From Anseongella ginsenosidimutans (GTDB lineage Bacteria > Bacteroidota > Bacteroidia > Sphingobacteriales > Sphingobacteriaceae), in the NCBI RefSeq assembly GCF_008033235.1, contig NZ_CP042432.1, forward strand, positions 3,658,001 through 3,722,000: 64,000 nt of DNA. Reading direction: 5' to 3'. Each line of letters starts with the position of its first letter. The stretch's first letter is position 1. Both the position numbers and the translations under genes were made by a program. Of the stretch, positions 1 through 64,000 are shown one piece after another. The notes under the pieces are model-generated. The model worked only from the letters and a program-made list of their open reading frames with translations. It was not told where the DNA came from and ran no database searches.

Positions 1-3000
1 ACAGATCAGGGTACGTCTCCAGGCATTTATTACGAATACATGGTAGTGGGCGTGGTTAATTGCAGTAATACCCTCAGGTATTCACAAGATACTTTATATG
101 CGATCGGCTTTCGTGCGCCTACCGGTAATGTTTACGGGCGCGTCACTTATGAAAATGGCCAGGCCGTAACAGGCGTTTCCGTAAGGCTGGAAAGCGATGC
201 CGGAGAAGGAAGGGGCCAAAGCATTTACCTGGATGGAAGCCCCGGAAGTTACCTGCGCCTGGATTCCCTGCAGGTCCCGTTCAGCGATTCAGCTTTCACC
301 ATCGAAGCCTGGATCAGACCCGAAGACGAAGCGCCGGAAAACCAAGTCATTTTCAGCCGGGAAGGGCAATATGAACTAGGCTTCGGCGCGAACGGGGATT
401 TGTATTTCAGCGCGAATGACCAACTAGTCAGCGCCGGCTATACGAATTCCAACCAGTCCTTTATTCATGTAACCGGCGTCCGCCATCGCGACACCCTGCG
501 CATTCTGCTGAATGATTCCCTGCTCGCCGAAGCAATCCAACCGCTTCAGCCTCCCGCAGAACCGGCAAAGGAAGTTTATATCGGAAAAAATGCTGCCGGC
601 AGTAATTTTAAGGGCTATATTGACGAAATGCGTGCCTGGAACGCAGCCTTGAACCGGCAGCAGGTCGCGCGGCAGCATACCCAGGTGCTTACGGGCGGAG
701 AAAACGGGCTGGTCGCCTACTGGCGCTTCGATGAAACCATTTCGGATCAGTTTTATGACCTCTCTCACCGGGAGGAGCAATATAACCGGAATGATGGAGT
801 AATGAATCCCGGCGCCGTACAGCGATCCGCCACGGTACCTACCGCTGAACAGTTATCGCTCAAGGCTTTCACCGACAGTACCGGCAACTATATGATAACC
901 GGAGTTCCTTATTTTGGCAACGGAAGCACGTATACAATCGTACCGCTGCTGGGCACCCACCAGTTTGACCCGGTATCCGAAAAACGCCTGATATCCGCCG
1001 ACGATCCATCCTTTACGGTAAATTTTGTAGATAAATCTTCCTTCGCGGTGTCAGGGTATGTTTATTACCGGGACGGGACGGTGCCGGTGGAGGGTGTGCA
1101 GTTCCAGATAGACGGCAAGTATGCCCAAAAGGCCAATGGAGAGTTGCTTCAGACCGATACCGAGGGAAAATTCACCATTTTCGTTCCGGTGGGAACCCAT
1201 GAAGTGAAGGCGGTAAAAAACAATCACGTTTTTGTCAACGGGGGAAAGATCACCAACCGCTTCGGCGAGGATTTAAACTACCAGGGCCCTGTTAGCGAAC
1301 GGATCCTGTATGACAGTACGGCCATCCGCTTCATTGGCCGTGTAGCAGGCGGCGCGCTGCAGGAATCCTTCCCGCTGGGGCATTCCCTGTCAGAAAATAA
1401 CCTGGGGAGGGAACTGAGCATTACCATGAGTTTGCCCTCCGGAACCAAATATGAGCTGCATTCAGGCAGCAGGGACACCACGGTATGGGTCAATCACCTT
1501 TCCCCCGGGGCCAGGACGATCCTTCGAAGGTTCACCGGACACGGATCGTTTACCACCAGAACAAGATCGTAATCTATCCCGATTCCCTGACCGGGGAATT
1601 CCAGGCCGATCTTCTTCCTGAAAATTCATTGTAGACAACGTACAGGTTACCGGCTGGGGCAACCTGCTGGAAGGACAGGGCGTTGCCGTCGACTTCACCA
1701 ATAAATTTTTGAAACAGTATTCCGTGCTGGAATACAGCGATCACACCGACTCAGTCGCCTATAACGATTCTTACCAATTTATCAAGCGTGTAAACCCTTC
1801 CGTGAGCATCACGCAGCAAAACGCGGCAGGTGCAGACCTGGCCTACTTCGGGCATGATGTTTATGAAACAGTTGGAGCGGAGGGAGAAGAAATAAGCATA
1901 CCGGTAATAGACCCGGCTAAAACGGAAAGGGATATGTACCTGTTCCGCTACCCCGTATTCCGGCAGGGAAGGGAATACGATTTGCGGATCAATGCCTTTG
2001 AAGAATACCCGTTTTACGAAAGTGTAAAACCTGACGGTACACCGGTTGTCGCGATGCAGGATGGAGAAGCGGTCATCGACAAAGTGCCTACGCGGGACGG
2101 CCAGGTGTCTATTCTTAATACCATCCGGAACCAGGCCACCTCTGCCGATACGCTAAGCCTGGATTCGGCCGGTGTGGGCTACTATCAATTCACAGCCGGC
2201 AATCCGGCTATTACCGCTCCGGGCTTAAAGAGCCTATCCGTTACGGTACGCTTCGGCGAAGCTACCGACCTGACATGGAGCTGGCTGGGCCAGCCAAAGC
2301 TGGAAGGATTTGTCATGGGCGCCCAAATGACCGGGACGGATTTCGTCACCGCGGGCCCGGATAAATTACTGACGGTGCTTCGCGATCCGCCCGGGAGCCG
2401 GAGCTATTCTTTTTTGGAAGAAGGTTCGACCTTTAAGGAAAGCAGCACGTACTCAAATTCAGTAGATCAGGAAGGCAATATAGAGGCGAAAGTATTGTTT
2501 AGTCAGAAAGTGGTCACCTTTTTCGGACTGGGCGGAGGAAAAATAGAAGAGATCCAGTCGTCAGAAAATTCGGTCGGCGCAGGCGCGACCCATGAGGAAC
2601 ACTACTCGTATTCCAACGGAAAAGAGTCGGCCACTTCTTTAACAAACCGGTTCCAAACCAGTGACGCCCCTACTTTCGTAGGAGCCCCTGGTGATGTTTA
2701 CGTCGGCTATTCCACAAATATCACCTACGGTCAGACAAGGAACGTGATCATCATTGAGCGGGATGACCTGAAAGCAGCCGATTCAGTACTTTCGGATCCG
2801 GGCGCCGCCAGCAGTTACCTCGTTGTCATGCGGGAAGGGATCAATTTCGGCGAGCAGTTCGGAACCTTGTTTGCCTATCCGCAGCAGCACATTATTAAAG
2901 TACTGATCCCGAATCTGACGCATATAAGGAATACGCTGTTGCTCCCCGTGGGCACGGAAAACGGCCAAGCGATTGCCAATACTTCCGGCGAACCGGTATA

Positions 3001-6000
3001 CGTATCCAAGCTGGCCGCCGATGATCTTCGCTTTGGAAAAACAAATGGTGATACGGAAGCTTTCGGAAGCAGTGCGGAAGATGATCTTTTTAACGATGGG
3101 GAAAGCTACAAAATATATTTCCCTGAAGGGTCTGAATATGCGACGGATACCATTATGGTCCTGAATCAATATATCAGGGACTGGGAACAACGGATAGAAG
3201 ATAATGAAAAGCAGAAGCTGGAAGCCCCGGTATTTCAGAATTATTCTTTCCATGCGGGAAGCCCCGTCAGTTATTCCGAACAGTTCTCCGAAACCGAGGC
3301 GAAAAGCCATTCTTTCAACATTATCTTGTCTGCGAAAATACTCAGCGAAACCTTCTTTGAAATACTTGGGCAGGGACTGAAGCTAAAGATAGATGAATCC
3401 ATAGGCACCAGCAACGGAGGAAATTTCGAAACAGTAACAGGTACGGAACGAACAACTGGATTCGTTATGGCCTCCGACGGCACGGACGATTACATTTCGG
3501 TGGATGTAAACAAGCCGGAAGAAGGTGGTTTCGTATTCCGTACCCTCGGGGGCGCCACCGCCTGCCCCTATGAAGGAGAAGAAGTAACGCAATACTACAA
3601 TAAAGGCACGGTCATTAACCAGGCGACCCAGCGGATTGAAGTACCCGTACTTACCGTGGACAACCCCGTGGTGAACGACGTGCCGGCCACGCAGAAGGCG
3701 TCTTATACCCTGAAGATAAAGAACGAATCCGAAGCACGCCTGCCAACTACCTTAATGCTCAGCTACCTGGACACTGACAGCATTAAAGGGGCGACCATTT
3801 CTGTCGACGGACTGCCAATCGGCGGAACAGGGCGCCCAATTCCCGTTCAGTACGGAGAAACCGTGACCAAGGTCATCACGCTGACCAAAGGGCCGGATGC
3901 CATGGACTATAATAATATTCCGATCATTCTTAAATCCGCCTGCCAATACGATCCTACAGGCTACCAGGAAACCATTGCCGATACCGTACTCATTTCAGCA
4001 CATTTTGTACCTGCCTGCTCGAACGTGAATATCAAATCCCCCACCAATCAGTGGATCCTGAATACAGACGCGCCCCTGAACGGTGAAAACAAGCGATACC
4101 TGCCCCTGATCATTGACCAGTTTGACCTTAGCAACAGTTTGTTCGACCGGATTGAGCTTCAGTATAAGCCGTCGTCTTCGGCAAGGTGGATCACCGTAAT
4201 GAAATTCTACGGAGATTCTTCCAAATACAAGGAAGCACAGGGCGAGAAGCTCTTTATTACCAATGCACAGGAACTTCTTTATAACCTGGAAATGGATGAT
4301 GCTTCCTTTAATGACCAGGGATACGACATCCGAGCGGTAAGCATTTGTGAGCTGGGCCCGGACGACTATATCAATACGCCTTCCAACGTGATCTCCGGAC
4401 TTAAAGACACCTATAGCCCGCGTCTTTTCGGGAGCGCCCAGCCTGCCGGCGGTGTCCTGGGAGTAAGTGACGAAATACGATTGAATTTTAACGAACCGAT
4501 CGCCGCCGGACTGCTGACCAATCCCGATTTCCAGGTGCGGGGAATTCGAAACGGCGCTATCAGCGATCATTCGGTATCCGCGGCGCTGGATGGAGACGGG
4601 GATTACCTGGAAACCGAATTCGACAAAAATCTAAGCGGGAAAGACATTACGATGGAACTCTGGGCCCTTCCTGAGGCGGAAGGGCGCGGAGGTACGCTCA
4701 TCAGTCACGGAGCGGCCAGCGGCTCGCTGGAACTAGCCCTGACCTCCGATAACTACCTGCAGGTAATTGCAGGCACGCAAACGCTGAAAAGCGAACAACC
4801 ACTGGCTATCAGCCCCGGCGAATGGGCTCATCTGGCATTGGTTTACCATGCGGCGGACGCCACCGTTTCCGCTTATTATAATTTTACGGAAGTAATTCAT
4901 GCCGCGCCGGTGCCAGCATATGCCGGAAACGGGCCTTTTCAACTCGGGCGGAGCATCTCCGGCGCAGGGAATTTCTTCCATGGGAAAATGCACGAAACCC
5001 GCATATGGACCGAAGCGCTTTCGGCCGTTCGCCTGCAGACGAACAGTTTGAAGCGGCTCTCCGGCGCTGAGAACGGTCTCCTGGCCTATTACCCCATGAA
5101 CGAGGGAAAGGGAGAACTTGCCATTGATAAAGCCCACGGCTCTCATGCCCGTCTGCGCGGGGAATGGTCCACGCCAGCCGGCAGGTCCATTGATTTTAAC
5201 GGAAACGGTCATCTAAAAATAAGCACAGGGGCCATTCCGGTCACTAATGAAATGGATTATACCCTGGAATTATGGTTCAAGGGCGAAGCCGGCCAGCAAG
5301 AGGCCGCATTAGCAGCGAACGGGCGCGGAGAAGGCAACGAACTTGGCGGGTCATATGACGCATTTTTCCTTGGTTTTGAAGGCGGTCAACTCACCTTCAG
5401 AAATAATGGCCTCCGGATGCAGGCGCCGGGCAATTACCTGGATGGACACTGGCACCATGTGGCCCTGGCTGTAAACCGGAATTCAGGAACAGCACAGTTT
5501 TTTGTAGACGGTGAATTGAAGACTTTTTTTGATGCCCGCGATCTGGGGGCCTTGTCGCTCCGTTCGTTTATCTCGGGGCAAGGGGGTGGTACGAGGCAAA
5601 TGATCCCGCGACATTGCATTTTGACCGCCATTTCAGGGGGAATATTGATGAATTCAGGATCTGGAATACCTATCTTGGCCAGCCACTTATTGATATCAAC
5701 AATAATGTCCGCCTCCGGGGAAATGAGCTGGGCTTACTGGCTTATTATCCTTTCGAAACATATTTTGAATTTCAGAATAACCTGGAAATGGGCTATTCAC
5801 TCGAAGACCAGCGCGTACCTTCCGACCCTGCCGCGACTATTCCGGCGGCGGTGGCAAACAATGCCGCCGAATCCGCTGACAAGGCGCCTATAAAGGACAG
5901 GGGCCCGGTGGAAAATCTTCAATTCGATTTCGTCGTGAACAACGATGCCCTGATCATAAACCTGCTGGAGCCGCGGCAGGCCGTTGATAAAACCATTGTA

Positions 6001-7971
6001 ACGTTCCAGGTGAAAGATGTCCGCGACCTGAATGGCAATTCCCTGAAATCGCCGGTCACCTGGTCGGCTTACATCAACCGCAACCAGCTCAGCTGGAGCG
6101 ACCCGGAATTTATACTGTCCCAGGAGTTGTACGCACCGCTTGAATTTGAGTCCTACGTGATTAACAGCGGAGGCAGCGTCGAGCATTTCAGCCTGGATAA
6201 TCTACCCTCCTGGCTGGAAGCAAGCCCGGCGGCCGGAACCGTAGCGCCCCAGGGCCGTGCCCGGGTTATTTTCAAAGTACGTGAAGGATTGAACATTGGA
6301 AGTTACGATCAGATCGTCTATATGCGGAACGATAATGATGAATCGGCGGCGCTTCCCATCACCCTTACCGTGAAAGGTGAAGAACCGCCCTGGGAAGTAA
6401 ATCCGGCTGACTTCAAATACAGCATGACCGTATATGGAAAACTGCAGGTAAAAGAAGCCTTTTCAGCAGATGAAAATGATCTGCTGGCGGCCTTCAGGGA
6501 TGGGGTTTGCGTGGGCGTTACACGGAATAGCTATAATCAGAAGAATGACCTGTGGTACGCACTGCTGACGATCTATCATAATGAACCCGAAGGCGGAGAG
6601 CTGGAGTTTCGGATCTGGGATGCAAGCACCGGGAAAACCTACCTTGCCAGTCCTTCAGAACCGGTATCCTTCCGGAACGATGCCATCGCGGGAACCTCCC
6701 GGGCACCCGTTATTTTCCGCGGCGAGGAAATATTCTTCCAGGAACTAAAGCTGCAGAAAGGCTGGAACTGGATATCCTTCAATTTATCCGGGCCGGCGAT
6801 GGATAACGTGGCTACTACCCTTTCGAACGGACAATGGCAGCCTGGCGATATCGTAAAGAACGAGGAACTGGGCTTTCATCAGTACTCCGAAAGCGACGGA
6901 TGGGTCGGTTATATGGAGCGTTTCAATAATACCTCTTTATTTATGATCCGTGCTTCAGCCGCACAATCGTTAAGCATCGCAGGAATTCCCGTAAATCCTT
7001 CGGAAACACCGATACCCATCAAGGGAAATCGCTGGAACTATATAAGTTACCTGCCGCAGGTAAGTTTACCCCTTGAGGAGGCGCTGGCCGGGTACGAGGC
7101 CTCGGAAGAAGACGTGATCAAATCACAAACAGGATTTGCGATGTATGACCCGCAGAATGGCTGGATGGGTAACCTTACTCATCTGGAGCCGGGAAAAGGT
7201 TATATGCTGTATCGTAAAGCAATTAATGACGAAACACTGGTCTATTCCAGCCTGGGCGGCAGTTTCATCAGCCATGCCGGGGACGCCTCTGCCCTGCCGC
7301 TGTTGAAAAACGCGGCGCGTCCCGGCAATTTCCCGGTAGCTTCGGCGCAGATGCAGACGCCCGTGGATAATAACTTCCGCTATGAGGGGAACATGACCGT
7401 TGTGGCCGTCATTGACGATTCTTTTCAGCTCCAGCCGGAAGATGTTGTGCTGGCTTATATGGAAAATGAATTAAGCGGCAAGGCACGGGCGACTGACCTG
7501 CCGGGAATGAAACGTTTCTTTTTGACTATTAGCGGTGAGGAGCAGCGGCCTCTCCATTTTGAAGTTGTGCGGGCGGGACAGGTGGTACTTCGCTCTGGCA
7601 CTGTGCTTTCTTACCGCAGCAACAGCCAGGCAGGAACCCTGGACAATCCCCTTGTGATCAGGAATGAAAACGAAGCAGGAAAAATAACCGCTTTTCCCAA
7701 TCCGTTCGGGAACCGGGTGAATGTGCGCGTGGAATTGAAAGAAAACCAGAAGCAGGAAAGCTTGCTGCTGCAGCTGTCAGTGTACGATACGAACGGAAAT
7801 ATAATTATGGAAGGTCCTAAAGAACGGGTTATTTCCAATATCCATTTCTTCGCCTGGGATGGACGGAACTCCAGGGGAGAGAACTGTCCTGCAGGCGTTT
7901 ATTTTATTCGAGTCACGATCAATGGAATGCCCCTGGTACAAAAAGTGATCAAAATAGACACACTGAAATAA
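1..7971 (+). CDS. Giant T9SS-secreted multidomain LamG protein, 5' end outside the window, three frameshifts
   Basis: One gene read in pieces. The frame is open from base 1 (no start in the window) to about 1500, then shifts near 1502-1510, near 1620-1625 and near 5582-5586, always by loss of one base in a homopolymer. The reading frames join smoothly across each site. Domains by DNA position: a carboxypeptidase-regulatory-like beta sandwich (about 125-215) interrupted by a LamG fold (about 220-740); a second such sandwich (about 1040-1230); LamG folds at about 4560-5100 and 5180-5760, each ending in the typical IDEMRAW or IDEFRIW strand; two copies of a W-isf type repeat (about 6740-7230); and a T9SS type A sorting domain at about 7680-7971 (FPNPF then NG..V.KVIK). 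It is probably a cell-surface or secreted adhesin or carbohydrate-binding protein. The substrate is unknown. The stop overlaps the next start (TAATG), so the lipoprotein is likely co-translated. Confidence 0.85.
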
Positions 7972-8417
7972 TGAAAAGGTATATTTCCTACATGATGATT
8001 GGCGCCTGCCTGCTGATAGCCGGCGGATGCAAAAAAAAGAACAAGGAAGAAATTTACCCGAAGTTCCCACCCCCCGCCTGGACAAACGAGGCCACCGGCA
8101 AATATACCAGCAGCATGACTGCCGTGGTGAAGCTGCCCAATAACCTGGACAAATCGTACCAGGCATCGGACGAACTGGCTGCGTTCATCGGGGAAGAATG
8201 CAGGGCGGTAGCGGAAGTCGTAGAGGTCGCCGGTGAACGCCTGTTCTACCTGCTCATCCAAGGTGAACCTTCGGCGGACAGCCAAATACGTTTCAGGTAT
8301 TACAGCACGTCCAGTTCCTATATTTACCATTCGGACAATATCCTGAACTTTAGTATAGATGGCAGCTACGGCAATGCTGACCAGCCCGTCACGCTGGCCC
8401 TCAAGCCGGATAAGTGA
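7971..8417 (+). CDS. Small lipoprotein sharing a domain with the upstream giant protein
   Basis: 148 aa. The N-terminus has a hydrophobic stretch and a lipobox ending in GGC at Cys20, so it is predicted to be lipidated and membrane-anchored. The start overlaps the stop of the giant gene by one base. The mature part has a pattern (SMT, then a D-L-AF block, then a YLLIQGEP block, then an FRYY strand) that matches DNA 6400-6640 and 7380-7600 of the giant protein. It therefore looks like a free-standing copy of that repeat. A role as a partner or anchor of the giant is inference from context. No named family was recognised. Confidence 0.8.
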   Translation: MKRYISYMMIGACLLIAGGCKKKNKEEIYPKFPPPAWTNEATGKYTSSMTAVVKLPNNLDKSYQASDELAAFIGEECRAVAEVVEVAGERLFYLLIQGEPSADSQIRFRYYSTSSSYIYHSDNILNFSIDGSYGNADQPVTLALKPDK

Positions 8418-8439
8418 AAAATCCGCTATCTTTAAACTA

Positions 8440-8463
8440 GTGCCGTGTTAAGGAACACGACAC
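8440..8463. repeat. 24-bp hairpin between lipoprotein and VOC gene
   Basis: Arms of 10 bases (8440-8449 and 8454-8463) with one mismatch around an AAGG loop. There is no T-run after it, so it is a poor rho-independent terminator. It could be an mRNA-end structure or an operator. Confidence 0.4.
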
Positions 8464-8486
8464 GTTAACCTGAAAACATTCAATAT

Positions 8487-8888
8487 ATGGAGCAGAAAAA
8501 AAATTCAATCGGATCCATCATCTCCGTTGATATCACCGTGGATAATCCCGAAGATTTAAAAACCTTTTACCAGGAAGTCATTGGCTGGGAAGCCGAAGGC
8601 TTGCAAATGAAGGATGAATCCGGCGCCTACGAAGACTATGTCATGAAAGACCCACAAGGCAACTGGATCGGCGGCATCTGTCACAACCGGGGAGTAAATA
8701 AAGGCATTCCGCCCCAATGGATCGTCTATATCAACGTCGCAGACATCGGCCAAAGCATCGAAAAATGTCAAAAGCTGGGCGGAGAGGTCATTAAGACCTC
8801 CAAAAACAGGGACGGATCACTGCAATACGCCATGATCAAAGACCCCCGGGGCGCCGTCCTGGCCATCACAAAAGAAACCGACGAATAA
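8487..8888 (+). CDS. VOC-superfamily (glyoxalase/bleomycin-resistance-like) protein
   Basis: 133 aa with two betaalphabetabetabeta half-modules: an ISVDITVDNP strand then an FYQEVIGW helix near the start, and a second half with I.KCQKLGGEV and a D.RGAVLAI end. This is the usual length for single-domain VOC proteins, which bind a metal and small substrates. The exact reaction cannot be read from the sequence. It stands alone between an upstream hairpin and a convergent gene. Confidence 0.9.
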   Translation: MEQKKNSIGSIISVDITVDNPEDLKTFYQEVIGWEAEGLQMKDESGAYEDYVMKDPQGNWIGGICHNRGVNKGIPPQWIVYINVADIGQSIEKCQKLGGEVIKTSKNRDGSLQYAMIKDPRGAVLAITKETDE

Positions 8889-8920
8889 AGATTCGTAATA
8901 GCAGGCATTCGCCGTCAATA

Positions 8921-9274
8921 TCATTTGCTCTTCCGGGACCCGGAGACGCTGGCCTGATCGTTGAACGCGAGGCATAATTCCAGCCAATAGCTGAAATCAT
9001 CCGGCCCGCTGAATCCTTCGGGACTTACATAACAATATCCCGGAAGGTCTTTCCCCTTCATGATCATGGGGCGGTATCCCCTGCGTCCGGAAATCTCCTT
9101 CCCTGCACCAGGATCAAACCGGCACATCAGGCTGTCACCGCTGACGTTGACGCACATCTTACCATTGATCAGGAACGCCAGGCCGCCGAACATTTTCTTC
9201 TCTTCAATCGCTATTCCGGGAATCCTTGTAAGGTAATCTCTTACTTTCAGCGCCAATTCATTGTCGTATGCCAT
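8921..9274 (-). CDS. TfoX/Sxy N-terminal domain protein
   Basis: 117 aa. It has the TfoX_N pattern: an N-terminal helix with RDYL, then KKMFGGLAFLINGKM, CRFDP, and a C-terminal YV.PEGF..PDDF.YW segment. Stand-alone TfoX_N proteins are widespread in Bacteroidota. Their role is unproven and should not be equated with competence control. It begins 6 bases after the end of a decayed hydrolase gene on the same strand, so the two were probably an operon. Confidence 0.85.
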   Translation of the reverse strand: MAYDNELALKVRDYLTRIPGIAIEEKKMFGGLAFLINGKMCVNVSGDSLMCRFDPGAGKEISGRRGYRPMIMKGKDLPGYCYVSPEGFSGPDDFSYWLELCLAFNDQASVSGSRKSK

Positions 9275-9280
9275 GTTTTA

Positions 9281-10017
9281 TCAATTTAAGTTTTCCAGCC
9301 AGAATAGAATGTTATTTATTGCATCCGGAGAGATTTTTTCATTTCGGCCTACTCTCCTCTTAAATGAACAATCGGTCCATGTTTGGTAGCTGTGATCAAC
9401 ATAGAATCGGCGAATTCTTGCAGCCCGAACATCGCACCCCGGCTTTCAAAATGCTTCTTCATTTGGTAATTAAATCCTTCCCATCCGAAATTCGCCGGCG
9501 TAGACAGCAATAAAAGACAAGAGACCCGGGGAATTTCAGATGCTGCTACTATAGCACTAGATCCCCCTTCGCTGATTCCCAATAAGCCTATTTCCATTCC
9601 TGAGAAGGCTTTGCTGTTTAAAAAGAAATAGCAGATACCTTTTACATCCGCGGCGTGGGAGTACAAGGTTAGTGTCTTGTTACTGCCGCTAGATTTACCA
9701 ATTCCCCTGTTATCGAATCTGAAAACACTATATCCCCTTTGAACAAACTCGTTCGCCAAATAGTGAAAATATTTAAGTTTATTGGCAGACATATCCCTGT
9801 CATACCGTTTCGGAGGACTTACCAGAATAATCAACCGATTCCGATCGGGTGATTGGGCCGGCCGGATTATGGTTCCTGATATGTTTGTGCTGTCATTGAC
9901 CGCAATGGTCAATTCCCGTGAATAACTTTGGTAATCAATAGTCTGGCTGCGTCCCGATAAACCACTCCCAAGGAGATATATTAAGCTGAGTAATCTAAAT
10001 ACTGCAAAGTTATCCAT
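9281..10017 (-). pseudogene. Alpha/beta hydrolase (S33-like), decayed: frameshift and internal deletion
   Basis: The open frame 10017-9349 gives 222 aa with a signal peptide, the oxyanion strand LVSPP, the DNRG.G.S motif and the nucleophile elbow GISEGG. It stops abruptly at HLRGE. In the adjacent frame, 9350 down to 9281 encodes GRNEKISPDAINNI.FWLENL, which matches the C-terminal helix of S33 hydrolases. One lost base near 9352-9370 explains the frame change. Even after repair, the stretch that should carry the catalytic Asp and His is absent, so the protein would be inactive. The normal length would be about 310 aa. Confidence 0.7.
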
Positions 10018-10200
10018 GATAGAAAGTTTTTTGCGAGCATGGCTAAAATAGCAAATTATATATATTTTCAGGCCATAGTCTCAATCCATGAAAGCCGCTT
10101 TGGCTAACCCCGTAAATTCTTTGAGAGGCTTTTTACAGTGCCGCGTTTTAAAATCCGGCGGAATGATTAACTTTAATGGTGGAACGATTTCAATGGATCA

Positions 10201-10632
10201 ATGAAACAGATTATGAATTTCTACCAAACAGAAATAGGCCGGATTAAGCACATTTGCTATTCGAACGATAAACAGATCAAAACAGTGATCGCGGCCCGGA
10301 CCTTTATCAATAATAATTTCGAGAAAGATTTAAAGCTGGATTTGTTGTCCCATCTCCTGTTTACTTCAAAATTTCATCTGCTGCGGCTTTTCAAAAAGTA
10401 TTACGGGCTGACACCGAAGCAGTACCTGACTATTAAACGACTTGAAGAATCAAAAAAATATCTAAAAGAAGGAATGCCGGTATCGGATACCTGCTACCGG
10501 GTAGGCTTTGAAACGCCGAGTTCATTTAGCACGCTTTTCAGAAATAAAACAGGACTATCACCTATTGAATTTCAAAAAAAGCAATTTTCGCAAAGTAGAT
10601 CAAAACCTGATTCCGGACCTTGCGATCACTAA
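10201..10632 (+). CDS. AraC-family regulator, DNA-binding domain only
   Basis: 143 aa consisting almost entirely of the two helix-turn-helix units of AraC: the first around FTSKFHLLRLFKKYYG, the second with DTCYRVGFETPSSFSTLFRNKTGLSP. There is no sensor domain. A VOC gene starts 17 bases downstream on the same strand and is the likely target or operon partner. Confidence 0.9.
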   Translation: MKQIMNFYQTEIGRIKHICYSNDKQIKTVIAARTFINNNFEKDLKLDLLSHLLFTSKFHLLRLFKKYYGLTPKQYLTIKRLEESKKYLKEGMPVSDTCYRVGFETPSSFSTLFRNKTGLSPIEFQKKQFSQSRSKPDSGPCDH

Positions 10633-10649
10633 TTTAAAAAGGATTAAAA

Positions 10650-11045
10650 ATGAAAATCAGCGTCATCAGCATTCCGGTTCAGGACCAGGACAAAGCATTG
10701 GCATTCTATACGGAAAAACTAGGTTTCGTAAAAAAACACGACGTGCCCGTGAGCGAAAAACATCGGTGGCTAACCGTCGTATCCCGGGAAGAACAAGAAG
10801 GACCGGAAATTTTGCTGGAGCCGTCGCCGGAAAGCTTTGAGCCCGCTAAAACGTATCAGAAAGCACTTTTAGATGCCGGAATTCCATACACGCAATTCAA
10901 TGTGGACGATGTCCAAAATGAGTATGAACGCCTGGTCAACCTTGGCGTTGAGTTTAGCGTAAAGCCGACTGAAATGGGAACCGTGAAAATTGCCGTATTC
11001 AACGACACTTGCGGAAATAATATCCAAATCGTAGAAATGCTATGA
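10650..11045 (+). CDS. VOC-superfamily protein
   Basis: 131 aa, a typical one-domain VOC fold: I.VQDQDKALAFYTEKLGF at the start and F.DTCGNNIQIVE at the end, where the final Glu is a usual metal ligand. It follows an AraC regulator by 17 bases and is followed after 4 bases by a signal-peptidase-like gene, so the three probably share a transcript. Confidence 0.9.
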   Translation: MKISVISIPVQDQDKALAFYTEKLGFVKKHDVPVSEKHRWLTVVSREEQEGPEILLEPSPESFEPAKTYQKALLDAGIPYTQFNVDDVQNEYERLVNLGVEFSVKPTEMGTVKIAVFNDTCGNNIQIVEML

Positions 11046-11049
11046 AACT

Positions 11050-11922
11050 ATGACACGTCCGTTGGTGGCTTTCCTGTTATCATTCTTGGTTACCGGGCTT
11101 GGGCAGCTTTATAACGGACAACTGAAGAAGGCCGTCATACTCTTTTTATTGCTTTTACTTATCCCTTTTCTTTTTGGAGCAGCAAGATTCACGACCAATT
11201 TCAGCGGATATACGGCCATGCTGGCAATTATGCTGGGGATCTGGCTATACGGCATATCGGACGCAATCATTCAGGCCCGGCGAAGAAAGGAGTACGCAAA
11301 AAAGAAGTACAACCGCTGGTATGTCTATCTTTTCATAGGGATCGTTATCACCGCGGCAACTTGGTTCTATGAAAAAGCACCGATATCGGGAATGCAGCAT
11401 TTTATAATTGTCTCTCCTTCCCAATTGCCTACCATGCAGCTGGGTGATCGCGTTCTCGCAGATATACATGCTTATCGTGAGAAACAGCCGGACTACGGGC
11501 AGATCGTTGTGTTTAACCAGCCAGGCGAAGAGGTTTGGTGTTTCAGAGTAGCCGGACTCCCCGGTGATACGATACAGGTAATCGATGACATCCTGGTAGT
11601 AAATGGTGTAATAAGTGAATCACGCCATATCCGGAACGTGCAAATTGAAGGTGTTCCGGTTCAAGAATATGAAGAAAAGATGGTTAGTGGCCACAAGCAC
11701 CGGATCTATTCAAATCAAAAAGCCGCGGGACTCCCCTCTTCATCTTCGGACAAGATCGTGGTACCTGATAACTGCTATTACCTGCTGGGCGATAACCGTG
11801 GGAATGCCCTGGACAGCCGGTATATCGGGCCGGTATCCGCTGATAATATTCTCGGACAAGTCCTTTTCAGCATTTGGGGACGCTCATATGACCGCGTTAA
11901 CGTTGATTTCAGGAACAGGTAA
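11050..11922 (+). CDS. Signal peptidase I-like membrane protein (S26), catalytic Lys replaced
   Basis: 290 aa. Residues 1-110 form several membrane segments (LGQLYNGQ motif, then three hydrophobic stretches). After that comes an S26 domain: the nucleophile box SPSQLPTM (Ser124), the box FRVAGLPGD and the box LLGDNR.NALDSR. In active type I signal peptidases the second box begins KRV. Here the position of the catalytic Lys is Phe165, and no Lys sits next to it. The protein may be a non-peptidase paralog or may use another base. The frame and residue are clear in the sequence. Confidence 0.85.
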   Translation: MTRPLVAFLLSFLVTGLGQLYNGQLKKAVILFLLLLLIPFLFGAARFTTNFSGYTAMLAIMLGIWLYGISDAIIQARRRKEYAKKKYNRWYVYLFIGIVITAATWFYEKAPISGMQHFIIVSPSQLPTMQLGDRVLADIHAYREKQPDYGQIVVFNQPGEEVWCFRVAGLPGDTIQVIDDILVVNGVISESRHIRNVQIEGVPVQEYEEKMVSGHKHRIYSNQKAAGLPSSSSDKIVVPDNCYYLLGDNRGNALDSRYIGPVSADNILGQVLFSIWGRSYDRVNVDFRNR

Positions 11923-11972
11923 ATTTTCCAAAAACAAAATGGACTTTTATTTTTTCACAAGTATATTTGGTG

Positions 11973-12254
11973 ATGGAGATAGATTTCCAAAAACTGATGG
12001 CAAACAAATCGGATGAGGGGCTTTTGGAATACCTCGAAAACCGGACAAAGTTCAGGCCCGAAGCTATTGAAGCCGCAATTGCGGAAATGCAAACCCGCGG
12101 ACGAGTATTTGGGGAAGAAGAGTTAAGCGCTTACCGGCGAGAATTTGAGCAACGGAGAGAAATCACGGAAAAGGAAGACAACGAATTCTGGAAACCCGGA
12201 AATTCATGGAACAAAAATATTGTGACCGACGAAACTGCGCACGCCAGCCGATGA
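11973..12254 (+). CDS. Small uncharacterised protein
   Basis: About 93 aa from the ATG at 11973; TTG at 11967 is a weaker alternative. The N-terminal part (LLEYLENRTKFRPEAIEAA..EM..RG) resembles a short helical motif that in Bacteroidota often precedes membrane domains, but none follows here. The stop overlaps the next start (ATGA), implying coupling with the S41-like peptidase. The function is unknown. Confidence 0.7.
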   Translation: MEIDFQKLMANKSDEGLLEYLENRTKFRPEAIEAAIAEMQTRGRVFGEEELSAYRREFEQRREITEKEDNEFWKPGNSWNKNIVTDETAHASR

Positions 12255-13510
12255 AAGCCACACTTACCCTCACGTTATTCCTTTGGACATTCGGGTTGAA
12301 CGCACAGACAACTACTTATCTAAACGATCTGGCTGCATTGAAGTCTATCCTGGAGCGTACGCCCTCCTTCAAGGCGCAGATCAAAGGTGAAAAACTGGCT
12401 TCTTATCGTGACTTATATGGTAGCCTGGCTTCGGACACCGTGAGCGACCCGGACAGTTACCAGTATTTCTACCATCTGTCGCAGCTTCTCTTCCCCCTAA
12501 AAGACAATCACTTAGGTTTTTACCGGGTCCATGATTTCGAGAAATTCAAAGACAAGGAAAGCATTGACAAATTTGCAGCTACCAAGGAATTTTTGGCCTA
12601 TCCGCAATGTGAAGTGAATATTGATTCTTTAAAGGCAGCATTAACCCGAAAGCCCGCTGAATCCATCGAAGGGATTTATCATTTTGGCAAGTTTTATGAT
12701 GTAGGTGTTTTCAGAAGCAATGACAGGGAATATATCGGGGTAATAGTGGGCACGGAGACGAAATTGTGGCAAAAAGGTCAAATTGCAATCCATCTGTACG
12801 AATATGGCCCAAACCTCTATAAAGCAATATACGGACACCCGTTAACGAAGGATTTCAGCCTTCGAACCCCTGAAAAGTATCAATACGGGTCGCTGGTCAA
12901 TTCTTTCTTTTACGTGTTCAACGGCCGTTATGTTTATACAAAGCAGCATCCGCGGGTTGATCATGTTAACTTGCCGGTAAACAGGCCAAAATTCGAACTA
13001 AAAAATATTAATAATGATGTTCAGTATTTGCTGATCAAAACTTTCCAGGCGAACGGCGCCACCAGGCAACAGTCCCGTGAGTTTTATGATTCAATAAAAA
13101 ATGCCCTGACGGCGCCAAAACTGATCCTGGATCTCCGGAATAACGAAGGCGGGGCGGAAAAAGAGACAAAGAAATACTATCAGCTGCTAAAAAAATACGT
13201 CAACAAGGGAAATCTATACGTGTTGCTGAATAATGAAACCGTAAGCCAGGCGGAGATATTTACGCTCCGGTTAAACAAGCTCAAAAACACTATTACCGCA
13301 GGGCAGCCCACTAAAGGCATGCTCACTTATGGAAGCAATTACGGGAAAAAGGAAACATTGCCAAGCGGCAATTTCCAGATCTACATAACGGACATGAAAG
13401 GCAAGCCAAAACACCTGAAATATGAAGATCTCGGAATAGAACCTGAAATCCGGCTAAATAACAATTCAAACTGGATTGACCAGGTAGTTGAATTGAAGGG
13501 AAGAAAGTGA
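12251..13510 (+). CDS. S41-family (C-terminal processing-like) peptidase, secreted
   Basis: 419 aa from the ATG at 12251, chosen because it begins a clean signal peptide (MKATLTLTLFLWTFGLNAQ) and overlaps the upstream stop by four bases. The C-terminal half has S41 hallmarks: LILDLRNNEGG, then VLLNNETVSQAEIF with the nucleophile Ser, then AGQPTKG. No PDZ domain is visible. It is expected to be periplasmic or secreted. Substrate unknown. Confidence 0.8.
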   Translation: MKATLTLTLFLWTFGLNAQTTTYLNDLAALKSILERTPSFKAQIKGEKLASYRDLYGSLASDTVSDPDSYQYFYHLSQLLFPLKDNHLGFYRVHDFEKFKDKESIDKFAATKEFLAYPQCEVNIDSLKAALTRKPAESIEGIYHFGKFYDVGVFRSNDREYIGVIVGTETKLWQKGQIAIHLYEYGPNLYKAIYGHPLTKDFSLRTPEKYQYGSLVNSFFYVFNGRYVYTKQHPRVDHVNLPVNRPKFELKNINNDVQYLLIKTFQANGATRQQSREFYDSIKNALTAPKLILDLRNNEGGAEKETKKYYQLLKKYVNKGNLYVLLNNETVSQAEIFTLRLNKLKNTITAGQPTKGMLTYGSNYGKKETLPSGNFQIYITDMKGKPKHLKYEDLGIEPEIRLNNNSNWIDQVVELKGRK

Positions 13511-13725
13511 AGCCTTATAAGATTTGCTCGGGCCGCAATAAGAGTATATACATGCGCGTCTCTCAGTTAAAACATCTAAAAAAGCATCGAAAATTCAGGC
13601 AGACAAAATGCTTTTTCTTATATTTACCGCTGCATCACACTTAGCTATCTATTAGTACTTATCCTTACAATTGATCTGTTACCTGAGTATTTACTGTACT
13701 AGGAGCTAGTATTTGAACATCCATT

Positions 13726-14448
13726 GTGACTGAAATAAAAGACAAACCAAGCAAAAAATATTTTTTCATCGACGAAAGCGGCGATCCTTTATTTTATGGA
13801 CACCGCAAAAAATTGTTAATAAGCACTGAGGGATTCCAACCTTACCTGATTATTGGTATGATCGAAACAAGCAACCGGAAAGCACTCAGAAAAGCTGTGG
13901 TTGATTTCATGGAGAATATCAAGACAGACGTCATGTACAACTCAATTCCTTCCGTCATAGATAAAAGAGGCTGGTATGTACATGCGCGCGGAGATCATCC
14001 AGAAATCAGGGCAAAATTCTTTGAATTACTCCGCAGTCTGGATGGATTTAAAGCCCACTTGGTTATCGCCAAAAAAGAGCTGACTATTTTCAATCGCAAA
14101 TACAACAACAATTCAACTGAGTTTTACTTTGATGTACTTCATCATTTGCTAAATGGAAAATTGAACAGCATGCATTGTCACCACTGGTTATATCTATCTC
14201 AGCGCGGAAACAACAATCTTCGTCATTTCGAAAAGGCAGTCAATAAAGCGTTGGAGGCGGGAAAAGCTAAAAACACAAATTCCTGCACTTATCAACTTGA
14301 GCTTGTACCCAGTAACGAAATGCCCGAACTCAGTATTATAGATTACATGATATGGGCAGTACAACGCAAACTACTAAAGGGAGAAAGTCGCTATTACGAC
14401 GCTCTTAAACACAAGTACGAAGAAATTATTGATTTATATAGTAAATAG
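13726..14448 (+). CDS. DUF3800 domain protein
   Basis: 240 aa with the DUF3800 signature FFIDESGDP at residues 12-20 and a conserved D.Mxxxx region near the C-terminus (IIDYMIWAVQRK). DUF3800 is predicted to have an RNase H-like fold and is often found near mobile elements. Its role is unproven. It starts with GTG. A 13-bp inverted repeat lies just after the stop. Confidence 0.85.
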   Translation: MTEIKDKPSKKYFFIDESGDPLFYGHRKKLLISTEGFQPYLIIGMIETSNRKALRKAVVDFMENIKTDVMYNSIPSVIDKRGWYVHARGDHPEIRAKFFELLRSLDGFKAHLVIAKKELTIFNRKYNNNSTEFYFDVLHHLLNGKLNSMHCHHWLYLSQRGNNNLRHFEKAVNKALEAGKAKNTNSCTYQLELVPSNEMPELSIIDYMIWAVQRKLLKGESRYYDALKHKYEEIIDLYSK

Positions 14449-14454
14449 CCACAA

Positions 14455-14541
14455 AAAGCTAAAAAGTCTTAAAGCCCCCGTGCCAGTACTGGCAACACCC
14501 ATCATGAGATGAGATATGCAGACTCAAAACTTTTTAGCTTT
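14455..14541. repeat. 13-bp perfect inverted repeat enclosing a 14-bp palindrome
   Basis: Arms AAAGCTAAAAAGT (14455-14467) and its exact reverse complement (14529-14541). Between them lies the perfect palindrome TGCCAGTACTGGCA (14481-14494). It starts right after the DUF3800 stop. It could be a terminator or a small non-autonomous element. Confidence 0.5.
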
Positions 14542-14715
14542 ACAAAAGTAATAGTTTTCTTTCAATTTTACAACGATTTACTAACTGATTTAGCTAACCT
14601 GGTTTCGACATTCTTTTCCGGAACTTACAGTTGCCACATCGATAAAGAAATAACTGGTCAAAATCACTTTGACTATTGTTAATTTTTACGGAAATTACGT
14701 TAATTAACAATTGTC

Positions 14716-15387
14716 ATGACGGTAAAAGAAGTACTTGCACAACTTAAACTGCTTGCCAACAAAAAGATGAAAGCTCACAATATCAAAAAAGGAGCTTCCG
14801 ATAACCAATTCGGGGTTAAAATGGGAGATATCAGGGCTTTAGCCAACAAAATAAAGGCAGATCATGAATTAGGGCTGGCGCTGTGGCAAACCGGGAATAT
14901 TGATGCCCGGCTGCTGGCAATGCTGATCATGAAACCAAAAGCATTATCAGCCGCAGACCTGGACAACATGGTAAAGTCGATAGATTTCGCGCAGGTAGCG
15001 GATTGGTTCAATTCCTATATTCTGAAAGAACATCCGGAAAAAGAAACGTTTCGGGAAGAATGGATGTATTCCGGCAACAAATGGGCCGCCCGGTCCGGAT
15101 GGAGCCTGACAGCCGGCAGAATGGCCAGGGATGCCGAAGGCGTTGATCCTGGTAAAATTCTGGACCGCATCGAATCCGAAATGGCTAATGTGGCGCCTGA
15201 AGTACAATGGACAATGAATACTACATTAGCGCAAATTGGCATAAACTTTCCCCCGCACCGGAAGCGGGCCATTGGTATCGGCGAGAAGCTGGGCATTTAC
15301 CGGGATTATCCCGTTTCAAAAGGATGCACATCTCCCTTTGCACCTGTCTGGATAAACGCAATAGTAAGCCGGCAGGAGAAACCATGA
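14716..15387 (+). CDS. DNA alkylation repair family (AlkD-like HEAT-repeat) protein
   Basis: 223 aa, all-helical, with the family segments FGVKMGDIRALANKI, DHELGLALW, DARLLAMLI and the C-terminal APEVQWTMN...IG pattern. AlkD-type glycosylases recognise alkylated bases by HEAT repeats. This is the short form. A paralog lies at 42397-43191. Whether it is an active glycosylase cannot be decided here. Confidence 0.85.
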   Translation: MTVKEVLAQLKLLANKKMKAHNIKKGASDNQFGVKMGDIRALANKIKADHELGLALWQTGNIDARLLAMLIMKPKALSAADLDNMVKSIDFAQVADWFNSYILKEHPEKETFREEWMYSGNKWAARSGWSLTAGRMARDAEGVDPGKILDRIESEMANVAPEVQWTMNTTLAQIGINFPPHRKRAIGIGEKLGIYRDYPVSKGCTSPFAPVWINAIVSRQEKP

Positions 15388-15577
15388 AATGTGGCTGATG
15401 GCCCTGCATTTGTATGCCGAACAGCGAGCCGCTGCCCGGTAACTATTTCCTGTTCCCCGGTTAACCGGCAAACCCTCCGGAATATTTTCCCGGGATTCCG
15501 TTCGATATTTTCTGTCTTTAAAAGTCGAGCATCAAAAAAACCGCTGCCGTAACTTTACAGAACTAAAGGAGAAGATA

Positions 15578-16441
15578 ATGTTACGCGAATTGAATCATGT
15601 GATCGATTATATTGAAGATCATTTAACCGATGATCTGTCCCCCGGACTGGTTGCTGAATACGCCGGAGTACCCGATTATTACCTTGGAAGAATATTTTTC
15701 TTTCTATCAGGGATGACGCTTAGCGAATATATCAAAAACAGAAGGTTGTCCGAAGCGAGTAAGGATCTGCTAGCCGGCGAAAGAGTGACAGATATTGCCT
15801 TTAAATATGGTTATCAGTCAATGGACGGATTTACCCGTGCATTTAAAAAGTGGAGCGGATTCTTACCCTCAGATGTTAACAAAAAAGGGATAAATAAATC
15901 TTTCCCCAAATTTTCATTCATTATCACCGTTAAAGGAGGAAATACCATGGAATTTAGAATCGAAAACAAACCAGCGTTTAATTTCGCCGGAGTAAGTAAA
16001 CGCGTTCCAATGCAATTCGAAGGCGTTAACAATGAGATCCTGGAGCTTGCAAAAAGCATAACGGACGACCAAAAAGAAGAAATGCATGCGCTTCAAAACA
16101 CAGAACCCTATGAAATTGTCAACGTTTCTTATGATGCTGACGCTGATTTCTTAAAAGAAGAAGGGGATTTGACGCACTTAATCGGTGTTTTAACAACAGA
16201 AAAACAGGTGAGTGAACGATTAACAAAAGTGCCTGTCGAAGCCTGCTCCTGGGCCGTATTCCCAAATGAAGGCCCTTTTCCGTCTACGTTACAAACTACC
16301 ATGGCGAAAATATACTCAGAATGGCTCCCTTCTTCCGATTACGAAGTCATCAACGCCCTTACTTTTTCCTTTACAAAAATGGACCAGCAAAAAACAGGTT
16401 ACGCTTACAGCGAAGTGTGGATCCCTGTTCGGATGAAATAA
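15578..16441 (+). CDS. AraC-family regulator with GyrI-like effector domain
   Basis: 287 aa. Residues 1-105 hold two helix-turn-helix units (DLSPGLVAEYAGVPDYYLGRI and VTDIAFKYGYQSMDGFTRAFKK). Residues 125-287 form a GyrI-like small-molecule-binding domain (FAGVSKRVPM and a C-terminal SEVWIPV). The architecture matches Rob-type multidrug or stress regulators. The start ATG has a GGAG box 6-9 bases upstream. Confidence 0.9.
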   Translation: MLRELNHVIDYIEDHLTDDLSPGLVAEYAGVPDYYLGRIFFFLSGMTLSEYIKNRRLSEASKDLLAGERVTDIAFKYGYQSMDGFTRAFKKWSGFLPSDVNKKGINKSFPKFSFIITVKGGNTMEFRIENKPAFNFAGVSKRVPMQFEGVNNEILELAKSITDDQKEEMHALQNTEPYEIVNVSYDADADFLKEEGDLTHLIGVLTTEKQVSERLTKVPVEACSWAVFPNEGPFPSTLQTTMAKIYSEWLPSSDYEVINALTFSFTKMDQQKTGYAYSEVWIPVRMK

Positions 16442-16467
16442 AAATCGGACGAAACGCTGATGTAAGG

Positions 16468-17868
16468 TCACTTTATTTTCTTCCATTGGAAATCCTGTCC
16501 TTTCTCATGAACCACCAGCTGCAGGTCTTTTTCTTCAGGATCGGCGGCGAACCTAAAAGTAACGTTGAATTCCTCCAGGAAGAATACATTTTCTGATTGG
16601 GCAAGCAGGGGGAGCCTGGGGATCGATTGGGGAGAGTTGCCTTCTGCAAACAGTTGCCGGCCGCTTAGTGTAATGAACACCTTGGCTTTGCCATCCAGTG
16701 TATAGGTGCCGGTATACGATTTCAGAATCTTTTCGGGTACCTCCACTATTTCTCTGCTTGTCCATAGGTCATAACGCTTGTTAAACATTATGGCCGAAAG
16801 ACCGGTATTGATCTGATGCAGGCTTTGCCCGTAGTCGCCAAAATTATTGAACAGCATAATGGTTACATCCTCTTCAGGAAAATACATCAGGTTCGACATA
16901 AATCCGAATCCCCCGCCGCTGTGGGTGACGTACCTGTGACCGAACAATGTATCGATCCACCAGCCATAGCCGTACCGGTCGCGGTAGGGCGTAAAGGCTT
17001 GTTCCCATGATTCCTTTGAGATAAGCTCCTGGTGGGCTACTGCCCTGGCCCATTTATACATATCATTGGTCGTACTGTAGATACTTCCGGCAGCGTAACT
17101 TACAGTGGAATCCCAGGGGTTCGACGGCCGCTGCTCCTCAGCAGTTAAGCGGTCGTAGCCACGGGCCTTAACCTCTTCGGGCAAATGAATAAAATCGAAG
17201 CCTGAACGGTTCATTCCCAGCGGTTCAAAAATTCGCTCTCTTACCACCTGCTCGTACGGTTTCCCTGTCACCTTTTCAACGATCATCCCCAGGAGGAAAA
17301 AGCCCGAATTATTATAACTGAATTGCTTTCCGGGCTTGAATTCCAGGCGCTTGTTGTAGAAAATGTCCAGTATCCGTTGTTTGGGCACGGGGTAGCAGAT
17401 GATGGCTGAATCTTCCTTCCCAATATCATTGGTGTAGTTATAAATGCCGGAAGTATGGGAAAGCAGGTGCCGCAGCGTTATTTGACCACCTTTTGGAAAA
17501 TCAGGAAAATATTTGCTCAGCGGGTCCTTCACCGATAATTTCCCTTCTTCCTGAAGACTCAATATAACCGTGGAGGTAAAGGATTTAGTAATAGAAAGGA
17601 TCGGAAAGACAGTACTGGTATCGTTAGGAGCCTTACTCGCAGCATCCTGCCAGCCATATCCTTTGTTCAAAAGAATCTTTCCGCGCCGGGCCACCAGCGC
17701 CGCCCCGTTAAAACGGTACTGCCCCGCAGCCGATAGCAAGTATTCATCGAGTTTCTGAGAAAGGGAGGCCGCAGTATCCTGTCGTGGCTGTGCGAGCAAT
17801 GACGCACTCGCCAACGTGAATAAACCCGCCAGCAGTATCCGAGCTGTAAATGTTAAGGGATATTGCAT
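16468..17868 (-). CDS. Serine hydrolase of the beta-lactamase class C / DD-peptidase fold
   Basis: 466 aa with signal peptide. Motif 1 is SITK, motif 2 is YNN (in FSYNNSGFFLL) and motif 3 is HSGGG, all correctly spaced. A C-terminal extension (about residues 375-466) resembles the DUF3471-type beta domain often fused to such enzymes. The likely role is a periplasmic esterase or D-amino-acid peptidase. A true beta-lactamase is not implied. Confidence 0.9.
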   Translation of the reverse strand: MQYPLTFTARILLAGLFTLASASLLAQPRQDTAASLSQKLDEYLLSAAGQYRFNGAALVARRGKILLNKGYGWQDAASKAPNDTSTVFPILSITKSFTSTVILSLQEEGKLSVKDPLSKYFPDFPKGGQITLRHLLSHTSGIYNYTNDIGKEDSAIICYPVPKQRILDIFYNKRLEFKPGKQFSYNNSGFFLLGMIVEKVTGKPYEQVVRERIFEPLGMNRSGFDFIHLPEEVKARGYDRLTAEEQRPSNPWDSTVSYAAGSIYSTTNDMYKWARAVAHQELISKESWEQAFTPYRDRYGYGWWIDTLFGHRYVTHSGGGFGFMSNLMYFPEEDVTIMLFNNFGDYGQSLHQINTGLSAIMFNKRYDLWTSREIVEVPEKILKSYTGTYTLDGKAKVFITLSGRQLFAEGNSPQSIPRLPLLAQSENVFFLEEFNVTFRFAADPEEKDLQLVVHEKGQDFQWKKIK

Positions 17869-17996
17869 ACTTTTTTCCGCAAAAGTCCTCCTTTCTGCGT
17901 GTTTTCCTACTCAAATCCGGATTTGCGCATTACTTTACCACCGACACAGCTATTACCTGAGGGGTTACATCGCAGATTTCTTTGTGTGAGGAAACC

Positions 17997-18905
17997 TTAT
18001 TCTGATTCAGCATACTGATCAAACACAGCCCGGGCAATTTTTGCTATTGTTGCTTCCCGGTCTTTTTGAACGGCATGAGAATCAGCTAAAAAAATTGTTA
18101 TAGCGACATGGTTGCCATTTGGAAGGGTTATGATCCCTGCATCGTTTGTCGCCCGGGTTAGCCCGTCAATAGTACCGGCTGTCCCGGTTTTATGAACTAC
18201 CGGCGTGCCTGGCGGCAGCAGCCCCTTTATTCTCCTGTTAAACCAGACTCCTGAGGGTGACAGATGTTCCATAAGCAATGCCGTGCTTTCTTCGGAAAGA
18301 GGTTTGTCCTGATAGAAGATCCTGAACAGTTCTGTCATTGCCTTAGGCGTGGACCAGTTTCTATACTGGATCAGGTCATTGGCCACCTGGATCTGTTCGG
18401 TTGTAGCAATAGCCATGTTCTTTATTCCTAACCTGCGAACGTACCTTTGCGCCTTTTTCGTGCCTCCCAACAGCCGAAGCAGCACATCGCATGCCGTACC
18501 ATCACTTTCCGCCGTATTGTAATGGAGAAGCTGTCTTACGGTAAGACTCGTGCCGCCCGGAAACTTATCCCGCAGGGGGCTATGCCCGTTCTCAGGAATG
18601 TATTCCGTTGTATCAATGCGAACCTGCTGGTCCAAAGTAAGTTCTCCCCTATCCACCTTTTCCAGTACGGCCATGGCTATGGGAAATTTATATACACTTT
18701 GCATGGGATAACGCTCCCCGCCATTGTACGAAACGGCCTCTCCGGTTTCCAGCACCAGCGCGCAGACGCCGACGCGGCCATTTACTTCTTTGGCGATATG
18801 ACTGATCTGGCTTTCAAGGGTAGCTTGTCCGGCGGAAGGAACGGCTTGTAAAAGCAAAGCCAAACTGATTACGATGCTGAATAAAATTCTGGTACGTTGC
18901 TTCAT
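17997..18905 (-). CDS. bla: Class A beta-lactamase (subclass A2-like)
   Basis: 302 aa with signal peptide. Motifs: S70-V-Y-K73, S134-D-G136 in the SDN position, E170 in the E166 position (TTEQ, then QYRNW.TP as in PER/VEB/CfxA relatives), and H-K239-T-G241. The enzyme is expected to be periplasmic and to hydrolyse penicillins and cephalosporins. The SDG variant replaces the usual SDN. SDG is known from mycobacterial BlaC, where it weakens clavulanate inhibition. It is transcribed away from the MutS-like gene across a 97-bp spacer with an 11-bp inverted repeat. Confidence 0.92.
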   Translation of the reverse strand: MKQRTRILFSIVISLALLLQAVPSAGQATLESQISHIAKEVNGRVGVCALVLETGEAVSYNGGERYPMQSVYKFPIAMAVLEKVDRGELTLDQQVRIDTTEYIPENGHSPLRDKFPGGTSLTVRQLLHYNTAESDGTACDVLLRLLGGTKKAQRYVRRLGIKNMAIATTEQIQVANDLIQYRNWSTPKAMTELFRIFYQDKPLSEESTALLMEHLSPSGVWFNRRIKGLLPPGTPVVHKTGTAGTIDGLTRATNDAGIITLPNGNHVAITIFLADSHAVQKDREATIAKIARAVFDQYAESE

Positions 18906-18944
18906 CTTTTTTTTCGTTGTGTGTTTCTGAATATGAATATCCGC

Positions 18945-18995
18945 ATTTTACGGAAATTTATGTATTTTGTATTCAATTTAAACGTTCCGTAAAAT
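18945..18995. promoter_or_regulatory. Inverted repeat in the divergent bla / mutS-like spacer
   Basis: Perfect 11-base arms ATTTTACGGAA (18945-18955) and TTCCGTAAAAT (18985-18995), 29 bases apart, in the only spacer between two divergent genes. Its position suggests an operator acting on one or both promoters. The regulator is not known. Confidence 0.45.
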
Positions 18996-19002
18996 TTTTT
19001 AG

Positions 19003-20331
19003 GTGAATGATTTTCTAATTGACAAGCAAACGCTTACTGATTTACAACTGCTAAATGGTCCGGATACGGATCGGAGTATATTATCCTTGTTCAACTTCAC
19101 GGCTACCATCGCTGGCAAAGCACTTTTAAGAGATTTCTTCGATTCACCTTCAGTCGACATCTTTCAGCTACAGAAAAGAAGTGAAAACATACAGTTCTTT
19201 GCCGGGAATCCGGTTAAGTTATCACTGGATGAACAATCCCTGGATTTTATTGAATTCTATATACGGAGCTTGGTTAAGCCAATGCGGTTCAGCCTTTTTC
19301 ATACCTGCAGGAACGGCTTGAAAAATTACTTCTCCCCAAAACAGGACTATTATACCAAGAAAAAAGGGGCCCTGGATCTGTACGACATTTTAGAACAGGC
19401 CAGTGATTTCTGCAAACTGAGCAAAAAAGACAATGAGATAATTACCGAACTTAAACTTCTTACCGATACGGTATTGAAGGACCTTAAACTGAAAAAACAG
19501 CATTCTTACCGAATCTTCAGGGAAACGATACTCATTGATATATGCGATTTCGCGTTCAGAAATACGCACCTGGAACCGATCAAGCGCATACTCCATATTA
19601 TTTACGAGATTGACGTCTATCAATCCATTGCGCAAGCCGCATCAGCTATGAACCTATCTTTTCCAACCTACATTACAAGCGGTAAACAACGTATAGAACT
19701 GGAGGGATTATTCCATCCCCTGCTCGCTAACCCTGTAAGCAATGATGTTTATTTCGACGCAGATAAAAATGTATGCCTTCTGACCGGCGCTAACATGGCC
19801 GGGAAATCTACCCTGATAAAATCTGTCGCTATCGCTTTCTATTTGGCACATATTGGCTTTCCGGTTCCCGCCCGTCAAATGCGGACCCATGTATTTGACG
19901 GACTATTGACGAGTATCAATTTATCTGATGATCTGTCCCGCGGTTACAGTCATTTTTATAGTGAAGTACTAAGGGTGAAGTGGGTCCTGGAGGAAATCAT
20001 GGAAAAAAAGCGGTTACTGGTGATATTCGATGAACTATTCCGCGGCACCAATGTAAAAGATGCTTCTGAATCCTCCACCTTGATTATCCAAAAACTTTCC
20101 GGAGCGGTTAATTCCTTTTTTATAATTTCAACACACTTGACCGAGGCAGCCATTCACCTGAAAGATCACCCTAATATTAATTTCCTGCACTTCCAAAGTT
20201 CCTTCATTGACAACACACCGTCTTTTAACTATAAACTGCTGGAAGGAATAACAGATGAAAGGTTGGGATGGTGGATATTGAAAAGAGAAGGCATAAATGA
20301 TTTGCTGGACAGTTTGAGCAATGCACAGTAA
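19003..20331 (+). CDS. MutS-family ATPase, short form without mismatch-recognition domain
   Basis: 442 aa, starting with GTG. Only the clamp/lever helices and the C-terminal ATPase are present: Walker A GANMAGKST near residue 262, and Walker B LLVIFDELFRGTN near residue 337, followed by the S.STHLTEA sensor region. The N-terminal mismatch-binding domain and the Smr domain are absent, so it is not canonical MutS1 or MutS2. Similar short MutS-like proteins are common in Bacteroidota, with unknown function. Confidence 0.88.
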   Translation: MNDFLIDKQTLTDLQLLNGPDTDRSILSLFNFTATIAGKALLRDFFDSPSVDIFQLQKRSENIQFFAGNPVKLSLDEQSLDFIEFYIRSLVKPMRFSLFHTCRNGLKNYFSPKQDYYTKKKGALDLYDILEQASDFCKLSKKDNEIITELKLLTDTVLKDLKLKKQHSYRIFRETILIDICDFAFRNTHLEPIKRILHIIYEIDVYQSIAQAASAMNLSFPTYITSGKQRIELEGLFHPLLANPVSNDVYFDADKNVCLLTGANMAGKSTLIKSVAIAFYLAHIGFPVPARQMRTHVFDGLLTSINLSDDLSRGYSHFYSEVLRVKWVLEEIMEKKRLLVIFDELFRGTNVKDASESSTLIIQKLSGAVNSFFIISTHLTEAAIHLKDHPNINFLHFQSSFIDNTPSFNYKLLEGITDERLGWWILKREGINDLLDSLSNAQ

Positions 20332-20366
20332 GTCGCTAGCTTGCCCTGAGCGTTAAGCAAAAAAAT

Positions 20367-20402
20367 TTTGAATTGAGGAAAAACATAGTATATTTGTACT
20401 AT
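20367..20402 (+). promoter_or_regulatory. Bacteroidota promoter with overlapping palindromic operator
   Basis: A -7 box TATATTTG (20389-20396) lies 18 bases after a TTTG (20367-20370), matching the TTTG/TAnnTTTG pattern. The palindrome ATAGTA-N6-TACTAT (20385-20402) covers the -7 box. Autorepression by the GntR protein encoded next is the simplest reading. Confidence 0.6.
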
Positions 20403-20430
20403 ACATATATTACAATATTATACTATTATA

Positions 20431-20796
20431 ATGATTGATTTCCAATTAGATCCTAAAACCGGCACCCCTTTTTACCGGCAAATCATCGATCAGATCAGAT
20501 TTGGTATTGCTGCCGGAAAGTTGAAAGCCGGAGAGCAGTTGCCAACCGTCCGGTCCCTGGCGGTGGATCTGAAAATCAACCTGAATACCGTGGCGAAAGC
20601 CTACAGGGAGCTGGAAATTCAACGTGTTTTAGAAACCCAGCAAGGATCCGGGACATTCATTAGCGAAATAAGGATCCAGCTTTCAGATAAAGAGAAGGGC
20701 GACAAATTAAAGGAGATCTGCAATGAATTCACATCCATCGCCTTCAGCTATGGATTTACAATAGATGATATTATTGACCAACTTAAAAATCCATAA
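20431..20796 (+). CDS. GntR-family regulator, YtrA type
   Basis: 121 aa: a winged helix in residues 10-75 (PFYRQIIDQI, AGEQLPTVRSLAVDLKINLNTVAKAYRELE) and a short helical tail without a large effector domain, as in the YtrA subfamily. It is the first gene of an operon with a slipin and a membrane protein. A palindrome covers its own promoter. Confidence 0.9.
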   Translation: MIDFQLDPKTGTPFYRQIIDQIRFGIAAGKLKAGEQLPTVRSLAVDLKINLNTVAKAYRELEIQRVLETQQGSGTFISEIRIQLSDKEKGDKLKEICNEFTSIAFSYGFTIDDIIDQLKNP

Positions 20797-20797
20797 A

Positions 20798-21733
20798 ATG
20801 AAAACATACAAAAGTGTAAAAAAAGGCTTCAATCCCATTTCGACAACGGTACTTATTGTGTTATTAGGCATTTCAGCCGGGTTATACTATTTAGCGTTTA
20901 TAAATGTCACCCTGCTGGTTACCTTTTTAATAATCTCCTTTTTTGTTGCCTTTTCCATACAAATAGCCGATCAATGGGAAAAAGCGGTCGTCTTAAGAAT
21001 GGGCAAATACACGGGCCTTCGCGGGCCGGGAATATTCTTTATCATTCCTATTATTGATAAGATCGATAATTACATTGACCAGCGGGTCCGGGTTACCGAC
21101 TTTGTAGCGGAACAAACACTGACTAAAGATACTGTTCCTGTAAATGTGGATGCAGTAGTGTACTGGACCGTTTGGGATGTTCAAAAAGCGGCCCTGGAAG
21201 TGCAGGAATACGAAACAGCCGTTTCCTATATTGCCCAGACAGGGCTGAGGGATGTAATAGGAAAACACGAACTGGCCGACCTGCTGCAGGAAAGGGATAA
21301 GGTGGCGGAAGTCCTTCAAAAAATGCTGGACGACAATACCAGCCCCTGGGGCATTACTTGTCAGAACGTGGGAATAAAAGACATTGTCATTCCACAAACA
21401 CTGGCCGACGCAATGAGCAAGGAAGCCCAGGCGGAACGGGAACGCCGCGCAAGGGTCATCCTCGGGACCGCCGAAACCGAGATCGCCGAAAAATTCGCGA
21501 AAGCCAGCGAACAGTACCGGGACAATCCCGTGGCACTGCATCTGAGAGGCATGAATATGTTATTTGAAGGCTTGAAAGAAAAAGGATCGATGGTCATTGT
21601 CCCAAGTTCCGCCCTGGATTCCATGAACCTGGGCGCGATGGGCGGTTTGGCTTCCTTATCCAAAACAAACGAGCCGAAACACGAACCGACGCCGGCGGCC
21701 AAACCGGATAAGACCGATAAGCCGGCTTTATGA
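20798..21733 (+). CDS. Slipin / SPFH (stomatin-like) membrane protein
   Basis: About 311 aa from the ATG at 20798, two bases after the GntR stop; the longer frame from 20765 is not needed. An N-terminal hairpin of two hydrophobic stretches is followed by an SPFH domain (EKAVVLRMGKYTGLRGPG, then VDAVVYWTVWD) and a coiled coil with AQAERERRARVI. Such proteins scaffold membrane microdomains. In Bacteroidota and Firmicutes they are often linked with GntR/YtrA and stress to the envelope. Confidence 0.9.
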   Translation: MKTYKSVKKGFNPISTTVLIVLLGISAGLYYLAFINVTLLVTFLIISFFVAFSIQIADQWEKAVVLRMGKYTGLRGPGIFFIIPIIDKIDNYIDQRVRVTDFVAEQTLTKDTVPVNVDAVVYWTVWDVQKAALEVQEYETAVSYIAQTGLRDVIGKHELADLLQERDKVAEVLQKMLDDNTSPWGITCQNVGIKDIVIPQTLADAMSKEAQAERERRARVILGTAETEIAEKFAKASEQYRDNPVALHLRGMNMLFEGLKEKGSMVIVPSSALDSMNLGAMGGLASLSKTNEPKHEPTPAAKPDKTDKPAL

Positions 21734-22278
21734 TACCACTAAGCACGACGAACTATTACCTCGAACGGGTTTCCGAAGATTTCTTTTGGAAGGAATTAAA
21801 CAAAATAACTGCCGGACAGTCACTAAATCCACAATTCGGGTACAACAGGTCCTTATATAAGAAATCTGACAGAACTTTTGTGGGAAGAAAAGCCGGCAAC
21901 CAATTTTCGATCTTTTTATATGGAGCTTTAAACCGCTTCTTTCGCTCGGCAATCCTATGTAAAGGTATCGTTTCAGCTCAGGGCCGCGGAATAATGATTC
22001 GTTGCAGCTTTGAATATCCGCTTTGGAGCTTCCTCTCATTCCTGATCCTGGCTTTGAGTGTTTATATAGGGTTGGATATTATTCCATTTGTTAAAGAGCC
22101 GCTGACTATCAATAAACCGCTGGCCGGGGTCATCGGAATAGCATTATACTGTTTAGTCGTTGTCTATAACCTTTCAAGAATTAAGCGTGAATTGACCAGG
22201 CAACTGGAATTGATGGAGGAAAAGGTCATGAGAAACAAAAACGCCGAGGCACTGACCGCTGGCTCTGTCAGCACCTGA
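21730..22278 (+). CDS. Uncharacterised membrane protein in the GntR-slipin operon
   Basis: 182 aa. The ATG overlaps the slipin stop (ATGA). Two hydrophobic segments (near residues 97-115 and 127-147) are followed by a charged helix. No family was recognised. The coupling suggests it works with the slipin. Confidence 0.7.
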   Translation: MIPLSTTNYYLERVSEDFFWKELNKITAGQSLNPQFGYNRSLYKKSDRTFVGRKAGNQFSIFLYGALNRFFRSAILCKGIVSAQGRGIMIRCSFEYPLWSFLSFLILALSVYIGLDIIPFVKEPLTINKPLAGVIGIALYCLVVVYNLSRIKRELTRQLELMEEKVMRNKNAEALTAGSVST

Positions 22279-22309
22279 TCGGGAAAGGGATTTTCGTCAC
22301 TTCTTAGTG

Positions 22310-22654
22310 TTAGCAGCCAATCACCCTCAATAACAAGCCGCCCGCCAGGACCGAAAGAGAAATCAGAAAAGAGTAGGCTCCGTATTTCCTTCTTTTATCC
22401 CAACGTTTAAAAAGCAATGTTGCGAGACAAAAAACTAAGGATGCAAAATAAACAACAGCGATCAGACTATTTATGATGTCTAAAACCTGATGGATTGTTG
22501 GTCCGTCAATACATGCATAGGCCTCTGCTTTGTAAAATCCCCTCCTAACGCTGTTTCTAATTGCAGCAATCCCTCCGTAGGGAGCAAGAAAAAAGAACAG
22601 TAACTGCAGCAAGCTGGCGAAGACGGCAAAATTATAAAAGTACTTACCGAGCAT
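22310..22654 (-). CDS. Small membrane protein of unknown function
   Basis: 114 aa with three hydrophobic segments (near 7-25, 59-80 and 92-112). No recognised family. It faces convergently the slipin operon. It could be a real but unstudied gene; codon pattern and membrane topology support that. Confidence 0.5.
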   Translation of the reverse strand: MLGKYFYNFAVFASLLQLLFFFLAPYGGIAAIRNSVRRGFYKAEAYACIDGPTIHQVLDIINSLIAVVYFASLVFCLATLLFKRWDKRRKYGAYSFLISLSVLAGGLLLRVIGC

Positions 22655-22716
22655 TCTTTCTCAATTTTTCACTACCAGGATCAGCTTTTCCGATTCATAT
22701 ATGCTTTGGGGGGAAA

Positions 22717-23292
22717 TCACCTGTTCATCCAATGGGATATTATTACCATACCGTTCCACCAGCTTTTAGCCACGACCGGGTCGGTCAGGTCAAAGCTCCG
22801 TAACGGCTGTAGTTCGCCTATTTCAATTCCTGCAGCCTGTTTGTAAATTTTCCATACCAACTCTGAACAGTAGATCCTTTCATCCGACCATTCGAAATAC
22901 ACGTCATAATTTTTCCCTGAAAACTCCTCTCCCACAGCTTGCATTCTTTTCAACACCGGTTTTGTCAGGACTCTATCAGCATCTTTCAACCGCTTTACAA
23001 CATAGTGCTTTTTTTCACCCCGGTTAATCCATTCTCTCAACGGTGTAAGTTTTACCGGCTGAACGGCTTCATGTACAAAATACTCACTATCCCGGAAATA
23101 AATAATTCCCATATGGCTGTACTTTGAACCCGTTGCCAACTGGATGGCTTTGCTCTGAGAAGACGTCGAAGTTTGAAAAATTATGTCGCCATTTTTCAAA
23201 CCTTCATCCATTCCCGTGGCGACAACACAGCCATTTAAAAATAGGGCACTCAGTACAAGGGCTTTAAAAGCGTGTTTTATCATTGACGACAT
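22717..23292 (-). CDS. YiiX/YebB-type permuted papain-like amidase, probable lipoprotein
   Basis: About 190 aa, with a probable start at the third Met codon region (23292 or 23283). A signal with FLNGC suggests lipidation. The family order of catalytic residues is visible: His in KYSHMGI (near residue 60), then Cys in YCSELVWK (near residue 142). GDIIFQTS at the domain start is typical. YiiX-like enzymes are circularly permuted NlpC/P60 relatives acting on cell-wall or lipid amides. Confidence 0.85.
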   Translation of the reverse strand: MSSMIKHAFKALVLSALFLNGCVVATGMDEGLKNGDIIFQTSTSSQSKAIQLATGSKYSHMGIIYFRDSEYFVHEAVQPVKLTPLREWINRGEKKHYVVKRLKDADRVLTKPVLKRMQAVGEEFSGKNYDVYFEWSDERIYCSELVWKIYKQAAGIEIGELQPLRSFDLTDPVVAKSWWNGMVIISHWMNR

Positions 23293-23400
23293 GGTTCCCT
23301 GCTAATCTAAACATTTCCGGCCTGAAAAACATTGCCATTTATTAATGAGACAATGCGGTCTTAAAGGCCGGCATCGCGAATAACAAGAACTTTAAACGCC

Positions 23401-23790
23401 CTACATATAAAACACATTGAACTTATGGCCATCCGGGTCAGTAAAAACAAATCCATAATACCCTTCGCCAAACGCTTCCGGTTTTGAAACAACTTTTCCG
23501 CCGGCTTCTTTTACCTCTTTGGCCCAAGTGTCCACCTGATCCTTCGTCTCAGCAGAAAGCGTAAAAACAACCTCGTTTGCCTGATGTGAATCGGATATTT
23601 CACTATTAAGGTTGGCTTTTAGTACATCCCGTAAAAAGAAGTGCATGACGAAATTGTTTTTACCGAAAAGGAAGCTCGTCAGCTCTCCATTGGGTTCGCA
23701 GTTGGCTTTAAATCCCAGGGCAGTATAAAATTTAGTGGTCCGCTCCAGATCGCTTACTCCTAAATTTGCCCAAATCATTTGTGGTGTCAT
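23401..23790 (-). CDS. VOC-superfamily protein
   Basis: 129 aa; MIWANLGVSDLERTTKFYTALGF at the start and a C-terminal FTDPDGHKFNVFY, the usual second half with its metal-ligand strand. A good promoter lies just upstream (23816-23845). The gene appears monocistronic. Confidence 0.9.
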   Translation of the reverse strand: MTPQMIWANLGVSDLERTTKFYTALGFKANCEPNGELTSFLFGKNNFVMHFFLRDVLKANLNSEISDSHQANEVVFTLSAETKDQVDTWAKEVKEAGGKVVSKPEAFGEGYYGFVFTDPDGHKFNVFYM

Positions 23791-23815
23791 AATGTAAAAG
23801 ATTAAGTATTTATTA

Positions 23816-23845
23816 CAAAAGTACTTTGATTATATTGATCCCAAA
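23816..23845 (-). promoter_or_regulatory. Bacteroidota promoter of the VOC gene
   Basis: On the minus strand, TACTTTTG (23823-23816) fits TAnnTTTG and is preceded by TTTG (23845-23842) at 18 bases, the usual -33/-7 spacing. Confidence 0.6.
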
Positions 23846-23952
23846 CCGGTAAAAACGACAATTCAAGGGGGCGATTGCGGCAACTTATGCTTTTTTGCCA
23901 TTTTCCGGAAACATATGTAGATTTGTTATCCCGGTTCGGACAAGCCAGTGCC

Positions 23953-25575
23953 ATGCGAAGATCACTTCCGATTATCTTAATACTTTCCTGCGTGATGGCT
24001 GCCGGCTATTACCTGGTTTCCAGTAATCACTTTTCTTCCGAAACCGATGAAAAAGAAGCGCCTTCTGCTGTACGTTTGAGTGGGAAGCATTCATTTGAGA
24101 AGGACATAGACGATTATGCCCGGCTTCTGCGGCTTCCGTCTTTAGCGATTGGAGTGGCCCGTGGAGACAGCCTCGTTTTTTTCAAGGGGGCCGGCACGCC
24201 TAATTCCCTGTGCAAAGAATCTCTTACGCCAGATCATATTTTTCCTATAGCGTCGATTACCAAATCGTTTACGGCCGTTGCACTCAAACAAATGGAAGGA
24301 GAAGGAAAATTATCCTTAAAGGATCCTGTTTCCATGTATCCCAACGAATATTTCACCGAGGAACGTTGGGATCCGCAAACCACACTCGCCCAGATTATCA
24401 GCCATACGTCCGAAAGCGATCCACCGGGGACGCAGTTCGTTTATAATGGCGGTAAGTTCAACATCGTTTTCAATGTGTTTTCCGCCCTCAGTAAAACGCG
24501 GGTTCCGGGCGACCTGACTCGGCCTTTCACCGATGAAATACAAAGCCGGATACTGACGCCGCTAAAGATGGATCATACCCTGCTGCGGTTTGCCGGAAAG
24601 GAACACGGGCATTTGAAAAAATGGGTAGCACAGACCTACCGGCTGGATGATTCCGCCGGTAAATTCGTGCCCGCCGAGGTTGAACCGGACAACCTGCAAA
24701 GCGGGCCGGGTTATGGAATGATGAGTTCAGTAAATGACCTGGTGACCTATTCATCAGCGCTTAGTCAGCATCACTTATTGACCGCTGCGCAATACGAACA
24801 AATCACACTGCCCTTTTACCCGGGGAGCCCTTACGGAATGGGGTGGTTCACCAGCGAGTTCGAAGGCACGAAGATCCACTGGGTCTACGGGTATGGTGAT
24901 AACGATGCCTCGCTCCTGCTGCGGGTGCCCGCATACGACCTTACACTGATCATGCTTGCGCCCTGCGCCCTTCCTTCGGCTTCTATCCGACTCGGATACG
25001 GGAACCCTTTTAACTCCTTGCTGGTTTGTTCTTTCTTCAAAAATTTTGTCCAGGCAACATCAACCGGCTCCAGGCTTCATATTGAAGAGAAGTTCGCAAA
25101 AGCCGCGACTTTATCGTTTTTACCCGCTTCATTCCATCCTGATGCATCAGCGGCTGACAGCCTCCTGCGCAGGCTGATGGGCGATTTTCCATCCGACACC
25201 ATCTGGCAAACGCCGGCAGCCTTTGAAGTGGTAGCTTCATCGGAAGACCGCGACATTTTGAAATTCGGATTAAAGATGGCGGAGAAATATTTGCGGCAGG
25301 ACAAGCTTCACCCGGTAATTGCATGGTACGCGGGGCTTATCTGTCAGAAAAACGGGGAACAGGAAAAAGCCATAGCCTGTTTCGAACCGCTTGGCTGGGG
25401 TGATCAATACCGGGAGCAGCCCTATAAATTCAATGCCATGATGGAACTCGCCAAACGCCACATGTATCTCGCCCCCCGTCATGCCCGGGAAATCCTTAAA
25501 GACCTGATGCGCTTCAAAGAATACATCAACGTCAATGACCAGCAGTACCGGGATGCTGAAGAAATGCTCAAATGA
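23953..25575 (+). CDS. Beta-lactamase-fold serine hydrolase with C-terminal helical extension
   Basis: 540 aa from the ATG at 23953, where a signal or membrane anchor (RRSLPIILILSCVMAAGYYLV) begins; the frame is open to 23875 but a TTG start there is less likely. Motif 1 is SITK. The Y-x-N motif is present as YNG. The third motif is degenerate. Residues after about 400 form helical repeats of TPR type (CFEPLGW, YKFNAMMELAKRH). Likely a periplasmic esterase-like protein. Confidence 0.82.
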   Translation: MRRSLPIILILSCVMAAGYYLVSSNHFSSETDEKEAPSAVRLSGKHSFEKDIDDYARLLRLPSLAIGVARGDSLVFFKGAGTPNSLCKESLTPDHIFPIASITKSFTAVALKQMEGEGKLSLKDPVSMYPNEYFTEERWDPQTTLAQIISHTSESDPPGTQFVYNGGKFNIVFNVFSALSKTRVPGDLTRPFTDEIQSRILTPLKMDHTLLRFAGKEHGHLKKWVAQTYRLDDSAGKFVPAEVEPDNLQSGPGYGMMSSVNDLVTYSSALSQHHLLTAAQYEQITLPFYPGSPYGMGWFTSEFEGTKIHWVYGYGDNDASLLLRVPAYDLTLIMLAPCALPSASIRLGYGNPFNSLLVCSFFKNFVQATSTGSRLHIEEKFAKAATLSFLPASFHPDASAADSLLRRLMGDFPSDTIWQTPAAFEVVASSEDRDILKFGLKMAEKYLRQDKLHPVIAWYAGLICQKNGEQEKAIACFEPLGWGDQYREQPYKFNAMMELAKRHMYLAPRHAREILKDLMRFKEYINVNDQQYRDAEEMLK

Positions 25576-25732
25576 CCAGGTTTAGAAAATGAATGTATAC
25601 GGGATGCCCGCCTATAGCCAAAATAAAACTATTTTAGTATTATCGCATCGTAATTTTAAGGTTTAAGAAATACGGGTTGGTGCCTGCTATGTGGGACGTA
25701 CCTGCCACCGATTCCAGGCGAGGGTTTTAAAG

Positions 25733-26719
25733 ATGAAATTCACTATTTTCTGTTCTCTTATTATTATCAGCGCGATGCAGCTGACAGCGCAACGCAAGCA
25801 AGAAATATTCTTTGCAGACCCGACGATATATGTAAATGGCGATAAATACTATCTTACCGGGACGAAAGGAACCCGGGAAGGGCCTGCCGGGTTTGCCGTT
25901 TTGGAATCCAAAGATCTGAAAACCTGGGCTCCGCCTGCCGCGGCAGACGATTCAGTGTACATGATCCTGACCAGGGGAGATCAAACCTATGGTACCCGGG
26001 GTTTCTGGGCGCCGCAGATTTTCCAGGCAAATGACACGTATTACCTGACTTATACAGCCGATGAGCATACGGTTCTGGCCAGCTCGGCATCGGTACTCGG
26101 GCCATACCGGCAGGACGAAGTGGCTCCTATCGACATTACAGAGAAAAACATCGACTCATTCGTTTTCAAAGATGACGATGGAAAGTATTACCTCTATCAT
26201 GTCCGGTTTAACGAAGGTAATTATCTGTGGGTTGCCGAGTTCGACCTAAAAAAAGGAAAAATTAAGCCTGAAACATTGAAAAAATGCTTTGATCAAACGG
26301 AACCATGGGAAGCCACGCCTGCATACAAGTCGGTACCCATCATGGAAGGGCCAACTGTCATCAGGTTAAAGGACAAGTACTACTTATTTTATTCAGCCAA
26401 CCACTTCGAAAACATAGATTATTCCGTAGGCTACGCGGTTTCCGATTCTCCTTTCGGCCCCTGGATAAAGCAAAAAGACAGTCCCATTCTTCATCGTTCC
26501 ATTGTTGGTGAAAATGGCTCCGGACACGGCGATTTCTTTGAAGGACTGGATGGTGAATTGTATTATGTGTATCATGTTCATTTTAACGAACAGCGCGTTG
26601 GGCCAAGAAGAACGCGAATAGTACCCGTAACAAAACAATGGGATTCAAACACCGGCCTCTATAAATTCAGGGTAAAACCCAATAAGGTTATTATACCTAC
26701 CAGGGCTACATTGCGTTAA
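25733..26719 (+). CDS. Glycoside hydrolase family 43
   Basis: 328 aa from the ATG at 25733, which starts a signal peptide (KFTIFCSLIIISAMQLTAQ). The five-bladed propeller is indicated by FFADPTIYVNGDKYYLTG (catalytic base Asp), a middle Asp region (IDSFVFKDDDGKYYLYH) and IMEGPTVIRLKDKYYLFYS (catalytic acid Glu). GH43 enzymes cut arabinan or xylan side chains. The last 211 bp are duplicated at 28765-28975 by the neighbouring IS insertion. This copy is intact. Confidence 0.92.
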   Translation: MKFTIFCSLIIISAMQLTAQRKQEIFFADPTIYVNGDKYYLTGTKGTREGPAGFAVLESKDLKTWAPPAAADDSVYMILTRGDQTYGTRGFWAPQIFQANDTYYLTYTADEHTVLASSASVLGPYRQDEVAPIDITEKNIDSFVFKDDDGKYYLYHVRFNEGNYLWVAEFDLKKGKIKPETLKKCFDQTEPWEATPAYKSVPIMEGPTVIRLKDKYYLFYSANHFENIDYSVGYAVSDSPFGPWIKQKDSPILHRSIVGENGSGHGDFFEGLDGELYYVYHVHFNEQRVGPRRTRIVPVTKQWDSNTGLYKFRVKPNKVIIPTRATLR

Positions 26720-26926
26720 TTATTACCTTACCGCCTGTTTTTTCAGTTGTGAAATCCTCTTTACCAGCGTTTGTTTTTCGGCTTTGGACTTCGTTAGCTG
26801 AATAGCTTGTTGGTAGTATGCTACTGCTTTCGCAATATCCGTTTCTGAATATAAATAAGCTAACAATTGGTAATAGTAATTATTGGTTAGCAGTTTCAGT
26901 TTTTCGGCTTCGAATATGGCCTTTTT
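26509..26926. repeat. 418-bp direct repeat, left copy (IS1634-type target duplication)
   Basis: Identical in position and length to 28765-29182. It covers the last 211 bp of the GH43 gene and the last 204 bp of the convergent sigma-factor gene. Both copies abut the IS ends exactly. Confidence 0.92.
26723..26926 (-). pseudogene. Duplicated 3' fragment of the ECF sigma-factor gene
   Basis: The last 67 codons of the sigma factor (TPR-like helices up to KKQAVR) lie inside the left 418-bp repeat. It has no 5' part and is a by-product of the IS insertion. The working 3' end is the copy at 28979. Confidence 0.85.
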
Positions 26927-28764
26927 CTTGAGTTTGACACGCACTTTCAAAAAAACACTATAAATCGGCCAATGACAGACGTATTGGGGGTTTGTCGGAA
27001 AAAAGTGTAGAGAGCCGATGTCAGCGGAGGCCCTTTACAATCAATTGCAGGGTGCTTATTTTTGTGTAATGGCTTTTTTGAAAGTAGAGCGCAAACCATC
27101 GGGCACCTATTTACGCATTCTGGAAAGCTACCGGAATGCCGAAGGCAAGCCGACCAGCCGGGTGCTGTATTCGTTGGGGAAAGCCGAAGATTATACCCCG
27201 GGGCAGCTTCGCAGAATGGGTATTCAGCTTTACGAACTGGGCGGAGGTGAAGTGAAAGCGCTTTTAACCGGTCAGATCGAAGAGCTTGCCCGTTACAATT
27301 ACGGATTTGCCCAGGTTTATAAGCGGGTGTTTTCCCACTACGGGCTGGATATTCTTTTACGGCGGATCGCCCGCAAACAAAAGCTGGAGTTCGACCTGAG
27401 GAATGCCGTGCTATTGATGCTGCTGGAGCGGCTGCAGGAACCCTCGAGCAAACGAAGCAACTGGTTGAACCAGCAGGAGTACGCCGGGGTTGATCCGGTA
27501 TCGCTGCATCATTTGTACAGGGCGCTGGATCGCCTGGCCGAGAACGAGCGTTTGATCCAGGAGCGGATCTTTCAGACCGGACGGGACATGTTCAGCCAGC
27601 GGCTGGACGTTGTATTTTACGACGTGACCACGCTTTATTTTGAGAGCGAGGTCGAGCAGGAAGGAGCGCTGCGTCAAAAGGGGTTCAGCAAGGACGGAAA
27701 AATAGGCCGCACACAAATCCTGTTCTGCCTGATGATCGATAAAGAGAAGAACCCGATCGGTTATCGCATCTTTAAGGGAGACACCTTCGAAGGGCACACC
27801 TTCGGGCAAGCGCTTTGCGATCTGAAAGCGCATTATCAGATCGACAAGGTCATCGTGGTGGCCGACCGGGGCATGCTCTCGAGAAAGAATATTGACCTGA
27901 CCACCGAGAACGGCTTTGAGTTCATCGTGGGAGAACGGTTAAAAGCACTTCCCCGCAGCGTGCAATCAGCCTTGCTCGATCATTCGGCCTTTCAGCACGA
28001 ATGGGTGTACTCCGATCACACCGGCGAGGAAATCAAACTCCGGTATAAGATGATCTCTCATGAGGGTCGAAAAATTATCGCCACCTGGTCGGCCAAGCGG
28101 GCCGCAAAAGACAAATCCGATCGGGAAGAACGGCTCCAGACTGCCCAAAAACTGCTGCAACATCCTTCGCTGATCGACAAAAAAGCAGGACGTTTCTTTC
28201 TGCAGAAGCAGGGCGGCGGGTCCTACGCGCTGGATCAGGAGAAAATCGCCCGATCAGAAAGATACGACGGGCTGCTGGCCATCAGCACCAACAATACCAC
28301 CCTGAGCGTCCCGGCCGTGTTGGAACAATACAAACAGCTTTACAAAATCGAACATTCGTTCCGGACCTTTAAAAGCCACCTGGAAACCCGTCCGATGTTC
28401 CACTGGACCGACAAACGGATCCAGGGACATATCTGTCTTTGCTACATCGCCTTTACCCTGCAGAATTATGTTCTGCAGAAAATCAACCAATCCCAGGTGA
28501 AGCTCACCGAAAACGAGCTGCGCAAAACCCTGGAAAGAATGCAAGTGAGTTTGCTGCAACACAATCAGGAGCAAGTCTGCATTCGTTCCAAGCCCCAGGG
28601 GAAAGAAGCCGTTCTGCAGCAAAAACTGGGATTGAAACAACTCCCGCCCATTCTTCCCCAAACGCAGCTAGCTAATTACCTATAAATCCTCATTTGTAGA
28701 GAGCCAATCAGAGAACCCACTACTGAGTATCAGTTAGTTAAGTCCCAATCGTGTCAAACTCAAG
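26927..28764 (+). mobile_element. IS1634-type insertion sequence, copy A, 1838 bp
   Basis: The ends are inverted repeats beginning CTTGAGTTTGACACG on both sides. One transposase gene is read left to right. Copy B at 40073-41910 has the same length, in the opposite orientation, with an apparently identical protein. The flanking direct repeats are 418 bp. Long, variable target duplications are a known peculiarity of IS1634 and IS1549. Confidence 0.92.
27069..28685 (+). CDS. IS1634-family DDE transposase (IS4 group)
   Basis: About 538 aa from the ATG at 27069 (AFLKVERKPSGTYLRI, the family start); the frame is open from 27018. DDE-type motifs: DVTTLYF (first Asp), VVADRGMLS (second Asp) and YKIEHSFRTFKSHLETRP (Y-2-R-3-E-6-K type, with the Glu). 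Complete, without frameshift, so probably active. Confidence 0.93.
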   Translation: MAFLKVERKPSGTYLRILESYRNAEGKPTSRVLYSLGKAEDYTPGQLRRMGIQLYELGGGEVKALLTGQIEELARYNYGFAQVYKRVFSHYGLDILLRRIARKQKLEFDLRNAVLLMLLERLQEPSSKRSNWLNQQEYAGVDPVSLHHLYRALDRLAENERLIQERIFQTGRDMFSQRLDVVFYDVTTLYFESEVEQEGALRQKGFSKDGKIGRTQILFCLMIDKEKNPIGYRIFKGDTFEGHTFGQALCDLKAHYQIDKVIVVADRGMLSRKNIDLTTENGFEFIVGERLKALPRSVQSALLDHSAFQHEWVYSDHTGEEIKLRYKMISHEGRKIIATWSAKRAAKDKSDREERLQTAQKLLQHPSLIDKKAGRFFLQKQGGGSYALDQEKIARSERYDGLLAISTNNTTLSVPAVLEQYKQLYKIEHSFRTFKSHLETRPMFHWTDKRIQGHICLCYIAFTLQNYVLQKINQSQVKLTENELRKTLERMQVSLLQHNQEQVCIRSKPQGKEAVLQQKLGLKQLPPILPQTQLANYL

Positions 28765-28975
28765 TGAAAATGGCTCCGGACACGGCGATTTCTTTGAAGG
28801 ACTGGATGGTGAATTGTATTATGTGTATCATGTTCATTTTAACGAACAGCGCGTTGGGCCAAGAAGAACGCGAATAGTACCCGTAACAAAACAATGGGAT
28901 TCAAACACCGGCCTCTATAAATTCAGGGTAAAACCCAATAAGGTTATTATACCTACCAGGGCTACATTGCGTTAA
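28765..28975 (+). pseudogene. Duplicated 3' fragment of the GH43 gene
   Basis: The final 70 codons of GH43, identical to the end of the full gene at 25733-26719. No start and no catalytic residues. Created by the IS target duplication. Confidence 0.85.
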
Positions 28976-29182
28976 TTATTACCTTACCGCCTGTTTTTTC
29001 AGTTGTGAAATCCTCTTTACCAGCGTTTGTTTTTCGGCTTTGGACTTCGTTAGCTGAATAGCTTGTTGGTAGTATGCTACTGCTTTCGCAATATCCGTTT
29101 CTGAATATAAATAAGCTAACAATTGGTAATAGTAATTATTGGTTAGCAGTTTCAGTTTTTCGGCTTCGAATATGGCCTTTTT
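28765..29182. repeat. 418-bp direct repeat, right copy
   Basis: Matches 26509-26926 base for base where compared and begins at the last base of the IS. It supplies the intact 3' end of the sigma-factor gene. Confidence 0.92.
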
Positions 29183-29822
29183 ATTCCCATAAACCTTGGA
29201 AAAAGCAAACATTCTGTTCAATGCGGTGACCGGGGAATATTCGATAAGTACCAATTGATTATATAGTTGCAGAATATGCTGCCACTTACTTTCGCCCGTT
29301 GGAGCGGTGTGCCAATAAGCAATGCCAGCTTCCAAATGGTATTTTGTAACTTCGTTTCCGTTTGTAGCTTTTACCAAGTAATAATTTCCTTTGTGAATAA
29401 GTGATTTATCCCACAAACTTCTATCCTGTTCATCAAACAAAATAGTTTCGCCTTTATGGTCCGTTCTTGCTTCCAACCGCGAGCTTTGAAAACACATTAA
29501 GGCAAGTAAAGCATTTGTCTGCGGCAGGTCTGTCAACGGATTTTCAGTTAATAGTAATGTGAGTCGTACAGCCTCGGAACAAAGGTCTTTTCTAATTTGA
29601 TGATTATGTGTTTTAGAAAAATAACCTTCATTAAACAGTAAATACTATAATTCCCCCCGATGTTTAGACAGTATTTTGTAAAAATAAATAAGCTTCTTTG
29701 TTGTAGTTGTGGTGTGGGCTTGTGGTAAACTCAGTTGAGTTTTCCACAAATCCACGCCCTTTTTCTCTTTGCTTCTTTCTCTTTTTAATTTCCACCTTCT
29801 TGCTGTTGATAACCCTACCGGA

Positions 29823-30689
29823 CTATGCCACTTGTTTTAGTGCTTGCCCGTAGACGGTCAACGGGACTTGGTCATCCAGGCTCTGATGTCGTCTCTGGGT
29901 ATTATAATACTCAAAATAGACCTGTAGGCCTCGGTAGCATTCCAGTCCGTCGCTGGCCGGGAACAGGTATACGTGTTCGTACTTGACACTTCTCCACAGG
30001 CGTTCTATGAAAATATTGTCAATTGCCCGGCCTTTACCGTCCATACTGAGTTTGATTCCCCGTTCAGGATGGGTAACCCAATCACAGAACTCATAAGCGG
30101 TGAACTGGCTTCCCTGATCAGTATTGAGAATCTCCGGACAACCATGCCGGGCGATGGCTCCTTGTAGGGTCTGTTTACACCAATCCGCGCTCATGGCGTT
30201 GCTCAGCGACCAGCCTACCACATAGCGACTGTACAGATCAATAATGGCACATAGATACAGGTAGCCGCCCTGCACCGGAATATAGGTGATGTCCATGGCC
30301 CACGCCTGATTAGGGCGCACAATTTTGAGCCCCTTCAACAGGTATTTGTATACCCTATGTAAGGCCCCTTTTCCTTTTTTGGAGGTATTGGGCTTAGGGC
30401 CTGTGGCCGAGAGTCCCATCAGCCGGTAAAGTCGCTCAATGCGTTTAGGATTGATCTTATAGCCTTTGTCCTTCCTTAGCCAGGTGGTCATGCGAGGAAC
30501 CCCAAGCCAGGGATGTAACAGGTATTCTTCATCAATCAGGCGCATAAGCTCCAGATTCAGCTCGCTTTCTCCCAAGGGCTTATAATAAAAACTGCTGCGA
30601 GGAACCTCAAGAAGCTCGCACTGACGGACAATACTCAACATTCCGGCCTTGTCAATATGTCGCTGACGTTGCTGTTTATCCTGGCTCAT
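29823..30689 (-). CDS. IS3-family transposase OrfB
   Basis: 288 aa with an HTH_21-like N-terminus and an rve integrase core: WAMDITYIP (Asp), NTDQGSQFT (Asp), then a C-terminal Glu region (DNIFIERLWRSVKYEH). It differs from copy B by at least one residue (Glu for Lys in YEHVYLF). It can be made as a fusion with OrfA by a -1 shift. Confidence 0.93.
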   Translation of the reverse strand: MSQDKQQRQRHIDKAGMLSIVRQCELLEVPRSSFYYKPLGESELNLELMRLIDEEYLLHPWLGVPRMTTWLRKDKGYKINPKRIERLYRLMGLSATGPKPNTSKKGKGALHRVYKYLLKGLKIVRPNQAWAMDITYIPVQGGYLYLCAIIDLYSRYVVGWSLSNAMSADWCKQTLQGAIARHGCPEILNTDQGSQFTAYEFCDWVTHPERGIKLSMDGKGRAIDNIFIERLWRSVKYEHVYLFPASDGLECYRGLQVYFEYYNTQRRHQSLDDQVPLTVYGQALKQVA

Positions 30690-30961
30690 GACAAGGCTTT
30701 TTTTAAAAAATCAATCTCGACCTTTTGCTGGCCGATCACCTTCAAATAATGCTCTTCCTTCTCCTGGGCCTCGCTTTTGGCATCCTTTACTGGTTTGTCA
30801 AAAACGGCGCTGGCATTTTTCAAAAACTGAGTCTTCCAGGTAGTGATCTGCGTGGGATGGATCTCGTACTTGCGACCAAGCTCCTGAATCGTGTAACGCT
30901 CGCTCAAGGCCTCCATGACCACCTTGACTTTAAACTCCGAAGTAAACTTTCTCCTACTCAT
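30686..30961 (-). CDS. IS3-family transposase OrfA
   Basis: 91 aa, a helix-turn-helix protein (RRKFTSEFKVKVVMEAL, IQELGRKYEIHPTQITTWK) with a leucine-zipper-like tail. Near its end a run of seven A precedes GCC. A -1 shift there leads straight into the OrfB frame, and the stop also overlaps the OrfB start. Confidence 0.93.
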   Translation of the reverse strand: MSRRKFTSEFKVKVVMEALSERYTIQELGRKYEIHPTQITTWKTQFLKNASAVFDKPVKDAKSEAQEKEEHYLKVIGQQKVEIDFLKKALS

Positions 30962-31597
30962 GATACAGTAAATTTAATCAAAATTCTAACTTAACTTACT
31001 GTCCGATTTTCGGGGGGAATTATATACAAAGTTCTTAAAACGGTGTCTGATCTGGAGTTGATTTCCGTTTCGCTTAAGTTTTTAAGTTGAAAATTATCCT
31101 TCCGGAGATTGGCTTTCGCTCTCTGCAATCTCTTTTTAATGGTTTCAGGTTTTGCCAAAAAAGCATCTGTAATTTCTTCAGTGCTAAAACCGCAAAGTAT
31201 TTGAAGCGCCAAACAAATCTGGGCTTCGGGTGAATTTGCAGGGCTACAAACTGCGAAAATCATTGCTAACTGGCTGTCTGAAATATTTTGATCATTAAAC
31301 TCAAAATATTCTATCGTTTCGTTCGGCCCTATGGCTTCCTTAATTTGCGTGTCATAAAGAACAATTCGTTTAAGATAATCTTTGGCTTTGTTTCTGGCAA
31401 CTGCATAAAGCCAGGCAGCAGGATTTGCCGGTACTCCCTTAGTTGTCCAATGTTCGACCGCTTTTAAAAAAGTTTCGCTCGTAATGTCTTCGGCAATTTC
31501 AATATGCTTTAAACCAAAATGACGGCATAAAACAGCCGTCATTTTAGGATATTCCTGTTGGAATAAGTGTGGTAAAAGCCCGTTATTTGATTTTCTA

Positions 31598-31942
31598 TTA
31601 ATCACGTTTTAAAACTTCACGAACTTCAATACTTCCACCTACCTGATCAAAAATCGGACTTGCTTTTGCCATTTCTGTCGCTTCCTCAATGGTCTCAGCT
31701 TTTACTACAATGTAACCGCTAATAAATTCTTTAATCTCGGTAAATGGCCCATCCGTTACCACGTTGTTTGGCCTTACGGTTTTTGCACTTTCTGTAAGCG
31801 GTAAGAGCGTATTGCCTTTATCGGCCAACCTGTTTTGAGCGGCAATACTTCCTAACCAATCCATTCGTTCGCGCATTTGCTCGGGCGATGCCTGGAAGTC
31901 CGAAATGTCTTTCAATCTGAAAATTAATGCAAATTCTTTCAT
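31598..31942 (-). CDS. DGPF-type YciI-like protein, partner of the ECF42-like sigma factor
   Basis: 114 aa from the ATG at 31942 (MKEFALIFRLKD); the frame extends to 32131 without support. It contains the literal motif VTDGPFTEIKEFISGY, giving the DGPF name, and a C-terminal SIEVREV strand. It lies directly upstream of, and overlaps, the sigma-factor gene, the standard ECF42 arrangement. DGPF proteins are small and of unknown biochemistry. Confidence 0.9.
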   Translation of the reverse strand: MKEFALIFRLKDISDFQASPEQMRERMDWLGSIAAQNRLADKGNTLLPLTESAKTVRPNNVVTDGPFTEIKEFISGYIVVKAETIEEATEMAKASPIFDQVGGSIEVREVLKRD

Positions 31943-32135
31943 GTTTAAAATTTTAATGTTCGTACTAATGACGATTGACATTCTTAAACGGGGACAAAGT
32001 TCGTTGATTTTTTTCTCTTTGTCTGTTTTTCCTCGTAGGCAAAGCTCACAAAGGCGAATTTCCCATGGAATAGGCTGGCCGAAGCTGTCATTGTACTTTT
32101 CTATAGCGCCAGCTTTACTGCCTCGCCGCAATACC

Positions 32136-32187
32136 GTCCGGAATAGAACGGTGTCCGGAATAGAACAGGACGTGTCCGGAATCGGAC
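32136..32187. promoter_or_regulatory. Three tandem GTCCGGAATMGRAC sites
   Basis: Copies at 32136-32149, 32153-32166 and 32174-32187, at 17- and 21-base spacing. The third is a perfect palindrome GTCCG-N4-CGGAC; the others are near-palindromes. They lie about 90 bases before the FtsX/MacB permease start and upstream of the divergent DGPF-sigma genes. They look like a multi-site operator. The binding protein is unknown. Confidence 0.6.
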
Positions 32188-34540
32188 AAAGTGCCGGGAC
32201 AATGCGCCTTTAAGGCCATTTTGAAAGGGTTGCGGATATGGCAGCCTTCTTGTGGAGACAGCAGGAAACCGGCGCCCATGCTAAAAAATTATTTCAAGAT
32301 CGCGTTCAGGAACCTTGCAGGAAACAAGTTGTTTAGCGGCCTGAATATTCTCGGGTTAGCCACAGGCATGACCTGCAGCATGTTCATTTTTTTATGGGTG
32401 AAGAACGAATTGAGCTTCGATAAGTTCCATGCAAACGCGGATAAAATATACCGTGTGACCGCTGAATTATCTGATGATGTTAAAGCAGCGGTAGTTCCGC
32501 CTCCGCTGGCAACAGCTATTAAAACTGAAATACCTGCCATTAAGGACGCTACAAGGCTGATCCCTTTGAAGGAAATGATCACCGCAGGCACCAAAAAGTT
32601 TGAAGAAAAAAACATCTACTTTGCAGACACCAACTTTCTGAAAATATTCAGCTATCCTTTACTGGAGGGCAATGCGCTCACCGCGCTTTCTTCACCTGAC
32701 GCAGTAGTATTGACCGAAGCAACCGCCAGAAGATACTTTAACAGTGCCCAGGCTGCGGTCGGGAAAACGATCTTTATAGACAATGATATAACAGGAACTC
32801 ACCTGCGGGTAACGGGAGTTCTCAAAAACATCCCTTCCAGCTCGCATTTGCAATTTGACCTCTTATTATCAACGAAGTTATATGAAAGAATGGGTAACGC
32901 AAAAGTCTGGGATAATTATGCGGCCTATGTTTATTTTCAGCTCGCCGGCAATTTCAAGATTACGCCCGCTTCCATTAATGCAATTGAGAAACAAATTAAT
33001 GCGGTTAAAAATAGAAATGATCAATCGGACACCAGGTCCTCACTGTCGGTACAGGCGCTTACCGATATTCACCTCCGTTCTGATTTCATGCTCGATGTGG
33101 AGGGCCAGGGCAGCATCAGGCATGTAACGATCTTTTCCCTGGTGGCTATCTTTATCTTACTTATCGCCTGTATCAACTTCGTAAACTTATCCACGGCGTT
33201 TTCCTCGCAAAGGGCAAAAGAAGTGGGGCTCCGTAAAACTGTTGGCGCACAGCGCGGCCAGCTTATCTTCCAGTTTATGGGCGAGGCCCTCCTGCTCGCT
33301 TTTACTTCGCTTGCCCTGGCAATTGCTCTGACAGCTTTACTGATCCCATTCTTTAATGAGCTTGCATCAACATCAATTTCATTCAATTTGTTCAGCATGA
33401 AAATGGTGGGAGCCCTGTTTGGAATGGCTGCCATCGTGGGCTTGTTATCCGGTAGTTATCCCGCTTTCGTTTTATCATCTTTCAACCTGCAAAAAATACT
33501 GAAAGGCTCACAGGCTTCCCCTGCCGGGAAAAGATCTTTCAGAAATGGACTGATCGTACTGCAGTTTGTTATATCGGTTATCTTAATGATCAGCACACTG
33601 GTTGTCTATCAACAGCTGCAATTCATAAAAAACAGGGATATCGGCTTCGATAAAAATAACCTGCTCTATGTGAAAATGCCGGAGGTAGGCGACCTGAAAG
33701 ACAATAAAGATGCATTGAAAGCTATGCTGGACCAATATCCGGGCATCAGCGAATACACCATTACCGACCATTTGCCCACGTACCTGACCGCAGGAGGGCG
33801 CTTATCATGGCCAGGCGCGGACCCGCAAAAACAAGTGATCGGCTTCCGCTTGCGGACCGATGAGAACTTTATAAAAACGTTCGGCATGCGCCTGGCCGCC
33901 GGCCGCTTCTTTTCCGGGGATTTTAAGGGAGACGACAGCAGTTATGTAGTAAACGAAACAGCCACAAAAATAATGGGCATCGCTCCTTCAGAAGCCATTG
34001 GGAAAAAAATTACGATGGGCGGCAGAGAAGGGGAAATCATAGGTGTAGTGAACGACTTTAACTTTCAACCGGTGCGCCAATTGGTAGAACCACTGGTAAT
34101 AAGAAATAATTTTTCCGGCGGATACCTGGTCATGCGTACATCTCCGGGCAATATTCAGCACATCATCGAACAACTAAAGGAAATTTTCGTCAACATTTAC
34201 GACGATTACCCTTTCTCCTACGGGTTCGTCAATGAAGATTTATCCAAATTATACGCCACCGAACGTCAGATGGGAAAATTATTCAATGCCTTTTCCGTTT
34301 TATCAATCATTATTTCTTCCCTGGGGCTTTTTGGCCTGACCACCTACACGATCCAGAAGCGCACAAAGGAGATTGGCGTGCGCAAAGTTTTAGGCGCTTC
34401 GGTTTCGAGCGTAATTACCTTACTGTCCAAAGTGTGATCGGAAAATAACAATGTACAGTTTTCGGAAAACAACGATGTACAGGAATCGGAAAATAGCAAT
34501 GCACAGTTTTCCGGATTTCGGAAAATAAGGATGCACGATT

Positions 34541-34572
34541 TTTTCAGCGGGGAGCGCGCTCCCCGCTGAAAA
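34541..34572. repeat. 32-bp perfect palindrome upstream of istA
   Basis: Sixteen-base arms centred at 34556/34557, mostly GC (CAGCGGGGAGCG and complement), between the left-end repeats and the istA start at 34620. In RNA it would fold into a very stable hairpin. It may block transcription coming in from the host gene. Confidence 0.7.
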
Positions 34573-34619
34573 GTTGCCAGTTTCGCGGCAGTTTTAACTA
34601 ATACTTAACTGCTGCAAAG

Positions 34620-36175
34620 ATGGACAAAAAGACCATTCATCACTGGATCATGTATCACGAAATTCAAAAAAGACACACCTCGGGAGAGAGTTATTCTAAG
34701 ATCGCCGCTGATTTAGGCCTTGACCGCCGGACGGTGAGACGCTATACGCAAATGAACGAGGAAGCCTTCGAGGTTTTCCTGCTGGGACAGACAGAGCGCA
34801 GGAAGCTGCTGGCCCCTTACGAAGAGTTTGTAAGAGAACGTCTGACAACCCTTCCCTCAGCCAGCACCGCTCAGGTACACGATTGGCTGAAAGAGCATCA
34901 CGCCGATTTTCCATCCACCATAGGTCCCCGCACGGTGTACAACTTCGTGATGTGGGTACGGGGAAAGCACCGGATTCCTTGTGAAGAAAAAGTCCGGGAG
35001 TACTTTCCGGTGGAAGAACTGCCCTACGGGTTTCAGGCACAGGTGGATTTCGGACAATGCGTACTGCGACAGGCTGGGGGCGGGCGACAGAAGGTCTATT
35101 TTCTGGCGTTGGTACTATCGCGAAGCCGGATGAAATACCTGTATTTCCTGGATCGTGCCTTTACCACCGAGGAAGCCATCGATGCCCATGAGGCCGCTTT
35201 TGCCTACCTGGGAGGGATGCCCATGGAGATCGTTTACGATCAGGACAGGTTGTTCCTGGTGGATGAACGGCTGGGCGATCTGCTGTTGACCCAAGGCTTT
35301 AAGCAGTATGTTTTTGAACAACAGTTCGGGCTTTACTTCTGTCGCAAAGCGGATCCTCAGAGCAAGGGTAAGGTAGAGAACGTGGTAGGTTACGTGAAAA
35401 AGAACTTTCTGTATGGCAGGGTGTATCATGACCTTCCCACCCTGCAGATCCAGGGAATCGCCTGGCTGGAGCGCACCGGGAATGCCTTGACTCACGGAAC
35501 CACCGGGAAGATCCCGGCAGAGGAATGGGAAATTGAAAAACAGCATCTGAAATCCTGGGCCCCGGTCAGTCTGCTGAGCGATTGGGTGATGGGTACGGTG
35601 CGCAAAAACAATACGTTCAATTTCAGGGGGAATGTCTATTCAGTGCCTCAGGGGACTTACCGGGGAAAAAATAGTTACCTCAAGCTCCGCATCGGCGAAG
35701 GAGACGCCTTACTGGTCTACACCACTGCGGAGGAACTATTGTGCCGCCATCAGATCCCCCAGGTAACGGGAATGTGATCATCAATACCGATCATAAGCGG
35801 GATAAGTCGGCCAAAATCACCGAATTGATCACCCAGATAGCCGCTTTGTTTGACCAGCCGGAAGCGGCCACGGGCTTCCTGGAACGTATCCGGCGGGACA
35901 AACCCCGCTACGTGCGGGATCATTTGCTGGTGATTCGCGAGCTGGCCGCCACGGGCAATACCGGAGCCTTACAGGATGCCCTTTCGGAATGCCAGGAAAA
36001 GCAACTCTTTTGTGCCATGGCTTTTAAAGCCTTGTTTAACGCGTGCAGCCAGCGAAACCAGGTGTGTTCCCCTGGAAATAAAATCAAACTGCTGGATCCC
36101 GCCAGTCTCACAAAAGCGGAAATCCTCCCCGCCAAAAGTGACGTCAACTTTTACGAACGCTTCTTTGAAAACTAA
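34620..36175 (+). CDS. istA: IS21 transposase IstA, interrupted by one frameshift
   Basis: Frame 1 runs 34620-35777 and continues in the next frame from about 35757 to 36175. One base is missing in a C run at 35756-35760. Joined, the product is about 518 aa, the normal length. HTH_IS21 lies near residues 10-50 (SKIAADLGLDRRTVRRY), with an rve core showing QVDFGQ (Asp), EIVYDQD (Asp) and a Glu near KGKVENVVGYVKK. The tail has HKRDKSAKI. The defect is small and may be a base-calling error. Confidence 0.88.
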
Positions 36176-36201
36176 CGAGAATCCTTAAAACAACAAACAA
36201 C

Positions 36202-36957
36202 ATGAACACGGTAGAAACCATTCAGAAACAGTGTCAGCTGCTGCGCTTAGGCGCCGTGGCCTACCAGGTAGAGGCCCTGGCCGATCAGGCGGCAGGCGAG
36301 GGAATCAGCTACTTGCAATTTGCTCAACGCCTGCTGGAAAGCGAAATCGATCAGCGCCGGGAGCGGGATCTGGAGCGTCGAAAAAAAGCGGCGCACCTGC
36401 CCGCCAGACATCGCCTGGAGCAGTTTGACACCACCGGGCAGGAAAACCTTCCTCCCGCACGCCTTCAGCAGCTGAAAGAGCTCTCCTGGCTGGATCAGCA
36501 GTTTAATATCATCCTGATGGGTCCCCCGGGAACCGGTAAAACGCTGCTGGCAGCCGGACTTTGCCACCAGGCTATCGGTCAGGGCTATCGCGCCTACTTC
36601 CGCACCATGCAGGAACTCGTCGATATCCTGAAGGCCCGGGAACTTTCTGCTCGTGCTAAAACCGATTACAGGCGATTGTGCAAAGCCCAGCTCATTGTCA
36701 TCGATGACCTGATGATGACACCCCAGAGCAGCACTGAGGCGAATTTATTCTTTCACTTTATCAACCAGCTCCACGAACAGACCTCTTTTGTCATTACCAC
36801 CAACAAATCTCCCAAACAATGGGTCGAGGTGCTTGGTGACGAGGTGTTGACCACCGCCTTGCTGGATCGACTGCTTTATCGATGTGAGGTCATCCAGCAT
36901 GCCGGGCAAAGCTACCGGATGAAACATCGCAAATCAATCTTTGAAACTTTAAGTTAA
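36202..36957 (+). CDS. istB: IS21 ATP-binding helper IstB
   Basis: 251 aa AAA+ protein with Walker A GPPGTGKT near residue 110, Walker B LIVIDDL near residue 170 and a sensor with FVITTNK. IstB assembles on target DNA and stimulates IstA. It follows istA by 26 bases. Confidence 0.95.
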   Translation: MNTVETIQKQCQLLRLGAVAYQVEALADQAAGEGISYLQFAQRLLESEIDQRRERDLERRKKAAHLPARHRLEQFDTTGQENLPPARLQQLKELSWLDQQFNIILMGPPGTGKTLLAAGLCHQAIGQGYRAYFRTMQELVDILKARELSARAKTDYRRLCKAQLIVIDDLMMTPQSSTEANLFFHFINQLHEQTSFVITTNKSPKQWVEVLGDEVLTTALLDRLLYRCEVIQHAGQSYRMKHRKSIFETLS

Positions 36958-37443
36958 TCCATTACCTTTGGCCCCATCGTGCATCCTTATTGCCGATACA
37001 GCCACTTTCGTTGTACATCCTTATTTTCCATTAGATGTACATTGTTACTTTCCGTACACACCAAAGATTTCATCAAGCTCGTTTTGATCGCAATCGTCCT
37101 CGCGACTCCTGTTGCCTGGTATATCATGAACCGGTGGCTGCAGGATTTCACCTACCGGATTGAAGTGAAATGGTGGATGTTCGCCCTCGCCGGGCTATTG
37201 GCGGTAGTGATCGCCCTGCTTACAGTTAGTTTTCAGTCCGTGAAGACTGCGCTGATGAACCCGGTAAAGTCCCTGCGGTCGGAGTAGCCGTCATTAGCCA
37301 ATCCATTAATAGGGAACCGTGTTTTTTAGTTCGATTGGATAACGGCGAACTAAAGTAGAAACCGGACGTATTTACTTTAACATAGTAATTTATACTTTTC
37401 ACGCAAACACCATACATTTACGGAAACGACCTAAACATATCTG

Positions 37444-38556
37444 ATGTCTGAAATAAATACCTTAGCTGCTTTCTATGCCTTTTCGGGAGGCGCATTATGG
37501 CTATTAGGATCCCTGCTTTTTATTGGGTTCGATAAAACGAATACCCAAGCCAACCGGTGGCTTGGAGCATTCTATTGTATCCTTGCATGCGCTTTTACCC
37601 AACTTTTCCTGGAAGGATTCGGAATTGGTGGGGGTTTCTTTATTCATCTGCTTGAACTGCCAAGATGGGCTATGCTCCCCTGCCTTTATATGGCGGTAAA
37701 CCATTACGTATCACCTTCTTCACTCAAAAAAGACTGGCTTCTCCATTTCGTGCCTTTCCTGCTTTTCCTTATATTTTCCCTGGTCTACTTAATGCCAGAT
37801 CTCTTTAATGGCCAAAACCATCTACCCGTATTGCCTCCCTGGATACGCTTTATTGTCCGGTATTTTTTCTTTGGCCAGACGGTTTATTACTGGATCGTTT
37901 GTTTCTTTCTGCTCCGCCGCCACCAAAAAAACTTAAAAATGGTGGCTTCCTTTACTGAAAAAATAGATCTGGAATGGCTGAGATATCTGTTGATTTCCGT
38001 GTTATTCTTGATTTTCGTCCGTATACTAAGCATATCCAACATTCACGTAACTTATTATTCCCCTATTCTATATTTTTTGGGGATAATCCTTTTGGCATAT
38101 TTAACACTCTCTCAAAAATCAATTTATGCTACTGAAACATATCCGGCGGCGGAAAAATCGGAAATCACACCAAAAAAGGCGCTAAATGAACGACTTACCC
38201 CTGAACAAGTTGAAGAACTCAAACATATAGTAATGCGAAAAACAGTCGGCGATAAACTATATCTCGACCCAAGCCTGACACTTTCGGCACTTTCAGATAA
38301 AATAGGCATCAGCACCCATGAACTATCCTATATCCTTAATAATGGAGTTGGAAAAAACTTTTATCAGTTCATAAATGAATTACGGACGGAGGAAGCAAAA
38401 TCACTTCTATTATCGGAGGACACCAGGCATTTAGATATGCTCGGCGTCGCTATCAGAGCTGGCTTCAACTCCAAAACTACGTTTTATACTACCTTTAAAA
38501 AAGCAACTAATCTCACCCCTAAAGAATACATTAAAGCAAATTCAGCGGCCGGTTGA
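37444..38556 (+). CDS. AraC-family regulator with seven-helix membrane sensor
   Basis: 370 aa: about seven hydrophobic segments in residues 5-230, then a cytoplasmic AraC DNA-binding domain at about 275-368 (LSALSDKIGISTHELSYILN and VAIRAGFNSKTTFYTTFKK). This architecture is common in Bacteroidota and is thought to sense envelope signals. It lies upstream of two secreted-protein genes on the same strand, possible targets. Confidence 0.9.
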   Translation: MSEINTLAAFYAFSGGALWLLGSLLFIGFDKTNTQANRWLGAFYCILACAFTQLFLEGFGIGGGFFIHLLELPRWAMLPCLYMAVNHYVSPSSLKKDWLLHFVPFLLFLIFSLVYLMPDLFNGQNHLPVLPPWIRFIVRYFFFGQTVYYWIVCFFLLRRHQKNLKMVASFTEKIDLEWLRYLLISVLFLIFVRILSISNIHVTYYSPILYFLGIILLAYLTLSQKSIYATETYPAAEKSEITPKKALNERLTPEQVEELKHIVMRKTVGDKLYLDPSLTLSALSDKIGISTHELSYILNNGVGKNFYQFINELRTEEAKSLLLSEDTRHLDMLGVAIRAGFNSKTTFYTTFKKATNLTPKEYIKANSAAG

Positions 38557-38644
38557 CGGCAATTCTGTTCATGTGCATCCATCCGAACTTCTTCTGATCA
38601 CTTGAGAGTTATCATTGCATCAAAAAAAAATAATTATCAACACA

Positions 38645-39337
38645 ATGAACTCATTCAAGTCTGCAATCGCTCCAAAAATCCGTGTGGTCATCTGTAGCAT
38701 TTTATTCGGAAGCGCATTTCTTGCAACGAACTGTTTTGGACAAGCACACGCCCGTGCAGGTGTTACCGTTATTGCACAAGGAGATAGCCAGCAATCTAAA
38801 ATGGTTCCCCTGGAAAAGTTCGCAGGATATTACCAGTTTCCCAGTAAAGCAGGTTTTATTCAGTTCGAACTAAAAGACAATACGCTTTTTGCTAAACAAG
38901 TATGGGATAACAAAGAGTACCAGCTCATCCGGATCAATGAAACAAACTTTGAATCAAAAAAAGAAGGTCATAAGATCGAGTTCCTGAAAGACAGTTCCGG
39001 CCGGTTGGCCTACGCGAAGCTCTTGGGAAGAATCGTAACGATAAAAGTCGGATTTGATCCCAAAACAATCAAACAATTACCGGCAGCACAACTTAAACGG
39101 CTCGAAGGAACTTACATCCTAAAAGATGACAATAGCCTTAAGATCGATATCCGGTCTTCAGCAGCAGGATTGACGTTAAAGCAGCTATGGGATAATAAAG
39201 AAATTACCTTTACCCCCAGGTCGGAAACCTTTTTTCTGAATGAAGACGGTACTTTCCCGCTGACATTTTTATTGAGCAATGGAGAAGTCGTGCAGGTCAC
39301 CTGTTTTAAAGACGATGTGTGGCTCAAGGCAAAATAA
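38645..39337 (+). CDS. Secreted protein with two DUF3471-like beta repeats
   Basis: About 230 aa from the ATG at 38645, with a signal peptide ending near FGQA. Two tandem copies of one unit are visible: LEKFAGYYQF..LFAKQVWDNKEYQL and LKRLEGTYILKDD..LTLKQLWDNKEITF. DUF3471-type units are usually C-terminal to serine hydrolases; here they stand alone. The function is unknown. Confidence 0.75.
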   Translation: MNSFKSAIAPKIRVVICSILFGSAFLATNCFGQAHARAGVTVIAQGDSQQSKMVPLEKFAGYYQFPSKAGFIQFELKDNTLFAKQVWDNKEYQLIRINETNFESKKEGHKIEFLKDSSGRLAYAKLLGRIVTIKVGFDPKTIKQLPAAQLKRLEGTYILKDDNSLKIDIRSSAAGLTLKQLWDNKEITFTPRSETFFLNEDGTFPLTFLLSNGEVVQVTCFKDDVWLKAK

Positions 39338-39923
39338 GCAATATTGAGAATGCGGAAGTTAGCTCGCCAATGTCTTTTAATTTGGTATGCATTCGTCTTC
39401 TCGGCGCCAGACGGGATAGCACAGCAAGTGGCAGATGAAACTTTTAACTATCCGGTTCCTATGCCGGCATACAAGGTAGGAAGCGGCCCCCTAATCGTAT
39501 TTGATGAAGCGCATAATAATGCATCGACATTGAAGGGAGCCTATGCCGCCTTTGGTAAACTACTCGAAAGTGACGGCTATAAGGTAGTAAGCAGCAAAGA
39601 AAAAGTAAGTTTCGGGCTTCTTAAAAAAGCAAAGATCTACGTAACCGTGAATGCGATGTATGACATGGAAGACTGGAACCTGCCAGCGAGATCAGCCTTT
39701 TCTCAAGAAGAAATAAATGAATTGTCAAATTGGGTTGCAGATGGAGGCAGTTTATTTCTTGTAACGGATCATATGCCATGTGGGGCTTCTGTTAATGAAC
39801 TGGCAGGAAGATTTGGAGTAAACGTCATAAACGGTTTCGCACTTAGAAGGGATGGTCAGCCAGAGGTATTTTCAAAGGAGAGAAAGACACTTACCTCCAA
39901 TAAGATTACCGGCCCTCCCGGCA

Positions 39924-40072
39924 AAGAGATCGACAGTATTATGTGTTGGGGAGGGACGGGGTTTATTGTTCCGCCAAATGCCTACGTTATTTCCCTATTG
40001 GGGGAGGATTACAGCATATATCTTCCAAGCGATGTTTCGCAAATAAAAAGGCCTTTGGCGGACACCATACCC
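39924..40072. repeat. 149-bp direct repeat, left copy (target duplication of IS copy B)
   Basis: Same sequence and length as 41911-42059; both copies touch the IS ends. Together with the 418-bp repeat of copy A it shows variable target-duplication length for one element. Confidence 0.93.
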
Positions 40073-41910
40073 CTTGAGTTTGACACGATTGGGACTTAAC
40101 TAACTGATACTCAGTAGTGGGTTCTCTGATTGGCTCTCTACAAATGAGGATTTATAGGTAATTAGCTAGCTGCGTTTGGGGAAGAATGGGCGGGAGTTGT
40201 TTCAATCCCAGTTTTTGCTGCAGAACGGCTTCTTTCCCCTGGGGCTTGGAACGAATGCAGACTTGCTCCTGATTGTGTTGCAGCAAACTCACTTGCATTC
40301 TTTCCAGGGTTTTGCGCAGCTCGTTTTCGGTGAGCTTCACCTGGGATTGGTTGATTTTCTGCAGAACATAATTCTGCAGGGTAAAGGCGATGTAGCAAAG
40401 ACAGATATGTCCCTGGATCCGTTTGTCGGTCCAGTGGAACATCGGACGGGTTTCCAGGTGGCTTTTAAAGGTCCGGAACGAATGTTCGATTTTGTAAAGC
40501 TGTTTGTATTGTTCCAACACGGCCGGGACGCTCAGGGTGGTATTGTTGGTGCTGATGGCCAGCAGCCCGTCGTATCTTTCTGATCGGGCGATTTTCTCCT
40601 GATCCAGCGCGTAGGACCCGCCGCCCTGCTTCTGCAGAAAGAAACGTCCTGCTTTTTTGTCGATCAGCGAAGGATGTTGCAGCAGTTTTTGGGCAGTCTG
40701 GAGCCGTTCTTCCCGATCGGATTTGTCTTTTGCGGCCCGCTTGGCCGACCAGGTGGCGATAATTTTTCGACCCTCATGAGAGATCATCTTATACCGGAGT
40801 TTGATTTCCTCGCCGGTGTGATCGGAGTACACCCATTCGTGCTGAAAGGCCGAATGATCGAGCAAGGCTGATTGCACGCTGCGGGGAAGTGCTTTTAACC
40901 GTTCTCCCACGATGAACTCAAAGCCGTTCTCGGTGGTCAGGTCAATATTCTTTCTCGAGAGCATGCCCCGGTCGGCCACCACGATGACCTTGTCGATCTG
41001 ATAATGCGCTTTCAGATCGCAAAGCGCTTGCCCGAAGGTGTGCCCTTCGAAGGTGTCTCCCTTAAAGATGCGATAACCGATCGGGTTCTTCTCTTTATCG
41101 ATCATCAGGCAGAACAGGATTTGTGTGCGGCCTATTTTTCCGTCCTTGCTGAACCCCTTTTGACGCAGCGCTCCTTCCTGCTCGACCTCGCTCTCAAAAT
41201 AAAGCGTGGTCACGTCGTAAAATACAACGTCCAGCCGCTGGCTGAACATGTCCCGTCCGGTCTGAAAGATCCGCTCCTGGATCAAACGCTCGTTCTCGGC
41301 CAGGCGATCCAGCGCCCTGTACAAATGATGCAGCGATACCGGATCAACCCCGGCGTACTCCTGCTGGTTCAACCAGTTGCTTCGTTTGCTCGAGGGTTCC
41401 TGCAGCCGCTCCAGCAGCATCAATAGCACGGCATTCCTCAGGTCGAACTCCAGCTTTTGTTTGCGGGCGATCCGCCGTAAAAGAATATCCAGCCCGTAGT
41501 GGGAAAACACCCGCTTATAAACCTGGGCAAATCCGTAATTGTAACGGGCAAGCTCTTCGATCTGACCGGTTAAAAGCGCTTTCACTTCACCTCCGCCCAG
41601 TTCGTAAAGCTGAATACCCATTCTGCGAAGCTGCCCCGGGGTATAATCTTCGGCTTTCCCCAACGAATACAGCACCCGGCTGGTCGGCTTGCCTTCGGCA
41701 TTCCGGTAGCTTTCCAGAATGCGTAAATAGGTGCCCGATGGTTTGCGCTCTACTTTCAAAAAAGCCATTACACAAAAATAAGCACCCTGCAATTGATTGT
41801 AAAGGGCCTCCGCTGACATCGGCTCTCTACACTTTTTTCCGACAAACCCCCAATACGTCTGTCATTGGCCGATTTATAGTGTTTTTTTGAAAGTGCGTGT
41901 CAAACTCAAG
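40073..41910 (-). mobile_element. IS1634-type insertion sequence, copy B, 1838 bp
   Basis: Same ends, length and transposase as copy A (26927-28764), but inverted. It sits inside the DUF4350-like gene with 149-bp direct repeats. The high identity of the copies points to recent transposition. Confidence 0.93.
40152..41768 (-). CDS. IS1634-family DDE transposase, copy B
   Basis: Same protein as at 27069-28685 over its full length, starting at the ATG at 41768; the open frame reaches 41819. All DDE motifs are present, so both copies are probably active. Confidence 0.93.
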   Translation of the reverse strand: MAFLKVERKPSGTYLRILESYRNAEGKPTSRVLYSLGKAEDYTPGQLRRMGIQLYELGGGEVKALLTGQIEELARYNYGFAQVYKRVFSHYGLDILLRRIARKQKLEFDLRNAVLLMLLERLQEPSSKRSNWLNQQEYAGVDPVSLHHLYRALDRLAENERLIQERIFQTGRDMFSQRLDVVFYDVTTLYFESEVEQEGALRQKGFSKDGKIGRTQILFCLMIDKEKNPIGYRIFKGDTFEGHTFGQALCDLKAHYQIDKVIVVADRGMLSRKNIDLTTENGFEFIVGERLKALPRSVQSALLDHSAFQHEWVYSDHTGEEIKLRYKMISHEGRKIIATWSAKRAAKDKSDREERLQTAQKLLQHPSLIDKKAGRFFLQKQGGGSYALDQEKIARSERYDGLLAISTNNTTLSVPAVLEQYKQLYKIEHSFRTFKSHLETRPMFHWTDKRIQGHICLCYIAFTLQNYVLQKINQSQVKLTENELRKTLERMQVSLLQHNQEQVCIRSKPQGKEAVLQQKLGLKQLPPILPQTQLANYL

Positions 41911-42059
41911 AAGAGATCGACAGTATTATGTGTTGGGGAGGGACGGGGTTTATTGTTCCGCCAAATGCCTACGTTATTTCCCTATTGGGGGAGGATTACA
42001 GCATATATCTTCCAAGCGATGTTTCGCAAATAAAAAGGCCTTTGGCGGACACCATACCC
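41911..42059. repeat. 149-bp direct repeat, right copy
   Basis: Repeats 39924-40072. It resumes the broken gene in frame at 42060. Confidence 0.93.
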
Positions 42060-42396
42060 TATATTTCAGGTAGAGGATTAGTAAACGGCGCATATCTGGA
42101 ATTTGGCAAAGGCAGAGTCGTTATATTTGGAGATGGGGCGCCTTTCTCGGCACAGCTGCAGGGAATCAAAAGCAAGAAAAGGGGCATGAATCATCCAGGA
42201 GCCCCACAGAATGCGCAATTTCTGCTCAATATCATACACTGGTTAGACAGAAAATTATAAATTGCAGTAACTCTGCTGAAAGGAGAAGCAGCTGACGAAT
42301 CTCTTGCTCGCGGTCAAAGAAGTGTATCCTTAGTGTGTTCCCCTTAAAGTAACTTGAGGATGGCTTTTAGGCGCATTGACCGCATACCCTCGCAAG

Positions 42397-43191
42397 CTAT
42401 AAATTTCGTTTGTTACTTTCCATCGCAATGAACGCTGGCAAATAATTGGGAGTACACCCTCTTGATACCATTTCATCTTTATAAAGACCTGTTTTCTCGC
42501 CAAGAGCGACACACCGGTTTCGATACTTCTTTTCATAAACTCCAATCCAGCCTGCAGTAAAATTCATGGCCCATTGAACTTCAGGCTCTTCCATGGCAAT
42601 CCCGGTCTCCATTGCTGAAAGTAAGTCGGGCGTATTTTCGGGGGGCGTCTGGCCTGTCCATCTTAATCTTGCCTGATAGTACCAATAAGTGCGCCTTTGA
42701 AGGGAAGAAGGACTATTTTTCCAAGATTGAATTAATGTAATTGTCTTTTTGTCCTTAGTAAGCTGATTGGCCATTAGCCAGTCAATTAGCTGGTTTCGCT
42801 CACCAAATGGATGAGTTTGCATGTCTTTATCAAGCTTATCAATCAAATCCTGGGAAAGAGCCTTGCTGTCCATAATCAAGATGGCCAATTGCCTGGGCAA
42901 AAACCTCCCGGTTGACCATAGTTCCAAAGCCAGTTCATGGTCTTTCTTGATATCTTTAGCGATTTTCCGTAAGTCCCCTAACTTAGTTTTAGTATTGATT
43001 TGAGCCAAGATGCTTTCAGCTTTTGAAGAGAGTTTCATATCAAGTTTTATTGACTTTGGTAGCGGTTTGGTTTTCATTATTTTTTTAAGTTTCGCTGCTT
43101 TAAGCCGCTTGTATTGTCTTAAATATTTTTTGTCGTTTTCGTTGTCATACATCAACTGAATCTCGAAGTGCGAAACCAATATACGAAACAT
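42397..43191 (-). CDS. DNA alkylation repair family (AlkD-like) protein, second paralog
   Basis: 264 aa. Segments KLGDLRKIAKDIKKDHELALELW, LPRQLAILIMDSKAL and EPEVQWAMNFTAGWIG...YKD..VSRGCTPNY match the same blocks in the gene at 14716-15387, so the two are paralogs. This one has a basic N-terminal extension of about 45 residues. The best start may be an internal Met (residue 14). Confidence 0.85.
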   Translation of the reverse strand: MFRILVSHFEIQLMYDNENDKKYLRQYKRLKAAKLKKIMKTKPLPKSIKLDMKLSSKAESILAQINTKTKLGDLRKIAKDIKKDHELALELWSTGRFLPRQLAILIMDSKALSQDLIDKLDKDMQTHPFGERNQLIDWLMANQLTKDKKTITLIQSWKNSPSSLQRRTYWYYQARLRWTGQTPPENTPDLLSAMETGIAMEEPEVQWAMNFTAGWIGVYEKKYRNRCVALGEKTGLYKDEMVSRGCTPNYLPAFIAMESNKRNL

Positions 43192-43396
43192 CTTCTAAGA
43201 AAGATTTTGTCAGAAAAAAGAGGTCAAAACCTATTGTTAGCCTTAAATGAAACAGTATTTACGGTGGATATCAAACTGGCACCCAAAAAAGAGCGATAAA
43301 GATGACAGGCCTTAGCTGTTAACTATAGTACTATTCACAAAAATCATTTAGTAAGCCTTCCTCAACGACTCAAAAGTAGAATTTCCTTAAAAGCCG

Positions 43397-43903
43397 CTAC
43401 AAATTCAGCTCACCGTCCCGGCCGAGGCTCATTTTCGATCCGGAAACGGCGTTTGCCGCCATTTTTAAGAGAGTTATAAGTTTATTGGACTTGTTGTCCC
43501 AATAATGCGCTTCCTGCGGAACAACTTTAAGAATCCTGATCCGGGGATCGTCTTTTCCTTTTTCGAACCAGCTCTCCATCATTTTATTCCAATACTTGTC
43601 AACACGTTCTCCATCCCGGGATATTTCAGCTATTCCATTGACGCTTAAAAAATTATAATCGCCGACATGAGAGAACAGAACGCTTATTTTACTGTTCCGC
43701 TCCAGGTTGGTATAGGTTTCACTCTCGGTAGAAAACAGGTACCAGATATTTCCCTGCTCGTCAACTTCCTGCCGGCTCATGGGAACGGCGTGCGGGTAAA
43801 CACTTTCAGGAACAAAAGTACATAGGATTCCAATGTCGATTTTGTCCACAAGTTCCTTTAGTTTCTTGGTGGCTTCCCTGTTATGCAAGTTTTCAGTGCC
43901 CAT
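43397..43903 (-). CDS. Pyridoxamine 5'-phosphate oxidase-fold general stress protein
   Basis: 168 aa split-barrel protein: LVDKIDIGILCTF, HAVPMSRQEVDEQGNIWYLF and KISVLFSH.GDYNFLSVNG are the typical strands of the GSP26-type group, which binds flavins. The C-terminal KMSLGRDGELNL is also typical. Likely a stress-induced flavoprotein; no enzyme activity can be assigned. Confidence 0.88.
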   Translation of the reverse strand: MGTENLHNREATKKLKELVDKIDIGILCTFVPESVYPHAVPMSRQEVDEQGNIWYLFSTESETYTNLERNSKISVLFSHVGDYNFLSVNGIAEISRDGERVDKYWNKMMESWFEKGKDDPRIRILKVVPQEAHYWDNKSNKLITLLKMAANAVSGSKMSLGRDGELNL

Positions 43904-44117
43904 AATGCAACATGATTAATGATTTCAAAAGCACTGCAATAAGTTTACCGGCTATTACAATTACCCGGGCGCACGCAAAAGGAATGACTTGAATGCCCAG
44001 CTGCTTTTCCTGTAGGATATTTTTAGCGTCTTTTGAGTGCGCGCCGAAAGCCACTTTTGTAGCATCAACTCCACAGCCGTTGAAAATGTTCTCTTTCTGG
44101 TCCGTGCAAACCGCCAC
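43893..44117 (-). CDS. Doubtful small ORF
   Basis: 74 aa, overlapping the previous gene's start by 11 bases. One weak hydrophobic stretch (VIVIAGKLIAVLL). No family recognised and codon use is not convincing. It may be noise in a 235-bp spacer. Confidence 0.2.
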   Translation of the reverse strand: MAVCTDQKENIFNGCGVDATKVAFGAHSKDAKNILQEKQLGIQVIPFACARVIVIAGKLIAVLLKSLIMLHYGH

Positions 44118-44138
44118 CTTTCAATGCAATAAACAATA

Positions 44139-44582
44139 TTAGACTGTAAAATAGTCTAGCGGATAAAATACATTCCCGAATTGTTCTCCGATGTGTTTTG
44201 CATGCTCCGGCGTTTGGCTTACCCGCTCGAACATTTCATCAAAGCCAGACGGATAAACCGTGCAAATAAGTACTGCAGGCTTATCTGAGATATTTTTAAA
44301 AGCATGAACTCCACCGTTTTTCGGTACACGGATTAAATCGCCCATCTTTGCGGTTTGTGTACCATCTTCCGTATAGAAGTCAACGCTGCCCTCAGCTACA
44401 TAAAACAATTCTTCTGTATTTATATGCGCATGAGGAGGCGGACCGGCGCCCGGAGGAACATTCATCTCAATAATGGCATACCTACCCTCAGTTTCTTTTC
44501 CCGAGATAATGATCCGGTAATGCCCGTTAGCAATATTGAGTAATGTGCCCTCTTTTCTGCTTTTTACTTTTGCCTTATACAT
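44139..44582 (-). CDS. Cupin-2 domain protein
   Basis: 147 aa. Cupin motif 1 is PPHAHINTEELFYVAEGSVDF and motif 2 is GDLIRVPKNGGVHAFKN, carrying the His and Glu ligands of the metal site. Single-domain cupins bind sugars, small acids or act as sensors; the ligand here is unknown. Confidence 0.92.
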   Translation of the reverse strand: MYKAKVKSRKEGTLLNIANGHYRIIISGKETEGRYAIIEMNVPPGAGPPPHAHINTEELFYVAEGSVDFYTEDGTQTAKMGDLIRVPKNGGVHAFKNISDKPAVLICTVYPSGFDEMFERVSQTPEHAKHIGEQFGNVFYPLDYFTV

Positions 44583-44696
44583 AATCTGTACGCTTTGTCT
44601 TCTTTAATCATTGCATATTCGGTTGCAACGAACTATCTTGTTTCAAGCAAGTACTGTGCATGAATATAAATCTGATAAAGATAACATTGAATGATA

Positions 44697-46271
44697 TCAC
44701 TCCGCTTCAAATATTTCCGAATACTTTTCTTCAATACGCGTTACCTCATCGGGAGTAAGAGCCCCGAATTCCTTGCTTTTGGCCCGTTCGGACAGCTTGC
44801 CGCGCCCTTGCTCCAAAAAACGAATTAACAGCGCTACCGTCTTATCCGGCATTTCAAAATAATTGTCCAGGTAATCCTTCAGCCGGTCGTATTTTTCCAG
44901 ATAATCTACTTCGTCAGGGATAGTTTGTTCTATTGTCTGTTGGACACAGCTATATAGAAACTCAGCTTGCTTAGTTGCATCGAAGTAACGATACAGATCT
45001 ATGGTTTCATTCAGCACCTCTACATTATTACTTTCGTCAAGTTTCCAGTCGATAAGATTTAGACGAGGCATCGAAAATTCTTCCAGTATTTTCCGGTATT
45101 CATCAAGTCGTTCCAAAATAATAGCCGACACAGGGAAGATCATTTCCTTAGCAACATATTCTTTTCTTAATAGCACATGGTGAATCAAATAGCGGTGTAT
45201 CCTCCCATTTCCATCTACAAAAGGGTGGATAAAGACAAATCCAAAAGCTATCATGGCTGCGGCCAACACCGCATCAAAGTCATGCTCAACTTCCAGTTTC
45301 TGACCTGTTTCTATCAACCCATCTATCAACAATTCCAAATCTTTCCACCTTGCGGAGATATGATCTGGTATGGGTGTACCATAACGTCGGTCATGTTCAC
45401 CAATGAACCCTTCTTGTTGCCGAAATCCCATTTTGGTAAACCTTGGATTGGCTATTACGATTTGCTGCAATCGTATCAATTCTGCTTTTGCGATAGGCCT
45501 TTGCCCAGCCTGCCCTATGGCACGTCCCCAACGTTGTGCCCGATTTTGAGGAGGCCTTTCGCCCTCTATGGCATAAGATGCTTTTGAATCTTTCAATAAT
45601 AAAAAAGCAGCAGTTCTGGCCATTACATCGGGATGGATACCGCCTATCATGTCTTTTATCTCTTTTGACAAACCAAGCGCTATATATTGATCCAATAGGT
45701 CAGTTTTTCTTATCATGGGACAGAATTCCCTTGCTCCCGGTAGATTATTTCGTATGCGTTGTCTTTTGGATTTTTCAACCGAACTTGTAGATCCGTATTG
45801 AATACTGGTATCAACCAGGTCGATATAATTTCCCGCGGTCATATCAGGTAGATTCAATCGTGCATCCATAAGCCATTCGTACAAGAACCATATTTTTCTG
45901 CGGTATTGTCCGGTCGGTTCCTCAACAATCAATCGGGCCAGTTCCGCTGCGTCCAGTTTTTCAAACAATTTCTTAAGCAGACACAGTTCTATACCCTCAT
46001 ATTTGAGTGCGAAGGTAAGATGTCCTATCAACGTATCATCCGGCCTATACCTGGGTGTAAATACCCTCCATTCGGTAGTTTTATAATGCTTATGTTTATG
46101 GCTTATAATTGATAGCATATCCGGTACCGGAACTCGCAAATCATACGCATACAGTATTCCTGCATATCCCACCAAATATCCCTCTTCCGGTGTTATCCGT
46201 TCCTGAAAAACAGTTACAAGCGATGAAAAGCATATATTTTTCATATCAACTCCTGAATTTTTATTTGCCAA
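44697..46271 (-). CDS. Fic-family protein, AMP-transferase type with inhibitory motif
   Basis: 524 aa. The active-site loop HPFVDGNGRIHR is at about residues 345-356 and is complete. An inhibitory helix motif SYAIEG, fitting (S/T)xxxE(G/N), occurs at about residue 230, so it is a class II autoinhibited Fic. A DUF4172-like or winged N-terminal part precedes it. These enzymes transfer AMP to Ser, Thr or Tyr of target proteins. The target is unknown. It lies next to the suspected edge of the conjugative element. Confidence 0.92.
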   Translation of the reverse strand: MANKNSGVDMKNICFSSLVTVFQERITPEEGYLVGYAGILYAYDLRVPVPDMLSIISHKHKHYKTTEWRVFTPRYRPDDTLIGHLTFALKYEGIELCLLKKLFEKLDAAELARLIVEEPTGQYRRKIWFLYEWLMDARLNLPDMTAGNYIDLVDTSIQYGSTSSVEKSKRQRIRNNLPGAREFCPMIRKTDLLDQYIALGLSKEIKDMIGGIHPDVMARTAAFLLLKDSKASYAIEGERPPQNRAQRWGRAIGQAGQRPIAKAELIRLQQIVIANPRFTKMGFRQQEGFIGEHDRRYGTPIPDHISARWKDLELLIDGLIETGQKLEVEHDFDAVLAAAMIAFGFVFIHPFVDGNGRIHRYLIHHVLLRKEYVAKEMIFPVSAIILERLDEYRKILEEFSMPRLNLIDWKLDESNNVEVLNETIDLYRYFDATKQAEFLYSCVQQTIEQTIPDEVDYLEKYDRLKDYLDNYFEMPDKTVALLIRFLEQGRGKLSERAKSKEFGALTPDEVTRIEEKYSEIFEAE

Positions 46272-46325
46272 AGTTATGAAAACTGATTAAAATATGTGAA
46301 AAATGATTTCAAATCAGCCAACCAC

Positions 46326-46457
46326 ATGAAATACACATACGAAACCACAGTGTTCGAATATATCCTGCTGGCACTTAAAGAAAAAGGAACGCTCTTTTTG
46401 GAGCGGCCCAACGATGTTTTAGATGCTCCCCCATCAGGTCGGGGGTGGCGGGATTAG
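46326..46457 (+). other. Short ORF (43 codons), possible truncated gene start at the element edge
   Basis: From the ATG at 46326 the first 32 codons look protein-like (MKYTYETTVFEYI, KEKGTLFLERPNDVL), then composition changes to a GC-rich tail. It may be the 5' end of a host gene cut by insertion of the element. It could also be a real small protein. Confidence 0.35.
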
Positions 46458-46831
46458 CTGCGCAAGCCGCCGGCTGGTCGCCGGCTCTTCTTGCTTCGCT
46501 GATCCCGGTTTGGGGGGGTGACTAAATGAATAAAAGCCCGGCCACGCCTGCGGCGCGTCCTGTTTTTGCGCCTTTCGCGCCTGCTCGAGCAAGCTCGGCA
46601 GCCGCTCCAAACGCAAAAAACCCCGGTTTTCGCCGGGGCTTCTTTTCATTTGTCGTCCCTAAGTTACAAACTTCGAACTATTTCTTGTCTGATTTGCGTC
46701 TAATCGCGGATTTGGAGCTATAAAAATCTATTCGCCCTATTTGAGTGCGTTTATCGTTTATATGTAACATAAATTTTTGCGCTACACGATACTTGTTCTA
46801 CTGCCGCAATTCTGGGTGAAGCAGGGAAGGA
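46458..46831. other. GC-rich non-coding junction with terminator
   Basis: Non-coding, with no convincing gene. It contains a GC-rich stretch (46440-46640) unlike its neighbours and the terminator at 46615-46644. Nothing else was seen in 46650-46831. Confidence 0.5.
46615..46644 (-). terminator. Rho-independent terminator for the helicase-nuclease operon
   Basis: Stem CCCCGG (46621-46626) and CCGGGG (46633-46638). On the minus strand it is followed by six T (46620-46615). It lies 190 bases after the helicase stop. Confidence 0.75.
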
Positions 46832-47863
46832 CTATCTTTTAAAACATTTCAGTAGGCTCTCATCGACAAAATACAGGTGGTTTCCTGCCCTTGAGCAAGC
46901 CACATACAGTTTGTTTTTAGTTCTTGGGGAAAGTTCGTGTAATTTATTGGAACTGTATTTTTTAAATGTGCCTTTGTTAAGCACGACACATATATCAACA
47001 AAGGCATCTTCCCCCTTGCATTCGCCCCAGTTTCTTGAATGGCAGGCATATTTATAATGCTCTTGATAGAAGATTTTGACTATCTCACTATTATGAAAAA
47101 TCGTTGCTGCCGTGGACGTGTCACTGATGACCTCAACTGTTGAAGGTTCCGTCTTGTGGGAATGGATTTCTATTTTTAGTTTCTCCCTGATAAAATCACA
47201 AACCGTCGGGCTACACCGGAAAGTTTTGCTCAATGATTGTGCGTCCGGAACAAGCCCCATCTTTTTAAATTCCGCCTGATACCGATCATAGTCATCATGT
47301 AAGGTAGCGTTTGTATTACTATCCCGGCTTGTATCAAAGGTGTGCTGAAAGAAATCTCCGACGAAAAGCATTGTAAGATTGGCCTTACTGATGCTTTTAA
47401 GGAAATCGAAATCATGGCCACCAAAGTCTTGTACTTCGTCTATGTAGAGACAATCGTAATATTTTTCCAAGCGGGCATTTACCTCGTCCAAAATATTCTC
47501 TACTTCCAGTAATTTCGATAATCTGTTGTGGTAAAGGCGCTGGCCTTTAGATAGGTAATAATTTTTATTGTCCCGTCGAAATGTTCTTGTGTATTGAGGT
47601 GGTATATCCCAATGTAACCCCTTCGACTTCACTTTGTGGGATAGCAAAGGCCTGTAGCAAAAATTGTGGAGAAACGTAAAATAGGATACCACCTTTATAT
47701 TTTTCGGCATATAGCCGAATTTCTCCTGGATGCGTTTTTCCAAGTTCCTTATATTGTTAATTGTATAGGTTATTATAAGAGCCCGGTGGTTAAGGTCCAG
47801 CTCGCTGATAATAAGAAAGGTTTTCCCTGACCCAGCAACCGAAAAAATTATTCTTTTATCCAC
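46832..47863 (-). CDS. Compact UvrD-like SF1 helicase (Gabija GajB-like)
   Basis: 343 aa, short for the family. Walker A VAGSGKTF is at residues 8-15, motif II CLYIDEVQDF near residue 140, a QSLSKTFRCSP motif IV region near 215, and a C-terminal KLYVACSRAG (motif VI). Its start overlaps the OLD-nuclease stop by 16 bases. In Gabija the GajB helicase pairs with the GajA OLD nuclease in the same order. Defence function is inferred from pairing and family. Confidence 0.85.
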   Translation of the reverse strand: MDKRIIFSVAGSGKTFLIISELDLNHRALIITYTINNIRNLEKRIQEKFGYMPKNIKVVSYFTFLHNFCYRPLLSHKVKSKGLHWDIPPQYTRTFRRDNKNYYLSKGQRLYHNRLSKLLEVENILDEVNARLEKYYDCLYIDEVQDFGGHDFDFLKSISKANLTMLFVGDFFQHTFDTSRDSNTNATLHDDYDRYQAEFKKMGLVPDAQSLSKTFRCSPTVCDFIREKLKIEIHSHKTEPSTVEVISDTSTAATIFHNSEIVKIFYQEHYKYACHSRNWGECKGEDAFVDICVVLNKGTFKKYSSNKLHELSPRTKNKLYVACSRAGNHLYFVDESLLKCFKR

Positions 47864-49407
47864 GTAAAAGCGTTTCGTATGTAATCCGGTGTCGCTATCT
47901 GTTCTGCCCTGGTATTTAGCAATTCAAATGCGCAGTCTGCTTTGTTTTTAAGCATATAGTCCTGTACCGACAGAGATCTACGTTTTTGAACGAATATTTG
48001 GTCGCAGATTGTTTGATTGTCCTGATAAACCGATACTTCAAAAGTGTATCTGTCATTGCAATTCTCGTAAAAAACATTGATCAAATCATCGGTATATTCT
48101 GAATACCTTTCGAGGCAGTTACTTTGGAAGTCGTGGTCATTGTCTCTTATGACGGCTGTCTTGATTTTAAGTAACCTCGCTATGTCCAAATATCTTTTAA
48201 AGCTGGTCCCATCAACCGAAATAATATGTACACCGTCCTCATAAGGTTTCTTACTGGTGACATTGATATATAGCGCTTCCATGAGTATGAACTCTGCGTC
48301 ACCTTCAACCAGGATAACCTTTTGGGAAAGGATAAACTCCAGTATATTGTGATCAGGTGCTTTCATGAAGAACTTGGCGGTATCTTCCGGTAATGCATTC
48401 AGCCCTATAGAACGAGTATCATTACTATTTAGCAGAATGGCTTTCCTTAAATCCAATCTGCTACATATCAGGCTGCTATGTGTAGCAATGAATAATTGTT
48501 TGCTTTCCGATTCATCAATCTTCGCAATCAATTTTTTCATATTGACATGGCTCAGATGGTTTTCAGGCTCCTCCAATAAAACTGCATCCAAGCTGCCTGC
48601 TTTGTTTTTCAATGCAAAAGCGGTCTTGATAAAGCATTGATTACCTTTTCCTTTGCGATCTATATCAATACCGCCTTCCGTTATCGTTAAGTCCGTTTCA
48701 AGATTTGCTTTCGTACTCGTACGTATCGAAAACTGATAAGTAGATTGTTTGTCATTCATTTCCTTTAGAACAGTGTTTTTGAAATTCTCTTTGTGCTTCC
48801 TGTATTCATTGTGATGCTTGTACTTCTCGGTCTCTTCTACGGAGGAATTATAAAGCGCTTTTATATAAGACCGTGTGGCATATTCATTATTTATTTGGGT
48901 ATTATCGAGAAGGATATGGCTTAGGTATTTTCTAAACCCCGAATAGTTTTCACCGGAGAATGTTTTGAATGATATAGAATAAAACTCAAACGGAAATATG
49001 GTATTGTTTTGAGCTAAAATGTCTTTAATGTGCTTGCTGTAATCCTCCAATGGAGAACAGACCAATCGTAATCCATCATAGGAGGCCCCCTCGGAATTGA
49101 CCTTTCCATTCAGATCTTCGTTACTTTGGTCGGTCAAATACAGTTCAATATATAGAACGGGTAGGTCTGCATAGCCCCTTCTCCCAGATAAAAAATTATC
49201 GATGGCCGCGACGTTGAACAGGCTATCCAGCCCCAACGTTTCGACTTTGCTCCGGCTGCCACTCAAAACAAGATCAATAGCCGTCAGAATGCTGCTCTTG
49301 CCAGCTTCGTTGTCTCCAATGAGGACATTCAGTTGTGGATTAAACTGAGTTTCAAAGGCCTCAAACCTTTTAAAATTCTGGAGTTTAATCTTTGTGATTA
49401 ATTTCAT
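47848..49407 (-). CDS. OLD-family ATPase-TOPRIM nuclease (class 2, Gabija GajA-like)
   Basis: 519 aa from the ATG at 49407 (MKLITKIKLQNFKRFE); the frame is open to 49446. An ABC-type ATPase: Walker A IGDNEAGKSS near residue 35, and Walker B VLLEEPENHLS near 277. It is followed by a TOPRIM nuclease: VEGDAE near 366, DGTSFKRYL near 398 and RDNDHD near 423. Class 2 OLD proteins are next to a UvrD-like helicase, as here. The likely role is DNA cleavage in anti-phage defence. Confidence 0.9.
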   Translation of the reverse strand: MKLITKIKLQNFKRFEAFETQFNPQLNVLIGDNEAGKSSILTAIDLVLSGSRSKVETLGLDSLFNVAAIDNFLSGRRGYADLPVLYIELYLTDQSNEDLNGKVNSEGASYDGLRLVCSPLEDYSKHIKDILAQNNTIFPFEFYSISFKTFSGENYSGFRKYLSHILLDNTQINNEYATRSYIKALYNSSVEETEKYKHHNEYRKHKENFKNTVLKEMNDKQSTYQFSIRTSTKANLETDLTITEGGIDIDRKGKGNQCFIKTAFALKNKAGSLDAVLLEEPENHLSHVNMKKLIAKIDESESKQLFIATHSSLICSRLDLRKAILLNSNDTRSIGLNALPEDTAKFFMKAPDHNILEFILSQKVILVEGDAEFILMEALYINVTSKKPYEDGVHIISVDGTSFKRYLDIARLLKIKTAVIRDNDHDFQSNCLERYSEYTDDLINVFYENCNDRYTFEVSVYQDNQTICDQIFVQKRRSLSVQDYMLKNKADCAFELLNTRAEQIATPDYIRNAFTWIKE

Positions 49408-49432
49408 AATCGTTATAGATATCACCCAAGGA

Positions 49433-49627
49433 TCAGGTTTGGTCAAAATGACGGAACATAATCCTCATCACCTGCCCGCCCTTTGCTATAGCAGTCACTC
49501 TCACGTTTTCAATCCGTGTAAAAAAGGCTTGCAATAGTTTGCGACCATTTATTAAAAAGAGCCCGCAACTATCACATAAGAAGACTAGCTCGGTTGATAC
49601 TATTAAGCTATATCCTTTCAGGGGCAT
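49433..49627 (-). CDS. Possible small protein upstream of the OLD nuclease
   Basis: 64 aa, ending 26 bases before the nuclease start, on the same strand. It is somewhat hydrophobic at the N-terminus and has a TRIENVRVTAIAKGG segment. No family recognised. It could be spurious. Confidence 0.35.
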   Translation of the reverse strand: MPLKGYSLIVSTELVFLCDSCGLFLINGRKLLQAFFTRIENVRVTAIAKGGQVMRIMFRHFDQT

Positions 49628-49688
49628 CTTAAAACAAATCTTTTCTATTACGCTGGTATCTCGTTTTTGAACGGAATGTAATCATCCG

Positions 49689-50630
49689 TCAATCCTCATA
49701 ATCATCTAATTCGTCGAAATTTATATCTGATCCTAATGCCATGAACTGCTGAACTCGCTCAGGCTCTGTTTCAGTTTCCTCATAGAGATAAATCATCTCG
49801 TCTATGGCGTCTCGATCCTTGTGAATGTTAAAAATGCTCTCAAAGTATTTATTCGAACCTAGCTGCTCAAACTCTAATGGCTCCAGTGAGTTGATGTATT
49901 CTCCGAACTCCCCAGAAAATTCACTTTTAAGGAGAAAAGCGCAGACCTCCCGCTGCATAAGCTTTTCCTTTTCAAATGTAAATTCCTTTGCAATAAAGAT
50001 TTTATACGCCTTTGAATTATGGGCTATTTCATAAGTATAGATGTTAAGTCGACCGGCTTCTTGCCGAACTATTTGGTATAATTGATCAACCAATTTACCA
50101 ATGACTCGCGCAAATAAATTCTTGATTCGATCGGAATTTGGAGTTGGAAAAAACGCCTCATTTTGTATCTTAATCCCAAGTTCTTCGGATATGAATTCCG
50201 TAAGTTGCCCTTTATCTTGGGGTGGGCGGTAAACCGAGGAAAGATTATATCTATCGTATCTGGTAGATTTGTAAAATTTATCCAATAAAGCGAGAAATCT
50301 GTTTAACTGCTTACTGGTTTTTACTTCCCTCTTTTCTTTAATTCTTCGCCATAATTCCAAATGACTATGTGTAATTAATGACTTTTCAAAATCCTCAACC
50401 GAAGCTGTACCATCATGTTCTATCAAAATTAGGGCAATCTTTTGAAGTCGTTCAACTCCGACAGATATATGATACAGGAACTCAAAACACTCGTGTTCAT
50501 AATAGAGCGACTCCATATTCTCCAAAACGAATATGGAATTGTAAATAAAGGAATCCGAAATTTGTAATTCCGTTCCTAATCGAAAATTTTTCCAAAAGAG
50601 ATCCGGGTCGTTAAGTAAATCTTTCTCCAT
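49689..50630 (-). CDS. Uncharacterised protein, element accessory
   Basis: 313 aa from the ATG at 50630 (MEKDLLNDPDLFWKNF); the upstream frame to 50696 overlaps the DUF2188 gene. Mostly helical, with an acidic C-terminus (FDELDDYED). No catalytic motif was recognised. It follows the DUF2188 gene by 7 bases and precedes the Gabija-like pair on the same strand. Confidence 0.7.
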   Translation of the reverse strand: MEKDLLNDPDLFWKNFRLGTELQISDSFIYNSIFVLENMESLYYEHECFEFLYHISVGVERLQKIALILIEHDGTASVEDFEKSLITHSHLELWRRIKEKREVKTSKQLNRFLALLDKFYKSTRYDRYNLSSVYRPPQDKGQLTEFISEELGIKIQNEAFFPTPNSDRIKNLFARVIGKLVDQLYQIVRQEAGRLNIYTYEIAHNSKAYKIFIAKEFTFEKEKLMQREVCAFLLKSEFSGEFGEYINSLEPLEFEQLGSNKYFESIFNIHKDRDAIDEMIYLYEETETEPERVQQFMALGSDINFDELDDYED

Positions 50631-50637
50631 GTAACGT

Positions 50638-50868
50638 TTATCCTTTAGGGGGATACGGGTCGTTTCCATAAGTCCGCTCCTCCTGGATTTTGCCATCCTG
50701 CTTGTGCACGATTATCGAGGAATTCCCTTGTTTCTTTGCCAAGTCTATGGTCTTACCAAGTGTTTCTTCTTTGGTATTCCCTGTGACTGAAGCTCGCTTT
50801 CCGTTCTCAAGCATACCTTGCCAGCCTTCTTCTGTTTTGGTGACGTGATACGTTTTTCTCTTTGCCAT
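50638..50868 (-). CDS. DUF2188 protein
   Basis: 76 aa with the DUF2188 pattern: HVTKTEEGWQ, KRASVTGNTKEET, and SSIIVHKQDGKIQEERTYGNDP..P. These small proteins are widespread, often on mobile elements, and uncharacterised. It heads a two-gene unit with the 313-aa protein. Confidence 0.9.
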   Translation of the reverse strand: MAKRKTYHVTKTEEGWQGMLENGKRASVTGNTKEETLGKTIDLAKKQGNSSIIVHKQDGKIQEERTYGNDPYPPKG

Positions 50869-51250
50869 GACTTTAAAATTTTAACGTTTATAATTTCATC
50901 CAATCTTTAACACATTGACTCAGGTACCTTTCCGTATTCCGTATAAAGAATCATTCCGAAATTCTGGTGTAGTTCAGGCTTGCTATACCAAATATAGTAT
51001 TTTTATAAAAAGATTGCTATGAAGATAGAAGAAACAGGGAAAATTAGATCGATTTAGTCAGGTCTTAGGCTATCAAATTGCTTTCGTTGAAGGCCGGCAC
51101 CTAAAAAGCGCATAAAAACGCGCCTGAAATGGCAATGGGGCCATTTTCTATGCTCTCCGGCTTCAAAATAGATGCCGAGATAAAAAAGGAGCCTTAGAGC
51201 GTCGGAAGCTTCTAAGCCTCCTTTTCACTGCTGGTTGCTTTTTTAATGCG
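50869..51250. other. 382-bp intergenic region
   Basis: No ORF of note. It contains the terminator at 51182-51225. The remaining AT-rich part (50870-51040) probably holds the DUF2188 promoter, but no clear TAnnTTTG box was found. Confidence 0.5.
51182..51225 (-). terminator. Terminator hairpin after the 123-aa gene
   Basis: A fifteen-base stem (51184-51198 with 51211-51225, one mismatch), AAAAGGAGSCTTAGA and complement. On the minus strand it is followed by T6. It lies about 25 bases after the stop at 51251. Confidence 0.75.
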
Positions 51251-51622
51251 CTAATAGTGAAGCCTTAAACACTGGTTTTTGGAGGCTTTTAGCAGACGTT
51301 CAATAAGTCCTTCAAATTTTCCGGCCTCGATCACACGCGCAAAGGAAATACTTTCAAAGGCATAATCATCTTTGATCGTTAGCCACTCGTCCCCTCCGCT
51401 GATTTGATTGATAAAACAAAGCTGCTGATAATAAAATCCTTGTCCCAGGCACCAGGCAGTTTGTTGTAGTGACAACTGCAAATCTTCCAAGGTATCACAT
51501 TTTATTAATTGTGTTTTGTCAAATGGGGGATCAATGGCCTGGCGTATCCAATAATTGCGCTGACCGATTTGTTCCCAGATACCCAGTAACTGGGCTTCAT
51601 TATAAGGTGATTCTTTTTTCAT
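51251..51622 (-). CDS. Uncharacterised 123-aa protein beside DUF932
   Basis: Starts MKKESPYNEAQLLGIW. It has conserved-looking aromatic and Cys positions but no known motif. It begins 48 bases after the DUF932 stop, on the same strand, and ends at a terminator. Typical of the DUF932 neighbourhood in Bacteroidota elements. Confidence 0.65.
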   Translation of the reverse strand: MKKESPYNEAQLLGIWEQIGQRNYWIRQAIDPPFDKTQLIKCDTLEDLQLSLQQTAWCLGQGFYYQQLCFINQISGGDEWLTIKDDYAFESISFARVIEAGKFEGLIERLLKASKNQCLRLHY

Positions 51623-51670
51623 GAGTAAAAAAATTAGGAGCCAGCCCGGAAACGTGCTGGCTCCGGTTAA

Positions 51671-52738
51671 TTAATTCAAGCTAAATACGTCTGTTCCATG
51701 GCTGGCAAATTCCCGGCACAGGTTAAACGCAGTTTGTCCCCGCTGCAACCCTGTACCAAACAGGATGCTTTTAAACCGTGCTTCCTCGTCCTTGTAATTG
51801 CGGACGTTTTGAAAATAGCCGGTCACGGCGTTGTATGCGCCAAACAAAGTGCCCTTAGTGGTTACTTCCTGCTGGGAAGGACTGGTCAAAGCGTATTCCA
51901 CTACGCTGCTAACCATGTTTTTATACTGCGTGGATAGCGCGTTTTGCTCACCGGTTTGCAGGTTGTGCAATACTTCCCTATTTGGAGCCATTGCCACCTG
52001 AACCAACCGTTTTACCGCCTGATCACTGATCCGGACGGTGGCCCAATGGTTAAACACTTCCTCCAATTCTCCCGCTAATTGGTTCGTAATTCCTAACAGC
52101 GCATGCGCCTGTTTCAAACGATCCCGCGCGCTGGCCGTATGCCGTATTTTAACGCAGTTGCTATGATTTTTCAAAGCCGCATTCAGCGTATTGTTGCAAA
52201 CGATCCGCACCGGGGTAAAGGCCGCCGTAATACTGCCGTATCCATCATGGGAAGTCGTGAGAAACAAATATTGCTCTATTAAATCCTCCTTTCCCACCCG
52301 GATAAATTCCGGCAACTTCGCCGTAATAAAGACCCGCTCCCCTTTCCCAAGTGCGCCCGCCGTCTCGTATAAAATTCCGTCTGTGCCGCCAACAATCGCG
52401 TCAAAAAAACTAAACGCCTCCGTGTTCTGCACAATCTGGTAGTCTCTGCCAACTACCCCCAAAACCTGATCGGTATCGCTGCGCACGGTCGCAAAGAAAT
52501 CCGGCACTTCAATTTCCGGGATAAGCCTACCGGTTTCGCTTTCCCCGCGGAAATTATCCGTATCATAGGTATACAGCGGCCGCTTTTCAACCACATAATC
52601 TAACCCGGCGTGCCGGACGGCCTCCGCGCTGGTCGGGTACTCCTCTACAATCTGCCCTAACCCATGCCAGGCTTTTTCTTTCACCGAAAAAAAACTGTGC
52701 TTTCCTGATTGCTCGTTATAATGAATTTGGTGTGACAT
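51671..52738 (-). CDS. DUF932 protein (phage/plasmid-like protein)
   Basis: 355 aa with the family start KEKAWHGLGQIVEEYPTSAEAV, a middle RIVCNNTLNAA, and a C-terminal TVTKGTLFGAYNAVTGYFQN-like block. DUF932 proteins are common in conjugative elements and plasmids and are of unknown function. Confidence 0.9.
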   Translation of the reverse strand: MSHQIHYNEQSGKHSFFSVKEKAWHGLGQIVEEYPTSAEAVRHAGLDYVVEKRPLYTYDTDNFRGESETGRLIPEIEVPDFFATVRSDTDQVLGVVGRDYQIVQNTEAFSFFDAIVGGTDGILYETAGALGKGERVFITAKLPEFIRVGKEDLIEQYLFLTTSHDGYGSITAAFTPVRIVCNNTLNAALKNHSNCVKIRHTASARDRLKQAHALLGITNQLAGELEEVFNHWATVRISDQAVKRLVQVAMAPNREVLHNLQTGEQNALSTQYKNMVSSVVEYALTSPSQQEVTTKGTLFGAYNAVTGYFQNVRNYKDEEARFKSILFGTGLQRGQTAFNLCREFASHGTDVFSLN

Positions 52739-52783
52739 ACTACTTGGTTTTTAACTGATTGGAATGAATAAAGATTACAATAG

Positions 52784-52820
52784 AAACGCCTCCCACCTAT
52801 GTATAGACAGGAGGGCGTTT
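52784..52820 (-). terminator. Hairpin between the 176-aa gene and DUF932
   Basis: Arms AAACGCCTCC (52784-52793) and GGAGGGCGTTT (52810-52820), with one bulge. The following T-run on the minus strand is weak (CTATTGT). A partial terminator or attenuator. Confidence 0.5.
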
Positions 52821-52828
52821 TCTCTGGA

Positions 52829-53359
52829 CTAACGGGCAGGAATTACGATTTCCGCTTCAATATCCGCTAAGCGCTCTGCGCATAATAAACGGATAAATTC
52901 CGCCACCGCCTGAATGATCACACGGTTTTTCGTGTCAAACCTCCGGCGCTCATCGTCCTCGATCACCAGCACGCTATTTTGATAGGGATTATCCCCTTTT
53001 TCCTCGGCATCGTCCAATTGAGCTACCTCAAAGGCCGCCAGATTGTCAATTGTTTGAATCAAGCGATCCCACTGCCGTTTCCTGCGGTGGAGTTCCTCCA
53101 CCAACTGAATGGTGCTTTCCAGATTAAGGACAGGCCGCCCCTGTTTCAGTGGCACCTTCGATTCAGCCTTCGCAGCTCCCTCCGCCGGAACCGCCCCGTC
53201 CGTTCTCGCAGATTCCTCCTTCTTACCTTCCTGGTAAAAGGCAGTACTTACCGGCATACCGTTTACCTTACCAGTGCCACCGCTCATTTTCCCATTACCT
53301 GCGACTGCTCCATTATCAGCACCCCGTTTTTTTCCGCCTTCTACAATCGTCGTTTTCAT
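52829..53359 (-). CDS. Uncharacterised acidic-tailed protein
   Basis: 176 aa from the ATG at 53359. The first 60 residues are low complexity (Gly, Lys, Ala, Glu). The rest forms a helical domain with LESTIQLVEELHRRKRQWDRLIQTIDNLA and ...IQAVAEFIRLLCAERLADIEAEI. No known family. Located between DUF932 and the nested hairpin. Confidence 0.65.
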   Translation of the reverse strand: MKTTIVEGGKKRGADNGAVAGNGKMSGGTGKVNGMPVSTAFYQEGKKEESARTDGAVPAEGAAKAESKVPLKQGRPVLNLESTIQLVEELHRRKRQWDRLIQTIDNLAAFEVAQLDDAEEKGDNPYQNSVLVIEDDERRRFDTKNRVIIQAVAEFIRLLCAERLADIEAEIVIPAR

Positions 53360-53890
53360 GATGAATTGAATTTGAATGTTAAAAATTGACAAATGATTAC
53401 TTGTTATCGTTCCCTCTTTAGAATGCGTCCCGAACCGGGGGAGCCCTGCTGCCTGTTTCCATGTTCCTGCTGCTTTAAAATTTGAATACCTCAAAAATTC
53501 CGGTCGGCGCAGGGCCTCCCTGGCTTTTTGATAAGCAGCTCACCTAATACTGCCCGGCACTAAGGCAAGGCTTTTTGAAAAAAAATACGACCCGTAGCCG
53601 CAGGCGAAGGGCTGGAGATTTTTTTTCAAAAACCCGAAGGGCCCCGGCCTTGCCGTGTGGCAGGCGGTTTAGAAATTTGCGCCCCAAAAAGGCTGAGAGG
53701 GCGTTTTAACAGAAAGCTATTGGCTTATGGAGAAAGACAAGTTTTGGTAGCGGCACCTGAAATCGTAGCCGCGTTCTACCGACCGCCTTTAGGCAGGTGC
53801 CCGCGTTTACAGCGCGCGTAGCACCCGCCCATCCGGCGATAGGTTCATTCAACACAAAAACAACGCTAAGGAATAGAAAACAGTAACTGA
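53360..53890. other. 531-bp non-coding region with a nested hairpin
   Basis: No convincing gene. The main feature is the long hairpin at 53558-53658. A second, weaker GC-rich hairpin lies at about 53680-53705. The rest (53710-53890) shows nothing clear. Confidence 0.5.
53558..53658. ncRNA. Strong nested hairpin, candidate structured RNA or DNA element
   Basis: The inner perfect 15-bp stem TTTTTGAAAAAAAAT (53572-53586) pairs with 53618-53632 around a 31-nt loop that itself has AGCC/GGCT pairing. The outer stem GGCAAGGC (53564-53571) pairs with GCCTTGCC at 53647-53654, extended by CAC/GTG with a TAA bulge. It could be an RNA, a terminator pair or a single-strand DNA signal of the element. Confidence 0.5.
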
Positions 53891-54463
53891 TCAAAACAGA
53901 TCCGTGGCGAGTCGCCTGCCCAGCTCCAGTGCGGCCAGGATCGTACAGGACTTAGCCATCCCCATCCCCGGAAACGCACACAGCTCCTGATAGGACATCC
54001 GGCGAAGCCGCTCCAGGTTGAAATCCACATCTTCCAGAATGCGCCCGGCCAGACCCACCGCCGATTCCTTCGGCGTACCCGAACCGATCAACATCGCCAA
54101 CAGGTCCGCATCACTCATGGAAACCGCTCCATTTTCAAGCATTTTCTCCCGGGGACGATCCTGTTCATCCCAATCTTTGATCCCGCTACCTTGCGCCTCC
54201 CGCTTTCTTTTCAGATCCACCACCCGTACCTCTCCTTCCTGATGATAGGACGCAGCATAAAAGAGATACGAAAACGCCTGAATAAGGCATTCAAGATCCT
54301 CCTCAAAAACCACCAGGTCTCGCCGCTCATACGTTCCGTCCCCTTTCTCATCACTACGAGCAATCTTAAGATAGACGCTTCCATTTGAGGCCCGCTTAAA
54401 ATCCAGAAAATAATGCCGCCTCCCGGAAGAGAAATACTCACTGACTAAAATGATATTTTTCAT
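53891..54463 (-). CDS. DUF3276 - RadC helix-hairpin-helix fusion protein
   Basis: 190 aa from the ATG at 54463 (the frame is open to 54490). Residues 1-85 match DUF3276, a PUR-alpha-like nucleic-acid-binding fold (SEYFSSGRRHYFLDFK...YLKI...VFEEDLECL). Residues 95-190 match the N-terminal part of RadC (KDWDEQDRPREKMLENGA, LSDADLLAMLIGSGT, then the HhH FPGMGMAKSCTILAALELGRRL). The catalytic JAB/MPN domain of RadC is absent. The combination is unusual. Confidence 0.82.
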   Translation of the reverse strand: MKNIILVSEYFSSGRRHYFLDFKRASNGSVYLKIARSDEKGDGTYERRDLVVFEEDLECLIQAFSYLFYAASYHQEGEVRVVDLKRKREAQGSGIKDWDEQDRPREKMLENGAVSMSDADLLAMLIGSGTPKESAVGLAGRILEDVDFNLERLRRMSYQELCAFPGMGMAKSCTILAALELGRRLATDLF

Positions 54464-54628
54464 CTTGTTATAAAATTGGTTTGAGTACAAAACTCCCCCG
54501 AAATCCCGGAGTTAGTCGGAGCAAATTGACATTACCCGATGCAAAAGGGCGGCATCCGATCACGAAAGATTTATCCGATCTTGGGATCCAATACCCGATC
54601 TTTCAACTATTTACGCGATATTTAATGT

Positions 54629-55030
54629 ATGGAAAACGCAGCACACACCCCCAAGCACTGCGAGCATTGCGGCAAGACGATCAAGGGTCGCACCGACAAG
54701 CGATTCTGTAACGACGACTGTCGGAACAATTTCAACCGCAAAAAACGAAAGAAGCGAGCCTTGGAAGCACCGGAAACCATCGCAGAAATCATCCGCATCA
54801 TCAAAAACAACTACCAGATCCTTCTCACCAATTTCGATCTTGAACCAGATCCAAATGCAGCGTCTTTCATGAACAGTAAACAATTCCAGGAACTCGGACT
54901 GAACGAAAAATTTTACACCAGTGTGCTCATAGAAAACGGGGAACTATGGAAATACTGCTTTGACCGCGGATGGTCGGCGGGTAAAACGACCGTTTGGGTG
55001 AAAAGAAACCCTAACCAGGCCGAGATCTAA
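54629..55030 (+). CDS. Zinc-ribbon protein
   Basis: 133 aa. Four cysteines in CEHCG and FCNDDC near residues 11-33 would bind one zinc, followed by a basic stretch NNFNRKKRKK. The C-terminal half is an alpha/beta unit (YQILLTNFDLE..., LWKYCFDRGWSAG). The basic patch suggests nucleic-acid binding. It is divergent from the DUF3276-RadC gene. Common in Bacteroidota mobile elements, function unknown. Confidence 0.75.
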   Translation: MENAAHTPKHCEHCGKTIKGRTDKRFCNDDCRNNFNRKKRKKRALEAPETIAEIIRIIKNNYQILLTNFDLEPDPNAASFMNSKQFQELGLNEKFYTSVLIENGELWKYCFDRGWSAGKTTVWVKRNPNQAEI

Positions 55031-55417
55031 GCCAGCCAATCACCATTAAACTCAAAAAAGGACGAGCATCAATTAAACGCAACCTACACCGTATCAGGTG
55101 CACCTAATACGGAACTCATCGTATCCTGTAAAACCAGCGTGAAGGCATCGCCCTGAGTTACCCAATAGTCCGCCACAAAATTATATCGCTCGTAACTGGC
55201 AATTTCACATAATTGCCCACACCGGCCCACTCAAAAACGTTCCACTTAACGCCGATTTAAAAAATTAATAGTTCTTACATTAGCGCAAGCCGTATAACAC
55301 CGAATTAAGCCATGGACCAATATCTCTTGTGCGAACCGTAAGTAATCCTAATTGTACTCCCGCGGGGTTCATTCCGTCATAAACAAGCCCGCGTAGTTGA
55401 ACACATAAACTAATGAT
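55031..55417. other. 387-bp region with a decayed minus-strand coding remnant
   Basis: It contains the remnant at 55084-55258. Elsewhere no gene. The start region of the nuclease gene probably has its promoter at 55260-55400, but no clear box was found. Confidence 0.4.
55084..55258 (-). pseudogene. Remnant of a coding sequence
   Basis: On the minus strand, WNVFEWAGVG then, after one lost base in a GGG run, QLCEIASYERYNFVADYW and VTQGDAFTLVLQDT...GAPDTV and a stop. The composition is clearly protein-like. Family unknown. It has no start and is probably the end of a truncated gene. Confidence 0.4.
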
Positions 55418-56719
55418 ATGGATAGACATTTAAACATTTTTGAATTTTTCAATAACAACGGTAATGAATATGATGAGAACAATTTGTCCCGGGCATTTGC
55501 CTTGTGCATAAAATACGACACCGTTCTACTAGACCATATTCTCCGGCAGGTATTGGACCAGCACCTGTACAATTCATTGTTCAACACGGACAATCCCGCC
55601 TATTCGATTGAAATAGATCTTCAGAAACGGCCAGCAGAGCTTACCGGATTCACGCACATAGTGGCAATTGCTTGCTGCGCGCGCGAATTAGACACATCCA
55701 ATATTTCATGTATAGCAGCACGTACCACCGAGGAACCAAAAACGGACCTATGCATCACCATTAATGACGTATGCTTGGTCTTTGAATTCAAAACAACACC
55801 GGAAGATTGCTCCGCCCAACTTAAATGCCAGGCGGAAAAGGTAAAAAGCTTCTGCCCGGACGAGGCGGATATTATCTACAAGGATTTAAACTGGAAAAAG
55901 ATTGTCATTTCCCTTTTAAATGCGTTATCACTGCAAAAGCAAATAAACTCCGAAAATCAATTTACACGAGATTTTGCAAGATTCCTCGAAAAAAAGCATC
56001 CAGACTGGTTCCCCCAAAGGCTTCTGAAAAATATCTCATTCCCCCAAAATGACGCCGACCCAAATAACACCTATCTTAATTCCCGACTAGATCAGCTTAA
56101 AACACAAATTTTTGGAGAGGATAGGACCAAAGAAATTCCTGGCAAGTATTATCGTCTGGTAATAGCGGTTGATAATTGGGGCTGGGCAAACGAAGTCCAT
56201 GTGGGGTATTGTAAGCACGGACGAGAAAACTACTTAAAAATTGACATCTATCCTGGCGACACGAAAGCACAAGGCCGAAACCTGTTTAAACTTGACAACG
56301 GCGCCATCCAATGGCCCAATGACGTAAAGGGTTATAAACTAGTAGCCGAGCCATACATGAAATTCAGTCACTTCAATTCCATGCTTTTTTGGTTTGTGCC
56401 AACTGAAGAAGACTACCAGACCACCCATACACGGGCTTTTTTTGATAACTATGCCGGCCGATATCAAAAGCATCAATGGAATGAATTTGAAAAAGTAATG
56501 GATTCAATAGATCCCAATTGGAAAACGAAATGCGAGTACAGCCAAAAAATAACAAACTCCAATCGCACGTATTTTGACCTTTCCCTGGGAACACTGTTAA
56601 CCGTCTTAATCCCCTATACGAAAGCGCAAGAACTTGATGACAGGGAAATCGATTCAAGTCTTGTAAAGGAACTTAAGAGTACCATCACGAGTCTTAGAAA
56701 CATAGTCGACAGCAAGTAA
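55418..56719 (+). CDS. Candidate PD-(D/E)XK nuclease, orphan
   Basis: 433 aa. The N-terminal block FEFFNNNGNEYDENNLSRAFALCI, and then KTDLCITINDVCLVFEFKT (Asp, ..., Glu-x-Lys at about residues 108-126), fit a PD-(D/E)XK core. A second globular half contains YYRLVIAVDNWGWANEVHVG. No known family name was recognised. It lies alone inside the mobile element, between a decayed gene and a basic H1-like protein. A restriction or defence role is possible but unproven. Confidence 0.65.
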   Translation: MDRHLNIFEFFNNNGNEYDENNLSRAFALCIKYDTVLLDHILRQVLDQHLYNSLFNTDNPAYSIEIDLQKRPAELTGFTHIVAIACCARELDTSNISCIAARTTEEPKTDLCITINDVCLVFEFKTTPEDCSAQLKCQAEKVKSFCPDEADIIYKDLNWKKIVISLLNALSLQKQINSENQFTRDFARFLEKKHPDWFPQRLLKNISFPQNDADPNNTYLNSRLDQLKTQIFGEDRTKEIPGKYYRLVIAVDNWGWANEVHVGYCKHGRENYLKIDIYPGDTKAQGRNLFKLDNGAIQWPNDVKGYKLVAEPYMKFSHFNSMLFWFVPTEEDYQTTHTRAFFDNYAGRYQKHQWNEFEKVMDSIDPNWKTKCEYSQKITNSNRTYFDLSLGTLLTVLIPYTKAQELDDREIDSSLVKELKSTITSLRNIVDSK

Positions 56720-56879
56720 ATAGGTATTTTTGATAGTATTGCCTGACTTTTTGATTTACCAGAAAGTTTTTGCGTTAACAATCCCCTATTAACAACAGAG
56801 GCTACCACTACAATAAAAAAATGCTTCCCAGCGTTTTTTTAACTTAGAAACAATTAAAAATTACGCTTAAATTTCCATC

Positions 56880-57404
56880 ATGGCAAAACTCACCGACCAA
56901 ACAATCCTTCAACACTATCAAGAAAAAAAGCAAGGCCTCACCCAGGAACTCCAAAAAGTTGAAGCCATATTAACTGCCCTAAACAGCCATGGAGATATTG
57001 CTGACGTACCAAGAAAAAGAAAATACACCCGACGCGCGCCCTTTAACAAATCCATCGGCATAACGAAAGGAAAAAACACCCAACCATCCAACACCGCGAA
57101 AGCGGAAACCACCACCGCTAAAAATCCAAGATCAGCCAAAGCCGCGAAAAAAGCACCTTCGACCTCCTCCTCCCTCACCGAACCCAATCAAAAAGGCAGC
57201 TGGGATCAAAAGATCCAAACCGCCCTGAGCAACCTTGGATCAGGCACTAAAGAAAGCATCACCCAATTCATCACAAAACGCGACCCCGCCACCTCGGCCG
57301 AAAAAGTGCGCAAAGCCCTGACCCTGCGCCTGGCTATACTAGAAAAAGACGGAAAACTCAAAAAAGAACAGACAGGAGACCAGCCACAATACCGCCTGGG
57401 CTAA
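56880..57404 (+). CDS. Basic, Lys/Ala/Thr-rich protein with winged-helix-like C-terminus
   Basis: 174 aa: an N-terminal coiled helix (LTQELQKVEAILTALN), a basic, disordered middle (RKRKYTRRAP, SAKAAKKAPSTSSS) and a C-terminal domain (SITQFITKRDPATSAEKVRKALTLRLAILEKDGKLKKE) resembling a linker-histone-like or winged helix. Likely DNA-binding. Role unknown. Confidence 0.7.
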   Translation: MAKLTDQTILQHYQEKKQGLTQELQKVEAILTALNSHGDIADVPRKRKYTRRAPFNKSIGITKGKNTQPSNTAKAETTTAKNPRSAKAAKKAPSTSSSLTEPNQKGSWDQKIQTALSNLGSGTKESITQFITKRDPATSAEKVRKALTLRLAILEKDGKLKKEQTGDQPQYRLG

Positions 57405-57437
57405 CCGGAAAGCCAAAACGTTTATCAAAATCCAACC

Positions 57438-58088
57438 TTATTCGCTTATCAACGTACACGCCCTTAACAGCTTCCGGTCAAGCCCAAATACGGTATCGTC
57501 TTTCAGCGACCAGTACGATCCCTCCTTGATGAGCCATTGATCCATGAGATACTTCCTATTCCCGCAACGTAACGTATCGGTAAGTACCGGGGCAGATTGT
57601 CTCTTAAACGGCTTCGGCAAATCCTGAATCTCTCCCAAGGTACTGTCCAGAAATACCGCCGGATCGGAATAATTATCATTAGGTAAACTTGAGGTAAGCA
57701 GAACGCCCGACGGCGGCACAACCATCTTAATCTTATTCGAATAAAAAGGCGTTTTAAGCGCAGGAGCATGATCAACCCCGTATACCAGCACCACATGACC
57801 CCGGTAATCATGCGGCAGACGGAACTCATAAAAGCCCACTTTTTTGTAGCCGAAATATAAAATCCCCAGAATTACCAAGGATTCAATGCCCACCTGCACC
57901 CAGACCCTCTTAGCCAGGGTAACCCGAAACACCGCGTAAATAAAGAGCCCAATTGCACCGGCTCCTCCTAATAAAAAGGGAACCAGGCCTCCTAAACCGT
58001 TGCCACCAACATGAAAAATTAGCATGTAAAGCCCATACAAGATGAGGCCGCTGGAGAGAAGAAAAAGGGGAGTAAGTTTAAACTTCAC
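57438..58088 (-). CDS. Uncharacterised membrane protein
   Basis: 216 aa. Three hydrophobic segments in residues 7-95 (LFLLSSGLILYGLYMLI and others), then an extracellular or periplasmic beta-rich part (YRGHVVLVYGVDH, VVPPSGVLLTSSLPND). No family recognised. Confidence 0.65.
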   Translation of the reverse strand: MKFKLTPLFLLSSGLILYGLYMLIFHVGGNGLGGLVPFLLGGAGAIGLFIYAVFRVTLAKRVWVQVGIESLVILGILYFGYKKVGFYEFRLPHDYRGHVVLVYGVDHAPALKTPFYSNKIKMVVPPSGVLLTSSLPNDNYSDPAVFLDSTLGEIQDLPKPFKRQSAPVLTDTLRCGNRKYLMDQWLIKEGSYWSLKDDTVFGLDRKLLRACTLISE

Positions 58089-58204
58089 TGGCTTACACTA
58101 CATCCCCGAATATAAATAAATTTCGTTACCTGTCCCATCCATCGTTCACCCAGTTTAAGACTAAGGCTTTAAAGAACTGACCTAAACGTCAAGATACTTT
58201 GCGC

Positions 58205-58297
58205 CGATCTTCGTAACTTTACTCCTGCCCTACCCAAAGGGCATGTTTTTCATAGGTAGATGTGGGGCCGGTCGTGAAAATGACCGGCCCTTTTTCC
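58205..58297 (+). ncRNA. Candidate small RNA with rho-independent terminator
   Basis: On the plus strand, a TGCCC/GGGCA hairpin and a CTACC/GGTAG pairing precede a strong terminator (GGGCCGGTC, loop, GACCGGCCC, then five T) ending near 58297. No plus-strand gene ends here, so a short RNA is the simplest source. The promoter is not certain. Confidence 0.4.
58265..58297 (+). terminator. Rho-independent terminator, plus strand
   Basis: Nine-base GC-rich stem GGGCCGGTC / GACCGGCCC followed by TTTTT. It lies between two minus-strand genes, so it does not end an annotated gene. Confidence 0.7.
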
Positions 58298-58354
58298 AAC
58301 GGACGCCGTGAGCGCACTCTTATCGTAACGTAGGCATAGCAGCCTCAGCACCTA

Positions 58355-58690
58355 CTAGGCGGGTTGTTCCTCCACCACCTCCGCCTCCGGCGCATTCCGC
58401 TTCACCGAATCAATCCCCTTGTCTCGTCCCGAGGAACTCTCATACATTTCACTCGTTCCAATAGGCTCATGATTTCCTGCCTTTAAAACAAAATAATACT
58501 TCCCGTTTGAAGACGTCTTCTTCTCATACCGCTCATCAATCGGAGCATTTTTCCGAACCGACTCAATCCCATTCTTACATCCCGACTTGGAAGAATACGT
58601 TTCACCCGAGAGGATCGGCTCACCGTTACCAGCCTTGAGAACAAAATGAAATTCACCGTTCTTGGTTGTTTTGATAATAAATTTTCCCAT
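58355..58690 (-). CDS. YegP / DUF1508 protein
   Basis: 111 aa made of two copies of the DUF1508 unit: FIIKTTKNGEFHFVLKAGNGEPIL.SETY and YFVLKAGNHEPIGTSEMYES with a GI.SV.KNAP end. YegP-like proteins are small, common and of unknown function. The IS3 copy B lies 50 bases upstream. Confidence 0.93.
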   Translation of the reverse strand: MGKFIIKTTKNGEFHFVLKAGNGEPILSGETYSSKSGCKNGIESVRKNAPIDERYEKKTSSNGKYYFVLKAGNHEPIGTSEMYESSSGRDKGIDSVKRNAPEAEVVEEQPA

Positions 58691-58804
58691 GATAAATTAT
58701 TTAGTTTAGTTCCCTTCTAATATAAAAAATAATCTAAACATTATAATTCCCCCCGAAAATCGGACAGTAAGTTAAGTTAGAATTTTGATTAAATTTACTG
58801 TATC

Positions 58805-59080
58805 ATGAGTAGGAGAAAGTTTACTTCGGAGTTTAAAGTCAAGGTGGTCATGGAGGCCTTGAGCGAGCGTTACACGATTCAGGAGCTTGGTCGCAAGTAC
58901 GAGATCCATCCCACGCAGATCACTACCTGGAAGACTCAGTTTTTGAAAAATGCCAGCGCCGTTTTTGACAAACCAGTAAAGGATGCCAAAAGCGAGGCCC
59001 AGGAGAAGGAAGAGCATTATTTGAAGGTGATCGGCCAGCAAAAGGTCGAGATTGATTTTTTAAAAAAAGCCTTGTCATGA
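58805..59080 (+). CDS. IS3-family transposase OrfA, copy B
   Basis: 91 aa, identical to copy A. Same A7 slippery run before the stop and the same ATGA overlap with orfB. Confidence 0.93.
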   Translation: MSRRKFTSEFKVKVVMEALSERYTIQELGRKYEIHPTQITTWKTQFLKNASAVFDKPVKDAKSEAQEKEEHYLKVIGQQKVEIDFLKKALS

Positions 59081-59943
59081 GCCAGGATAAACAGCAACGT
59101 CAGCGACATATTGACAAGGCCGGAATGTTGAGTATTGTCCGTCAGTGCGAGCTTCTTGAGGTTCCTCGCAGCAGTTTTTATTATAAGCCCTTGGGAGAAA
59201 GCGAGCTGAATCTGGAGCTTATGCGCCTGATTGATGAAGAATACCTGTTACATCCCTGGCTTGGGGTTCCTCGCATGACCACCTGGCTAAGGAAGGACAA
59301 AGGCTATAAGATCAATCCTAAACGCATTGAGCGACTTTACCGGCTGATGGGACTCTCGGCCACAGGCCCTAAGCCCAATACCTCCAAAAAAGGAAAAGGG
59401 GCCTTACATAGGGTATACAAATACCTGTTGAAGGGGCTCAAAATTGTGCGCCCTAATCAGGCGTGGGCCATGGACATCACCTATATTCCGGTGCAGGGCG
59501 GCTACCTGTATCTATGTGCCATTATTGATCTGTACAGTCGCTATGTGGTAGGCTGGTCGCTGAGCAACGCCATGAGCGCGGATTGGTGTAAACAGACCCT
59601 ACAAGGAGCCATCGCCCGGCATGGTTGTCCGGAGATTCTCAATACTGATCAGGGAAGCCAGTTCACCGCTTATGAGTTCTGTGATTGGGTTACCCATCCT
59701 GAACGGGGAATCAAACTCAGTATGGACGGTAAAGGCCGGGCAATTGACAATATTTTCATAGAACGCCTGTGGAGAAGTGTCAAGTACAAACACGTATACC
59801 TGTTCCCGGCCAGCGACGGACTGGAATGCTACCGAGGCCTACAGGTCTATTTTGAGTATTATAATACCCAGAGACGACATCAGAGCCTGGATGACCAAGT
59901 CCCGTTGACCGTCTACGGGCAAGCACTAAAACAAGTGGCATAG
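59077..59943 (+). CDS. IS3-family transposase OrfB, copy B
   Basis: 288 aa with the same DDE core as copy A. One residue differs (Lys in YKHVYLF). Intact. Confidence 0.93.
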   Translation: MSQDKQQRQRHIDKAGMLSIVRQCELLEVPRSSFYYKPLGESELNLELMRLIDEEYLLHPWLGVPRMTTWLRKDKGYKINPKRIERLYRLMGLSATGPKPNTSKKGKGALHRVYKYLLKGLKIVRPNQAWAMDITYIPVQGGYLYLCAIIDLYSRYVVGWSLSNAMSADWCKQTLQGAIARHGCPEILNTDQGSQFTAYEFCDWVTHPERGIKLSMDGKGRAIDNIFIERLWRSVKYKHVYLFPASDGLECYRGLQVYFEYYNTQRRHQSLDDQVPLTVYGQALKQVA

Positions 59944-60120
59944 TCTGGTAGGGTTATCAACAGCAAGAAGGTGGAAATTAAAAAGAGAAAGAAGCAAAGA
60001 GAAAAAGGGCGTGGATTTGTGGAAAACTCAACTGAGTTTACCACAAGCCCACACCACAACTACAACAAAGAAGCTTATTTATTTTTACAAAATACTGTCT
60101 AAACATCGGGGGGAATTATA

Positions 60121-60240
60121 TTAATCGAAAAACGACGGAAGGAACTGGGTCAAAACCACTTAAGCATCGTATCATTCGATGAGATTCTTGATTATCAACT
60201 GAAGTTTTTAGAACGATTTGATTTGTTAAGAATCATTTAA
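60121..60240 (+). pseudogene. 3' remnant of a gene cut by IS3 copy B
   Basis: The frame from the IS edge reads LIEKRRKELGQNHLSIVSFDEILD and ends FERFDLLRII-like, stop at 60238-60240, 39 codons. The pattern (helix, IVSFDEIL, helix) recalls the C-terminus of Shedu-type DUF4263 nucleases, but the piece is too short to be sure. Confidence 0.45.
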
Positions 60241-60291
60241 CGCGGAATACCATACATTGTAAGTTCGCGGCACATCGACCCATGATAGCGT

Positions 60292-62361
60292 CTACATTGA
60301 TAAAGCATCCCCTTCCAGTCCCTGGCCCTGCTCCTTATTCCCCTGCTCCCGGCACTCCCCCGCTTCCAGTCCCTCCTGTTTCTCGGCATTTTTCCGCGCC
60401 AGCTCCTCCGCCCGCCGTTGCCGCGCCTCAATCCGCCCGCACTCCCTTTTCAGCAGCTCATAAATGTCCTCTTTGATCTGGTAATAATTCTCCATCACAT
60501 CGCGCCGGGTCACCTGCCCCACCGCCGGGATCTCCCTGTACCCCGCCTCCTCAGCAGCAATCGCCGCATGATCGTTCTGAATTTCGGCATGAAACATTTT
60601 CAAACGGATCTTTTCCTGCGGCGTATCGGCCACCATCCCCACAAACTCCCCCGAAGACAGCGAAGCAATCCGCGAAGCAGGAATCGCATACTCCAGCTGC
60701 CGCGACCGGGACACCGACACATCCGAGCTCGAAATGCTCCGACTCTCCCGCTCCTGCATGATCTTCCCAAAACTCTCGCTCAGCCGCTTCGCCGTCTCCC
60801 CGGTCACCTGCCCGCTAATCACGTTACCGACAATCCCGGTCAGCACGCTTGCCTGCTCAGCCCCGTAATCTTTTTTAAGCTGGCTGAAATCCTGCACGGC
60901 AAGGGCCGTCGCTACTTTATTGGAGCGCGCAGTAGCAATCAAGCTGTCCATGCCTGCGAAATAGATCGTCGGAAATTCATCGAATACCAGGCTGCTTTTG
61001 AGCTGGTTTTTCCGGTTCACCAGTTTAATCATCCGGGAGATATACAGCGAAAGAACAGCCCCATAGACCTGGAGCTTTTGCGGGTTGTTTCCAAGGCACA
61101 CAATCTTGGGCGCTTTCGGATTGTTGATATCCAGCGTGAAATCATTTCCGCTCAGCACATAATACAGCTGGGGAGAAGCCAGCCTGGCCAGGGATATCTT
61201 TGCCGAAGCGATTTGTCCCTCCACCTGCGGCATCGCCTTGCGGAGATAAGCCGACACAAAAGGATTGATCAGCACCTGGATCTCTTCCTCGCTCATCAGT
61301 AAGGCAAACAAGCGATCATAATCGGTTTGCATCAACTCGATCGCATGAGGAAGCGTGCAGTAGCGCCCCTGCTCGTATTTTTTCAAGTACCAGATAATCG
61401 CCGCCAGAAAATTAATAGCGCTTTCCACGAAAAAATCACCCTGCTTCTTAATCCAATCCCGGTTCAGGCCCAACATGATGGTTCTGGATGAATCGGTTGC
61501 ATCGGTGAGGTCGTCCATGCTTTCAGGATACAGCGGATTGCACCGGTGCAGGATCTTATCGAAGTTAATTACCCAGAAGGTGGGCTTTACCTTGTAATTT
61601 TTGTAATATTTTAATAGCGTATTGTAGGCGATGAGCGAGAGGTCATCAAACTTAAAATCGTACAGGAGCATCGAAAAGCCCTTGCGAAGGTGCTGGTCAA
61701 TTATGTGCCGGATCACAAAGTAAGACTTGCCCGACCCGGGCGTACCTGCTACCAGCAGCCCCCGGAACGGATTGACAATATTAATCCAGCTCTTGCGCAG
61801 TTCACTTTTCAAACGATAGCGAGCTGGCAGGTTCACGCTGTATTCGTTCGTCAAAAGACGCTCCTCCTGCGGAAACGTTTCGCCAGCCGTGTTAAACACG
61901 TCCGTATCCAGGCTACTGTTGACCAATCGCGACAGCAGCGTACCCCCGCTCAGGATCAACAGGTAACCCGCGGCCGTAATGCCAATATAGGAAACAGCGC
62001 GGATCGTCTCCCTTACCGGAAGGTACAGGACCCACGCGCTCGCAAAGTACAGGCACAAGCCACCTAGCAAATAGGCCAGGCTGCTGCTGATTTGAACCTT
62101 CTCGTCCTTTTTCCCTTTTGCCGCCAGGAGCGTGATCCCCAGCAGCAGCAAAGCAGCCAGCTTGGGAATGACGACGTTTTGAAACAATCCCGTCCGCGCG
62201 ATTTGAGCGACGAGCCGATCGGTAATTTCTGCCGTAAATCCCCAGTCGATAAACGCCTCATAACAAGTGAGATAAACGTGAATTGCCAGCACGAAAATGC
62301 TGATCAGGCGCGTAAAATCAGCGATTTTCCGTAAGCCTTGCACATCTTCTCCGGTGTTCAT
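60292..62361 (-). CDS. mobC: Type IV coupling ATPase of Bacteroides MobC/TraG type
   Basis: 689 aa. N-terminal membrane helices, Walker A VAGTPGSGKSY near residue 205, Walker B SSLVFDEFPT near residue 450, TraG/VirD4-like core. C-terminal tail rich in Glu, Arg and Lys. It couples the relaxosome to the secretion channel. It is the third gene of the mob operon, 29 bases after mobB. Confidence 0.92.
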   Translation of the reverse strand: MNTGEDVQGLRKIADFTRLISIFVLAIHVYLTCYEAFIDWGFTAEITDRLVAQIARTGLFQNVVIPKLAALLLLGITLLAAKGKKDEKVQISSSLAYLLGGLCLYFASAWVLYLPVRETIRAVSYIGITAAGYLLILSGGTLLSRLVNSSLDTDVFNTAGETFPQEERLLTNEYSVNLPARYRLKSELRKSWINIVNPFRGLLVAGTPGSGKSYFVIRHIIDQHLRKGFSMLLYDFKFDDLSLIAYNTLLKYYKNYKVKPTFWVINFDKILHRCNPLYPESMDDLTDATDSSRTIMLGLNRDWIKKQGDFFVESAINFLAAIIWYLKKYEQGRYCTLPHAIELMQTDYDRLFALLMSEEEIQVLINPFVSAYLRKAMPQVEGQIASAKISLARLASPQLYYVLSGNDFTLDINNPKAPKIVCLGNNPQKLQVYGAVLSLYISRMIKLVNRKNQLKSSLVFDEFPTIYFAGMDSLIATARSNKVATALAVQDFSQLKKDYGAEQASVLTGIVGNVISGQVTGETAKRLSESFGKIMQERESRSISSSDVSVSRSRQLEYAIPASRIASLSSGEFVGMVADTPQEKIRLKMFHAEIQNDHAAIAAEEAGYREIPAVGQVTRRDVMENYYQIKEDIYELLKRECGRIEARQRRAEELARKNAEKQEGLEAGECREQGNKEQGQGLEGDALSM

Positions 62362-62390
62362 GGTGCTTGTTTATTGAAATGATCTACGTA

Positions 62391-63698
62391 TCAGGACAGG
62401 CCTTGATCGACCTGTGGCTCCTGCCGCTTCTTTCGTTTCTTCTTTTTTCTCGGGTGATAGAAATTGCTATACTCGGTTTCCTGTTTCAATAAGGTTTCAA
62501 GGACGCTCGTGGGGGCTGGCAGCTCAATGGTCACCTCGGGCAAGGCTTCTTTTTCACCTTGCACCTGCAAGGAAGGCAGGAAGCGGCTGGCGGGTAATGC
62601 GGGTGGGATCAAAGGTTCCTTCTTGGGCGCTTTTAATCGATCGGTGCTGCTCAGTCCCGCCGTGAGCGCTTTTGCGCTATAGGCCTTACCCAGGTCGCTG
62701 CCGTTAAAGACTGTTTTGTGCAGGTGATCCACAAAGGTGACCCCGTAAATTAACCCCTCGGCGTTCTGTCGAAAGAGGATGGCTACCTGCTGCTGTTTCA
62801 GCTCCTGCGCGAAGGTGGCTTTGGTGAGGTCGTGATAGTTGCCGAGCACCTGGTCAATGCGCCGCTTCAGGCTTTCCCTGTGCGGGAGGCGCTTTTCTTT
62901 ATTTCGCGCAAAGGTTTTTTCTATCTTATCCAGGGTGGGCCTTCCCGCCAGGGCGCTGGCTTTAAACGGGATGCCGATGCGCTTACCCTCTTCATTAATG
63001 ATGGAGTACACCAAACCGCGTTTTTGAAACATTATGGTGTCTTCTTTTCCTCTATCGGCAGTGAGGTTAAATTGTTTCAGTGCGGCGTTGTATTCGGCAA
63101 GGGAGGTAAATTTATAGGTTTTTAAAACGTGAGAGACCACGTTATAAATGGCGCGTTTGGTAGGCGTTTTGCCGTAGTGGGCTTTTTCCAGCGGGATGGG
63201 GTTGATATCAAGCTCCTGGCTTTTATTGCGGCCTTCGGCTTTGGTGAGATTGAACTCATTTTCCAATTCTTTTCGGGCGGTTTCTGAAAGCGTGCGGCCA
63301 ATGCCGTGAATGTCGATGCGCTTTCCGTCGGGCTTTATGTTGGTGGTGACGATGTGAATATGCGGGTGGTTGGCATCATGGTGCTGGTAGACCAGGTAAG
63401 GCTGTTCGCCGAATCCGATGCGCTGCATATAGCGGGTGGCGATTTGTTGAAAAGCGGCGGTTGTGAGTTTGTCGGTGCGGTCAAAGTTTAACAGGATGTG
63501 TAGGGCGTTGGTTTTTACCCGGCTGTTTGCTTCGGTGAGGTGCTCAAAACGGGTGAGTTTGGCTTTTAGGTCGAGGTTGTCCAGGTCGGTGCCAAACCGG
63601 CTGGCCATAATGAGGGAAGCCTGTCCTTCTGAAACTTTGTGTTCGTTATAGAGCAATAGGCCTCTGATGTTCTTTCCGCTGATTATTTTTGTAACCAT
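62391..63698 (-). CDS. mobB: Relaxase MobB of Bacteroidota conjugative elements
   Basis: 435 aa. The N-terminal relaxase domain has a Tyr-rich region and the metal-binding HPHIHIV (in QHHDANHPHIHIVTTN) near residue 115. The C-terminal part is basic (PRKKKKRKKR at the end). It nicks the transfer origin. The start overlaps the mobA stop by 16 bases. Confidence 0.93.
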   Translation of the reverse strand: MVTKIISGKNIRGLLLYNEHKVSEGQASLIMASRFGTDLDNLDLKAKLTRFEHLTEANSRVKTNALHILLNFDRTDKLTTAAFQQIATRYMQRIGFGEQPYLVYQHHDANHPHIHIVTTNIKPDGKRIDIHGIGRTLSETARKELENEFNLTKAEGRNKSQELDINPIPLEKAHYGKTPTKRAIYNVVSHVLKTYKFTSLAEYNAALKQFNLTADRGKEDTIMFQKRGLVYSIINEEGKRIGIPFKASALAGRPTLDKIEKTFARNKEKRLPHRESLKRRIDQVLGNYHDLTKATFAQELKQQQVAILFRQNAEGLIYGVTFVDHLHKTVFNGSDLGKAYSAKALTAGLSSTDRLKAPKKEPLIPPALPASRFLPSLQVQGEKEALPEVTIELPAPTSVLETLLKQETEYSNFYHPRKKKKRKKRQEPQVDQGLS

Positions 63699-64000
63699 TT
63701 CTGGGTGAGTTGGGTGATGAGCTGAAGCAAGCGGTCTACTTTTGATTCGATGTGTTTGTATTGGTTGGCTGTCCGGTTGACGTAAAAGGCTCTTTCGGCG
63801 GCGCTCCTTGACGCATGAAAATACCGGGTTTGCTGGTTGATATTGATGCCGATGGCTTTGAGTTCTTTGCGGATCGTGGTGAGCTCTTCCATGGGAGCGT
63901 TCAGAGAGATGTCCTTGTGAAAGAGGATGATCTTTTTCCCGGCGAGGATCCGCCGGGTAACCTCGGCTATGGAATGGCAGTCGCTTTCGCCAGCGATTTT
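63683..64000 (-). CDS. mobA: Relaxosome accessory protein MobA, 5' end beyond the window
   Basis: The reading frame is open from 64000 down to 63683 (about 105 codons in view). It has VTRRILAGKK, the MobA-type block ELKAIGININQQTRYFH, and a helical tail. MobA-type proteins bind the transfer origin with the relaxase. The true start lies outside. Confidence 0.85.
   Translation of the reverse strand, partial: KIAGESDCHSIAEVTRRILAGKKIILFHKDISLNAPMEELTTIRKELKAIGININQQTRYFHASRSAAERAFYVNRTANQYKHIESKVDRLLQLITQLTQKWLQK

Follow-up and report, generated by a model that had tools for sequence, protein, structure and literature searches.

The question raised by this locus is whether an OLD nuclease gene overlapped by the gene of a helicase of only 343 residues encodes a Gabija system, and what the small size of the helicase reflects. 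The pair lies in the window, that is, the whole stretch of 64,000 nucleotides of the Anseongella ginsenosidimutans genome that was analysed. The open reading frames were found exactly as described in the first-pass annotation, which had been made from the DNA letters and had proposed an OLD nuclease and an overlapping short helicase on the same strand: the OLD frame starts with an ATG at 49407 and ends at 47848, and the helicase frame starts with a GTG at 47863 and ends at 46832, both on the minus strand (Table 1). An alternative TTG start of the OLD gene is present at 49446, 39 nt upstream of the ATG; the homologues align to the ATG. Comparison with Pfam identified, above the cut-offs, AAA_15/AAA_21 and OLD-like_TOPRIM domains in the 519-aa protein and a UvrD-helicase domain in the 343-aa protein (38 bits compared to a cut-off of 23). 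The proposed Gabija plan was borne out by the GajA and GajB profiles of PADLOC v2.0.0 (2023 library), which match both proteins near full length. GajA PDLC00102 (532 positions) covers residues 4-516 of the nuclease with 379 bits (E=6.4e-114), and GajB PDLC00148 (369 positions) covers residues 1-333 of the helicase with 163.5 bits (E=1.7e-48). These near full-length matches and the recurrence of the gene overlap at other loci confirm that the pairing of an OLD nuclease with a short helicase is real and beyond chance.

Whereas the compact size of the helicase stood, the accompanying view that known GajB proteins have roughly 500 residues did not. PADLOC v2.0.0 already includes GajB models as short as 365 and 369 positions, which the window GajB matches best, and a short GajB is therefore not new. 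These short Gabija models (GajA PDLC00102/PDLC00098, GajB PDLC00148/PDLC00140) describe the same two genes, near full length and of the same small size, and are fitted by relatives of the pair on E. coli plasmids. The window GajB nevertheless reaches 163 bits with PDLC00148 compared to about 470 for Agrobacterium and some Bacteroidota relatives, and it thus represents a sister branch of the core of this model. A retron and a PARIS or Septu system were ruled out, as the best PADLOC matches were GajA and GajB by a wide margin and no reverse transcriptase or HNH protein was detected among the neighbouring proteins scanned.

Table 1. Coordinates of the gene pair, its motifs and neighbouring features in the window
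Feature	Position	Strand	Basis or remark
gajA-type gene, OLD nuclease of 519 aa, ABC ATPase and Toprim	47848..49407	-	ORF call, PADLOC, Pfam, homologue alignment, structure search
gajB-type gene, SF1 helicase-like protein of 343 aa, subdomains 1A-1B-2A without 2B	46832..47863	-	ORF call, PADLOC, model
Overlap of the two genes, 16 nt, GTGGATAAAAGAATAA	47848..47863	-	Recurs at other loci
GajA Walker A/P loop GDNEAGKS, residues 31-38	49294..49317	-	G31, N33, E34, G36, K37 invariant
GajA Walker B region LEEPEN, residues 278-283	48559..48576	-	E279, E280 invariant
GajA Toprim glutamates VEGDAEF, residues 367-373	48289..48309	-	E368, E372 invariant; putative metal ligands by analogy to BpOLD (PMC6755086)
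GajA Toprim DxD (DND), residues 422-424	48136..48144	-	Alignment
GajA second metal site TFE, residues 455-457	48037..48045	-	Alignment, spacing
GajA candidate catalytic lysine K489	47941..47943	-	Invariant; role by analogy to BcGajA K541, BpOLD K562
Helicase motif I GSGKT, residues 11-15	47819..47833	-	Invariant
Helicase motif II DEVQD, residues 142-146	47426..47440	-	D142, E143, Q145, D146 invariant
Helicase motif V KG, residues 283-284	47012..47017	-	Invariant; IV-V gap is the place of the absent 2B
Helicase motif VI VACSRAG, residues 321-327	46883..46903	-	Alignment
Fic-domain protein of 524 aa	44697-46271	-	PADLOC candidate defence family PDC-S24, 654.9 bits, almost end to end
335-aa protein	49689-50696	-	Sub-threshold HEPN match, 19.1 vs 22 bits
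MobC homologue, Bacteroidetes conjugative transposons	60292-62361	-	Homology
MobB homologue, Bacteroidetes conjugative transposons	62391-63698	-	Homology

The SF1 core of the helicase is present: motifs I to VI were all found and the RecA-like cores align to PcrA and UvrD. Motif I GSGKT, the DExQD box, G169/D170, R216, K283/G284 and R325 are invariant in the 14 helicases aligned. Motifs I and II are separated by 131 residues in compact GajB and 142 in BcGajB, and motifs IV and V by 68 and 203 residues, respectively; in BcGajB, subdomain 2B comprises residues 306-416 (PMC10822852). The AlphaFold model of the helicase has a mean pLDDT of 86, and VIA-align placed 310-322 of its 343 residues on PcrA, UvrD and Rep, across the whole fold. 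Compact GajB thus retains subdomains 1A, 1B and 2A and is devoid of 2B, and it is this missing subdomain that makes the helicase short. With only ten residues ahead of GSGKT, the protein could not accommodate a Q motif, which is likewise reported to be absent from BcGajB (PMC10822852). The window helicase thus resembles UvrD, Rep and PcrA in its 1A, 1B and 2A fold and in motifs I-VI, but unlike them it has neither 2B nor N-terminal room for the Q motif and, at the loci that were examined, its gene forms a pair with an OLD gene. The short GajB of Agrobacterium (L027 5623-6762) has a cysteine cluster, CNCPDC, in the linker from motif IV to motif V, at the site that 2B would otherwise occupy.

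A protein about 150 aa shorter than BcGajB could also be the product of a truncated, decaying gene, and one homologous locus (L014, 6001-7100) does carry, next to an intact gajA, a compact gajB whose frame is lost after about 290 aa through a frameshift and stops. Full-length homologues of several phyla, however, have a constant length of 340-348 aa with invariant motifs, and the overlap with the nuclease gene is retained. This constant length rules out a pseudogene or a truncation, and we consider decay of the helicase gene extremely improbable.

The first-pass annotation had remarked on the shortness of the helicase; the nuclease proved to be reduced as well. In the alignment of 15 nucleases, all seven OLD active-site residues (E368, E372, D422, D424, T455, E457 and K489) are invariant, and the same holds for K37, E280 and H310 of the ATPase; the roles of the Toprim ligands have been named for BpOLD (PMC6755086, PMC10822852). 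The DxD motif and the second metal site are 33 residues apart in the window GajA and 29-48 residues apart in 19 of 19 short pairs, compared to 71-97 residues in the six long GajA proteins in which this spacing was measurable (the 584-aa Legionella long GajA was left out because its DxD reads DFD and was missed by the pattern). The reductions of GajA and GajB coincide in all 19 compact pairs and, in the seven long pairs compared, GajB and GajA are long together. In BcGajA, the stretch that separates the DxD from the second metal site contains a lysine-rich loop (436-442) and a helix (474-493), and alanine mutation of the loop yields a non-specific enzyme (PMC10822852). Compact GajA carries no comparable lysine cluster, so that cutting without site specificity is predicted for it, with the caution that the lysines of this stretch are not conserved in every long GajA either. 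As to the C-terminal helical domain, which in class 2 OLD proteins supplies the metal-B ligands and the lysine, the window GajA has these ligands, the lysine and a tail of 64 residues (67 in BcGajA), but the predicted model is poor in this part.

Class 1 OLD proteins (P2 Old, T. scotoductus OLD) likewise combine an ATPase and a Toprim domain, and T. scotoductus OLD is of similar overall size. Their genes, however, stand alone, whereas the window OLD gene overlaps a helicase gene, and in TsOLD an arginine (R487) takes the place of the class 2 lysine, which is invariant in the window family. At the family level no best match fell outside class 2 OLD, in agreement with the earlier assignment, although the Toprim segment that lengthens class 2 OLD proteins is shortened here. 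The Gabija system of Bacillus cereus VD045 (GajA 578 aa, GajB 494 aa; PDB 8SM3) shares with the window pair the order of an OLD gene followed by an SF1 helicase gene and the same catalytic residues, and is its best structural match. The two systems differ in that 2B is missing from the window GajB, the interval from the DxD to the second metal site has about 46 residues fewer in the window GajA, and the genes, which lie 1 nt apart in B. cereus, share 16 nt in the window. Because both 2B and the long Toprim segment are absent, the pair was not filed as a canonical long Gabija.

The structural kinship was obtained with Foldseek against the whole PDB, in which the top match of the helicase model was GajB (8tk1_F, E=6.6e-10) and the top matches of the nuclease model were GajA (8u7i_A and 8sm3_A). 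It should be noted that pLDDT falls under 50 in several stretches of the Toprim part of the nuclease model and that, with this half weak, the nuclease match rests mainly on the ATPase part. The 50 best VIA-align matches were PcrA, UvrD, Rep and others, and we do not take as evidence the absence of a Gabija chain among these. In profile-profile comparisons, made with profiles of unequal depth, compact GajB scored 95.7 with long GajB and 60.3 with UvrD/Rep, and compact GajA scored 193.5 with long GajA and 84.9 with P2 Old. Neither BcGajA nor BcGajB was recovered by sequence searches of the PDB, run by phmmer with each protein and by hmmsearch with the family profiles, a result that limits the kinship at the sequence level and not the structural match.

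Unrooted gene trees of both genes separated short from long forms by a long branch with support of 100/100, and the compact lineage is therefore deep. When UvrD, Rep and HelD were added to the helicase tree, long GajB was weakly monophyletic (56.5/69), and with these proteins or P2 Old added the trees did not settle the order of short forms, long forms and outgroup, nor did they show an ancestor exclusive to short and long. Tentatively, and with rather less than even confidence, the compact pairs may be regarded as a second Gabija type, distinct from the first, with functional coupling between the loss (or primitive absence) of 2B and that of the long Toprim segment. Such a type would be an ATP-driven nuclease with a choice of substrate and a trigger unlike those of the Bacillus system. 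The very long branches of the fully supported split in both trees, the three-way relation left open by UvrD, Rep and HelD and the failure of phmmer and hmmsearch to find BcGajAB are also compatible with a separate origin, in which an OLD nuclease and an SF1 helicase without 2B were brought together independently of the ancestor of GajA and GajB; the compact pair would then be a separate type working similarly. We consider this origin unlikely, as the profile scores favour long GajA and GajB over P2 Old and UvrD/Rep (with the reservation on profile depth), Foldseek ranked Gabija chains first for both proteins and the gene order is identical.

The pair was then followed in other genomes. When 84,980 species genomes were scanned with a sequence pattern, 17 loci were obtained, in Bacteroidota, Pseudomonas and other Pseudomonadota, Acidobacteriota and a Chlorobiota bin; at all 15 of them having enough upstream DNA, an OLD gene precedes the helicase gene and overlaps it by the same 16 nt. 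Gene order and overlap were identical at eight further loci, taken from IMG/VR viral contigs, one of which (L041) has MAKR in place of MDKR and another (L039) an interrupted OLD frame. Besides the window, gene order and overlap are thus kept in 27 of 27 pairs, namely the 15 genome loci, the eight viral contigs, two plasmid pairs, a Bacteroidota genome (L038) and a Listeria-associated pair (L028 2433-5119), which is 31-33% identical and comes from an unverified "Listeria phage" contig from wastewater. The two genes are accordingly inherited together in three phyla and on plasmid and viral contigs. Such an overlap suggests that the two genes may be translationally coupled and produced in a fixed ratio. 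At E<=1e-20, PDLC00148 matched four of 395 Bacteroidota genomes, including that of the window, and long GajA PDLC00078 at E<=1e-60 gave no match in 198 Bacteroidota genomes, in which the controls were likewise unmatched. In PLSDB, the helicase was at least 80% covered in 1,738 records and the nuclease at least 80% covered in 1,679, counts that reflect sampling and whose weaker matches include other Gabija branches; the top matches are 46-51% identical, and the matching records belong mainly to Klebsiella and Escherichia, the majority being typed conjugative. Homologues of the neighbouring genes (Fic, the 335-aa HEPN-like protein, DUF932, a 123-aa protein, cupin and MobC) were sought by tblastn, and none was found near relatives of the pair; the unit therefore consists of two genes.

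With a probability of about 0.7, we regard the pair as a compact Gabija-type complex directed against invaders. The best supported reading is that of an OLD nuclease which would be regulated and loaded by its SF1 ATPase partner, as in Gabija, and we infer complex formation, DNA cleavage, a trigger and phage protection for the compact pair. The ATPase part of GajA would mediate its oligomerisation, and the two-metal site of its Toprim domain would cleave DNA. GajB, a reduced SF1 motor made of 1A, 1B and 2A, would hydrolyse ATP and bind GajA by the same 1A/1B surface as in the solved Bacillus complex. In that complex, the GajA ATPase contacts GajB 1A and 1B and interface mutants lose defence (PMC10781630, PMC10822852), and 2A/2B were too flexible to be traced in one cryo-EM map (PMC10822852). 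Since the contacts run through 1A and 1B, docking of a GajB devoid of 2B appears plausible. As there would be no 2B rotation available for regulation, unwinding of duplex DNA is a less likely task for such a GajB than sensing exposed DNA ends or gaps, or loading at them, in an ATP-dependent manner. To our knowledge, published studies have detected no helicase activity for BcGajB. The published triggers differ, being nucleotide depletion in Bacillus and DNA ends unprotected by RecBCD in PA14 (PMC12407980).

The value of these observations is a structural diagnosis and not a new system, since databases already label such genes Gabija. The compact pair is a variant within existing database models whose structure has no prior description in our open-access literature search, which returned no short GajB or 2B-less Gabija beyond work on the known Gabija systems. 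A widespread lineage devoid of 2B and also of the Toprim segment that holds the BcGajA specificity loop amounts to a natural domain-deletion experiment on the essentials of Gabija, and conclusions drawn from the Bacillus complex, such as sequence-specific nicking and 2B rotation, may not extend to some 1,700 plasmids, mostly of Klebsiella and Escherichia.

The pair had also been described as carried and spread by a conjugative element. Carriage by mobile DNA is in line with the MobB and MobC homologues and with the related plasmids, most of which are typed conjugative, but the term conjugative remained unproven for this region, as a search of the entire 4.3-Mb genome detected no TraG (TIGR03783) (the TraN search was run without a positive control). 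Ordinary chromosomal genes, for example purK, lie 10-16 kb beyond the window, and with Mob genes present and TraG not found the region is at most a mobilisable or decayed element. The pair could serve such an element, destroying competing plasmids or linear DNA or processing the element's own DNA, with phage defence being secondary. The Mob genes and the relatives on about 1,700 plasmids fit this proposal, and so does the finding that, on both plasmids that were read, the pair has replication or partition genes no more than a few kb away. Its further occurrence on chromosomes or large contigs of Pseudomonas and on viral contigs, the absence of any tested neighbour common to the loci and the anti-phage role of the characterised relatives make this function quite improbable in our view, and the anti-invader complex remains the preferred reading.

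Other neighbours of the pair are DUF932, a UPF0758 (RadC) N-terminal gene and IS elements, MobC and MobB lying at the right. The Fic protein is a second candidate defence gene adjoining the pair, and a Fic gene also immediately precedes the long-form Gabija of an Enterococcus plasmid (L026). Two transposase genes of 555 aa each, at 27018-28685 (+) and 40152-41819 (-), the second of IS1634 type, are separated by about 11 kb, possibly in a composite arrangement.
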